From positions 1 to 40,672 of the forward strand of contig WJMS01000103.1 of assembly GCA_014727815.1 (NCBI GenBank): a DNA stretch of 40,672 nucleotides, in the 5' to 3' direction. Below, in pieces: positions 1 to 40,672 of this stretch; within the stretch, counting starts at the first letter, position 1; each line of letters opens with the position of its first letter. Below the pieces are notes generated by a model. That model worked only from the letters and a program-made list of their open reading frames with translations, was not told where the DNA came from and did no database searches. The position numbers and the translations under genes were made by a program. The DNA comes from a candidate division GN15 bacterium (GTDB lineage Bacteria; Zixibacteria; MSB-5A5; GN15; FEB-12).

Positions 1-879
1 GGCGGCAACAAAGGCCTTGAAAGAAGAGCCCGGTTCGAACCAGTCGGTGACGACGCGTGATTTGGTTGGCAGTTCCGGATTCTCTTCCTCCGGATCGTAA
101 TGCGCCATCGCCAGCACATCGCCGCTGGCACAGTCGATAAAAGCGGCCGTGGCGTGCTGGGCGTTGAAGGTATCGACAGCCCGGCGCAGTTCATCTTCGA
201 CGATATCCTGGAGCTTCCAATCCATCGTCAGGACCAGTGAGTGACCCGGATTCGGCTGGATCAGCGCGGCTTCTTTGACCCGGTAAGTATTGCGGAGGCC
301 GTCGCGGCGGATGTCGGCAATGCCGCTGTCACCGGCCAGGATCTCGTCGAACGTCAATTCAAGCCCGGAGCGGCCGACATTGTCGATGTCGGTAAAACCG
401 AGAATCTGGCGACCGACGGCGCCGAAGGGATAGGAACGGCGGCTTTCTTCGCGCAGGTACAACCCGGCGGGCGCCTCCCGATCGAGTTGTGCGGCGAGGC
501 GATCATCGAGCATGCGTTCGATCCAGCTGAACCGTCGCGGCTTCAGTGAGAATTTCTTCACCGACGTGCCGCTGCGGAAACCGTAGAAACGGTCGAGGTA
601 CTGGCCGATGCGGGTGACCTGCCGCGATGAGGTCGGATAGGCGTAGAGCGACGATGCGATGACATTCTTGGCGACGATCTGCCCGCGACGGTCGTAGATG
701 GCGCCGCGCTCGGCGGGAATCCCGACCGTGCCGCCGGACTGGCGCTGAACAATCGAACTGTAGCGATCGTGCTGGAAGATCTGCAGGTGGGCCAGCCGGA
801 CGACAACCGCCGAAAAGAACAGGCTCATGACGAGCAGCATGATGCCCAGGCGTATGCGTTCCTGCCGGGTGCGCTTCAC
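1..879 (-). CDS. ftsI: FtsI/PBP2-family peptidoglycan transpeptidase, partial
   Basis: Septal class B penicillin-binding protein that cross-links peptidoglycan with FtsW at the division site. The frame opens with GTG at 879, whose GTGA overlaps the TGA of the ftsL-like gene, and stays open for 293 codons to the window edge. Residues about 10-30 form one membrane anchor after a basic start (VKRTRQER). The PBP dimer domain follows, with the motif RGAIYDRRG near residue 60. The transpeptidase domain begins around residue 210 and reaches the catalytic S-x-x-K box (EPGSSFK, Ser285 and Lys288) just before the cut. The SxN and KTG boxes lie outside the window. Position after mraZ-rsmH-ftsL is the classical dcw order, so FtsI is favoured over an elongation PBP. 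Confidence 0.93.
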   Translation of the reverse strand, partial: MKRTRQERIRLGIMLLVMSLFFSAVVVRLAHLQIFQHDRYSSIVQRQSGGTVGIPAERGAIYDRRGQIVAKNVIASSLYAYPTSSRQVTRIGQYLDRFYGFRSGTSVKKFSLKPRRFSWIERMLDDRLAAQLDREAPAGLYLREESRRSYPFGAVGRQILGFTDIDNVGRSGLELTFDEILAGDSGIADIRRDGLRNTYRVKEAALIQPNPGHSLVLTMDWKLQDIVEDELRRAVDTFNAQHATAAFIDCASGDVLAMAHYDPEEENPELPTKSRVVTDWFEPGSSFKAFVAA

Positions 880-1382
880 TCGTTGCCCTCCTCATCCTCA
901 CCGTACAGCTCTTCAGGATCGAGCAAGAACTGGGGGACTTCGCCGGCCGAGGCCTGCGTTTCGGCTACGGCCGGAAGATTGTCGGCTACCCGGCGAATCG
1001 AGGTAAACACTCGGGCCAGTTCATTGAGTGGCTCAACTGATTCTTCGTGGTACTGTAACGTAAAGAGTCGATCGCCCGGCACCCGGACCATGCCGAGGGT
1101 GTCGGTGGCGTAGCGTTCGATCCGGCTGGCCAGCGACAGGGCGGCAATCTCATCGTGTACTTTGTTGGCGGCATCGACCAGCTGGCGACGCTCCTCGCGC
1201 AGCAGGGCGGTCTCGTGGACCAGTGTCATGACCTGCACGCGCTGCCAGATATGGATACAGGCCAGGGCCAGGAAAGCCGCAATTACCATGGCAATCGGGA
1301 AATAACGATGTGACCGCAGGCGAATTGTCGGCAGCTTTCGCAGGTCGAGCGTCTGGCTGAACTTCCGTACCGACTTGGCCAT
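876..1382 (-). CDS. ftsL: FtsL-like septum protein
   Basis: Small bitopic protein of 168 residues: a basic cytoplasmic tail of about 28 residues, one transmembrane helix at about 29-47, then a heptad-like helical stretch at about 50-90 (VHETALLREERRQLVDAANK) and an acidic tail ending GEDEEGNE. That is the FtsL/DivIC layout; these proteins form a periplasmic coiled coil with FtsB and FtsQ and recruit FtsWI. Sequence identity in FtsL is always low, so the call rests on topology and on the position between rsmH and ftsI. The tail of about 60 residues after the coiled coil makes it longer than the roughly 120-residue enterobacterial protein. It starts 2 bases after the rsmH stop and overlaps ftsI by 4 bases, suggesting translational coupling. 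Confidence 0.8.
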   Translation of the reverse strand: MAKSVRKFSQTLDLRKLPTIRLRSHRYFPIAMVIAAFLALACIHIWQRVQVMTLVHETALLREERRQLVDAANKVHDEIAALSLASRIERYATDTLGMVRVPGDRLFTLQYHEESVEPLNELARVFTSIRRVADNLPAVAETQASAGEVPQFLLDPEELYGEDEEGNE

Positions 1383-1384
1383 GG

Positions 1385-2326
1385 TCAGACTTTCTCCGCC
1401 ACACGGAGCCTCGCGGAGCGTGCGCGAGGGTTACGGGTTTGCTCGGATGGTTCCGGCCGGATCGGCTTGCGGCTGATCAGCCGCAGGCGTGGATCGGGAT
1501 AGTGCGGGACAAGTTCGCCCGGGCGATGCTCCTGAGGCGGGCGCGCCTCGGCCTGGAAGAAGCGCTTGACGATCCGGTCTTCAAGCGAGTGATAGGAGAT
1601 TACGGCCAGTCGGCCGGACGGGGATAATATAGAGACGGCGGCCGGCAGGACGGTGCGGAGTTCGTCCAATTCGCGATTGACGACAATTCTGAACGCCTGG
1701 AAGACCCGTGCCAGCGACTTGATCCGATGCGGACCTGCTGCGATGCGGTTGACAATCTCGCTGAGCTGTGCGGTGGTGCGGATCATTCCGTTTTGTCTTT
1801 CCCTGACAATTTCGCGGGCCAGCCTGGCCGCCTGTCTCTCTTCGCCGTAATCACGGATGATTACGGCAAGCTCCTTTTCATCGGCACTGTTAATCAGGTC
1901 TGCGGCGCTCTGTCCGGCTGTCGGGTCCATGCGCATGTCGAGTGGGCCGTCTTGTTGGAACGCAAAGCCCCGAGATGGATCGTCGATCTGGTGCGATGAC
2001 ACACCCAGGTCGAGCAAAATGCCGTCAAACGTCGAGACATCAAACCGTGCAACCGCCGACTGTATGTCACTGAATGCGGCGTGAACGATGTCACGAACCG
2101 CATCGTACTGTCGTAGTCGCTGAGTCGCGTGAGTGACCGCTTCCACATCCCGATCCAGCCCGTACAGGTGAGCATCGCGGTCAACTGCCTCGGCCAGTCG
2201 CTCGAGATGCCCGCCACCCCCGACCGTCAGGTCGAGGTAGGCGCCGGACCGGTTTGTCGCCAGCAGCCGGACGATTGCATCGGCCAGCACCGGCTCGTGA
2301 AACGAGTCATTCCGCGGGCTCGTCAT
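1385..2326 (-). CDS. rsmH: 16S rRNA m4C1402 methyltransferase RsmH (MraW)
   Basis: S-adenosylmethionine-dependent methyltransferase modifying C1402 in the ribosomal decoding centre. Family signatures are all visible: FHEPVL near the start, the SAM loop DLTVGGGGH, the block GILLDLGVSSHQIDDP followed by RGFAF, DMRMD, and SYHSLEDRIVKRFF towards the end. I place the start at the ATG at 2326 (MTSPRNDSFHEPVL), giving 313 residues, the usual family length. The frame is open to 2386, but those 20 extra residues would lie inside mraZ and are not family-like. The chosen start overlaps the mraZ 3' end by 20 bases; ftsL follows after 2 bases. Confidence 0.96.
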   Translation of the reverse strand: MTSPRNDSFHEPVLADAIVRLLATNRSGAYLDLTVGGGGHLERLAEAVDRDAHLYGLDRDVEAVTHATQRLRQYDAVRDIVHAAFSDIQSAVARFDVSTFDGILLDLGVSSHQIDDPSRGFAFQQDGPLDMRMDPTAGQSAADLINSADEKELAVIIRDYGEERQAARLAREIVRERQNGMIRTTAQLSEIVNRIAAGPHRIKSLARVFQAFRIVVNRELDELRTVLPAAVSILSPSGRLAVISYHSLEDRIVKRFFQAEARPPQEHRPGELVPHYPDPRLRLISRKPIRPEPSEQTRNPRARSARLRVAEKV

Positions 2327-2783
2327 GCTTCCCGGTGAACAACCGACCCGCCACCTCTTCGTACGTCCCGCGATACTGCTGGACATAGTAGTTGTAGCGG
2401 TCGGGGTTCCAGACCTCGATCCAGCGGTTCACCCCGAGAATCAGAAGTTCCTTCTTGAGGTCCGCCTCGGCGATCAGGTGTTGCGGAACCAGCACCCGTC
2501 CGTTTTTGTCCGGAGTAACCGGACTCACACCGGAGTAGAAGCGACGGCTGAAATAGCGGAAGTCCTGGTTGGTAAAGTCGAGGGAGGAGAGTCGGTTTTG
2601 AATGGCGGACCATTCGTTCTCCGGATAAATCGACAGACAGCCCTCCAACCCGCGATTGAGGATGATCGTCCCGTCGAGAATCGGGGCGCCATCGGGGCTG
2701 GTGACATGACGAAGCTTGGCGGGCAGGGCAAAACGGCCCTTGTCGTCGAGCGTCGTCTGGTACTGTCCGTAGAATCCGGTCAA
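2307..2783 (-). CDS. mraZ: Transcriptional regulator MraZ
   Basis: First gene of the dcw cluster. MraZ is a ring-forming AbrB-fold DNA-binding protein that represses its own operon. Two tandem MraZ domains are seen, each with its motif: TTLDDKGRFALPAKLR near the N-terminus and VTPDKNGRVLVPQHL in the second half. Homologues begin M-F/T-x-G about ten residues before LD-x-KGR, which fits the TTG at 2783 (MTGFYGQYQTTLDDKGR), preceded by GGAGGAGG at 2786-2793. This gives 158 residues. The longer GTG start at 2801 would put a MraZ box inside the reading frame and adds six residues without family support. The gene has its own promoter and operator upstream. Confidence 0.94.
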   Translation of the reverse strand: MTGFYGQYQTTLDDKGRFALPAKLRHVTSPDGAPILDGTIILNRGLEGCLSIYPENEWSAIQNRLSSLDFTNQDFRYFSRRFYSGVSPVTPDKNGRVLVPQHLIAEADLKKELLILGVNRWIEVWNPDRYNYYVQQYRGTYEEVAGRLFTGKHDEPAE

Positions 2784-2789
2784 GGCCTC

Positions 2790-2814
2790 CTCCACTTTCA
2801 CCCACGTCTACCCA
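2790..2814 (-). promoter_or_regulatory. MraZ operator: three boxes at 10-base period
   Basis: On the minus strand TGGGT begins at 2814 and again at 2804, and TGGAG begins at 2794, an exact 10-base period. MraZ is known to bind direct TGGGN repeats separated by 5 bases upstream of mraZ, so this is the expected autoregulatory operator. The third, imperfect box overlaps the Shine-Dalgarno sequence GGAGGAGG. The boxes lie just downstream of the predicted transcription start, so bound MraZ would block initiation or early elongation. Confidence 0.85.
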
Positions 2815-2826
2815 GAAATCGCACAA

Positions 2827-2855
2827 ATTATGGCGCTTTCTCCACCACAAGTCAA
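2827..2855 (-). promoter_or_regulatory. mraZ/dcw promoter (sigma-70 type)
   Basis: Minus-strand -35 TTGACT at 2855-2850, a 17-base spacer, and -10 CATAAT at 2832-2827. Each hexamer is one base from consensus and the spacing is optimal. Transcription should start near 2820, leaving a leader of about 37 bases that contains the MraZ boxes. Confidence 0.8.
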
Positions 2856-3206
2856 GCTAATAATAGGTCGGCATCACAGAAAATCGTCTCGGTAACCGCT
2901 TAATCGGCAATCATTAATGAGAATTCAAAAACTAGAAACGGCGCGTTCATTGATTCGATACAGCGTAGCACCAATGTGGATAACTTATTCACGCAATTGC
3001 ACAGTCATCCCCCAAGGTATTGCGTATGCACCATAATTAGTCCGAGCCACACTTCGCCATTTCCCTACCAGTTCCGTGGTGATCGCCATAAGGGACCTGT
3101 TGACAGTACGTTAGCAAGCAATCGTGCCCCCCGGCCGGGCGACAACCGGGGCATCCGGCTTGCGCATTAATGGTCCGGTTCAGCTTGAAACAGGGTGGAG
3201 TGAGCT
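2856..3206. other. AT-rich intergenic region between mraZ and the C25 peptidase gene
   Basis: The only stretch longer than 300 bases without a gene, clearly richer in A and T than its surroundings, particularly 2870-3060. It lies between the divergent mraZ and C25 genes. It holds a DnaA-type box within a near-palindrome (separate entry), an isolated TTGACA at 3100-3105 without a convincing -10 at 16-18 bases, and a short GC-rich inverted repeat around 3127-3150 (CCCCGG and CCGGGG arms) with no T-tract. A 64-codon frame at 2976-3170 does not look like protein. I could not identify the plus-strand promoter of the C25 gene. Confidence 0.6.
2975..2993. promoter_or_regulatory. Consensus DnaA box inside an imperfect palindrome
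   Basis: TGTGGATAA at 2975-2983 is the exact reverse complement of the DnaA box TTATCCACA. After one C it is followed by TTATTCACG at 2985-2993. The two halves form a near-perfect inverted repeat (GTGGATAA / TTATTCAC, one mismatch). It could bind DnaA, controlling the dcw operon or marking a replication element, or be an operator for an unknown dimeric regulator. A single strong box is not enough to call an origin. Confidence 0.45.
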
Positions 3207-5519
3207 ATGTGGAGCAAAATGGTAAAGATTTTGGCGCTTCTGACAGCCGCGCTGGCAGTCTCGGCCGCCGCGACAGAGCAAGGCACGGTAGTTTTCGACA
3301 GGTCACAGATCGGGACGTCTGCCGGAATCACGAGTTTCCGGTACGGCGACTTTCCCACCGTCGCTCTTAGCAACGACCTCTCATTGCCCGTTCAGCACGT
3401 GGTCGTTGAACTGATCGAGGGAGAATCGATCGAAGACATAACATGGAAAGCCGTCGGACAGCAGTTGCTTGGCGTCGTGGCTCCCGAGCGGATGGTTGAC
3501 ATGCCCACCGCGGCCGATCCGGACCGTCGCGATCGGATAGCCGCAGCGGCGACCGAGCGCACCCTGGGCAGGCAGCCTGTCTATGTGATTGGGGAGCGGT
3601 CTGTCAGAGCATCACGATATGCCGAGCTGCTCATCTTCCCCATTGCTGTCGACCAGTCAGGTCAACTGCTCGCAGGTGGCTCAATCCAGATTAACATCGC
3701 CGGTCGTGCGATCGCACCCGATGAACTGCGTCCGATCACGAGTGTGCTCAGTGAAGCTTCTGTGCGGCGCACTGCCGAAGGGATTACTGTCGGGAGCTCA
3801 CCCGACTATCTGATCGTCACGTCGGAGCCGTTCGTGCCGCTCCTTCAGCGCCTGGCACGTTACAAGATCGAAACCGGATATCGTGCCGGGGTGGTTTCCA
3901 TTGAGTCCATCACGGCAAGCACCGGCGGTCGCGACGAGGCCGAGCAGCTTCGTGAATACCTGAAAGCATTCCACGCCAACGGTGGAGCGTATGTTCTCCT
4001 GGCCGGTGATGAGACGATCCTCCCGGTCCGCTATGCCTACCACTACAACGCCTATAGCCAGCCGGCGCTTGAGATGCTGCAGTTGTGCGACCTCTACTTC
4101 GCCGACCTGACCGGCGAGTGGGACGTCGACAACGATGGTGTCTGGGGCGAGCGGAGCCACGATCAGCCCGATCTGACGCCGGAGCTGCTGGTTGGACGTC
4201 TCCCCTGCGCCGACAGCATGGAGTTTGCAAACTACATAGACAACCTGATTGCCTACGAGACCGAGGCAGGCGGTCTCGATCGAGGCTGGTTGGAGCGCAC
4301 GCTCTACTACAGCTCCGACCAGATGCGTGATGATGGCGGCTCCGGGCAGCATCACTACATCGCCGGGGCATTTCCGCAGTCATTCATCATCGATACCTCT
4401 GTCGCTGTGGAGCAGTCGTCCGGCAATGATCCTGTACCTGACAATCTGAGCGGCGCGGAGATTCCTGGTGCGCTCGCCGATGGTTACGGTATTGTCCAGG
4501 TGCTGGCGCACGGTCGCTCCGATGGTTACATCGTGCGCTCGTCGGGTTACAACGAATGGCCGAAAGCGTACATGTTGACTGCGCCCGAATCGGGTGCGCA
4601 CGGCTGTCTTGACTCAACGCTCACCGCCGGCAAACCGGCTTTCTGGTATTCGCTCGCCTGCGACAACGGCGGGTTCGACCAGGACCGGCCGCCGTTTGGT
4701 GGCGGACGCTCGATGGTGCAGCACTTGCTCGGCGCTGCTGATGGCGCTATCGGCATGGTAGCCTACAGCCGCTGGGGCTGGGTCAACTCCAGCCACCTGC
4801 TTCAGCGTGCGTTCTTTGATTCGCTGTTTGCACATCCCGATGATCCGGCAGTAGTGGCCATGTATCGTTCGAAGCAGAGCCTGCCCTACTACCGCGATCT
4901 ACTCTACGGCCAGAACTACTATGGCGATCCAACCGTGCGCGTGTACACATCGGCTCCCGGTGAACCGCATGTCACCACGCAAACCGAGGACACGGATATC
5001 GTGTTGCGTGTGACCGATGCGGGAATGCCGCTTGTCGACGCGCGAGTGATTGTCACTGACTCCACGAGCACTGTCATCCTCGACGCTTTCACTGATCACG
5101 ACGGTGAGATCGTGTTGCCGGCGCCGACCAATGGGGCAACCATCACGGTCAGCGCAGTCAAGGCGGGCTATACGATTCATCAGGTCGAGCTGGGTCCGTC
5201 CATCGTCACCGATGTGGACGATGATGACCTCAGCCTGCCCGGTACGTTTGCACTCGCTCAGAACTATCCGAACCCGTTCAACCCGACCACGACCATATCG
5301 TTCTCACTGCCCGAGCAGGCACAAGTGACGCTATGCGTGTTCAACGTGCTCGGCCAGGAGGTGCGGCGACTGATCGATGCCACCCTGCCGGCCGGGGAAC
5401 ATCAGGTCGAATGGCGTGCGCGTGACGATCGCGGCCGGGAATTGTCGAGTGGTGTCTATCTCTATCGATTGGAAGCCGGCGGGTTCAGCGACGTGAAAAA
5501 GATGCTGCTAGTGCGGTGA
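3207..5519 (+). CDS. Secreted C25 (gingipain-type) cysteine peptidase with type IX-style C-terminal domain
   Basis: Exported protease-family protein of 770 residues. A signal peptide (hydrophobic core about 7-21, ending SAAA) is followed by a propeptide-like region. The C25 catalytic domain spans about 199-580, with catalytic His435 in VLAHGRSDGY and Cys485 in SLACDNGGF, both with family context, and a Ca-binding-like DVDNDGVWGE. A carboxypeptidase-regulatory-like beta domain sits at about 594-660. The C-terminal 85 residues start at QNYPNPFNPTTTISF (Tyr687 onward) and end GVYLYRLEAGG...KKMLLVR, the FlgD-like/type IX sorting domain of FCB bacteria. The start at 3207 has GGTGGAG 6 bases upstream; ATG 3219 is an alternative. 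The gene stands alone on the plus strand; its 3' end overlaps the convergent GT2 gene by 35 bases. Substrate unknown; a PorU-type sortase role is possible, but PorU is usually longer. Confidence 0.9.
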   Translation: MWSKMVKILALLTAALAVSAAATEQGTVVFDRSQIGTSAGITSFRYGDFPTVALSNDLSLPVQHVVVELIEGESIEDITWKAVGQQLLGVVAPERMVDMPTAADPDRRDRIAAAATERTLGRQPVYVIGERSVRASRYAELLIFPIAVDQSGQLLAGGSIQINIAGRAIAPDELRPITSVLSEASVRRTAEGITVGSSPDYLIVTSEPFVPLLQRLARYKIETGYRAGVVSIESITASTGGRDEAEQLREYLKAFHANGGAYVLLAGDETILPVRYAYHYNAYSQPALEMLQLCDLYFADLTGEWDVDNDGVWGERSHDQPDLTPELLVGRLPCADSMEFANYIDNLIAYETEAGGLDRGWLERTLYYSSDQMRDDGGSGQHHYIAGAFPQSFIIDTSVAVEQSSGNDPVPDNLSGAEIPGALADGYGIVQVLAHGRSDGYIVRSSGYNEWPKAYMLTAPESGAHGCLDSTLTAGKPAFWYSLACDNGGFDQDRPPFGGGRSMVQHLLGAADGAIGMVAYSRWGWVNSSHLLQRAFFDSLFAHPDDPAVVAMYRSKQSLPYYRDLLYGQNYYGDPTVRVYTSAPGEPHVTTQTEDTDIVLRVTDAGMPLVDARVIVTDSTSTVILDAFTDHDGEIVLPAPTNGATITVSAVKAGYTIHQVELGPSIVTDVDDDDLSLPGTFALAQNYPNPFNPTTTISFSLPEQAQVTLCVFNVLGQEVRRLIDATLPAGEHQVEWRARDDRGRELSSGVYLYRLEAGGFSDVKKMLLVR

Positions 5520-6390
5520 GCGTGCGGCGGGTCTGGTTGACCGCAATCGAGATCGGGATACTGACCATCAGCAGCGCCCCGCACAACCACAGCAACGGGA
5601 ACTCGATTGGCCGGGCGTACTTGCGCATGTACCGGTACATCGAGGTGTGCGAGATGATCCGTATCCGCACCGGCATCGTCGAGGTCGAAGCGCCGACATA
5701 ATGCTCGACCACTGCGTCGGGAAAGTACAGGCGGCCATACCCCGCCTCGGCCAGCCGGCGGCAAAAATCGACATCGTTGAACAGGATTGGAAAGCGCTCG
5801 TCCATCATCCCGATCTTATCGACCACCCGTCGCGGAATCAACATCACCGCCCCCATCGGCTGATCGACCAGCGCCTCGCGTTCATGATCGAAATAGCCCA
5901 TCCGCCAGGAACCGAACCTGGGATGATCGGGAAAGATGCGGTCGAGAAACAGGGCCCGGTAGAGGACATGCTTGTAGGTTGGGAACGACCGCACCGAGCG
6001 CTGCGTGCCGCCATCGAAATAGACAAACTTCGGGCCGATCATGCCCAGCGAGTCTTCCTGCTTGATGCGCTCCAGCAGTTTCCCGGTCGCGCCGTGGCCG
6101 AACCGAAGATCCTGGTTGAGGATATAGTAGTATTCGCCACGTCCTTCTTCGAAGCCCTGGTTTACCGCCCGGGCGAAACCGAGGTTTCGACCGTTTCGAA
6201 TGAGCCGCGCGTCAGGATAGTTCGCTTCGATGAAGTCAGCCGAACCATCGTGCGAGCCGTTGTCGACAACGATGAGTTCATGACTGATCCCTTTCAGTTC
6301 GTCGGTCAACGTGCGCAGGCAGTCCGGCAGAAACTTCATTCCGTTGTAGGAAATGATGACCGCCGATATGTCCGGTCGGGCGTCGCTCAT
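5485..6390 (-). CDS. Family 2 glycosyltransferase (rhamnosyltransferase-like)
   Basis: GT-A fold sugar transferase of 301 residues for a surface polysaccharide. Visible motifs: ISAVIISYNG at the N-terminus, the nucleotide-binding VVDNGSHDGS, RNGRNLGFARAVNQG, and LNQD in place of a DxD, as in WbbL/RfbF-type rhamnosyltransferases. PMGAVMLIPR and MMDERFPILFNDVDFCRR follow (the D-E and D-V-D acceptor/base region). A hydrophobic segment at about 262-284 near the C-terminus probably anchors it to the inner membrane. It is the last gene of the purM-to-GT2 run and starts with a 4-base ATGA overlap with the upstream GT4. The sugar donor cannot be told from sequence alone. Confidence 0.9.
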   Translation of the reverse strand: MSDARPDISAVIISYNGMKFLPDCLRTLTDELKGISHELIVVDNGSHDGSADFIEANYPDARLIRNGRNLGFARAVNQGFEEGRGEYYYILNQDLRFGHGATGKLLERIKQEDSLGMIGPKFVYFDGGTQRSVRSFPTYKHVLYRALFLDRIFPDHPRFGSWRMGYFDHEREALVDQPMGAVMLIPRRVVDKIGMMDERFPILFNDVDFCRRLAEAGYGRLYFPDAVVEHYVGASTSTMPVRIRIISHTSMYRYMRKYARPIEFPLLWLCGALLMVSIPISIAVNQTRRTLTALAASFSRR

Positions 6391-7628
6391 GCCACCGTAT
6401 CCATCAAGCGGGCAAACCGCTCGGCCATCGCATCGGAACTGTACGGCAGCGCATAGGCCGGTCGCGGGGTGATGGTGGCGGTGCCGGCAGTGGTGTCATC
6501 TATCTTCTGACGCAGGTATGACACCGCAGTATCGATCGTCTCGAGTTCGAAATGCAGGCCGTTGTCGATTTCATCTATGAAGTGTGAGATTTCACTGTTG
6601 CGAGACGCATAGGCCAGGATAGGTCGGCCCGAGACCGCCAGGTCAAACAGTCGCTGCGGCAGGATGCCCTGCTCCTTGTCGGCGGTGAGACCGATGTAGA
6701 AGAGGTGACAGCGAGAGAAGATCTCAATCGTGTCATCACGTTTCTGCAGGCCATGTATCTCGCAGCGAGTTTCGAAGCCATGCTCCCTGAGCAGCGCCTC
6801 AAACCACTCCCGATCAACCTGTCCAACCTGCACCAGCCGGATGCGTTCTGCTGTGTCCGGCGATTCTTCCTGGAGCGCCTCAAGCGTGCGCAGCAACGGT
6901 TCGATCACCCGCTCTTCGTTGAGGTTGCCCGGTATGCCGATCATGAACTGTGACGAGTCGGGCGGCGCCTGCCAGTTTTCCGCCCGCTCCCGGTCGTAGC
7001 CGTTGGGGATGACCTCGCCTTCACCGATGTAGTCGATGATCGCCGGATTCACGCCCGTAATGACCGTGCAATTGTCACGGATCCTGGCCAGGAGTTCCTT
7101 GCCCTTGCGAATGTTGTCTTCTTCGGTATAGCTGTCTTCGATGCGGTACATGGTCCAGAAATCGCGGAAGTCGGCAATCCATGGAATTGAAAACTTGTCG
7201 ATCAGGTCGAGCGCCACCTGGTGCGTCGAAATTGGCGGCGAGGTTGAGATGATGACGTCATAATCATGTTTCTTGATCAGTTTCTTACCCAGCCGTGTGG
7301 CCGGTCGGGCCCAGCCGATTTTTGAGTCGGGAAAGTACTTGTCCGAAACTGCCTTGCCCTTCTTGATCATGCCGTGGGAAACGGTCCGGATACCCATCAG
7401 GTAGAGCATGCGCTGGGGATCATACGAACCGGAACGAAACACGTGTTGCGTGTTCAGTCCGTGCAGCAGTTCCGGCTCATAGGCGCGATACGCCACCGGC
7501 TTGACCGTGAGTACGTGACACTCATAGCCGTACTGCGGCAGGTACTTGAACAGGTTGAGCGGCCGCCCCACCCCACCCAGGCCGAGCGGCGGAAAGTAGT
7601 AGCAGATGACCAGTGCGCGCTTGCTCAC
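6387..7628 (-). CDS. GT4-family glycosyltransferase
   Basis: GT-B glycosyltransferase of 413 residues. The N-terminal domain starts ALVICYYFPPLGLGGVGR, the glycine-rich acceptor-side loop typical of WbuB-like GT4 enzymes, and contains DVIISTSPP and PWIADFRDFW. The C-terminal Rossmann domain has IGIPGNLNEERVIEPLL and a donor-site region LPQRLFDLAVSGRPILAY in which the usual E-x7-E is altered. It probably adds one sugar in a cell-surface glycan. It overlaps its neighbours by 4 bases on both sides, so it is translated with the adjacent GT4 and GT2. Confidence 0.88.
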   Translation of the reverse strand: MSKRALVICYYFPPLGLGGVGRPLNLFKYLPQYGYECHVLTVKPVAYRAYEPELLHGLNTQHVFRSGSYDPQRMLYLMGIRTVSHGMIKKGKAVSDKYFPDSKIGWARPATRLGKKLIKKHDYDVIISTSPPISTHQVALDLIDKFSIPWIADFRDFWTMYRIEDSYTEEDNIRKGKELLARIRDNCTVITGVNPAIIDYIGEGEVIPNGYDRERAENWQAPPDSSQFMIGIPGNLNEERVIEPLLRTLEALQEESPDTAERIRLVQVGQVDREWFEALLREHGFETRCEIHGLQKRDDTIEIFSRCHLFYIGLTADKEQGILPQRLFDLAVSGRPILAYASRNSEISHFIDEIDNGLHFELETIDTAVSYLRQKIDDTTAGTATITPRPAYALPYSSDAMAERFARLMDTVA

Positions 7629-8701
7629 GACTTCCTCCGCGCGATCAGATCGTGCATCAGCTTGATCATCTCTGCGATGTTGTTCTCGAAGACCGCTTCG
7701 CTCCGGACGCGTTCGGCATTGGCTCGTCGCCAGGCTTCTTTGGGATCATCCTCTTCGATCAGGTATTTGACGATATTGCGCAGCGCTTTCTCATTGTAAG
7801 TCTCGTACAGGTAGCCGTTGTCGTTGGAGAGCCACTCGCGCACGCCCGGGATGTCGGCCGCGATCGGCAACAGGCCGAGGCCCATCGCCTCGATCATCGA
7901 GGCCGGAGATGAATCCGACAGCGCGCTCGACAGATAGACATCGTGCTCGGCCATGAACTGCATGAACTCGGCGCGCGGCATGCGCTGGTAAATCTTCAGC
8001 CGGTCACCAATCATCGAACGGGCATGCAGTCTGAAATGACCGGACAACGACCCCGCCTCGGGGAACGTCATCTCGATCAAACCGTCGTTCGCCAGCGGCG
8101 CCAGCGCCCGGACCAGGAAGAGATTGTTGTAGATCTTCTCGTGTGGCCGCGGCACGATAATCCGCAGCGGTTTCTGCAGGGCATAGTCACGTCGGTGGTA
8201 GTCGAGAAAAGCAGTTTCAATACCCCACGGGATGACCCGGCTGTCGGCGATCACCGCGAGATCACGGGCGGCCTTGACAAGATAGTGCGAATCACCGACC
8301 ACCAGATCGCTCTGGCTCAGTCCGTAGGCGGTTTTGCGGCGGTGGAAAATCGACTTGTCGGGAACCAGCAGGATATCAGAGCCCCACAGGTTGGTGATCA
8401 CCGGGGCGTGCCGTCGGGCGCCGGCCAGGGCCGCAAGAAAGCCGTAGCCGGAGGCGAAGTGCGGGTTGACGATATCCGGTTTGATGCGCCGAAGCAGCGT
8501 GCGCACTTCATTGGCGGCCAGGACATAGTGCAACTGCCGCAGGAAGCCCCGGCTGCGCAACGTATAGTGCAGCATGCGGCCGCGTTCCAGCGATGCGAGA
8601 AAGACGCGGCAGCCCTGACGACGCAGCTCGGCAACATAGCGTTCGGTGTGAAACGAGCGGCTGTCGGCCAGCACCATCACATGCAGTCCCGGCGCGCTCA
8701 T
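7625..8701 (-). CDS. GT4-family glycosyltransferase
   Basis: Second GT-B enzyme, 358 residues. Domain 1 starts LHVMVLADSRSFHTERYV; IVNPHFASGYGFLAAL and NLWGSDIL follow, a pattern shared with the GT4 gene at 38180. Domain 2 has the donor-binding SSALSDSSPASMIEAMGLGLLP, with the E-x7-E region partly kept. The start at 8701 (MSAPGLHVM) was chosen because it gives the same 4-base ATGA overlap with the FemAB-like gene seen elsewhere in the run; the frame is open to 8764, but those 21 residues lie inside the upstream gene. Likely a cytoplasmic-face enzyme of surface glycan synthesis. Confidence 0.88.
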   Translation of the reverse strand: MSAPGLHVMVLADSRSFHTERYVAELRRQGCRVFLASLERGRMLHYTLRSRGFLRQLHYVLAANEVRTLLRRIKPDIVNPHFASGYGFLAALAGARRHAPVITNLWGSDILLVPDKSIFHRRKTAYGLSQSDLVVGDSHYLVKAARDLAVIADSRVIPWGIETAFLDYHRRDYALQKPLRIIVPRPHEKIYNNLFLVRALAPLANDGLIEMTFPEAGSLSGHFRLHARSMIGDRLKIYQRMPRAEFMQFMAEHDVYLSSALSDSSPASMIEAMGLGLLPIAADIPGVREWLSNDNGYLYETYNEKALRNIVKYLIEEDDPKEAWRRANAERVRSEAVFENNIAEMIKLMHDLIARRKS

Positions 8702-9624
8702 GCCAGCCTCCCGAGCAGAGACTGCGAAGTATACATGGAGTAGCAGTATGGCTGCGCACCCCACTTGCCCTTGAACGCGCTGAGACCATCCGCCTCGGCC
8801 GGTGACTGGCCCAGGTTCAATGCGAGAACACCGCGTTCACGCATCGCCTGAGCGGTCGAATACAGCATATACTGGTTGGCTTTCAAATACGACATTTCCT
8901 TGTCCAGAAACGCCTGCCAGTACAAGGCAATCGTCCCGTCGAGCACGTAGATATGCGATGCCGCCATCCGGCCCTCATGATTGACCACCCGCCACCAGAT
9001 CCGATCATCCCGCTCACACAGCGCGGCCAGAGCCTTGTAGAAATCTGACGAGTACTTCGGTGCGCGACCGTGTCGTCGCTCAGTCGCCTCCATCAAGCGG
9101 ATGAACGGCTCGAAGTCCCGATCGGCTGCAAACGGCTCAACCGTCACACCCTCCCGCTCCGCTTTGCGGATCTCCGAACGAAGTTTCTTGTCGGCAGGCG
9201 CCCAGTCCTCCGCATCCAGGTCAAGCATGTCCGTTTCGCAGTCGACACTATCGTAATAGTCCGGCGGCGTGTGCACACAACCAAAGTCGGTGAAAAAGAC
9301 CTTCGCATAGCCGTGATTGCGGATCGCTTCGAATAGCGACTCGTCTACGGTTCGATCGCCCGACCGGGCTCCATCCGGATAGTAGGCTCCCCCCGGTAGA
9401 CCGTCGGGCATTGCCTGAAAGCGAGCGATCGGTCCTCGCCCGAACTCGACCCCGGTCAGGACGACGCATGCCTCGTTGCTCTCTTCGACAATCCAGTAAA
9501 CATCACGTCCGCCCATCGAATGCCACAGCGCGGCCGTCTCGGGCGCGCTGTAGATCGAATGCCGGGAGAGGGCGGTTGCCATATCGGCCCCAAGATCATC
9601 GCGTGGAATACGCCGAGCCTTCAT
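8698..9624 (-). CDS. FemAB-like GNAT-fold acyl/aminoacyl transferase
   Basis: Protein of 308 residues with two GNAT-like halves. The second half holds the FemAB/acetyltransf_6 pattern: KKLRSEIRKAEREGVTVE, ASHIYVLDGTIALYWQAF, YLKANQYMLYSTAQAMRERG and the terminal LNLGQSPAEADGLSAFKGKWG. Relatives in Gram-negative exopolysaccharide clusters are thought to transfer acyl or aminoacyl groups, but the substrate is rarely known. Here it sits between a PorZ-like exported propeller and three glycosyltransferases, so modification of a glycan or of a surface-anchored protein is a reasonable inference. Both ends overlap neighbours by 4 bases. It is not a classical FemX: it lacks the helical coiled arm and belongs to the shorter family. 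Confidence 0.8.
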   Translation of the reverse strand: MKARRIPRDDLGADMATALSRHSIYSAPETAALWHSMGGRDVYWIVEESNEACVVLTGVEFGRGPIARFQAMPDGLPGGAYYPDGARSGDRTVDESLFEAIRNHGYAKVFFTDFGCVHTPPDYYDSVDCETDMLDLDAEDWAPADKKLRSEIRKAEREGVTVEPFAADRDFEPFIRLMEATERRHGRAPKYSSDFYKALAALCERDDRIWWRVVNHEGRMAASHIYVLDGTIALYWQAFLDKEMSYLKANQYMLYSTAQAMRERGVLALNLGQSPAEADGLSAFKGKWGAQPYCYSMYTSQSLLGRLA

Positions 9625-11813
9625 TGCCGAACCAGCAGAATCTTACCCCGGCCGACATCGCCGTTGCTGTCCGTGATCAAAAACAGATAGACTCCCGATG
9701 CTACATCCTTGCCCTGTGTATTGCGGCCGTCCCAGCCTTCGTTGACCGGGAATTCGTCGACAAAGTCACCGGCCGTGCTGAATATGCGCACATCGCCGGG
9801 GCGATCGAAGTTGAACCGGAGGACATCGTCGTCCGATTCGATCACAAACGGATTGGGAAAGGCGATTACGTCGTCAAGCTCCGAGGTCGGGGGACCGGAG
9901 AGCGACGGGTACCGGGACAGGCCGAAATTGGTGGCGACGTAGAGATCACCACTGGTCGGATCGATTGCCAGGCCGCGTACTTCATTGTCAACCAGGCCGC
10001 TGTTCGACGAGGTGAATATCGTGAACGACTCTTCGGTCGCATCGTAGAAGGCCAGCCCGTTGCGGGCGCCGATCCAGGCGTTGCCGCGACCGTCAAACTG
10101 CAGCCCGGTGATATCGGGGCCGATCCCCGGCGGCAATTCGATTGTTTCGAACAACGGCAAACCAAGTTCGATTGCTTCGCGGCTGAGACCGAAGTTTGTG
10201 CCGACCCACAACGCGCCATCGGGCGCGAACCGGACCACCCGGACGACATCGGAAACCAGGCGGTTGTCATCCTCGGTGAAGTGTCCGCAGTCGTCGATCC
10301 CGCGAAACGGCTCGCATACAAACACACCGTTGTTGTCGGAACCGATGGCAAGCCGGCTGCCCTGAAAGGCCAGCGAGATGATCGTGTTGTCGGTGAGACC
10401 ATCGGCCGAGCCGATCGAGTCCCACGCCGCCCGCGTCTCCACGCTGTCTATGTCGCAATAGGCGATCGGATAACCCTGCACCGGATTGAGTGAGGCCAGG
10501 AAAACATGATCTGGCGAAGTCGCGATGGCGGAGATCACTACGTCGCCGTTGCCATCGATATGCAGCGGGGCGTTCTGCTGGTCGAACTGCAGCAGGTCGT
10601 CGCCGACAATCCGGTAGGCGCCTTCACCAAACGTCCCGGCCCAGATCGCGCCGGAGGAGTCGGTCCGTATCTTGGTGGCTCGTCCACCAACGTCGAAAAC
10701 TATCTGCTGCCACTGACCATCGACCAATCGGGCTGCTGCTTCGGTATCAAACAGTGCAATGACAATGCCGTCAGCCGACACCGTGATATCTGCAACGACA
10801 TTCTCGGGCATACCGATGTATGGGTACGGTTCAAAGCTGCCGGTGGCATCGTGCAGCAGCCCCCCCTCTTCAAGCGCAATCCACCGGACACTGCCGGTGT
10901 TGAAACCGGTGACGGGGATACTGCTGAACGGACCGGCCGGGAGTAAGCTGACGGTGCCGCTTTCCGCGGCGGCGATGCCGCGCGCTGAATAAATGAACAG
11001 GCTGTCGTTTTGCATCACCAGGTCGGCTATGGCAACGTCACTGACCACGGGGTTGGCTGTGATCGTGACCGTCCCGCCAGTCTCGCTCAACAGGAAGAGC
11101 CCATCGCTCCCCCCGAGATACAATTGTCCCTCGAAGAACATCACTCGATTGATCGCATCACTGCCCAGCACCGGATGAGTGGCCGTTGAGTAAACGGTCC
11201 AGTTGGCCGGGGAGACCAGTTGTGTGAGATCGGAGCGGTCGGCCACCGCCACACCGGCGGCTGTGGCCAGCCAGATCGAGTCGCCGTGAAGCGCGATATC
11301 ATTGACGGCGGGGAATTGATTGACCGATGTGATCCGATACCGGTTCTGGAACTGGCCGCCATCGTTGACCTTGGAAAAGAGCACCAGCCCGGAGTCACTG
11401 CCGATCCAGAGATAGTCACCATCATCCTCGAGTGTCAGCAGCCGCAGATTGCCGTAGACCGGGGCAGTGGGGAACTGGCGAGGATTGTCACCGCCGAATC
11501 GAACCAATCGTCCGGCGCCGCTCACCCATCGCTGACCGTCCGCGTCGACTAGCAAGTCGGTCAGGTCGTTCGTTCCGAGACCATCGAGATTGACATACGT
11601 CTGCCCCGGCTGATCGCGATCGGTTATTGCGAGCAGGCCGCCCGAAGTAACCGCAAAGAGGCTGTCGCCGACCTGCGTGAAACGGCGCACATCGGTGAAC
11701 GAGGTAAACGTCTCCCATTCCTGCGCCCGGCTGTCGCCGACAGCAAACGCCAGGATAGCGATCAGCGCTCCTATCGTGACTGTGAGTAGATTCCGATCTT
11801 TTGCAGCAGCCAT
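9621..11813 (-). CDS. Exported two-propeller protein, PorZ-like, with type IX-style C-terminal domain
   Basis: 730 residues. A signal peptide at about 1-30 (TIGALIAILAFAVGDSRAQ) is followed by many reg_prop-like beta-propeller blades (for example LRLLTLEDDGDYLWIGSDSG, GAIWAGTFGEGAYRI, GNAWIGARNGLAFYD, LYVATNFGLSRYPS). The final 80 residues, AFPNPFVIESDDD to GVYLFLITDSNGDVGRGKILLVRQ, form a FlgD-like/type IX C-terminal domain. Size, the opening WETFTSFTDVRRFTQVGDSL and the architecture resemble PorZ, the type IX accessory protein that presents anionic LPS to the sortase PorU. No histidine kinase follows the propellers, so it is not a hybrid sensor. The ATG at 11813 overlaps lnt by 43 bases. 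Function is inferred; it could also be a generic surface propeller. Confidence 0.75.
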   Translation of the reverse strand: MAAAKDRNLLTVTIGALIAILAFAVGDSRAQEWETFTSFTDVRRFTQVGDSLFAVTSGGLLAITDRDQPGQTYVNLDGLGTNDLTDLLVDADGQRWVSGAGRLVRFGGDNPRQFPTAPVYGNLRLLTLEDDGDYLWIGSDSGLVLFSKVNDGGQFQNRYRITSVNQFPAVNDIALHGDSIWLATAAGVAVADRSDLTQLVSPANWTVYSTATHPVLGSDAINRVMFFEGQLYLGGSDGLFLLSETGGTVTITANPVVSDVAIADLVMQNDSLFIYSARGIAAAESGTVSLLPAGPFSSIPVTGFNTGSVRWIALEEGGLLHDATGSFEPYPYIGMPENVVADITVSADGIVIALFDTEAAARLVDGQWQQIVFDVGGRATKIRTDSSGAIWAGTFGEGAYRIVGDDLLQFDQQNAPLHIDGNGDVVISAIATSPDHVFLASLNPVQGYPIAYCDIDSVETRAAWDSIGSADGLTDNTIISLAFQGSRLAIGSDNNGVFVCEPFRGIDDCGHFTEDDNRLVSDVVRVVRFAPDGALWVGTNFGLSREAIELGLPLFETIELPPGIGPDITGLQFDGRGNAWIGARNGLAFYDATEESFTIFTSSNSGLVDNEVRGLAIDPTSGDLYVATNFGLSRYPSLSGPPTSELDDVIAFPNPFVIESDDDVLRFNFDRPGDVRIFSTAGDFVDEFPVNEGWDGRNTQGKDVASGVYLFLITDSNGDVGRGKILLVRQ

Positions 11814-13363
11814 ATGATCACCAATATACCGATCGTTGAGACGAGTATCAAGAACGAGGCCAGCCCGGCCACATCGCCGTACCGGGTATAGACGGAGCGA
11901 CCGGACAATAAGTTCACTGAGCCCGGCAAGGCGTCGACCGCATCGAGCGGCAGTTCCTGTCGAATCCGCCCGTACCCATCGACAATAAACGTAAGCCCGC
12001 TGTTGGCCGCACGAGCCATCCAGATCCGGTTTTCCACCGCCCGGGTGATGAATATCCGCGCATGCATGTAGATGCCGACCGATTGGCCAAACCAGGTGTC
12101 ATTGGTTATACCCACCAGAAACCGCGCGCCACGGTTTATCATCTTACGAGTGTATTCCGGGAAGGCACACTCGAAACAGATCAGAACCCCATATTCGGTG
12201 TCCGGCAGCTGGAAGAGATGTATCGAGTCGCCGGGATAGAAATCCGACCACCACTGAACGTCATACGTCTCAATGAAAGTCAGGTACTCTCGAAGGACTT
12301 TCTGACGCAGGAACGGCAGTTGATCCTGATACGGCGACTGTTCCGAGAAGGGCACCAGTTTGATTTTGGAGTACTCCCCGGTCACCCGGCCATCCGGGCC
12401 GAACTGGTAGGCGGCATTGAAGTGCCGCTGTTCACCGTCGATTGGGGCGGCCCGAAGCGCGCCGACCAGGTGCGGCGTATTGGAACGCACGGCAATTCCT
12501 CCCAGGCGCTGCCGGCAGTACGCATCGTGACTGACATAACACGGCGCCGAGGTTTCCGGCCAGATGTACAGGTTGGTCGCACTGTCGGCGACTGTCTGCG
12601 CCAGGGAATCGTAGATGACGTAGTTTCGTTCGCGAAGCTCCCTGGCCCATTTGACGTCAAGCGGTACCGATCCTTGCAGGAGCGTCACGTTGTATGTGCC
12701 CGGCAGCGGATACGCCGGCATCACGATCCAGCCATAGGCGGATAGTCCGACTATAACCGCCAGCGCGGCAAAGCCGGCCGTGAGCCGTCGCTCCGGCGAG
12801 AGTGACGCCTGCAATACGAGCGCCAGCAGTACGTTGACGGCGACAATCAGAAGTGTCAGCCCGTGCACCGAGATAACTGAGACGATCTGCAAAATGACCA
12901 GGTAATACGCCTGACTGTAACCGAGGTCCGACCAGGGAAAAGCGAACTCGGTCAGGGTGCGCCAGTACTCCATACCGACCCAGAGAAAGGGCAGGGCAAT
13001 AAGGCCGATTGTCGCTCGCCAGCGATAGAGGTGGTTGAATATTACCAGCACGATTGTGTAGTAAAAGGCAACAATAACAACAGCGGCCAGCATGCCCGGC
13101 GGGGTGACGAGCGCGACCCAGTACAGCGAGAAGAGATTGAAGAAGAAGCCGAAGAAATAGCCGGACGTGAAGGCGCTTCGGCGGTCCAGCCGCGAGAAGA
13201 TGATGATCGGGCGGACCAGGGCGATCCAGGCAAGGAAGCCGAACCAGCCGGGATAGAATGACAGCGACAGCAGGAACGCCCATATCATCAATTCGAGCCG
13301 CCGTTTGCGCACGGCTACATCGTCGGGAAGAAAAAACCGACCGATGGCTCTCAGGGCTCCCAC
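11771..13363 (-). CDS. lnt: Apolipoprotein N-acyltransferase
   Basis: Inner-membrane enzyme adding the third acyl chain to the N-terminal cysteine of lipoproteins, required for Lol sorting to an outer membrane. 530 residues, typical length: about six transmembrane helices in the first 210 residues, a periplasmic nitrilase domain at about 222-470, and a last helix at about 498-520. The catalytic triad is Glu270 (YIWPETSAP), Lys333 (EYSKIKLVPFSE) and Cys396 (GVLICFECAFPEY), with NDTWFGQS following as in the family. The 3' end overlaps the PorZ-like gene by 43 bases and the start is 7 bases from the gpmI stop. Confidence 0.95.
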   Translation of the reverse strand: MGALRAIGRFFLPDDVAVRKRRLELMIWAFLLSLSFYPGWFGFLAWIALVRPIIIFSRLDRRSAFTSGYFFGFFFNLFSLYWVALVTPPGMLAAVVIVAFYYTIVLVIFNHLYRWRATIGLIALPFLWVGMEYWRTLTEFAFPWSDLGYSQAYYLVILQIVSVISVHGLTLLIVAVNVLLALVLQASLSPERRLTAGFAALAVIVGLSAYGWIVMPAYPLPGTYNVTLLQGSVPLDVKWARELRERNYVIYDSLAQTVADSATNLYIWPETSAPCYVSHDAYCRQRLGGIAVRSNTPHLVGALRAAPIDGEQRHFNAAYQFGPDGRVTGEYSKIKLVPFSEQSPYQDQLPFLRQKVLREYLTFIETYDVQWWSDFYPGDSIHLFQLPDTEYGVLICFECAFPEYTRKMINRGARFLVGITNDTWFGQSVGIYMHARIFITRAVENRIWMARAANSGLTFIVDGYGRIRQELPLDAVDALPGSVNLLSGRSVYTRYGDVAGLASFLILVSTIGILVIIWLLQKIGIYSQSR

Positions 13364-13370
13364 TCGCGGT

Positions 13371-14915
13371 TTACCCTCGCTGGATAAGCGACTTTCCGGT
13401 CATTTCCTCCGGAATCGGGAGGCTGAGTATATCGAGAATGGTCGGGGCGATATCGGCCAGAATGCCGCCATCACGAAGCGAGAACTTGTTGAGATTCCCC
13501 GCCGGATCGTAGACGACACACGGCACCAGGCTCGTGGTGTGAGCCGTAAAGGGACCACCGCCGTTTTCATCTTTCATGATTTCGGCGTTGCCGTGGTCGG
13601 CCGTGACAATCGCCACGCCGTTCTGGCGCTTGACCGCCTCGAGCAATTTGCCCAGGCCACGATCGACCGCCTCGCAGGCGGCCCTGGCGGCAGCAAAGTC
13701 TCCGGTATGGCCGACCATGTCGCAGTTGGCATAGTTCAGCACGACCAGGCCGTACTTGCCCGAGTCGATTCGCTCGACCGCATCATCGGTCACCTGCACC
13801 GACGACATCTCCGGCTGCATGTCATAGGTGGCGACTTTCGGCGAGGGGACCATGTGGCGGTCTTCCCCCTCGAACTGCTTTTCGAAGCCGCCATTGAAAA
13901 AGAAGGTCACGTGGGCGTATTTCTCGGTCTCGGCGGTGCGCAATTGCTTGATGCCGGCGCTGGCGATCACTTCCCCGAGAATCTTCTGCAGCTTGACCTT
14001 ATCGAAGGCAACGGAGACGTTCTTCATCTCGACATCGTAGTTAGTCATGGTGACCACCTCGACATCGGGTGACCGGGGCGGATCGTCGTAACCTGCGACC
14101 GGGTGCTTCGACATGATATAGGCCATCTGGCGCATCCGGTCAGCGCGGAAATTGAACATGATGAAGGCATCGCCGTCCTTGATCTGCCCCTCCCCCGGCT
14201 GATCGAGATTGATTACGACGGGTACGATGAATTCATCGGTAACGTCGTTTTCGTACGACGCCTTGATCGCTGCGATCGGGTCATCCCAGTGCTCGCCCTG
14301 GTCATCAACAATCGTGTGGTAGTGCTTTTCCGTGCGCTCCCAGCGTTTGTCACGGTCCATGCCGTAGTACCGGCCACCGACCGTGGCCACCTTGCCGATG
14401 CCCATCTCGTTGAACTTGTCGAGCACCTGCTGCATGTAGCCGACCCCGCCGGTCGGCGAGGTGTCGCGGCCATCCATCAGGGCATGGAGATAGAGATTCT
14501 TGACATTCTTGCGCTTCGCCAGTTCAGCAAGAGCATAGATGTGATCGAGCGACGAGTGCACTTTGCCGTCGGAAACCAAACCATACAGGTGCACCGCCTT
14601 GTTGTTTGTGGCGGCGCGCTCCATGGCCCCGGCGAGCGCCTCGTTCTCGAAGAAATCCCCGTCTTCGATAGCTTTGTCAATTCGCGTTATGTCCTGGTAG
14701 ACAACCCGGCCGGCGCCGAGATTGAGATGACCAACCTCGCTGTTACCCATCTGGCCGACTGGCAGTCCAACCGCCCGACCGGAACCATCGATTTTCGTCA
14801 GCGGCCACTCGGCGGCGAGTTTGTCGTAGTTTGGTTTGTTGGCGGCGGCGATGGCATTATCGGGAGTCGCCTCACGCAGTCCGAAACCATCCATAATGCA
14901 CAGCAGTACCATCAT
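13371..14915 (-). CDS. gpmI: 2,3-bisphosphoglycerate-independent phosphoglycerate mutase
   Basis: Glycolytic interconversion of 3- and 2-phosphoglycerate by a Mn-dependent alkaline-phosphatase-fold enzyme. 514 residues, full length. LLCIMDGFGL holds the first metal-binding Asp (Asp9); PVGQMGNSEVGH holds the phospho-acceptor Ser59; later motifs include HALMDGRDTSP, GGRYYGMDRDKRWER, FNFRADRMRQ, YANCDMVGHTGD and TADHGNAE. It starts 1 base after the purM stop (MM at 14915) and precedes lnt by 7 bases. Housekeeping gene; nothing odd. Confidence 0.97.
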   Translation of the reverse strand: MMVLLCIMDGFGLREATPDNAIAAANKPNYDKLAAEWPLTKIDGSGRAVGLPVGQMGNSEVGHLNLGAGRVVYQDITRIDKAIEDGDFFENEALAGAMERAATNNKAVHLYGLVSDGKVHSSLDHIYALAELAKRKNVKNLYLHALMDGRDTSPTGGVGYMQQVLDKFNEMGIGKVATVGGRYYGMDRDKRWERTEKHYHTIVDDQGEHWDDPIAAIKASYENDVTDEFIVPVVINLDQPGEGQIKDGDAFIMFNFRADRMRQMAYIMSKHPVAGYDDPPRSPDVEVVTMTNYDVEMKNVSVAFDKVKLQKILGEVIASAGIKQLRTAETEKYAHVTFFFNGGFEKQFEGEDRHMVPSPKVATYDMQPEMSSVQVTDDAVERIDSGKYGLVVLNYANCDMVGHTGDFAAARAACEAVDRGLGKLLEAVKRQNGVAIVTADHGNAEIMKDENGGGPFTAHTTSLVPCVVYDPAGNLNKFSLRDGGILADIAPTILDILSLPIPEEMTGKSLIQRG

Positions 14916-14916
14916 A

Positions 14917-15969
14917 TCAATCTGTCAACCTCACCGTCCCGGCGCCGGATGTGATGCGGCCGATCCGGTAAGATGTTTCTCCTTTCTGGTTGAGCCGATC
15001 AACCAAACGATCGGCGTCCGCTTCCGCGACCACCAGCACATACCCGATCCCCATATTGAAGGCGTGGTACATATCGTCGGGATCGAGATCGCCGGCTTCC
15101 TGTAACCACTGAAAGACGGGAAGTACCGGCCAGGTTCCTTTTTTAAGGTCGGCATCGAGATTATCCGGGAGGATCCGGTTGAGATTACCCGGTAGACCGC
15201 CCCCGGTAATGTGCGCCATGCCGTGGATATCGAAATCACCCAGCAGATCATGCACCAGCGGTGCGTAGCACCGGTGTACCGCCATCAGGACTTCATCGAT
15301 TGTACCGTCCAGCTCCGTCACCCGCTCGCCGACCTTGAGTCCCGCGATTTCGAACGCGACTTTGCGGGCCAGGGTGTAGCCGTTGGTGTGCAGGCCGTTC
15401 GAGGGCAGCCCGATACAGACATCACCCTCAGTGATGGTCGAACCATTGATAACTTTCGACTGATCGACCAGGCCGACGATAAAGCCGGCCAGATCGTACT
15501 CGCCGGGCGAGTAGAAATCCGGCATCTCGGCGGTTTCACCACCCAGCAGGGCCATGCCGGCGTTGCTGCAGCCGCGCGAGAGTCCTTCGACCAGGTCGGC
15601 TACCACCTCGGGGTGCAGCTTGCCGGTTGCGATGTAGTCGAGAAAAAACAGCCCGCGGGCGCCGTGAACCAGGATATCATTTACGCAGTGATTGACCAGA
15701 TCCTCGCCGACAGTCGTGTGACGATCGGTCATGAAAGCCAGCTTGAGCTTGGTCCCGACACCGTCGGCCGAGGAAATCAACACCGGGGCATCGAGGCCCG
15801 TCAGGTCCGGCTTAAAAAAACCGCCAAACGAGCCAATCTGGGAGAGGACCGCCGGGGTAAAGGTCTTGCGGGCCAGCGCCTTGATGCGCTTCACCGCTTC
15901 ATCGCCGGCCTGAATGTCAACTCCGGCCCGGGCGTAGTTCAGTTTTTTGTGGGATTGCTCTGATGACAT
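14917..15969 (-). CDS. purM: Phosphoribosylformylglycinamidine cyclo-ligase (AIR synthase)
   Basis: ATP-dependent ring closure of FGAM to AIR in purine biosynthesis. 350 residues with KLNYARAGVDIQAGDEAV at the start, the glycine-rich QIGSFGGFFKPD, SSADGVGTKLKLA, NHCVNDILVHGARGLFFLDY, GGETAEMP and AHITGGGLPGNLNR, all PurM landmarks. The ATG at 15969 is 6 bases downstream of a good -10 hexamer, so the mRNA is predicted to start at the start codon itself (no leader). First gene of the eight-gene run ending at 5485. Confidence 0.97.
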   Translation of the reverse strand: MSSEQSHKKLNYARAGVDIQAGDEAVKRIKALARKTFTPAVLSQIGSFGGFFKPDLTGLDAPVLISSADGVGTKLKLAFMTDRHTTVGEDLVNHCVNDILVHGARGLFFLDYIATGKLHPEVVADLVEGLSRGCSNAGMALLGGETAEMPDFYSPGEYDLAGFIVGLVDQSKVINGSTITEGDVCIGLPSNGLHTNGYTLARKVAFEIAGLKVGERVTELDGTIDEVLMAVHRCYAPLVHDLLGDFDIHGMAHITGGGLPGNLNRILPDNLDADLKKGTWPVLPVFQWLQEAGDLDPDDMYHAFNMGIGYVLVVAEADADRLVDRLNQKGETSYRIGRITSGAGTVRLTD

Positions 15970-15975
15970 GCCCCG

Positions 15976-16004
15976 AATGTATCGGGTTGGGGGGGCGAAG
16001 TCAA
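15976..16004 (-). promoter_or_regulatory. purM promoter, predicted leaderless
   Basis: Minus-strand -35 TTGACT (16004-15999), 17-base spacer, -10 TACATT (15981-15976). Six bases (CGGGGC) separate the -10 from the ATG of purM at 15969, so +1 should coincide with the A of the start codon. It probably drives the eight-gene purM-to-GT2 run. Confidence 0.75.
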
Positions 16005-16006
16005 CA

Positions 16007-16033
16007 GGCGGCCCGGAGGATTACCGGACCGCC
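16007..16033. repeat. 10-bp inverted repeat just upstream of the purM promoter
   Basis: On the minus strand GGCGGTCCGG, loop TAATCCT, CCGGGCCGCC: ten pairs with one G-U. It ends three bases before the -35 hexamer. It is not followed by a T-tract, so it may be an operator or a second hairpin behind the upstream terminator. No regulator can be named. Confidence 0.5.
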
Positions 16034-16038
16034 CGCAG

Positions 16039-16065
16039 AAAAAACGATGGCGGCCTGACAGGCCG
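16039..16065 (-). terminator. Intrinsic terminator of the ftsE-to-carbonic-anhydrase run
   Basis: Minus strand, 20 bases after the stop at 16086: stem CGGCC / GGCCG with loop TGTCA (16065-16051), then CCATCG and six T (16044-16039). The stem is short and the T-tract begins 6 bases late, so efficiency may be moderate; the GC-rich hairpin at 16033-16007 follows directly. Confidence 0.6.
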
Positions 16066-16085
16066 AATTCCGGCGAAAACAGCTG

Positions 16086-16484
16086 CTACTCCGTCGGCTC
16101 CAGATCGCAGATCACTTCGGGCTGCCAGCTCTCATTGACCCAGAGGCCAACCACCCGAACCGGGAGCTTCCAGGAACGGATCGTCTCGACCGATTCCTTG
16201 ATCATCTGCTTGTGCTTGTCCGGCGCGACCGGATTGCCGGCGCAATCATGGTGTCCGACCAGCACCACCGCGTGTGAACCGTGCTTGTTGACCGATGTTT
16301 CCAGCCGGCTTTTGATCTTGTCGTCCTGCCAGATGAGGTGCTCGGTGAGCAACAGGTCGACCCCCGGTTCGGTAATGGTGTCCACGTAGTCTACGCCGAA
16401 GTACTCCTTTGCCCAGATGCTGACGGGCTCTTGAACTCGACCGTCCATACAGGTGATTGCCGTTGCGAAGGTTCCTTGTGCCAT
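16086..16484 (-). CDS. Small beta-carbonic-anhydrase-like zinc protein
   Basis: 132 residues from the ATG at 16484 (MAQGTFATAITCMDGR), with GGGAGA 7 bases upstream; the frame is open to 16673, but that extension overlaps the rluD-like gene and is not protein-like. The beta-carbonic-anhydrase ligand pattern is visible: C12-x-D14-x-R16 and H78-x-x-C81 in VLVGHHDCAGNP. Classical beta enzymes have about 200 residues with an N-terminal arm and an extra helix that are missing here, so this belongs to a compact subfamily. CO2 hydration is possible but unproven. Last gene of its run, followed by a terminator. Confidence 0.8.
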   Translation of the reverse strand: MAQGTFATAITCMDGRVQEPVSIWAKEYFGVDYVDTITEPGVDLLLTEHLIWQDDKIKSRLETSVNKHGSHAVVLVGHHDCAGNPVAPDKHKQMIKESVETIRSWKLPVRVVGLWVNESWQPEVICDLEPTE

Positions 16485-16557
16485 TGCGGATCTCCCAGCC
16501 TTGTCGTTGTCCTCGCGATCGACGCCGCGATCAGTGCTTGTTAGGACAAGATACGAC

Positions 16558-17550
16558 TTACCGACCTTCGCGGTCAAGCAGATCAAGAACCATCTGCATA
16601 TCGGTCGGCGGCGGCGCCGACACTTCGACCGGTTCACCCGTGAATGGATGCGTAAACGCCAGCGCGGCGGCATGCAGGGCCTGACGGTCGAGATTCTCGA
16701 GTAGTCTTTGCGCCAGCGGCCGCTCGGGCGCGAAGATACCGCGCAACTGTCTTGACCGGCCGCCGTACTCCGGATCGCCCAATACGGGGTGCCCCAGGTG
16801 GGCGCAGTGCACCCGAATCTGGTGCGTGCGGCCGGTGAGCAGAGACAGCTCGAGCAAATCGAATGAGCGGTAGCGTTCGAGCACCCGATACTCGGTCTGG
16901 GCGGCCCGACCGGTCTGTTCCATCACCGCCATTTTCTTGCGATTGCGTGAAGAACGGCCGATCGGCAGATCGATCAGCCCGGCTCGGTCCCGCATGTGTC
17001 CAAAGACAACCGCGAGATATGTCCGCTTCAACGTGCGCGTCTGAATGGCCTCCTGCAAAGCGGCGTACGCCTCCTCGCGCTTGGCCACAACCAGCAGGCC
17101 CGAGGTGTGTTTGTCGAGACGGTGAACGATTCCCGGACGGTCGGCGCCTGAGCCGGATGGCAGGGATTGGAAATGGTGTATCAGGGCGTTGACCAGCGTC
17201 CCCGAATAGTTGCCGGGGGCCGGGTGCGTGACCAGTCCCGGCGGCTTGTTGACCACGGCCAGGTAGTCATCCTCGAAGAGTATCTCTATCGGGATATTCT
17301 CCGGCGCCAGATCGGTCTGTTCGGTCGGCGGAATGTGGATCGCAATCTGCTCCCCACCGGTCAGTTTGGTGCGCGGCGGAACCTCCCGCCCATCGAGCCG
17401 AATCAGGCCGTCGGTCAGCAGCTTCTGGATCCGCGTGCGAGAAAGGCCGACCTCATCGAGATCGGCCAGATAGCTGTCGATTCGGATAGGTTGGACCGAA
17501 TCGGGAACGGTATGCTCGAGTGTGCGCCCCTGTTCGCGGTCGGCGGTCAT
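16558..17550 (-). CDS. rluD: RluA/RluD-family 23S rRNA pseudouridine synthase
   Basis: 330 residues: an N-terminal S4 RNA-binding domain (about 22-75; IDSYLADLDEVGLSRTRIQK) and a pseudouridine synthase catalytic domain (about 88-310). The catalytic aspartate is Asp146 in GIVHRLDKHTSGLLVVAK; LTGRTHQIRVHCAHLGHPVLGD and HAAALAFTHPFTGE are also family landmarks. The S4 domain plus this size fits RluD (helix 69 of 23S rRNA), though RluC cannot be excluded. Starts 9 bases after the pdxJ-like stop. Confidence 0.92.
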   Translation of the reverse strand: MTADREQGRTLEHTVPDSVQPIRIDSYLADLDEVGLSRTRIQKLLTDGLIRLDGREVPPRTKLTGGEQIAIHIPPTEQTDLAPENIPIEILFEDDYLAVVNKPPGLVTHPAPGNYSGTLVNALIHHFQSLPSGSGADRPGIVHRLDKHTSGLLVVAKREEAYAALQEAIQTRTLKRTYLAVVFGHMRDRAGLIDLPIGRSSRNRKKMAVMEQTGRAAQTEYRVLERYRSFDLLELSLLTGRTHQIRVHCAHLGHPVLGDPEYGGRSRQLRGIFAPERPLAQRLLENLDRQALHAAALAFTHPFTGEPVEVSAPPPTDMQMVLDLLDREGR

Positions 17551-17559
17551 GACGGAGTC

Positions 17560-18288
17560 CTACGACTGCGGCGCGGACCGAATGATCTGGATGAGATCGG
17601 TGACCGCCTGCGTGAGACCGACCATCAGCGCCCGGCTGATCACCGCATGCCCGACCACGAACTCATCGATATTCCCCAGCTCAACCAGCGATTCGATATT
17701 CTTGTAGCTGAGCCCGCCCCCGGCCCGCACCCGCATGCCGGCTTTGTTGGCCGCCTGGGCGGCGGTATCGATCCGATCGAGCCCTTCCTGGGCCTGGTCG
17801 ATCGTGCGGGCGTCGGAATACTCCCGGCAGTTGATCAGGATCGCCGATGCCCCCGCTTTACCGGCGCCCTTGACCAATTCCGGCTCCGGTTCCACGAGAA
17901 AACAGGTACTGATCCCTGCCCCACGAAACCGGGCGGTGATCTCGCCGTAGTCGACCGGCGCCGAGGCGAAGTCGATACCCGATACCGGCGTGTCGCTGTC
18001 GGCGTGGTCGTTGACGAAAGTCACCATCCACGGGCGCACCTCCAGTGCCTTGTCGATCAGCGTATCGACCGGTGGCAGTTCGAGCGCCAGGCGCGTGCGG
18101 ACCAGTTCCCGAAGGATATACATGTCGCGCTCGCGGAGATACTTGCGGTCCCGGCGCAGCTGCATCGCGATTGCATCGGCCCCCGCCAACTCGGCCAGCA
18201 CGACCATCTGGGCCGGATCCGGATCCTTCATCCCCCGCATTTTTCGCAATACCGCTACCGGGTCAACCCGGATAGTTAGTGATGCCAC
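17560..18288 (-). CDS. PdxJ-family protein lacking the catalytic histidines
   Basis: Full-length homologue of pyridoxine 5'-phosphate synthase (242 residues), aligning almost without gaps to E. coli PdxJ: VLRKMRG, DPDPAQ, AELAGADAI, LRRDRKYLRERDMYILR, RLALEL, YSDARTIDQAQ, VGHAVISRALMVGL. The active site is strongly changed. NIDH becomes RVDP (residues 7-10); the catalytic His of HLREDRRHI is Gln43 and its last His is Tyr50; the catalytic His of NAGHGL is Gly191. Glu70, Arg45 and the phosphate-site Gly213-His214 remain. A true PNP synthase reaction therefore seems unlikely, while phosphate-ligand binding may persist. The GTG at 18288 (AGGGG 5 bases upstream) matches the family N-terminus better than the TTG at 18309. 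It lies between rsmA and the rluD-like gene. Confidence 0.85.
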   Translation of the reverse strand: MASLTIRVDPVAVLRKMRGMKDPDPAQMVVLAELAGADAIAMQLRRDRKYLRERDMYILRELVRTRLALELPPVDTLIDKALEVRPWMVTFVNDHADSDTPVSGIDFASAPVDYGEITARFRGAGISTCFLVEPEPELVKGAGKAGASAILINCREYSDARTIDQAQEGLDRIDTAAQAANKAGMRVRAGGGLSYKNIESLVELGNIDEFVVGHAVISRALMVGLTQAVTDLIQIIRSAPQS

Positions 18289-18336
18289 GGTTACCCCTAT
18301 ACTCGTCAAGCGATTGTGTCTGTCAGTGTTGTGCTG

Positions 18337-19128
18337 TTATACGATGGTACGGGCGCGAAGATGCTTCGTCAACGCCAAAAACTGCTCGATTGTCACCTGC
18401 TCGGCGCGAACAGTCGCCGGCAGCGACATCTCCTCGAGCACCTCGCGCACCGTCTCGGCCCGGACATGAAAGGCTCGCGAGAGGTTGTTGGTCAGTTGTT
18501 TGCGACGCTGCGCGAAAGCCGCCCGGACGACACTGCGGAAGATGCCTTCATGTTCGATTGCCGGCGCTTCATGCGGGTACAGCGTAATGACCGACGACGT
18601 CACACCCGGCGGCGGCTCGAATGCAATCGGGGAGACATCAAATGCGATCGCGGGATCGAAATGCAGTTGGGTGAAGATCGACAGCGGCGACCAGGCTTTG
18701 GAATCAGGCGAAGCCGCCAGCCGCTCGGCCAGTTCCTTTTGCACCATGAAGATCGCCCGGTCGATCGACTCCCGGTGTTCCAGACACCACTCGATCACCG
18801 GCGAGGTGAGATTGTACGGTAGATTCCCGACCAGCGCAAATCGCTCGCTTTCCGGACGCCAGTTCAGGAAATCGGCGTTTATGATTGTCACATGCGGATA
18901 TGCGGCAAAGCGTTTCTCGAGGGCGGGAATCAGGTCGCGATCGAATTCTACCGCCGTAACGCGTGCGCCTTTGTCGGCCAGGCCAGTGGTCAACACACCC
19001 TGCCCCGGACCTACCTCGACAATAGCCTCATCCGGTTGCGGTGCAATAACACCGATCAGGCGGTCGAGGACATCAGTCGAGGAGAGAAAGTGCTGCCCGA
19101 GTCGCTTTTTGACACGGTAGCCGCCCAT
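18337..19128 (-). CDS. rsmA: 16S rRNA (A1518/A1519) dimethyltransferase RsmA (KsgA)
   Basis: Dimethylates two adjacent adenosines in helix 45 of 16S rRNA late in 30S assembly. 263 residues: KKRLGQHFL at the N-terminus, the SAM motif VEVGPGQGVLTTGL, the acidic VTAVEFDRDL, INADFLNW and the catalytic NLPYN (Asn102-Tyr105), then the C-terminal helical domain with AAFAQRRKQLTNNL. The start is 3 bases from the tatD stop, and the pdxJ-like gene follows after 48 bases. The metG-tatD-rsmA order is widely conserved. Confidence 0.96.
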   Translation of the reverse strand: MGGYRVKKRLGQHFLSSTDVLDRLIGVIAPQPDEAIVEVGPGQGVLTTGLADKGARVTAVEFDRDLIPALEKRFAAYPHVTIINADFLNWRPESERFALVGNLPYNLTSPVIEWCLEHRESIDRAIFMVQKELAERLAASPDSKAWSPLSIFTQLHFDPAIAFDVSPIAFEPPPGVTSSVITLYPHEAPAIEHEGIFRSVVRAAFAQRRKQLTNNLSRAFHVRAETVREVLEEMSLPATVRAEQVTIEQFLALTKHLRARTIV

Positions 19129-19131
19129 GAG

Positions 19132-19908
19132 CTAATCTCCGAAGGTTTCAACGAGACCGTAGAGTTTGCGGCAGGTACGGTCAGTCACCCGCTCGGCCTC
19201 TGACACCGAGACACCGTGCAACTCGGCGAGTTTCTCGCACGTGTATCTTACATACGCCGGGTAATTGGTCTTGCCACGATACGGCACCGGTGTAAGAAAA
19301 GGCGCATCGGTCTCGATAATAATCTTCTCCAGCGGCGTCTCGGCGGCGGTGCGCGCCATCGAGGCCTTCTTGTAGGTGATCACACCACCGACTGAGATGA
19401 CAAAGCCAAGTGCAATCACCCGGTCGGCATCATTGGCGTCACCCGGAAAGCAGTGAAACACGCCGCCGGCCAGTGAATCGGCGTATCGCCTGACGACTTC
19501 GAGAGTCGGCTCAAACGACTCGCGAGTATGGATGACGATCGGTTTTGACAATTCGCTCGCCAGTTCCAGCTGTTGCTCGAACACTTGGTGCTGTACCGGC
19601 CGTGGTGACAGGTCACGGTAGAAATCGAGTCCGATCTCACCGATCGCAACCACCTTCGGGTGTGCGGCAAGATCACGAAGCCTGTCGATATAGTCCTTCG
19701 GCGCTCTGGCGGCGTCGTGCGGATGATACCCGACTGTCGCATAGAGACCGTCAAAGCGCTCGGCCAGCTCAATACACTTCTTCGAGGACTCAAGATCGAT
19801 ACCGATATTGACGATCGTGTGGACACCGGCGTCGACAGCATCGCGCACGGCCTCTTCCCGCCGACCGTCGTATGTATCGAAGTAAAGATGGCAGTGCGAA
19901 TCAATCAT
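19132..19908 (-). CDS. tatD: TatD-family metal-dependent deoxyribonuclease
   Basis: TIM-barrel metallohydrolase of 258 residues, usually annotated as a 3'-5' DNase. Metal ligands are visible: MIDSHCHL (His5, His7), GEIGLDFYRD (Glu), IHTRES (His), GVFHCFPGD (His) and ETDAPFLTP (Asp). The ATG overlaps the metG stop by one base (TGATG), so translation is probably coupled. The YcfH/YabD subgroup is typically found beside metG and rsmA, as here. Confidence 0.93.
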   Translation of the reverse strand: MIDSHCHLYFDTYDGRREEAVRDAVDAGVHTIVNIGIDLESSKKCIELAERFDGLYATVGYHPHDAARAPKDYIDRLRDLAAHPKVVAIGEIGLDFYRDLSPRPVQHQVFEQQLELASELSKPIVIHTRESFEPTLEVVRRYADSLAGGVFHCFPGDANDADRVIALGFVISVGGVITYKKASMARTAAETPLEKIIIETDAPFLTPVPYRGKTNYPAYVRYTCEKLAELHGVSVSEAERVTDRTCRKLYGLVETFGD

Positions 19909-21830
19909 CAGGAAACGCCGGCGCCGGGCGGCAGGTCACCATCGGGGGTCACCACAAACAGACTGTCCTTCGACTTCGCCGCTAGCAGCATCCCGCGTGA
20001 CTCCACCCCGCGGATTTTGGCGGGTTTCAGGTTGGCAACGACGATAATCTTTCGCCCGACCATCTGCTCGGGCGTGTAGTGCTGGGCGATGCCGGCAACT
20101 ATCTGGCGCTTCTCTTTGCCCAGACTGATCTGCAGTTTGAGCAGCTTGTCGGCGCCCTCGACCCGCTCGGCTTCGAGCACTTCGGCGACTTTCAATTGCA
20201 CCTTGCCGAACTCACTGATATCGAGCAGCCCATCGTCGGACGTCGCTTCCGGCGGCGCCACCGTTTCGGTCTTCTTGACCTTCTTGGCCTCGAGCCGCGG
20301 AAAGAGCGGCTGGTCGAAGGTCAGCGCGGTCCCCGGCACGAGTGAGAAAAACGTCATGGCGTCATCGAGCGTGCGGGTGGCATCATCCAGGCCGAAAATA
20401 CGGCGAAGGTCGGTCATCTTGGTCGGCATGACCGGATACAGCACGATCGAGATGATCCGCAACGCTTCACAGCAGGCATACAGGATGCCGCCGAGACTAT
20501 CACGGTCACCCGACTTGGCCAGTTTCCAGGGCGCCGTGTCATTGAAAAACTTGTTTGCGGCACGCGACAGGTTCAGGCCCTCGGTGATCGCGGCGTGCAC
20601 GCGGAAATGCTTGATATGTCCATACGCCGTCGTTGCACACTTTTCAGCCGCCTGCATCAGGACATCAAGTCCGTCGATCGGCTTGTGCGGTTCCGGTAGC
20701 TTGCCGTCGAAGTGTGTCTGAACCATCTTCACAACGCGTGAGACGAGATTGCCCAGATCGTTGGCAAGATCGCTGTTGTACTGCGTGACAAAGCGACTGG
20801 CCTGAATGTCGCCATCTACCCCGAACGGGTACTGTGACAGAATCAGATACCGGGAGGCATCAACCCCGAACTCATCAACCATGTCATCGGGAGGAATCTG
20901 GTTGCCAAGTGATTTTGACATTTTCTCGCCATCGACTGTGAAAAAGCCGTGCAGGAAGAGCGTGTCGGGCAGCTTTTCCCCGGCCGCCATCAGCATCGCC
21001 GGCCAGTACAGGCAGTGAAACTTGAGGATGTCTTTACCCAGCAGATGCACCACTTCACCGTTGGTCCACCACTTGGCAAACTTCTGCGGATCATCGCCGT
21101 AGCCGATTGCCGAAATGTAATTCGAGAGCGCATCGACCCAGACATAAGCCACCTGGCTCTCGTCGAACGTCAGCGGAATGCCCCACTTGACCCGCTCGCG
21201 GGAGAGCGAAAAGTCGGGCAGGTCCTGGTCGATCAGGCCCAGCACCTCGCGACGGCGCTCCTCGGGAAGGATGACCAGTTCGTTGGCTTCGATACGCCGT
21301 TTGATCTCCGGCAAAAACGCGGTCAGGCGGAAGAAGTAGTTTTTCTCCTTGACCTTTTCGGGCGGCTTGCGATGGTACGGGCAGAGGCCGTCCTCGAGCT
21401 CTTTCTCGGTCAGGAATTTCTCACACCCGGTGCAATACAGTCCTTCATAGTAATCGGAGTAGACCACATCACGGCCATCGTCGGTCCTGGCCGTCCGCAT
21501 GGCATCGAGGATCTTTTGCACGGCTTTCTTGTGGCGGTCCGAGGTGGTCCGGATGAAATCATCGTAGTGAATGCCCAGCGTCTGCCAGGCGTTGATGAAC
21601 GTCGCGACCGTTCGGTCACAGAACTCCTGCTCGCTCAATCCGGCGGCAGCGGCCGCTTCGGCGACTTTGGAACCATGTTCGTCAGTGCCGGTGAGAAAAA
21701 ACGCCTCGCGGGCGGCCTGACGGTGCCAGCGCGCAATCACATCGGCCGCTACAGTCGTGTACGCGTGCCCGATGTGCGGGCGGTCATTGACATAATAGAT
21801 GGGGGTGGTGATATAAAAGGGACGCTGCAC
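19908..21830 (-). CDS. metG: Methionyl-tRNA synthetase
   Basis: Class I aminoacyl-tRNA synthetase, 640 residues. HIGH is present as written (residues 19-22, ITTPIYYVNDRPHIGHAYTT); the KMSKS loop is EKMSKSLGNQIPPDD; the connective-peptide zinc knuckle is reduced (CTGCEKFLTEKELEDGLCPYH, with His in place of the fourth Cys). An anticodon-binding helical domain follows, then a Lys/Glu-rich linker at about 500-530 and a C-terminal tRNA-binding OB domain (about 535-640; VAEVLEAERVEGADKLLKLQ, ANLKPAKIRGVESRGMLLAA), which makes the enzyme dimeric in relatives. 23 bases separate it from ricT. Confidence 0.97.
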   Translation of the reverse strand: MQRPFYITTPIYYVNDRPHIGHAYTTVAADVIARWHRQAAREAFFLTGTDEHGSKVAEAAAAAGLSEQEFCDRTVATFINAWQTLGIHYDDFIRTTSDRHKKAVQKILDAMRTARTDDGRDVVYSDYYEGLYCTGCEKFLTEKELEDGLCPYHRKPPEKVKEKNYFFRLTAFLPEIKRRIEANELVILPEERRREVLGLIDQDLPDFSLSRERVKWGIPLTFDESQVAYVWVDALSNYISAIGYGDDPQKFAKWWTNGEVVHLLGKDILKFHCLYWPAMLMAAGEKLPDTLFLHGFFTVDGEKMSKSLGNQIPPDDMVDEFGVDASRYLILSQYPFGVDGDIQASRFVTQYNSDLANDLGNLVSRVVKMVQTHFDGKLPEPHKPIDGLDVLMQAAEKCATTAYGHIKHFRVHAAITEGLNLSRAANKFFNDTAPWKLAKSGDRDSLGGILYACCEALRIISIVLYPVMPTKMTDLRRIFGLDDATRTLDDAMTFFSLVPGTALTFDQPLFPRLEAKKVKKTETVAPPEATSDDGLLDISEFGKVQLKVAEVLEAERVEGADKLLKLQISLGKEKRQIVAGIAQHYTPEQMVGRKIIVVANLKPAKIRGVESRGMLLAAKSKDSLFVVTPDGDLPPGAGVS

Positions 21831-21853
21831 CGGTCCGCTCCATGGTAAGCGGG

Positions 21854-22750
21854 CTACTGCCCGTTGGTGGTTTCGTCAAGATCGTCGAGCTGACTCGGAT
21901 CGACCTCTTCGCCATTGGTCGGCGGCGTGACACTGACCGATTGCCGCTGACCGACTTTCTCCTTGATATCGCCGGGGGCCACGCGGAAAGTCAACCGGTC
22001 CTCGGTGACAATTATCGCTTCTTCGTTAAACACGTCAATCCGCTCGATCACGCCATCGCCCTTGGTGGTCCTGATCGCCGTCCCGGGCGACGGGAACCTG
22101 GCCTTGGCCGACTGATACAATTCATTCTCGTACCGCAGACAGCACAGCAGTCGGCCGCAGTTGCCCGAGATTTTGCTGGGATTGAGCGGAAGGTCCTGTT
22201 CGCGGGCATGCGAGGTCGAGATCGGCACAAATTCCTTGATATGCGAATTGCAGCACTGCTGCCGCCCGCAGATACCATAGCCGCCGATCCGCCGCGCTTC
22301 ATCGCGCACACCAATCTGGCGTAACTCGATCCGCGTGCGATAGCGCGAGGCCAGGTCGCGGACCAGCGCCCGGAAATCGACCCGATGGTCGGCCGTAAAA
22401 TAGAACGTTATCTTGTTGCCGTCGAACTGGCACTCCACATCCACGATCTTCATCGTCAGGCCATGCTTCTTGACCAGCCCGATGATCTCGCCCTTGTAAG
22501 TGATTTCGTTCTCCTTGAGTTCGCGGAAACGGGCCATGTCTTCGTCGCCGGCCGGACGCAGGATCGAACGGGGTCGGTTGGCTGATGCGATCTCGTCGCC
22601 ATCCTCGATCAAGGTGTTGATCCAACCAATGTCTTCACCCTGCTCGGCCTGAGTGATCACATGGTCATCGGGTTTGAGCGAGTGATGGTACGTATTGAAA
22701 AAGTACTCCTTGCGGGAGCCTTTGAATTCAACCAGGTAGAGTTCTGCCAT
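21854..22750 (-). CDS. ricT: RicT/YaaT-like PSP1-domain protein
   Basis: 298 residues with the PSP1 domain (about 60-145) and the conserved cysteine cluster: Cys161 and Cys166-Cys167 in GICGRQQCCNSH, Cys198 and Cys203-Cys204 in GNCGRLLCCLRYE. In Bacillus subtilis the YaaT/RicT complex binds Fe-S clusters and helps RNase Y-dependent mRNA maturation. The gene follows holB directly, as it does there, so orthology is likely even though no RNase Y or RicA/RicF partners are in this window. The C-terminal 40 residues (SVSVTPPTNGEEVDPSQL) are acidic and probably disordered. Confidence 0.9.
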   Translation of the reverse strand: MAELYLVEFKGSRKEYFFNTYHHSLKPDDHVITQAEQGEDIGWINTLIEDGDEIASANRPRSILRPAGDEDMARFRELKENEITYKGEIIGLVKKHGLTMKIVDVECQFDGNKITFYFTADHRVDFRALVRDLASRYRTRIELRQIGVRDEARRIGGYGICGRQQCCNSHIKEFVPISTSHAREQDLPLNPSKISGNCGRLLCCLRYENELYQSAKARFPSPGTAIRTTKGDGVIERIDVFNEEAIIVTEDRLTFRVAPGDIKEKVGQRQSVSVTPPTNGEEVDPSQLDDLDETTNGQ

Positions 22751-22778
22751 GATAGTAATCCACTATATATCAAAACGG

Positions 22779-23948
22779 TCAGGCAACGGCTGCACCGTGT
22801 TCGGCGCGGCGGATGGCTGACCGCAGTTTAATCACCAGGGCTGCTAACGCCGTATGAATATGCACGTTACGTCGAAGGTCGGCAAGGGTATTCTTGATCT
22901 CCGCTGTCATCTCCTCGGCCAATGATCCGAATTCGAACGGCCTGCTCAGAGCGATCAGGCGTTCCTCGAAATCGACATTGGTCAATCCCGAGCCGTCTCC
23001 CACGACCGCATAGTACGCGCAGTCCCGTATCAGCGACTGCCATAACTCCAGCACCTGCTCGATATCGCCGAGTCCGCGCGAAGCAAGCTGCTCGTACACG
23101 ACCTGCATGACCTCGCCGCCACCCGGCTGAAACAGGAGTTTGAAAATGAGCCAGCCGAGCGAGCGGGTCGATCCCTCCTCGGTTGCGTCCACGTCGGCCA
23201 GCAGTACCGCCCGACCGGGGAGGCCTTCGGAGAGCCGGGCGGCCAGGATAGCGCGTCGCTCAGAAAGCTCGTAGCGCTCCTGCAAGTAGCCGGAAATCAG
23301 CTTCTCGGGCACCCGGCTCAAGCGAACCATCTGCGCCCGGGACTGGATGGTTGGCAGCAGGCTGTCCGGTCGTTCGGCCGTGAGGATAATCACCGTGCGC
23401 GGCGGCGGCTCCTCGATCATCTTGAGAAGTGAATCGGCGGCATCGGGGCGCGCGCGCTCCATCCGGTCGAACAGCACCACCCGGGTCTGGCCCTCGGTGG
23501 CACGACGGCTGAGTCGATGTTTGATATCGACTGCGGTTTCGATACGGATGTAGACTGACTTTTCCTCGTTAGGCAGAGCCAGTGGTTCGTCGCGACGACG
23601 CTCAAGATAGGCGTTTATCTGGTCGTACCGCTCGGGGTCCTTCTTGTACGGCTGCAGCGGCACGACCGGAAAGAAGCCCTCGAAATTGCCGTGGGCAATC
23701 GCTCGGCAGTGGCGGCACACGCGGCATGGTCGGACCGTACGGTTGCCCTCGCCGTCGATATCATCAATGGGCTGTTCGCAGTTCAGCAGCGACGTAAAGG
23801 CCAGCGTCATCGCCCAATGGCCGGCGCCGTAAGGACCGCTGAAGAGATACGTCGAGGCGACCCGGTCGTTAAGAAACGATCGGCTCAGGATCGACCAGGC
23901 CCGCGGCTGGGCCGCGATGATGTCAAACTGGTTATCAGAGGGCTTCAA
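22779..23948 (-). CDS. holB: DNA polymerase III delta-prime subunit
   Basis: Clamp-loader subunit of the AAA+ fold. Visible: FDIIAAQPRAWSILSRSF, the P-loop position SGPYGAGHWAMTLAF, a four-Cys zinc module (Cys in LLNCEQ, then CRVCRHC), VVLFDRMERARPDAADSLLKMIEEPP (the box VII-like region) and LLPTIQSRAQ at sensor 1. The P-loop Lys is His and the usual SRC is SRA, consistent with a non-hydrolysing delta-prime. The start is uncertain: TTG at 23948 (MKPSDNQFD) gives 389 residues and a 14-base overlap with the preceding gene; the frame is open to 23999. The holB-ricT-metG-tatD-rsmA order matches that of Firmicutes with genes missing. Confidence 0.88.
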   Translation of the reverse strand: MKPSDNQFDIIAAQPRAWSILSRSFLNDRVASTYLFSGPYGAGHWAMTLAFTSLLNCEQPIDDIDGEGNRTVRPCRVCRHCRAIAHGNFEGFFPVVPLQPYKKDPERYDQINAYLERRRDEPLALPNEEKSVYIRIETAVDIKHRLSRRATEGQTRVVLFDRMERARPDAADSLLKMIEEPPPRTVIILTAERPDSLLPTIQSRAQMVRLSRVPEKLISGYLQERYELSERRAILAARLSEGLPGRAVLLADVDATEEGSTRSLGWLIFKLLFQPGGGEVMQVVYEQLASRGLGDIEQVLELWQSLIRDCAYYAVVGDGSGLTNVDFEERLIALSRPFEFGSLAEEMTAEIKNTLADLRRNVHIHTALAALVIKLRSAIRRAEHGAAVA

Positions 23949-25095
23949 ACTTGATCCATTCGACCGGATCGAGCGCTTCCCGACCCGCCCGCAGTTCAAA
24001 CCGAACTTCGCCGTTGTCTCCCGACGTCCCCAGCGAGCTGCCGCCCGCCAGGTGTTGTCCTTCGGAGACGTTCACCCGGCCCAGTCCGGCATAGGTGGTG
24101 TAGTGTCGACTGTCATGTCTGATAATAACGAAATTGCCGTAGCCGCGCAAATTGCCGGTGTAGGCGACTGTTCCCGATGCTACCAGTCGCACCGGCACGC
24201 CTGCCTTGCCTTTGATAACAATTCCCGGCGAATAAGATTTGAGCCGCGTGATCTTGTCGGTCGACAGCCCAAACGGCACAATCACTTTGCCGTTGTGTGG
24301 CATTCGTAACTGCCCCTTCAAAGCGGCGAAAACCGATGGGGCGACATCGGTCTGCGGATACTGATTCTGCCGGGAGGCTTCCTCGAGCCGCGCGATGATC
24401 TTCTCCATGTCCGCCGCGGCCTGCCGCAGGGTCAACATCCGGTCGGCCTCGTCCTGCTTGAGCCGCTTCAGGCGATCCAGGGACCGTTCGGTCTTCTCTT
24501 TCTGACTCTGCCCCAGCGAGTAGCTGATTTCTTTCTCTTTCTTGAGATTGGTGACCAGTTTGCGCTGGCCGGTCAGATCTTCCAGGTCTTCCACCGACTC
24601 TGCCAGATACAACTCGGCCTGCTCCACATTGCCCGACTCAAACCCGGCCACGGCAGTCAAATACACGACTTTGCGGTGCATTGCCAGCTCGCCGTTGGGC
24701 TGTTCAACCGGTGACAGCTCGGTCCGCCGGGTAGCGAAATAGCTCTGGCGGATATTGCCGAGGTAGCGACGGCGGGTCTGCTCGAAGAGCGCTTCGTGAG
24801 CGGCCAGGCGATCTTCGGACTGCCCTATCGCGCTCTTGAGGTCGTTCAGCTCACGGTTGAGCCGTCCGATCAGTTTGCGGTCGGAGGCGATCCGCTGATC
24901 ATACTCCGACATCTGCCGGGTCACTTTTTCCTCTACCGACCGAAGCGAGTCCAGCCGGCGCTGGCTGTCCTGGACATCCTGTTTGATCTGTTCCAGTTCC
25001 TTCTTCTGGTCGAGGATATCGCCGGTGTCCTGGGCGGAGCCGTTTGTCACACCGGACAACAGAACCACTAGTGTTATCATGACTGCTCGTCTCAT
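23935..25095 (-). CDS. EnvC-like murein hydrolase activator with degenerate LytM domain
   Basis: 386 residues. A signal peptide (about 1-21, ending GSAQ) is followed by long coiled coils (about 28-105 and 170-245) and a LytM/M23 domain at about 265-380. The zinc ligands of active M23 enzymes are missing: the HxGxD-type motif reads YSPGIVIKG, the H-x-H region reads HYTTYAGL and the last His region reads VRFELR. This is the pattern of EnvC, which does not cut peptidoglycan itself but activates periplasmic amidases under FtsEX control. ftsX and ftsE lie immediately upstream in the same run (11-base gap), supporting that role. The target amidase is not in the window. Confidence 0.88.
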   Translation of the reverse strand: MRRAVMITLVVLLSGVTNGSAQDTGDILDQKKELEQIKQDVQDSQRRLDSLRSVEEKVTRQMSEYDQRIASDRKLIGRLNRELNDLKSAIGQSEDRLAAHEALFEQTRRRYLGNIRQSYFATRRTELSPVEQPNGELAMHRKVVYLTAVAGFESGNVEQAELYLAESVEDLEDLTGQRKLVTNLKKEKEISYSLGQSQKEKTERSLDRLKRLKQDEADRMLTLRQAAADMEKIIARLEEASRQNQYPQTDVAPSVFAALKGQLRMPHNGKVIVPFGLSTDKITRLKSYSPGIVIKGKAGVPVRLVASGTVAYTGNLRGYGNFVIIRHDSRHYTTYAGLGRVNVSEGQHLAGGSSLGTSGDNGEVRFELRAGREALDPVEWIKFEAL

Positions 25096-25106
25096 ATCTT
25101 CATCAC

Positions 25107-25964
25107 CTATTGCAGAGCCTTGCGGATTCCCAGAAAGCCGCTTATACAGCCTACGGCGCCCGCAGCCAGACAGAACAGCAAAATGTCGTCCCCGGTCGGC
25201 AATACTACCGAAAACTGGGTAAACACAACCCGCGAGTGGCCATACCAGACAATTGCCCAGCTGAGCAGCGCCGACAAAGCCGCGATCAGGAATCCTTCGA
25301 TAATAAACGGCAGGCCCACGAAGAGCTTGCCGGCGCCCAGCAGGCGCATCTGGCGAAAACCGATCGCCCGTGCCTTGGTCATAAGCCGGATGTTGTTCGA
25401 GGAACTGATGACAGCAGTGGCGAGAATTATCGCACCGAGAAACAGCCCGACCTGCAAAATCAAGTCCCGTGTCGATTCGGCCTTCTCCAGGAACTGACGG
25501 CTGTAGGCAACATCGATCACTCCCGGAATGGTGTACATGCGCTCTTCGATCGACTGCATGTCCGATGTATTCAGCACATCATTTTCCATCGTCAGGACAT
25601 ACGATCGCGGCAGCGGGTTGATGGTGTCGTAGCCTATCAGCAGGTCCATACCCAGAAGATCGGTCAGTCGCTTCCGAGCCTGATCTTTGTCGACAAACTC
25701 AGCAGTCAGGACGCCATCGATAGCATAGAACTCTCTCGGCAGCTGGGTCGCAGTCGAATCAGGCATGCCTTCATCGAGAAACACCTCCATCCGCAGCTCC
25801 GCCAGCAGCTCGCGATAGAATGCTTCCGATGTTCCTGCCGCCACCCAGAACAAGTTAAACAGCAAAAAGAGCAGGGTCAGCGACAGCACCGAGCCGAGTG
25901 CTGTGCCGGGATTCCGATAGATATTACGCCCCAGTTCGCGCAGTATATACAGCACCCGGATCAC
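25107..25964 (-). CDS. ftsX: FtsX-like cell-division permease
   Basis: 285 residues with FtsX topology: cytoplasmic start (RELGRNIYRNPGTALGSVLSL), a first helix at about 24-43, an extracytoplasmic domain at about 45-165, then three helices at about 170-190, 215-240 and 258-280. FtsX with FtsE transmits an ATP-driven signal across the membrane to EnvC-type activators; all three are adjacent here. It overlaps ftsE by 4 bases. Confidence 0.92.
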   Translation of the reverse strand: MIRVLYILRELGRNIYRNPGTALGSVLSLTLLFLLFNLFWVAAGTSEAFYRELLAELRMEVFLDEGMPDSTATQLPREFYAIDGVLTAEFVDKDQARKRLTDLLGMDLLIGYDTINPLPRSYVLTMENDVLNTSDMQSIEERMYTIPGVIDVAYSRQFLEKAESTRDLILQVGLFLGAIILATAVISSSNNIRLMTKARAIGFRQMRLLGAGKLFVGLPFIIEGFLIAALSALLSWAIVWYGHSRVVFTQFSVVLPTGDDILLFCLAAGAVGCISGFLGIRKALQ

Positions 25965-26623
25965 TGCAGAACCCCGTTCTCTAACTGATAGTATGAGGTT
26001 TCAGGGAGCTCCTGGGGCGGCAGCTCCGAGGTCAGGATCATCATTGACCGGCCCGAGAGAGCCACTTTTTCCAGCACCTGATGCACTCGTTCCCAGGTTC
26101 CCCGATCGAGCCCGGCCATCGGCTCATCGATCAGCAACAACGGCTGGTTGGCGATCGAGGCGCGCGCAAACTGGGTTAACGTGTTTTCCACCCGGGTCAA
26201 CGAATGGGGATACTCCGAGGCCTGCTTGAGCAGCGAAAACTCGGTAAGCACTTTGAACAGGCGCTCGCGCTGGACCGACCGGCGGACACCCCCGAGTACC
26301 AGCGGCAGGGTGATGTTTTCGGCGACGGTCAGCAACGGCATCAGGCCAAACGGCCCGCCAACCCCGCCGATCTGTCGACGGACCCGCCGAATAGCGCCCG
26401 TTCGGCGCTTTTTGAGCAATTCGCCAAACATCTCCACCGCGCCCGCCTGGGCAAAGCGAAGCCCGATCAACAAGTCTACCAGGCTGGTTTTGCCGGAGCC
26501 GGCCGGACCGCTGATCACCGCCGACTGGCCGGGCAGCAGCTTGAAGGTCAGGTCGCGAAAGACAAAGTCGCCCCGGTCGTTGCGCAATTCGACATTGCTC
26601 AGTTGTACCAGTGGTTCTTTCAT
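25961..26623 (-). CDS. ftsE: FtsE-like ABC ATPase with degenerate signature, Q-loop and H-loop
   Basis: 220 residues from the ATG at 26623 (MKEPLVQLSNVELRND), the normal FtsE length. The frame is open to a TTG at 26722, but the extra residues are not FtsE-like. Walker A is intact (GPAGSGKTS, Lys45) and Walker B with catalytic Glu is intact (LLLIDEPMAGLD, Asp166-Glu167). Other motifs are changed: the signature LSGGEQ reads LTRVEN (142-147), the Q-loop region reads GGVGGPFGL where FtsE has an FQ, and the H-loop His is replaced in ILTSELPP. It may bind ATP but hydrolyse it poorly or only in complex. ftsX follows with a 4-base overlap. First gene of the eleven-gene minus-strand run. Confidence 0.87.
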   Translation of the reverse strand: MKEPLVQLSNVELRNDRGDFVFRDLTFKLLPGQSAVISGPAGSGKTSLVDLLIGLRFAQAGAVEMFGELLKKRRTGAIRRVRRQIGGVGGPFGLMPLLTVAENITLPLVLGGVRRSVQRERLFKVLTEFSLLKQASEYPHSLTRVENTLTQFARASIANQPLLLIDEPMAGLDRGTWERVHQVLEKVALSGRSMMILTSELPPQELPETSYYQLENGVLQ

Positions 26624-26656
26624 GGCGGTATCTACATCCGGCCCCCGCGGGCCCGG

Positions 26657-26685
26657 TTGACTTTCTCGGCCGCGCCGGCTATCTT
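26657..26685 (+). promoter_or_regulatory. Promoter of the BNR/Ycf48-like gene
   Basis: Plus-strand -35 TTGACT (26657-26662), 17-base spacer, -10 TATCTT (26680-26685). Transcription should start near 26692, giving a leader of about 80 bases before the ATG at 26772. No clear Shine-Dalgarno precedes that ATG. Confidence 0.65.
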
Positions 26686-26727
26686 GCCGACCGAAACGGA
26701 GAAACCCGTCAACTATCGACAACCGAC

Positions 26728-26756
26728 AGTGTAAAACCCTTCACAGACCACTTCAA
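26728..26756 (-). promoter_or_regulatory. Candidate ftsE promoter
   Basis: Minus-strand -35 TTGAAG (26756-26751), 17-base spacer, -10 TACACT (26733-26728). The predicted start near 26721 leaves about 98 bases of leader to the ftsE ATG. It faces the plus-strand promoter at 26657-26685, so the two transcripts overlap at their 5' ends. Confidence 0.5.
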
Positions 26757-26771
26757 TTAAAAACGCAGCCC

Positions 26772-27713
26772 ATGAAGACACTGATACTGCTGATACTCAC
26801 GCCGCTGGTTCTGGTTTCGACCCTTGCCGGCCAGGCATGGCAACCCGTCCAGCACGGCATTGTCGACAACATCACCGGCATCGATTTCGTCGACGCCGAC
26901 AACGGCTTCCTATGCACCCATGGCGGCCAGGTTGGGATAACCCGCAATGGCGGCACCGTCTGGCAGACCGTGACGGTCGATCCCGGCGTTCCACTCGAGG
27001 ACATTTCATTCGCGAACGACCTGATGGGGCTGGTCTGTGGCCGGGACGGAGCGCTGTACCGGACGATTACCGGCGGCCGCCGCTGGGAAGACCACTCGAT
27101 GGAAAACTCCACGCCGTGGCTGCTGTCGGTCGAGATGGCTGACACGCTCTTTGCGGTCGCGGTCGGCATGACTCGCGAGGAAGAGCGACCGATGGCTGGT
27201 CTTTCACTGGTCAGCGCCGATGGCGGCCAGAACTGGCGACGACAGGAGTCGATGGGTCTCGGTTATGGGGAGCTGTTCCACGCCGGCAACGGCCCGATCT
27301 ATTTTCAGTCGTTTTCGCGGTTGCATATGTCGCGCGATGGCGGCCAGACGTGGCGGACGATCAACACCATCGAGGGACGCCCCGGTCGGGTGACGGCGAT
27401 CGCCGGACGAACCGGCATCCTGGCGGGCGCCGGCGGCCTGATCGCCTATTCTCACGACAACGGCAAGACCTGGCAGCAGGCGGAAGTTGAAGAACCGCAC
27501 ATCTTTACTTCGCTGGTGATGCTCAACAGCGACACCGGCTGGGTGGCCGGTCACGACGGCATTATCATGCGCACCGAAGACGGCGGTGTCAGCTGGACCA
27601 GAGAAGAGCTGCCCGACGGCCTCTCATTTGATATCTACGACATGGCCCGCGCCGGCAACCAGCTCATCGCAGTCGGCACCAACGGCGTCATGATCCGAAG
27701 GGATATCAACTAA
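26772..27713 (+). CDS. Secreted BNR/Ycf48-like beta-propeller protein
   Basis: 313 residues. A signal peptide at about 1-20 (LILLILTPLVLVSTLAGQ) is followed by six or seven propeller blades recognisable by repeated Asp-box-like turns: NGGTVWQ, TGGRRWED, SADGGQNWRR, SRDGGQTWRT, SHDNGKTWQQ and EDGGVSWTR, with F..D.NGFLC- and DTGWVAG-type strands. This is the Ycf48/HCF136-like or BNR-repeat fold found in many secreted proteins of non-photosynthetic bacteria; no sialidase catalytic residues are apparent. It carries no type IX C-terminal domain. It stands alone on the plus strand between the divergent ftsE run and rho. Function unknown. Confidence 0.85.
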   Translation: MKTLILLILTPLVLVSTLAGQAWQPVQHGIVDNITGIDFVDADNGFLCTHGGQVGITRNGGTVWQTVTVDPGVPLEDISFANDLMGLVCGRDGALYRTITGGRRWEDHSMENSTPWLLSVEMADTLFAVAVGMTREEERPMAGLSLVSADGGQNWRRQESMGLGYGELFHAGNGPIYFQSFSRLHMSRDGGQTWRTINTIEGRPGRVTAIAGRTGILAGAGGLIAYSHDNGKTWQQAEVEEPHIFTSLVMLNSDTGWVAGHDGIIMRTEDGGVSWTREELPDGLSFDIYDMARAGNQLIAVGTNGVMIRRDIN

Positions 27714-27739
27714 CTACAGCCGGAAGAACTACCGCATCG

Positions 27740-27770
27740 AAAAACGGCGCAACTCGTAGGAGCTGCGCCG
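27740..27770 (-). terminator. Intrinsic terminator downstream of rho
   Basis: Minus strand: stem CGGCGCA / TGCGCCG plus an inner CTC/GAG pairing around a 4-base loop (27770-27745), then TTTTT (27744-27740). It lies 35 bases past the rho stop. The hairpin is symmetric, so it may also slow plus-strand transcripts from the BNR gene, but that side has no T-tract. Confidence 0.8.
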
Positions 27771-27804
27771 ACTTCTCGTCCTCCGTCCTCGTTAGGAATA
27801 ATTG

Positions 27805-29052
27805 TCAGTCTTTCATTGAGGCCAGGAAGCGTTCGTTGCTCTTGGTCTTTTTCATCCGGTCGATCAGGAATTCCATCGCCTCGATCGGATTCATCTCCGC
27901 GAGGAACTTGCGCAGAATCCAGATCTTGGACAGCGTATCCTGATCCATGAGCAACTCTTCTTTGCGGGTCGATGACCGATTGATGTCCATGGCCGGGAAG
28001 ACACGCCGGTCGGAGAGGCGACGGTCGAGGACCATTTCCATGTTACCGGTGCCCTTGAACTCCTCGAAGATAACTTCGTCCATGCGCGAGCCGGTCTCGA
28101 TCAGGGCAGTGGCGCAAATCGTCAACGACCCACCTTCCTCGACATTGCGGGCGGCGCCGAAGAAACGTTTGGGCTTGTGCAGCGCGTTGGAGTCGACACC
28201 ACCGGACAGAATCTTGCCGGAATGGGGCACCACGGCGTTGTGGGCCCGAGCCAACCGGGTGATCGAGTCGAGCAGGATAACCACGTCGTGCTTGTGCTCG
28301 ACCAGTCGCTTGGCCTTCTCGAGGACCATATTGGCGACCTGCACGTGCCGATCGGCCGGTTCATCGAAGGTCGACGAGACAACTTCACCGCGTACCGAGC
28401 GGCGCATGTCGGTCACCTCTTCCGGGCGCTCATCGATCAATAGCACGATCAGCTTCACACCCGAATGATTTGCCGTAATCGCCTGGGCGATTTTCTGCAG
28501 GATGATCGTTTTACCGGCCTTTGGCGGCGAGGTGATCAGGGCGCGCTGGCCCTTGCCGATCGGACACATCAAATCGATAATCCGGGTCGTCAACTCCTCG
28601 GCCGACAGCTCCAGCTTGAACGGTTCTTCCGGATAGAGCGGCGTCAGGTTATCGAACAGTGTCTTGTGCTTGGCCGCTTCGGGGTTTTCGTAATTGACCG
28701 CTTCGATCTTCAGCAGCGCGAAATAGCGCTCATTGTCCTTGGGCGGTCGCACCTGTCCGGAAATGGTATCACCGGTGCGCAGATCGAACCGCTTGATTTG
28801 CGACGGGGAAACATAGATATCATCCTGCCCCGGAAGGTAATTGTAATCGGGTGACCGCAGGAAGCCGTAGCCCTCGTCCATGATCTCCAGAACGCCCTCG
28901 GCCAGGATAGCACCGTTTTGTGAAGACTGACTCTCCATAACCTTGTAAATCAACTCTGACTTGCGCAGCCCCGATACCCCGGGAATGTCCAGATCCTCGG
29001 CGATTTTTAACAACTCCGCGATGGTTTTGGATTTCAGTTCGGTTAGTTCCAT
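27805..29052 (-). CDS. rho: Transcription termination factor Rho
   Basis: RNA-dependent helicase that ends transcription. 415 residues, standard length without a large insertion: an N-terminal helix bundle ([21 protein letters not shown]), a cold-shock-like RNA-binding domain ([23 protein letters not shown]), Walker A SPPKAGKT, Walker [17 protein letters not shown], and the R-loop region [20 protein letters not shown]. The start has AGGAAG 5 bases upstream. It follows rsfS by 57 bases and ends at an intrinsic terminator. Confidence 0.97.
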
Positions 29053-29109
29053 GGTACTTCCTATGTGTTTATGCGTAATCTACTCTTGATCCACTCGGGC
29101 GGGCCGGAC

Positions 29110-29469
29110 TCATTCGTCGGCCAGTTCTTCGGCGGGAGCGTCGCCCCACAATTTCTCCAGGGCGTAGAAACGACGGGTCGGCTCGTAGAAGACATGCACC
29201 ACCACGTCGACATAGTCGAGCAGCACCCAGTTACCGCTCTTTCGTCCTTCGCGGTGAAACGGCTTGATCCCTTCCTCACGCAGGCCATCCTCAACCGCCT
29301 CGGCGATCGCATTGACCTGAATGTCGGCCTCTCCGGAAGCGATTACGAAGTAATCGCAGACCGATGAGAGATCTTTCAGTTTGAGAATCTTGACATCAAA
29401 TGCCTTCTTGGACAGAGCCAGTTGTCCGGCCCGACGGGCGAGGGCGAGAGCGGTGTTATTCGTGCTCAA
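29110..29469 (-). CDS. rsfS: Ribosomal silencing factor RsfS
   Basis: 119-residue protein that binds uL14 and prevents 30S-50S joining under starvation. Family landmarks: KKAFDVKILKLKDLSSVCDYFVIASG, GIKPFHREGRKSGNWVLLDY and VVVHVFYEPTRRFYALEKLWGDA. It follows the LytR_C gene by 9 bases, an association seen in many bacteria, and precedes rho. Nothing unusual. Confidence 0.96.
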   Translation of the reverse strand: MSTNNTALALARRAGQLALSKKAFDVKILKLKDLSSVCDYFVIASGEADIQVNAIAEAVEDGLREEGIKPFHREGRKSGNWVLLDYVDVVVHVFYEPTRRFYALEKLWGDAPAEELADE

Positions 29470-29478
29470 GGTTTTCGG

Positions 29479-29946
29479 TTAGTTCTCCGTGTTCGTAGGG
29501 CTTTGCAATTGCAACCGTTCGTAGTCCTGACCCACCACCAGGGTCACCGATACGTGCCGGTAATTGTTATCAAGCGGAGCGTAGGAAACATCCTGCGCCT
29601 GCAATCCGAGTTTTCGGGCCAGCAGCACCGCCACGGTCCGATCGTCTTCGCGCGAAATCACAAACGAGCTGTCGACTTCCAGCGATTCGAAATTATCCGT
29701 GTCGACCACCGAGATCCGAAGATCCTCGTCAGTATATCCGGAAAGCTCATCGGCCATCCGGGCGGCCAGGCGCGGCACGCCGCAGCCATTGAGTACCTGC
29801 AGACGGACCGTGTAGCGGGGCGGGTCGATCGTCTGCGATATCCCCTGCGCCACCTGCAAGGTGACCGAGACAACATAGATCAACAGCACCACAAAGGCAG
29901 CGGCAATCAACAATTCAAGATAGCGACTCTTTAACTGTAATTTCAC
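29479..29946 (-). CDS. Membrane-anchored LytR C-terminal domain protein
   Basis: 155 residues: short basic start, one transmembrane helix at about 11-32 (LELLIAAAFVVLLIYVVSVT), then a LytR_C domain with the hallmark VRLQVLNGCGVPRLAARMADEL at about 46-67 and a closing VTLVVGQDY. The LytR-CpsA-Psr catalytic domain is missing; here the C-terminal domain stands alone, as is common in FCB and other Gram-negative lineages. The domain is thought to bind cell-wall or envelope material. The start is GTG at 29946 with GGAG about 10 bases upstream. No convincing promoter was seen in 29947-30074. Confidence 0.8.
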   Translation of the reverse strand: MKLQLKSRYLELLIAAAFVVLLIYVVSVTLQVAQGISQTIDPPRYTVRLQVLNGCGVPRLAARMADELSGYTDEDLRISVVDTDNFESLEVDSSFVISREDDRTVAVLLARKLGLQAQDVSYAPLDNNYRHVSVTLVVGQDYERLQLQSPTNTEN

Positions 29947-30074
29947 TCCGCCTATCTCCCGACGGATACGGTGCAGCTTTGGATTTCGTGTTTCGTCGCG
30001 GGGCTGGTCACAGAACGAACGGTCTGCGGGAAGGAACGCGCATGAACAGTTTTTTCCCGGTTAACGACTCCCTG

Positions 30075-30608
30075 CTACTGTTGCTCACCAGTATTGACGG
30101 GGACATGCCTGAAGCCCCACGCCGGTGACATCACGCCATACCGGTTCTGATACCCGTACGCGCCCGGAAACATCCGGCCGTCGTACCGCTGCACCCCGAT
30201 CGACAGGTGGAAATTCTCGGAGGGATGATAATCGAGGCGGAAACCCGGGAGGATCGTCGCTTCACTGTTGCGGTCACCCCAGAGCGCGCCCGGGTTGTGG
30301 GCGATCCCCAGATTAACCTGCAATGACAGGCTCGGCGAAAACTCATAAAACATACTGGTGGTCGCCAATCCGACCGAGCCGGACTGACCGGAGCCGGAAA
30401 AATACGAAACCGAATAACTATGCGACCACTTGATCCGGGATACATCAATCAGCGAAAAGGGTGATTCAACCGGCTTGACACCGATACTGTTGGTTGCCGT
30501 CGGCTGCTCGAGACGGGCCCGTTCGATATCCTGAGCAAAACCGGACAGGGTCAGGAGCAGAACAACAACACTAACTGTTACAACGTGTTTGCTACATCTC
30601 ATGGTCAT
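30075..30608 (-). CDS. Exported beta-rich protein, probably outer-membrane associated
   Basis: 177 residues, family not recognised. A signal peptide at about 1-25 (VTVSVVVLLLTLSGFAQ) is followed by amphipathic strand-like stretches with alternating aromatics: WSHSYSVSYFSGSG, SMFYEFSPSLSLQVNLGIAH, GFRLDYHPSENFHLSIGVQR. These resemble the short outer-membrane beta proteins common in FCB genomes. The last 40 residues are Gly/Tyr rich (GAYGYQNRYG). The ATG at 30608 lies 5 bases after a -10 hexamer; ATG 30602 (M3) is the alternative start. It is the only gene served by that promoter and sits downstream of a terminator. Confidence 0.7.
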   Translation of the reverse strand: MTMRCSKHVVTVSVVVLLLTLSGFAQDIERARLEQPTATNSIGVKPVESPFSLIDVSRIKWSHSYSVSYFSGSGQSGSVGLATTSMFYEFSPSLSLQVNLGIAHNPGALWGDRNSEATILPGFRLDYHPSENFHLSIGVQRYDGRMFPGAYGYQNRYGVMSPAWGFRHVPVNTGEQQ

Positions 30609-30613
30609 TGTCC

Positions 30614-30642
30614 AATCTACGCGCCGGGCCGTGGATGGTCAA
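30614..30642 (-). promoter_or_regulatory. Promoter of the 30075-30608 gene, predicted near-leaderless
   Basis: Minus-strand -35 TTGACC (30642-30637), 17-base spacer, -10 TAGATT (30619-30614), then GGACA and the ATG at 30608. The transcript would start at or within the first codon, or about 5 bases before the second in-frame ATG at 30602. Confidence 0.7.
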
Positions 30643-30643
30643 C

Positions 30644-30682
30644 AAAAAAGCAATCGGAGAGGCCACCCGATGCCGACCTCTC
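30644..30682 (-). terminator. Intrinsic terminator of the panD-glmU-like unit
   Basis: Minus strand: stem GAGAGGTC / GGCCTCTC (eight pairs, one G-U) around a 10-base loop at 30682-30657, then a 7-base gap and six T at 30649-30644. A weaker element, a 4-5 bp CCGG stem followed by seven T at 30723-30717, overlaps the stop codon of the preceding gene and may help. Confidence 0.65.
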
Positions 30683-30731
30683 TTCCCTTATAACGATATG
30701 ATCGGCAATCGTGATCAAAAAAACCGGGGGG

Positions 30732-31481
30732 TCAACCGGCAAATTTCCGGGCCAACTCCTCGAGTTGCTCTTTCGAATTGACGCCACTAACTTCAGCCGG
30801 CTCCTGGCAGGGCACGACCGCGACCTTCAAACCCTTTCCGTGCAATATCTTAACCGCATCCGTCAAATAGAACTCACCCTGGGCGTTGTTGTCGTCGATC
30901 TCGTCGATCACGCCGAAGAGCTGCCGGTTATCAAAACAGAACGTCCCGGAATTAACCTCCCTGATCTGCCGGACCTCTTCCGAGGCGTCCTTATGCTCGA
31001 CAATATCCTTCAGAAAATCGGAGTCACCGTCCCGGACAATCCGGCCATACCCGGTGGGATCATCGAAAATCGCCGAAAGACAGGTCGCCACGGCCCCCGT
31101 GCGCTCGTGCACCGCCATCAGCTCGCCGATCGTTGCTTCCGATAGAAACGGCACATCGCCGGCGCAGACCAGGGTGGTGCCGTCGAATTCACGAAGCTGC
31201 TTGTCGGCCATCTGCACGGCATGAGCTGTCCCGAGCTGCTCGCGCTGCCAGGCAAACTCGACCGGGTAGTCAGCCAACGCCTCCTGGACCATCTCACCCT
31301 TAAAGCCGATCACCACCACGATGCGGTCAAACTTGAGCCGAGTGAGCGTATCGAGCAGGATCTTGACCATCGGCCGGCCATGGATTTCATGAAGAACTTT
31401 CGGCAGGTCGGATTTCATGCGCTTGCCCTTGCCGGCGGCAAGGACCACAGCCGCTTTGGGTCCGGACGGAGAATCTGTCAT
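30732..31481 (-). CDS. GlmU-N-like UDP-sugar pyrophosphorylase (nucleotidyltransferase only)
   Basis: 249 residues matching only the N-terminal half of GlmU: VVLAAGKGKRMKSDLPKVLH (dinucleotide loop and Lys), REQLGTAHAVQMA, VCAGDVPFL (metal Asp), GYGRIVRDG, EVNSGTFCFD, NNAQGEFYLTDAV and the second metal-site Asn in SGVNSKEQL. The left-handed beta-helix acetyltransferase domain of bifunctional GlmU is missing, and the protein ends cleanly at a stop, so this is a monofunctional enzyme. It probably makes UDP-GlcNAc (or a related UDP-sugar) from the 1-phosphate; the acetyl step would need another gene. It follows panD by 39 bases. Confidence 0.88.
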   Translation of the reverse strand: MTDSPSGPKAAVVLAAGKGKRMKSDLPKVLHEIHGRPMVKILLDTLTRLKFDRIVVVIGFKGEMVQEALADYPVEFAWQREQLGTAHAVQMADKQLREFDGTTLVCAGDVPFLSEATIGELMAVHERTGAVATCLSAIFDDPTGYGRIVRDGDSDFLKDIVEHKDASEEVRQIREVNSGTFCFDNRQLFGVIDEIDDNNAQGEFYLTDAVKILHGKGLKVAVVPCQEPAEVSGVNSKEQLEELARKFAG

Positions 31482-31520
31482 GCGTGAGTAACCCCCGATG
31501 TGCGTGGCAGAGTGGTTAGG

Positions 31521-31871
31521 TTATGCAATTGGCTTGTTGTTGCTGTCGACGAGGACAACCGACGGTTCAAACGACGAGGCTTCTTCCCGGTCGATCTGGC
31601 CATAGGCGATAATGATGATGATATCGCCCTTTTCGGCGAGACGGGCAGCAGCGCCGTTGAGCGCAATCGTGCCGGAGCCGGCGTCACCTTCGATCACGTA
31701 GGTCTCAAATCGAGCGCCGGTATTGATGTTGGCGACCTGGACCTGCTCACCGACCACCATACCGGCCTTCTCGATCAAGTCCCGATCGATCGTGATCGAC
31801 CCGACATAATTGAGATCCTTGTCGGTCACCGTGGCCCGGTGAATCTTGGATTTCATTACCGTAATCAGCAT
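31521..31871 (-). CDS. panD: Aspartate 1-decarboxylase (pyruvoyl-dependent)
   Basis: Makes beta-alanine for pantothenate. 116 residues; the self-cleavage site is Gly24-Ser25 in NYVGSITID, Ser25 becoming the pyruvoyl group. Other landmarks: [36 protein letters not shown] and [11 protein letters not shown]. The start at 31871 ([13 protein letters not shown]) matches the E. coli start register. It has its own promoter. panC lies about 1.4 kb away on the same strand, separated by a PadR gene pair on the opposite strand. Confidence 0.96.
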
Positions 31872-31911
31872 CTCGCTCGCTTACCTCTCCCGGCCCATCG
31901 TTCAGTCGGCC

Positions 31912-31939
31912 AATATACCCCATTTCGGCAATTGCGCAA
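31912..31939 (-). promoter_or_regulatory. panD promoter
   Basis: Minus-strand -35 TTGCGC (31939-31934), 16-base spacer, -10 TATATT (31917-31912). A start near 31905 leaves about 34 bases of leader with GGGAGAGG some 12 bases before the ATG, in contrast to the leaderless promoters nearby. Confidence 0.6.
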
Positions 31940-32103
31940 GTGCCATAAGGTACAAAACGCGACCGGGTTGTAACCGTGTAACCGACATACCGGTAACGAG
32001 TTCCTCGCTCTGAGAACGGCTCGCATGCCCCGGCGTCGAAGAGAGGACCGTCGGCTCCACCGGAAAGAGACAGCCTATCTGCAAAACCGGACCAAAAATA
32101 CCC

Positions 32104-32132
32104 TTGACATATATCCGTTGCGGATATATTAT
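32104..32132 (+). promoter_or_regulatory. padR promoter with an operator palindrome in its spacer
   Basis: -35 TTGACA (32104-32109), 17-base spacer, -10 TATTAT (32127-32132), almost consensus. A perfect inverted repeat, ATATATCCG (32109-32117), TTG, CGGATATAT (32121-32129), fills the spacer and touches both hexamers. PadR proteins usually repress their own operon by binding such palindromes, so this is very probably the autoregulatory operator. +1 falls at about 32139-32140, on the start codon. Confidence 0.85.
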
Positions 32133-32139
32133 GATACCT

Positions 32140-32499
32140 ATGAAGAACAAAGCCAACAAGCCTCTCACGCCGGCGGTGCTGCACATCCTCCTGGCACTCT
32201 CAACCCGGGACCGACACGGCTATGGCATCATGAAACAGGTCCGGCAAGACTCCAACGGAAAGGTGTCCATGGGACCGGGAACGCTCTACGGCTCCATTGG
32301 TCGCATGATCGAGGCCGGATTGATTCAGGAAAGTGACAAGAAGGTAGACCCGGAGATGGACGATGAACGGCGTGTCTACTACCGCATCACGGCCCTCGGC
32401 CAACAGGCGCTCGCCGCGGAGTTGCAACGGTACCGTGAAGTTGTGGCGGTTGCCGAGCAGCGACAGGTGACACCAGGTACATCGGCGCAGGGCATATGA
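32140..32499 (+). CDS. PadR-family transcriptional regulator
   Basis: 119-residue winged-helix regulator: LTPAVLHILLALSTRDRHGYGIMKQV, then the wing region MGPGTLYGSIGRMIEAGLI and RRVYYRITALGQQALAAEL, and a short C-terminal dimerisation helix (PadR subfamily 2, as in LmrR). The ATG at 32140 is chosen because it sits at the predicted +1; the ATG at 32131 lies inside the -10 hexamer. The C-terminus overlaps the membrane protein gene by 4 bases, so regulator and target are co-transcribed. Such pairs usually respond to small hydrophobic compounds or envelope stress; the ligand is unknown. Confidence 0.9.
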   Translation: MKNKANKPLTPAVLHILLALSTRDRHGYGIMKQVRQDSNGKVSMGPGTLYGSIGRMIEAGLIQESDKKVDPEMDDERRVYYRITALGQQALAAELQRYREVVAVAEQRQVTPGTSAQGI

Positions 32500-33272
32500 A
32501 CAGACTGCAAACATACGGCAACTGGTATTCGGTCTTGCTTCGCCTCTATCCGAGGTCGTTTCGCGATCGCTTCGCCGAGGGAATGAAGCAGACCTTCAAC
32601 GATCTTCTCCGCGAACGGGCAGCCGAAAAGCGAGGCCTCTTCGCACTGGCGCTCTGGATCTACTTCGATACGGCCACGGGAATAATACGGGAGAACACAG
32701 CCATTATGACCAGGAAGTACAAAAACCTCGTTCGCATCATGCTCGGGACCGCATTTGTTTTGCTGGTGCCGCTGGTAGCGATGCAATTCACCGATGACGT
32801 GGTCTGGGGGCCGGGCGACTTTATAGTCGCCGCCGTTCTCCTTATCGGCGCCGGTCTCGCATACGAGTTGGTTTCGAGAAAAGGAAGTGCCACTGCCTAC
32901 CGGGCAGCAGTTGGTGTCGCGGTGACCGCCGGCCTGGCGCTGATCTGGATGAACCTCGCGGTCGGACTGATCGGCGCCGAGAGTGATCCGGCCAACCTGA
33001 TGTATGTCGGGGTGCTCGCTGTTGGCGTCATTGGCGCTGCAGTGGCGCGTTTCCGGCCGAAGGGCATGTCGCGCGCCCTGTCCGCAACAGCGCTGACCCA
33101 TGCGCTCGCAGCAATCGCAGCTGTCGTGATTTACGCGTTGCGCCACGCCGAACTCGAAGCGGTGTTCGTAATCGTGAGCCTGAACGCGTTCTTCATTGCC
33201 TTGTGGATTGTCTCGGCATTTCTGTTTCGACATGCGGCGATCGACAATGCCCAGGCCGCGGCGAAAGCGTAA
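32496..33272 (+). CDS. PadR-linked integral membrane protein
   Basis: 258 residues. The N-terminus (YSVLLRLYPRSFRDRFAEGMKQTFNDLL) matches the cytoplasmic prefix seen in PadR-associated permease-like proteins; an amphipathic stretch follows to about 70. Six hydrophobic helices are then visible at about 77-97, 103-123, 130-153, 160-180, 192-212 and 220-240. No transporter signature or ABC domain is present. It overlaps padR by 4 bases (ATGA), so it is the likely target of that regulator. Its stop lies 20 bases from the convergent panC stop with no terminator between them. Confidence 0.75.
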   Translation: MNRLQTYGNWYSVLLRLYPRSFRDRFAEGMKQTFNDLLRERAAEKRGLFALALWIYFDTATGIIRENTAIMTRKYKNLVRIMLGTAFVLLVPLVAMQFTDDVVWGPGDFIVAAVLLIGAGLAYELVSRKGSATAYRAAVGVAVTAGLALIWMNLAVGLIGAESDPANLMYVGVLAVGVIGAAVARFRPKGMSRALSATALTHALAAIAAVVIYALRHAELEAVFVIVSLNAFFIALWIVSAFLFRHAAIDNAQAAAKA

Positions 33273-33292
33273 GGTCTGTACGGGAAGCGTGC

Positions 33293-34138
33293 TTACAGCA
33301 GGCGCATGTTGTCGATCAGCCGGACTTGGTGAACCGTGACGGCCAGCGAACAGACCGTCTCCTTGACAATCTCGCGGGCCGGCTTGAGCGTCTTGAGATC
33401 GGTGAACGCAATGTAGTCGATCTCGGCGCCGGGACAACTCGCCTTGATTGCCCGGATCATCTCGCGTTTGATTTTCGATACCTGCCGCTCCCCCGCCTTG
33501 ACCATCTCTTTCGCCGACTTCAGCGCCCGGTACAGACAGACCGCTTCGGCGCGTTGGCTGTCGCTGAAGTAGCGGTTGCGCGATGACATCGCCAGGCCAT
33601 CGGGCTCGCGTACGGTCGGCGCCACGATAAACCTGATTGGATAGCCGAGATCACCGGTCATCTGCCGGAGCACCGCCGCCTGCTGGTAGTCTTTCATGCC
33701 GAACACGACCACATCGGGACGGGTGATATTGAACAGCTTGGCGACCACCGTCGTGACTCCCTTGAAATGCCGCGGCCGCGAGGCGCCCTCGAGCGTCTGT
33801 GTCAACTTCTCAACCGTCACCCACGACTGAAACCCATGCGGGTAGACATCGCGCGGTTTCGGCAGGAAAGCGATATCTCCCCCGGCCGCTCGAATCTTCT
33901 TGAGGTCTCCCTTTTCATCACGAGGGTAGCGCGACAGGTCCTCGCGCGGGCCGAATTGAGCGGGATTGACGAAGATGGAGACGATGACGATGTCGGCTTC
34001 CTTTTTCGCCCGACCGATCAACGACAGGTGGCCCTCATGCAGGAAGCCCATGGTCGGAACAAGCGCGATCGACTTGCCCTCGGCGACAGCCTGCCGGGCG
34101 GTTCGCTGCATAGTCTTGATGGAGCGGATAGTCTTCAC
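33293..34138 (-). CDS. panC: Pantothenate synthetase
   Basis: ATP-dependent condensation of pantoate with beta-alanine. 281 residues with the HIGH-like motif in PTMGFLHEGHLSLI (His34, His37), FVNPAQFGPREDLSRYPR, VVFGMKDYQQAAVLRQM, REPDGLAMSSRNRY (SSRNRYL-type loop) and DYIAFTDLKTL, all standard. It overlaps the upstream membrane protein gene by 4 bases. panB is not in the window. Confidence 0.97.
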   Translation of the reverse strand: MKTIRSIKTMQRTARQAVAEGKSIALVPTMGFLHEGHLSLIGRAKKEADIVIVSIFVNPAQFGPREDLSRYPRDEKGDLKKIRAAGGDIAFLPKPRDVYPHGFQSWVTVEKLTQTLEGASRPRHFKGVTTVVAKLFNITRPDVVVFGMKDYQQAAVLRQMTGDLGYPIRFIVAPTVREPDGLAMSSRNRYFSDSQRAEAVCLYRALKSAKEMVKAGERQVSKIKREMIRAIKASCPGAEIDYIAFTDLKTLKPAREIVKETVCSLAVTVHQVRLIDNMRLL

Positions 34139-35280
34139 GGTTGCTGCGAATCCTTCTCCCCCGTCAGCGGTTCGACAATCGGCTCGCCCGGCAGATGTTC
34201 CGTCTCGCCGATCGGCTCCTCCTGGTCGATCCGGTAACCATCCTTCTTGTAGCGAATCACCACGTATGCGTACGCCTGGCCGGTACCGATCACCGCCATG
34301 AAATAGCCGAGAATGCTCGCGAAGATCACGAACAGCATGAAAGCCATGACATACGACGCCGCACTGTCGCCGGAGCGCACAAAGCGCAACAAGTCAAGGC
34401 CCCAATCGATGCCGGGGAAGATGTTGAATGTCTCCTTCACGACATCCGAGCGCATCGGCAGGTGCGACAGCGATGACTCGACCAGCTTCGCCAGCTTGCC
34501 GCCATCGGTAAGACCAATCGCCCAGTTGGTAAACTGCACGGCGCGGACCGCAAAGTAGGCATAGAGGAAACTGGCCAGCTTGCCGGCGACTATCGCATAG
34601 ATGGTATAGACACCCCAGCGAAGCGGCTGGCGGATGATCGAGGAGAAGGTCTCGAGAATGACGCCGAAGATTTCGCCGCGACGTTCGGCCGCTGCGGCGG
34701 CCGGGGCCAGGATGATCGATATCTGAAAGACCGCTACGATAAAGACCGTGAACAGTGCGATGAAGTAGGCCGGGAAGACATAGAAGAAACTGTACAGCCA
34801 TTCGCCGACCACCGGTATGCGGCCCAACAAGCCGGCTATCGCAAAGAGCGCGACAATAAGTGTCACAAAGGCGACAAGAGCGAGTTCGCAGAGCAACAAT
34901 TGCTTCGCGCGTGAACGAATGAACCTCAGCGATTCTGCAACCGAAAAGAAGCGGTTACCGCGTATCTGTTCCATGGTGAAAACAGCCACACCGAGCAACC
35001 CCAGCATCACCGCATAGATTGCCGCCAGCACGCCGATCCCGAACACAACGTGGCCGACCGCGCCGCTGAGAGCCGGCGAGGGTCCCGGGAATATGCCGTA
35101 AACACTATATACGACAGAGAGTTTGGCCCCGTCGACGAGATGCGCGAGATAGAAGCCGAGATCGTAGACGACCAGCGCGAGAATCAGGAAGGTCGTCATC
35201 ACGAAGATCGCTTTGGCCGAAAACGCCCGGGCCGGCGCCAGCAAGACGTCGCGAATGTCATAGTACAGGTGCGGCTTCAT
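34135..35280 (-). CDS. Polytopic membrane protein of unknown function
   Basis: 381 residues, family not recognised with certainty. An amphipathic N-terminus (PHLYYDIRDVLLAPARAFS) is followed by about six to eight hydrophobic segments near 25-46, 72-100, 132-155, 165-195, 225-245 and 310-345. The cytoplasmic loop RGNRFFSVAESLRFIRSRAKQLLLCE resembles membrane proteins often annotated as hypothetical in FCB genomes. The C-terminal 40 residues are acidic (EEPIGETEHLPGEPIVEPL). AGGAAG is 8 bases before the ATG. It overlaps panC by 4 bases; a role in pantothenate transport is conceivable but unsupported. Confidence 0.65.
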   Translation of the reverse strand: MKPHLYYDIRDVLLAPARAFSAKAIFVMTTFLILALVVYDLGFYLAHLVDGAKLSVVYSVYGIFPGPSPALSGAVGHVVFGIGVLAAIYAVMLGLLGVAVFTMEQIRGNRFFSVAESLRFIRSRAKQLLLCELALVAFVTLIVALFAIAGLLGRIPVVGEWLYSFFYVFPAYFIALFTVFIVAVFQISIILAPAAAAAERRGEIFGVILETFSSIIRQPLRWGVYTIYAIVAGKLASFLYAYFAVRAVQFTNWAIGLTDGGKLAKLVESSLSHLPMRSDVVKETFNIFPGIDWGLDLLRFVRSGDSAASYVMAFMLFVIFASILGYFMAVIGTGQAYAYVVIRYKKDGYRIDQEEPIGETEHLPGEPIVEPLTGEKDSQQP

Positions 35281-35402
35281 TGGCTCAATCTTCCTTTGAC
35301 GCCCCGGTCAAGTCAAGGAAAAAGGCCGGGTTGGGTGCTAAACCAAGTTAGCGTGGAGTCGATAACCATATTGGACAAGTTTTGTATTGATCGGAGTCGC
35401 AT

Positions 35403-35990
35403 ATGGAAGATCGATTCACGCAACACCCTTCGTCCGGCAACCCGACTCGCACCCTGTCTGTGCGCATCATCATCGGCAATACCGTCACCCTCACCGCCGC
35501 TCTGGCGGTTTTTTTGTGGCTGGCCAACGGCGCTGTTGCGGCCGGTGCGATAAGCGCGAGGGAGTCGGTGTGGCTGCCACTGATGGCGGCCGTGGCGGTG
35601 GCCCTGTTCGGAAGTCTGATGACCGCCCAGATGGCGCGCCTCGGTCTTACGTCGTCGACCGAGGATGAGTCACCTCGCGAATATGACACAGCAGAGTCCG
35701 AGCTACCAGCGCGAACCCGGTTGACCATGATGGCATCGTCGACCGGCAGCACCGGCGCCGATCTGCAGGTCGTTCGGCGTTCGGCTGATCGTCTAACCGA
35801 TATCGAGGATGAGTTGATCCGGCGGATATCGGAACACTACGGCACCGACCGTCGCATGCGGGCGCTGCTGATCGAACTGCAGATCTGCAGCTCGCGAATG
35901 AAAGCGCAGCTCAATGAATGCTGCATGCACGCCGACCGGCAGCGCCAGAGTGCCGGCATACGGTGGCAGCCCGAGCCGGTGGCTCACTAA
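35403..35990 (+). CDS. Small membrane protein of unknown function
   Basis: 195 residues. Two predicted membrane helices (about 25-44 and 56-78) are followed by a soluble helical tail (ADRLTDIEDELIRRISEHYG, ALLIELQICSSRMKAQLNEC) with three Cys. The family is not recognised. The ATG has GGAG 6 bases upstream. It is transcribed alone from the plus strand; its TAA (35988-35990) overlaps the stop of the convergent TGS GTPase gene. I saw no clean promoter in 35281-35402. Confidence 0.6.
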   Translation: MEDRFTQHPSSGNPTRTLSVRIIIGNTVTLTAALAVFLWLANGAVAAGAISARESVWLPLMAAVAVALFGSLMTAQMARLGLTSSTEDESPREYDTAESELPARTRLTMMASSTGSTGADLQVVRRSADRLTDIEDELIRRISEHYGTDRRMRALLIELQICSSRMKAQLNECCMHADRQRQSAGIRWQPEPVAH

Positions 35991-36985
35991 ATGTGAAATT
36001 CGACAACATCACCGTCGGCCAGCACATGGTCGCGGTTGACGCGTTGTCCGTCGAATTTCCCCTCGCCCCAGATCTTGGCGAATTTGAGCTTCTCGGCAAA
36101 GTCCTTGTGAATAGACAACGCCGCTTCTTCCACCGTTCCCCCGATCGGCAGCACCACCGGATCGACTTTCTCGACCGGCTTCCCAACTTGCTTGGTATAG
36201 ACACGGATTATCTGTAGCGCGTCGAATACGGCTCGCTTGAGCGCGACCAGGCTGTCATCATCGAGAATCGATGTCGTCGTCATGGGGAATTCGGGAAAGA
36301 GCTCTTCTATGGCTTTGCGCCGCGCCCCGGTCTCGTCATCGTACATTTTGTGCCCGCAGATGAGCGTCCGCTTGTGCACGAAGCGGACATCCTCGACTTC
36401 CTCCGGCACCGTGTGCGTCAGGATGATCTTCTTCTCTTGGAGCGCCGTGACAATAAACTCGTTTTTCTCACGCACGTTGTCATCATCCAGATCCGCCACC
36501 AGCAGCACCAGATCAGCGTTGCGGATCAGGTTGGTCAGATAGCTCTCGAACAGATCGGGCGAGATCGGCGGGGTATCGATCAGCTGGATCTGGATCGTTT
36601 CGAAATCCATCATCCCGGCCATCGGCTCCCGGGTCGTGTAGGGATAGTCAGCGACATCGACCTTGGCATTGGTCAGCGCATCGACCAGCGATGACTTCCC
36701 GGCGTTGGGCGCGCCTATCAACACCACCTGCCCGGCGCCCTCCGGCTCGATATAGTCATGGGTGGGCGCCTGGCGGGCCGGCCCGCCCGCTTTGCCGCCG
36801 CCCTCGATCTGCTTCTTGATCTTCGCGATCTTCGTTTTCATATCCGCCTGGAGCTTGTCGGTACCCTTGTGTTTGGGCATGATCCGAAGCAGCTCCTCGG
36901 CGAGACGAAGTTTCTCCCGTGGGTCGCGGCAGGAGGAAAACTCCCGCTCCAGCTCGTAATATTGTGGCGGTAGATTTGCCGGCAT
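35987..36985 (-). CDS. DRG/Obg-like GTPase with C-terminal TGS domain
   Basis: 332 residues: an N-terminal helical/coiled region (about 1-65), a TRAFAC G domain with G1 GAPNAGKS (91-98), G2-like YPYTTREPMAGMM (the Obg-HflX pattern) and G3 DTPP (137-140), and a TGS domain at about 270-332 (VVLPIGGTVEEAALSIHKDF ending VLADGDVVEFHI). The order and sequence are closer to eukaryotic/archaeal DRG proteins than to bacterial Obg. The G4 NKxD motif is altered: the equivalent region reads CGHKMYDD, with His for Asn. It likely acts on ribosomes or RNA through TGS. Promoter and leaderless start are predicted upstream. Confidence 0.85.
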   Translation of the reverse strand: MPANLPPQYYELEREFSSCRDPREKLRLAEELLRIMPKHKGTDKLQADMKTKIAKIKKQIEGGGKAGGPARQAPTHDYIEPEGAGQVVLIGAPNAGKSSLVDALTNAKVDVADYPYTTREPMAGMMDFETIQIQLIDTPPISPDLFESYLTNLIRNADLVLLVADLDDDNVREKNEFIVTALQEKKIILTHTVPEEVEDVRFVHKRTLICGHKMYDDETGARRKAIEELFPEFPMTTTSILDDDSLVALKRAVFDALQIIRVYTKQVGKPVEKVDPVVLPIGGTVEEAALSIHKDFAEKLKFAKIWGEGKFDGQRVNRDHVLADGDVVEFHI

Positions 36986-36991
36986 ACCCTA

Positions 36992-37020
36992 ATTAATGCA
37001 CACCGGGCCCGATCAGGCAA
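36992..37020 (-). promoter_or_regulatory. Candidate leaderless promoter of the TGS GTPase gene
   Basis: Minus-strand -35 TTGCCT (37020-37015), 17-base spacer, -10 ATTAAT (36997-36992), six bases (TAGGGT), then the ATG at 36985. Weaker hexamers than purM or padR, but the identical spacing predicts +1 at the start codon. Confidence 0.45.
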
Positions 37021-37029
37021 GTCTCTCTG

Positions 37030-38187
37030 TTATCGCGCGGCGCTAATCACGATCTCCCGAATCGCCTCGCAAACCCGATCAACCTGAGTCAGTTTCAGGC
37101 TCGGATAGAGCGGCAGGGTCACCACCCGCCGGCCGGCATAGGCGGTGTTGGGGAAAATCTGTTCCTGGAGCCCGAACTGCTGGAAGAGACTGAGGTCGAA
37201 CAGCGGAATATAGTGCACCCCGCACTCGACCCCGCGGCCTCTCATCTCCTCGATAAACCGGTCGCGGTCGATCGTGAGAGCATCGGTGTTCACCCGAATG
37301 ATGAACAGGTGCCAGGCGTGGCTGACGTAGCGTGGCGGTGAAGGCAGCCCGATGTACTCCTCCAGGTCGGCGAGATTGTGCCGGTACCGCTCGGCCAGTT
37401 TTGCGCGCTTCTCCTGCTGTTTGTCGAAGAGGTTCAGCTGACCGAGACCGACCGCCGCGTGAATGTCCGACATGTTCGCCTTGCGGCCCGGTGCAATGAC
37501 ATCGTACTGCCAGCTCGCCTGCTGGTGCCGGGTGTGTGCATCACGTGTGAGACCGTGGGTACGAAGCAGCTTCACCCGTTCGACCAGCGCCTTGTGCGGT
37601 GACACGACCATACCGCCCTCACCGCACGTCAGATTTTTGGTGGCGTGAAATGAAAAGACAGCGGCGTCGGCCACCTTTGCGACCGACTTGCGGCGATACT
37701 TCGCCCCGAAAGAGTGAGCGGCATCGCTGATAATCGGCAGCGTGAAATGCTCGGCCACTTTCTTCAGGCGATCATACTCGGCCGGCTGACCGGCTATGTC
37801 TACCGGGATTATCCCCCGCGTCCGGGGTGTCACCTTCCGGGCGACCTCCTCCGGGTCAATGGTAAGCGAGATCGGGTCTATGTCGGCAAAGACCGGGTTG
37901 GCGCCTGCGTGCATAATCGCCTCGGCGGTGGCCACAAACGAAAAGGGCGTGGTGATGATCTCGGCGGTGCTGTCGAGCCCCAGCGCCTGAAGGGTAAGCA
38001 GCAAACCGTTGGTGCAGGAGTTAACCGCGGCACTGTAGCGCACCGCGCAGCGTCTGGCGATCTCCTGTTCGAGCTGCTTCACTCTCGGCCCGGATGACAG
38101 CCAGGTCGACTTGAGCGTATCGCGCACCTCGGCCATCGTCTCGCGAGCGATAGTCAGGTCGTAGAGGCGGATCGGTTGGTCAGCCAT
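37030..38187 (-). CDS. DegT/DnrJ/EryC1/StrS-family sugar aminotransferase
   Basis: PLP-dependent fold-type I enzyme of 385 residues that aminates nucleotide keto-sugars. STWLSSGPRVKQLEQEI, CTNGLLLTLQALG, TTPFSFVATAEAIMHAGA, ISDAAHSFGA and the Schiff-base Lys184 in FHATKNLTCGEGG are visible; the C-terminus has GVHYIPLFDLSLF. The ArnB/PseC-like subgroup is closest by eye, suggesting a 4-amino sugar. It overlaps the upstream GT4 gene by 8 bases and ends 44 bases before the TGS GTPase start. The exact sugar cannot be told. Confidence 0.88.
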   Translation of the reverse strand: MADQPIRLYDLTIARETMAEVRDTLKSTWLSSGPRVKQLEQEIARRCAVRYSAAVNSCTNGLLLTLQALGLDSTAEIITTPFSFVATAEAIMHAGANPVFADIDPISLTIDPEEVARKVTPRTRGIIPVDIAGQPAEYDRLKKVAEHFTLPIISDAAHSFGAKYRRKSVAKVADAAVFSFHATKNLTCGEGGMVVSPHKALVERVKLLRTHGLTRDAHTRHQQASWQYDVIAPGRKANMSDIHAAVGLGQLNLFDKQQEKRAKLAERYRHNLADLEEYIGLPSPPRYVSHAWHLFIIRVNTDALTIDRDRFIEEMRGRGVECGVHYIPLFDLSLFQQFGLQEQIFPNTAYAGRRVVTLPLYPSLKLTQVDRVCEAIREIVISAAR

Positions 38188-39235
38188 ACAATACCTTTTC
38201 GTAGACTGAGATCATTTTGTCAAGCGATACGTCGAGACCGTACTCCTCTTCCACCAGCCGGCGGCCGTTGGCGCCAAGCTTCGCAATCCGTTCTCGATCC
38301 CGTGCGAGCGACACCAGTGTTTGCGCAAGAGCCTCGACATTCTCCGGTTCGATCAGCAGGCCGCTGTAGCCGTCGCGCACCGATTCCACCAACCCGCCCA
38401 GTCGCGAGGCCACCACCGGCCGTCCGCACGCCCCCGCTTCAAGGGCGGCGACACCAAAACTCTCCTCGCGGGAAGGGATGACAACAACGTGGTGGTCACT
38501 GACGAAGTCGGCGATTCGGTCGGTCGGCAGTTGACCGTGAAAACTGACGATATGTTCGATGCGCAGCTCTTTGACCAGTGCCTTTAGTCGATCAGTCTCC
38601 GGCCCGTCGCCGGGCAGGGACAGATGCACCGCCGGCAGGTCGCGCGCCACCAGAGCGGCGGCTTTGATCAGCAGGTCAAGTCCGTAGACCTGTTTGTGAC
38701 GTTTGAGCGCGCACATGCGAAACTCCCCGGTAGCCGGCAGCGGCCGCGTCGTCTCCGGAATATCTACCCCAAACGGCACGATTGCCGTCGCACCCGCCAC
38801 TTCGGGAGTCAGGGCGGCCAACCGCTCGCGGAGGTACGCGCTGGTCGCCGTCACCTTGTCCGCCTTACGCAGGACTTGTTTGATCAGGAAGCGTTTGAGC
38901 GGGTTACTCGGAAAGGCCGTGACGTCCGAGCCCCAGACCGACACGACAGTTGGCGCCGGTTTCGGGCCGAGTGTCCACAGCCCAAACGATGAGGCGTAGT
39001 GACAGTGGATGAGTTCCGGATTGAAAGCACGCGTCAGCCGCCGGGCGGCTGCGCGGCGCAGCAGGTATGAACGGGGGCCGCGATGCGGCCAGGTGATGGT
39101 GTCAACCGATCGTATCGGTTCGCCTCCCAGACCGATGACTCGAACCGTGAAGCCGCGCTCGCTCAGGCCGATGGCCCATCGCTGCAGATGCGATGAGTGC
39201 GGCCAGCCGTATAAGACGATTCGACAGGGCTTCAC
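38180..39235 (-). CDS. GT4-family glycosyltransferase
   Basis: 351 residues, GT-B fold. Domain 1 contains LIHCHYASSFGLWTLG and VSVWGSDVTAFP, close in pattern to the GT4 gene at 7625. Domain 2 holds the conserved E-x7-E donor site: PSREESFGVAALEAGACGRPVVAS with GGLVESVRDGYSGLLI. It overlaps the aminotransferase gene by 8 bases and follows the second aminotransferase after 43 bases. Probably transfers the sugar made by the neighbouring enzymes. Confidence 0.9.
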   Translation of the reverse strand: MKPCRIVLYGWPHSSHLQRWAIGLSERGFTVRVIGLGGEPIRSVDTITWPHRGPRSYLLRRAAARRLTRAFNPELIHCHYASSFGLWTLGPKPAPTVVSVWGSDVTAFPSNPLKRFLIKQVLRKADKVTATSAYLRERLAALTPEVAGATAIVPFGVDIPETTRPLPATGEFRMCALKRHKQVYGLDLLIKAAALVARDLPAVHLSLPGDGPETDRLKALVKELRIEHIVSFHGQLPTDRIADFVSDHHVVVIPSREESFGVAALEAGACGRPVVASRLGGLVESVRDGYSGLLIEPENVEALAQTLVSLARDRERIAKLGANGRRLVEEEYGLDVSLDKMISVYEKVLYG

Positions 39236-39278
39236 GCGCCGGACACCTCCATAACGGATCGGCCGATCGACTACATGA

Positions 39279-40388
39279 TCAACCGCGCGCGAGGCGGCTG
39301 ATCGTTTCGATAACCTCCTGCTGCTCCTCGTCGGTCAGCTCGGGATAGACTGCAATCGAAAAGACCTCCTCGGCTGCCCTGGCCGCCACCGGCAACTGGT
39401 TCGGCTTGTAGCCGAGCGAGGCGAAGCAGGGCTGCTTGTGGAAGGGAATCGGATAGTACACACAGTAGCCGATTTCCGCTTCCTGCAGTCCTGCGAGGAT
39501 CGCGTCCCGCTTGGGTGAAGCCAGGGTGTACTGGTTGTAGATGTGGAACGTCGTGTAGTCCTTCACCACCGGCGTGACGATACTCGGTACGTCGGCAAAC
39601 GCCTCATCATACCGGGCGGCGTGCTCGATCCGCTGTTCCGACCACGTCCGCAAGTGCGGCAGCTTGATCAACAAGAGCGCCGCCTGCATCGTATCGAGAC
39701 GTGAGTTGTACCCGATCATGCTGTGTTCGTATTTGCCGGACTGGCCGTGCACGCGAAGCATGCGCAGTCTTTCGGCGTTTTCATCTTTGTCGGTCACGAT
39801 AATTCCCGCATCGCCCGCCGCACCGAGGTTCTTTGTCGGATAGAACGAGAAGCAGCCATAATCACCCATCGAGCCGGCCGCGCGGCCGTTGTATTCGGCG
39901 CCGATCGCCTGGGCGGCATCCTCCACCACCGGCAGGTTGTGCTTCTGCGCGATCGCCATGATTCGGTCCATGTCGGCGCACTGGCCGAACAGATGCACCG
40001 GCATGATCGCTTTGGTCCTGTCGGTGATCGCCTTCTCGATCAGGTCGGGATCGATATTGTACGTATCCGGCTCGATGTCGACGAAGACCGGGGTCGCGCC
40101 GAGACGGCTGACCACACCCGCCGTGGAGAAAAACGAAAAGTCGGGGACAATCACCTCGTCACCGCCACGCACGCCGCAGGCATCGAGCGCGAGCAGGAGC
40201 GCATCGGTCCCCGACGCGACCGCCACCCCGTGCTTGACACCACACAGGGCGGCAATCTCCTGTTCCAGCCGCTTGACCTCGGGACCTAAGATGAACCGGC
40301 CGTGTTCGATGACCAGGCTGATCGCCTTCTCCATATCGCGTCGCAGGTAGTCATGCTGCCTGCCGAAATCTATCAGTGGTACTGCCAT
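39279..40388 (-). CDS. WbpE/PorR-like nucleotide-sugar 3-aminotransferase
   Basis: 369 residues of the DegT/DnrJ/EryC1/StrS family. From memory it resembles Pseudomonas WbpE along its length: HGRFILGPEVKRLEQEI, SGTDALLLAL, TYNIDPDLIEKAIT, RTKAIMPVHLFGQCADMD, VEDAAQAIGAEY, Lys186 in FYPTKNLGAAGDAG, YNSRLDTMQAALLLIKLP, and VYYPIPFHKQPC. WbpE aminates UDP-3-keto-GlcNAcA; the P. gingivalis homologue PorR is needed for the anionic LPS that anchors type IX cargo. The partial acyltransferase just upstream fits WbpD. A dTDP-sugar enzyme (FdtB-like) remains possible. Confidence 0.85.
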   Translation of the reverse strand: MAVPLIDFGRQHDYLRRDMEKAISLVIEHGRFILGPEVKRLEQEIAALCGVKHGVAVASGTDALLLALDACGVRGGDEVIVPDFSFFSTAGVVSRLGATPVFVDIEPDTYNIDPDLIEKAITDRTKAIMPVHLFGQCADMDRIMAIAQKHNLPVVEDAAQAIGAEYNGRAAGSMGDYGCFSFYPTKNLGAAGDAGIIVTDKDENAERLRMLRVHGQSGKYEHSMIGYNSRLDTMQAALLLIKLPHLRTWSEQRIEHAARYDEAFADVPSIVTPVVKDYTTFHIYNQYTLASPKRDAILAGLQEAEIGYCVYYPIPFHKQPCFASLGYKPNQLPVAARAAEEVFSIAVYPELTDEEQQEVIETISRLARG

Positions 40389-40405
40389 CGCAGCTCCTTG
40401 TCGTG

Positions 40406-40672
40406 TTAGTCTTCCCAGCCCTGGTTGTCGAGCAGTTGTTCTTCCGGCACGTCTCGAAACACCTTGGCCGGAATCCCCGCAACGATCTTTCCGCCCGGGA
40501 CATCTTTGGTCACCAGCGCCCCGGCCGCGACAAGGGCGTCGGGACCAATCGTCAGGCCCGGCAGGATCGTCGCATTAACTCCAATTCGGGCGCCGCGCCG
40601 CATGATGACACCCTTGAAGTGCTTGAAGCGCTCTTCGGTGCGGCCGATGTAGTTGTCATTCGAGGTTGCCAC
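40406..40672 (-). CDS. Hexapeptide-repeat (LbH) acyltransferase, C-terminal part (WbpD-like)
   Basis: 88 residues to the window edge; the gene continues beyond 40672 and the GTG at the edge is not a convincing start. Left-handed beta-helix coils are visible: RGARIGVNATILPGLTIG, PDALVAAGALVTKDVPGG and KIVAGIPAKVFRDVP, the usual C-terminal end of sugar N-acetyltransferases. It precedes the WbpE-like gene by 17 bases. Together they would 3-aminate and then acetylate a nucleotide sugar (WbpD- or FdtC-like). Confidence 0.85.
   Translation of the reverse strand: MATSNDNYIGRTEERFKHFKGVIMRRGARIGVNATILPGLTIGPDALVAAGALVTKDVPGGKIVAGIPAKVFRDVPEEQLLDNQGWED

Follow-up and report, generated by a model that had tools for sequence, protein, structure and literature searches.

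In a whole branch of the Zixibacteria, the vitamin B6 protein PdxJ was probably turned in place, after PdxS/PdxT had taken over the pathway, into either a sensor or regulator of phosphate ligands or a new enzyme, and it would represent a previously unrecognised protein class. One such gene lies in the window, the whole stretch of 40,672 nucleotides analysed here, which is a contig (WJMS01000103.1) of a candidate division GN15 bacterium. An initial annotation had described it as a PdxJ homologue that lost its catalytic histidines, kept its fold and phosphate site and was repurposed.

The PdxJ-fold gene in the window

Counted from a TTG start, the open frame covered 17560-18309 (-) and was intact. 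The true start is likely the GTG at 18288, behind AGGGG at 18298-18294, and the frame from this GTG corresponded to the coordinates of the initial annotation (17560-18288). The gene and its surroundings comprised the following features.

16558..17550 (-), rluD-like gene for a pseudouridine synthase; next gene downstream, a conserved neighbour in families f1-f4
17560..18288 (-), PdxJ-fold gene without the PNP-synthase catalytic residues; GTG start, profile match and model
18294..18298 (-), AGGGG, a Shine-Dalgarno-like motif that precedes the GTG start by 5 bases; direct sequence reading
18337..19128 (-), rsmA/ksgA-like gene for an rRNA dimethyltransferase; next gene upstream, a conserved neighbour in families f1-f4

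The names rluD-like and rsmA/ksgA-like are our own reading of the sequence. A small ORF adjoining rluD (16086-16553, -) matched Pfam Pro_CA_2, a putative carbonic anhydrase, at 2e-47, and its upstream extension overlapped rluD.

The window protein belonged to the PdxJ fold family by both profile and structure. It matched Pfam PdxJ (PF03740) with E=2.9e-59 and 200.4 bits against a curated cut-off of 24.5. This was the sole PF03740 match in the source genome, and a second, canonical pdxJ was looked for there and not found. Its homology to E. coli PdxJ (PDB 1HO1/1M5W) was evident from an alignment over residues 6-238 with 34% identity and no gaps, in line with the nearly gap-free alignment reported at first. 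The AlphaFold model (pLDDT 94.9) was a PdxJ-type TIM barrel with TM-scores of 0.90-0.92 to solved PdxJ structures. With 193.2 bits the protein also scored above the NCBIfam equivalog cut-off for PNP synthase (190 bits), and its NCBIfam label was PNP synthase.

Active-site residues

Residue numbers follow E. coli PdxJ with Met1; those of the initial annotation are 2 lower. The functional roles of the residues, including the catalytic His45, Glu72 and His193, are assumed to be those given in UniProt P0A794 and the structures. In the alignment D11, R20, R47, E72, T102, G194, G215 and H216 were unchanged, whereas N9, H12, H45, H52, E153 and H193 were replaced by R, P, Q, Y, L and G, respectively, which left Gln, Glu and Gly at the three catalytic positions. 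The following positions were involved (all assigned by alignment).

17647..17652 (-), G220-H221, the retained phosphate-loop G215-H216
17716..17718 (-), G198 for catalytic H193, a position held by Arg in most f1 proteins
17836..17838 (-), L158 for E153
18079..18081 (-), E77, the retained catalytic E72
18139..18141 (-), Y57 for DXP-binding H52
18160..18162 (-), Q50 for catalytic H45; Gln in 89% of family f1
18259..18270 (-), R14-V15-D16-P17 for E. coli N9-I10-D11-H12

The initial annotation had thus been correct that both catalytic histidines were replaced, that the ligand-binding pair was lost (H52 to Tyr, and H12 to Pro in RVDP for NIDH), and that Glu70, Arg45 and Gly213-His214 (here E72, R47 and G215-H216) were kept; the losses of E153 and N9 are additional. 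It had allowed for a sequencing error at the His codons or for displaced rather than lost histidines. The first was ruled out by the same residues in the separately assembled congeners G062 and G063, and the second by the 74 non-canonical genomes described below, none of which had His at 193.

The substitutions were specific to each family. The typical set of f1, strongly conserved, was Q45, E72 (retained in 95%) and R193 together with C156, D96 and the lid motif D-H-A-D-S-D-x-P, while H45, H193 and E153 were lost. The window genus had R9 and Gly at 193 where other f1 proteins had N9 and R193, a charge swap that is suggestive, with few independent pairs behind it. In f4, H45 and E153 were kept, and Q72 and N193 stood in place of E72 and H193. 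Family f9 had H45, Asn or Gln at 72, and G193; across f9 and f10 position 72 was Asn, Gln or Tyr. The beta4-alpha4 lid loop was missing altogether in f15 and f16, both of which were modelled as PdxJ folds, that of f16 remaining PdxJ-like despite the deletion. Judging from the aligned sequences, no acid or base common to the non-canonical families survives, while the phosphate-loop glycines do.

Distribution of non-canonical PdxJ in Zixibacteria

The phylum sample consisted of 132 Zixibacteria genomes, with the phylum read from organism titles. PdxJ was present in 85 of them. Only 11 of these 85 had a canonical active site (families f6, f12, f13 and f14), and the other 74 carried a non-canonical PdxJ (f1-f4, f9, f10 and f15-f17). 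His193 was found in all 11 canonical rows and in none of the 72 readable non-canonical rows. The other active-site residues were invariant in the canonical rows (10/10 each) and were retained to different extents in the non-canonical ones, i.e., H12 in 4/72, H45 in 18/73, E153 in 18/72 and E72 in 46/73. The first description of a kept phosphate site was borne out by row counts for the backbone glycines G194 (11/11 canonical vs 61/72 non-canonical) and G215 (11/11 vs 71/72), but less so for H216, which was variable among non-canonical proteins along with several substrate contacts.

Non-canonical PdxJ is therefore a clade-wide trait and not an oddity of one genome. In the tree, a modestly supported branch (94/70) separated the variant from the canonical rows and E. 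coli. With E. coli as the only outgroup the placement of the root is tentative, and the rows of f15-f17 sat on long branches. One change sufficed to account for the loss of H193. Patterns derived from f1, searched beyond the phylum, matched only Zixibacteria, two MAGs titled 'bacterium', one titled GN15, and one Gemmatimonadetes PdxJ, which was canonical.

Partners in the B6 pathway

PdxA supplies amino-acetone phosphate and Dxs supplies DXP for PNP synthase. PdxA was detected in ten genomes of the phylum, all belonging to f6 and f12-f14; 9 of the 11 canonical genomes were among them, but not one of the 74 non-canonical ones. PdxS showed the reverse pattern (0/11 canonical vs 70/74 non-canonical genomes above cut-off), and the split of PdxT followed that of PdxS. 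Canonical Zixibacteria PdxJ thus belonged to the same protein family as the non-canonical one but differed from it in its full catalytic set, its usual PdxA partner and the lack of PdxS/T. This partition spoke for a repurposed PdxJ. The Fisher test of it (p=6e-11) overstates independence, because a single ancestral event probably underlies the whole split.

The PdxS ORF of the window genome was intact and presumably carries the active-site lysine motifs of the family. PdxT was not found in this genome, which is 92.6% complete, while both congeners had one; the gap may reflect incompleteness, because pdxT of G063 lay within the same 7-kb stretch as pdxS. The PdxT loci of three other genomes (G049, G094 and G096) had one in-frame stop codon inside the PdxT match, which could be error or damage.

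Dxs was present in the window genome. No genuine Dxs was found in f9, f10 and f17, where G096 and all gene-bearing f9 and f17 genomes gave weak matches or none, and DXR was not found in these families either. Thus, they have no DXP by the known route and retained the gene anyway. HMG-CoA synthase (PF08540), taken as a sign of a mevalonate route to isoprenoids, was not found in these Dxs-less families (e.g., G090, G096 and G119-G122). A PF10590-type PNP oxidase was absent from all 132 genomes, including those with canonical PdxJ and PdxA, which makes it uninformative as a marker of the partition; the last B6 step must be done by something else.

With the catalytic residues lost, PdxA missing, and Dxs and DXR lacking in f9, f10 and f17, the ancestral PNP-synthase function has very probably disappeared from non-canonical PdxJ.

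Genomic locus and selection

The canonical families f12-f14 and the non-canonical families f9 and f10 shared the locus tatD-rsmA-c3-c0-c0-pdxJ, in which c3, c0 and c0 are unnamed families without a Pfam match, and f17 had the same locus plus one gene before pdxJ. Because canonical and non-canonical families have this locus in common, the gene was changed in place and not imported. The order in f1-f4 was PSP1-metG-tatD-rsmA-pdxJ*-rluD (pdxJ* being the non-canonical gene), and pdxJ of f15 and f16 was located in other gene contexts. The neighbouring genes serve general housekeeping and offered no hint of its function. At five loci (L110, L112, L113, L117 and L118), a ~600-aa protein and two ~200-aa proteins with lipoprotein-like starts (C-x-NPF) were encoded between rsmA and pdxJ, and the L110 copies of the intervening proteins had no Pfam match.

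In four f1/f2 genomes without pdxJ*, rsmA abutted rluD, which indicated that pdxJ* is dispensable and can be lost. Where the gene was present, frames were intact in nearly all genomes. The dN/dS of non-canonical pairs ranged from 0.02 to 0.13, with many pairs saturated at synonymous sites and the three unsaturated ones at 0.13, 0.12 and 0.05. Protein identity of PdxJ* exceeded that of rsmA in 12/12 pairs and that of rluD in 8/11. Non-canonical PdxJ is under strong purifying selection, and decay is excluded, as the initial annotation had argued from an intact frame in a housekeeping run.

Possible functions and history

Single copy, pathway partition, tree, purifying selection and conserved locus all supported the earlier proposal of a repurposed PdxJ: the protein almost certainly took on a new job, its gene being kept and strongly conserved after the B6 route was switched. 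As an enzyme homologue that has lost its catalytic residues while its gene is kept under selection, the protein is a putative pseudoenzyme; it may have a new activity. From the retained phosphate site, we infer at about even chances that it binds a phosphorylated ligand and acts mainly without catalysis, as a sensor, carrier or regulator.

The following history is proposed. An early Zixibacteria lineage would have switched its supply of pyridoxal phosphate to PdxS/PdxT and dropped PdxA, so that its single PdxJ was no longer tied to PNP synthesis. At an unchanged locus, pdxJ would then have lost His193 once, and the other catalytic residues would have been lost differently in each family, while the core of the TIM barrel and the glycines of the phosphate loop were retained. 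The pathway swap and the loss of the PNP-synthase machinery are shown by the comparisons above, as are the conserved locus and the purifying selection, whereas ligand binding and a non-catalytic role are inferred. In its present role the protein may bind a phosphorylated compound such as a B6 vitamer or a sugar phosphate.

The conserved set of f1 could equally form a new catalytic site, which speaks against a binding pseudoenzyme and for the main rival explanation, a PdxJ barrel re-tooled to convert a phosphorylated substrate in another reaction, its new site being made up of E72 and residues particular to each family (Q45, R193, D96 and C156 in f1). This has a real but clearly smaller chance. 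Fixed residues at the active-site strand ends, the high retention of E72 in f1, strong purifying selection and the kept phosphate-loop glycines are all consistent with it. However, the catalytic positions differ among families and no acid or base is common to them, E72 itself giving way in f4, f9 and f10; R193 is already Gly inside the window's genus, and the lid loop is deleted in f15 and f16.

A structural or protein-binding scaffold without a small ligand seems unlikely. A tie to rRNA modification was considered because pdxJ* sits between rsmA and rluD, an order found throughout f1-f4, and the variable H216 and substrate contacts would fit such a role. But f9, f10, f17 and the canonical families have different genes between rsmA and pdxJ, f15 and f16 have other contexts, and a scaffold would have no need of such conservation of the phosphate-loop glycines. 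It is highly improbable that PNP is still made by a modified mechanism: the window protein passes the equivalog cut-off and has kept R47, E72, the glycines of the phosphate loop and the overall fold, but H193 is always lost, PdxA is absent from all 74 non-canonical genomes, PdxS/T is present, and f9, f10 and f17 lack Dxs and DXR. Several relatives did lose the gene cleanly, but a decaying relic or assembly artefact can be practically dismissed: the frames are intact in nearly all genomes, the dN/dS values rule out decay, independent assemblies share identical residues, and the modelled fold is of high confidence.

Comparison with known systems and significance

Among B6 synthases a pseudoenzyme is already described for the other pathway, namely PDX1.2 of Arabidopsis (PMC6071262). 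It belongs to the PdxS family and has active paralogues alongside, whereas the only PdxJ copy in Zixibacteria is the altered one; the likeness covers the pseudoenzyme state, and a regulatory role for Zixibacteria PdxJ is putative. Literature searches for PdxJ with Zixibacteria found no paper, and those for PdxJ paralogues and pseudoenzymes gave no title describing a PdxJ pseudoenzyme.

A large survey of PLP pathways used the presence of pdxJ as a signature of the DXP-dependent B6 route and listed ten genomes with both B6 routes, e.g., Caldithrix and Fibrobacter (PMC9997740). The PdxJ of these ten genomes merits the same scrutiny of its active site. PdxJ has been treated as a family with one function, a rule that a whole clade of Zixibacteria breaks, and databases keep the old enzyme label for the non-canonical proteins. 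The clade offers a clean natural experiment, with one orthologous locus, one pathway swap and one common loss of a catalytic histidine, after which the old active site diverged under strong constraint.
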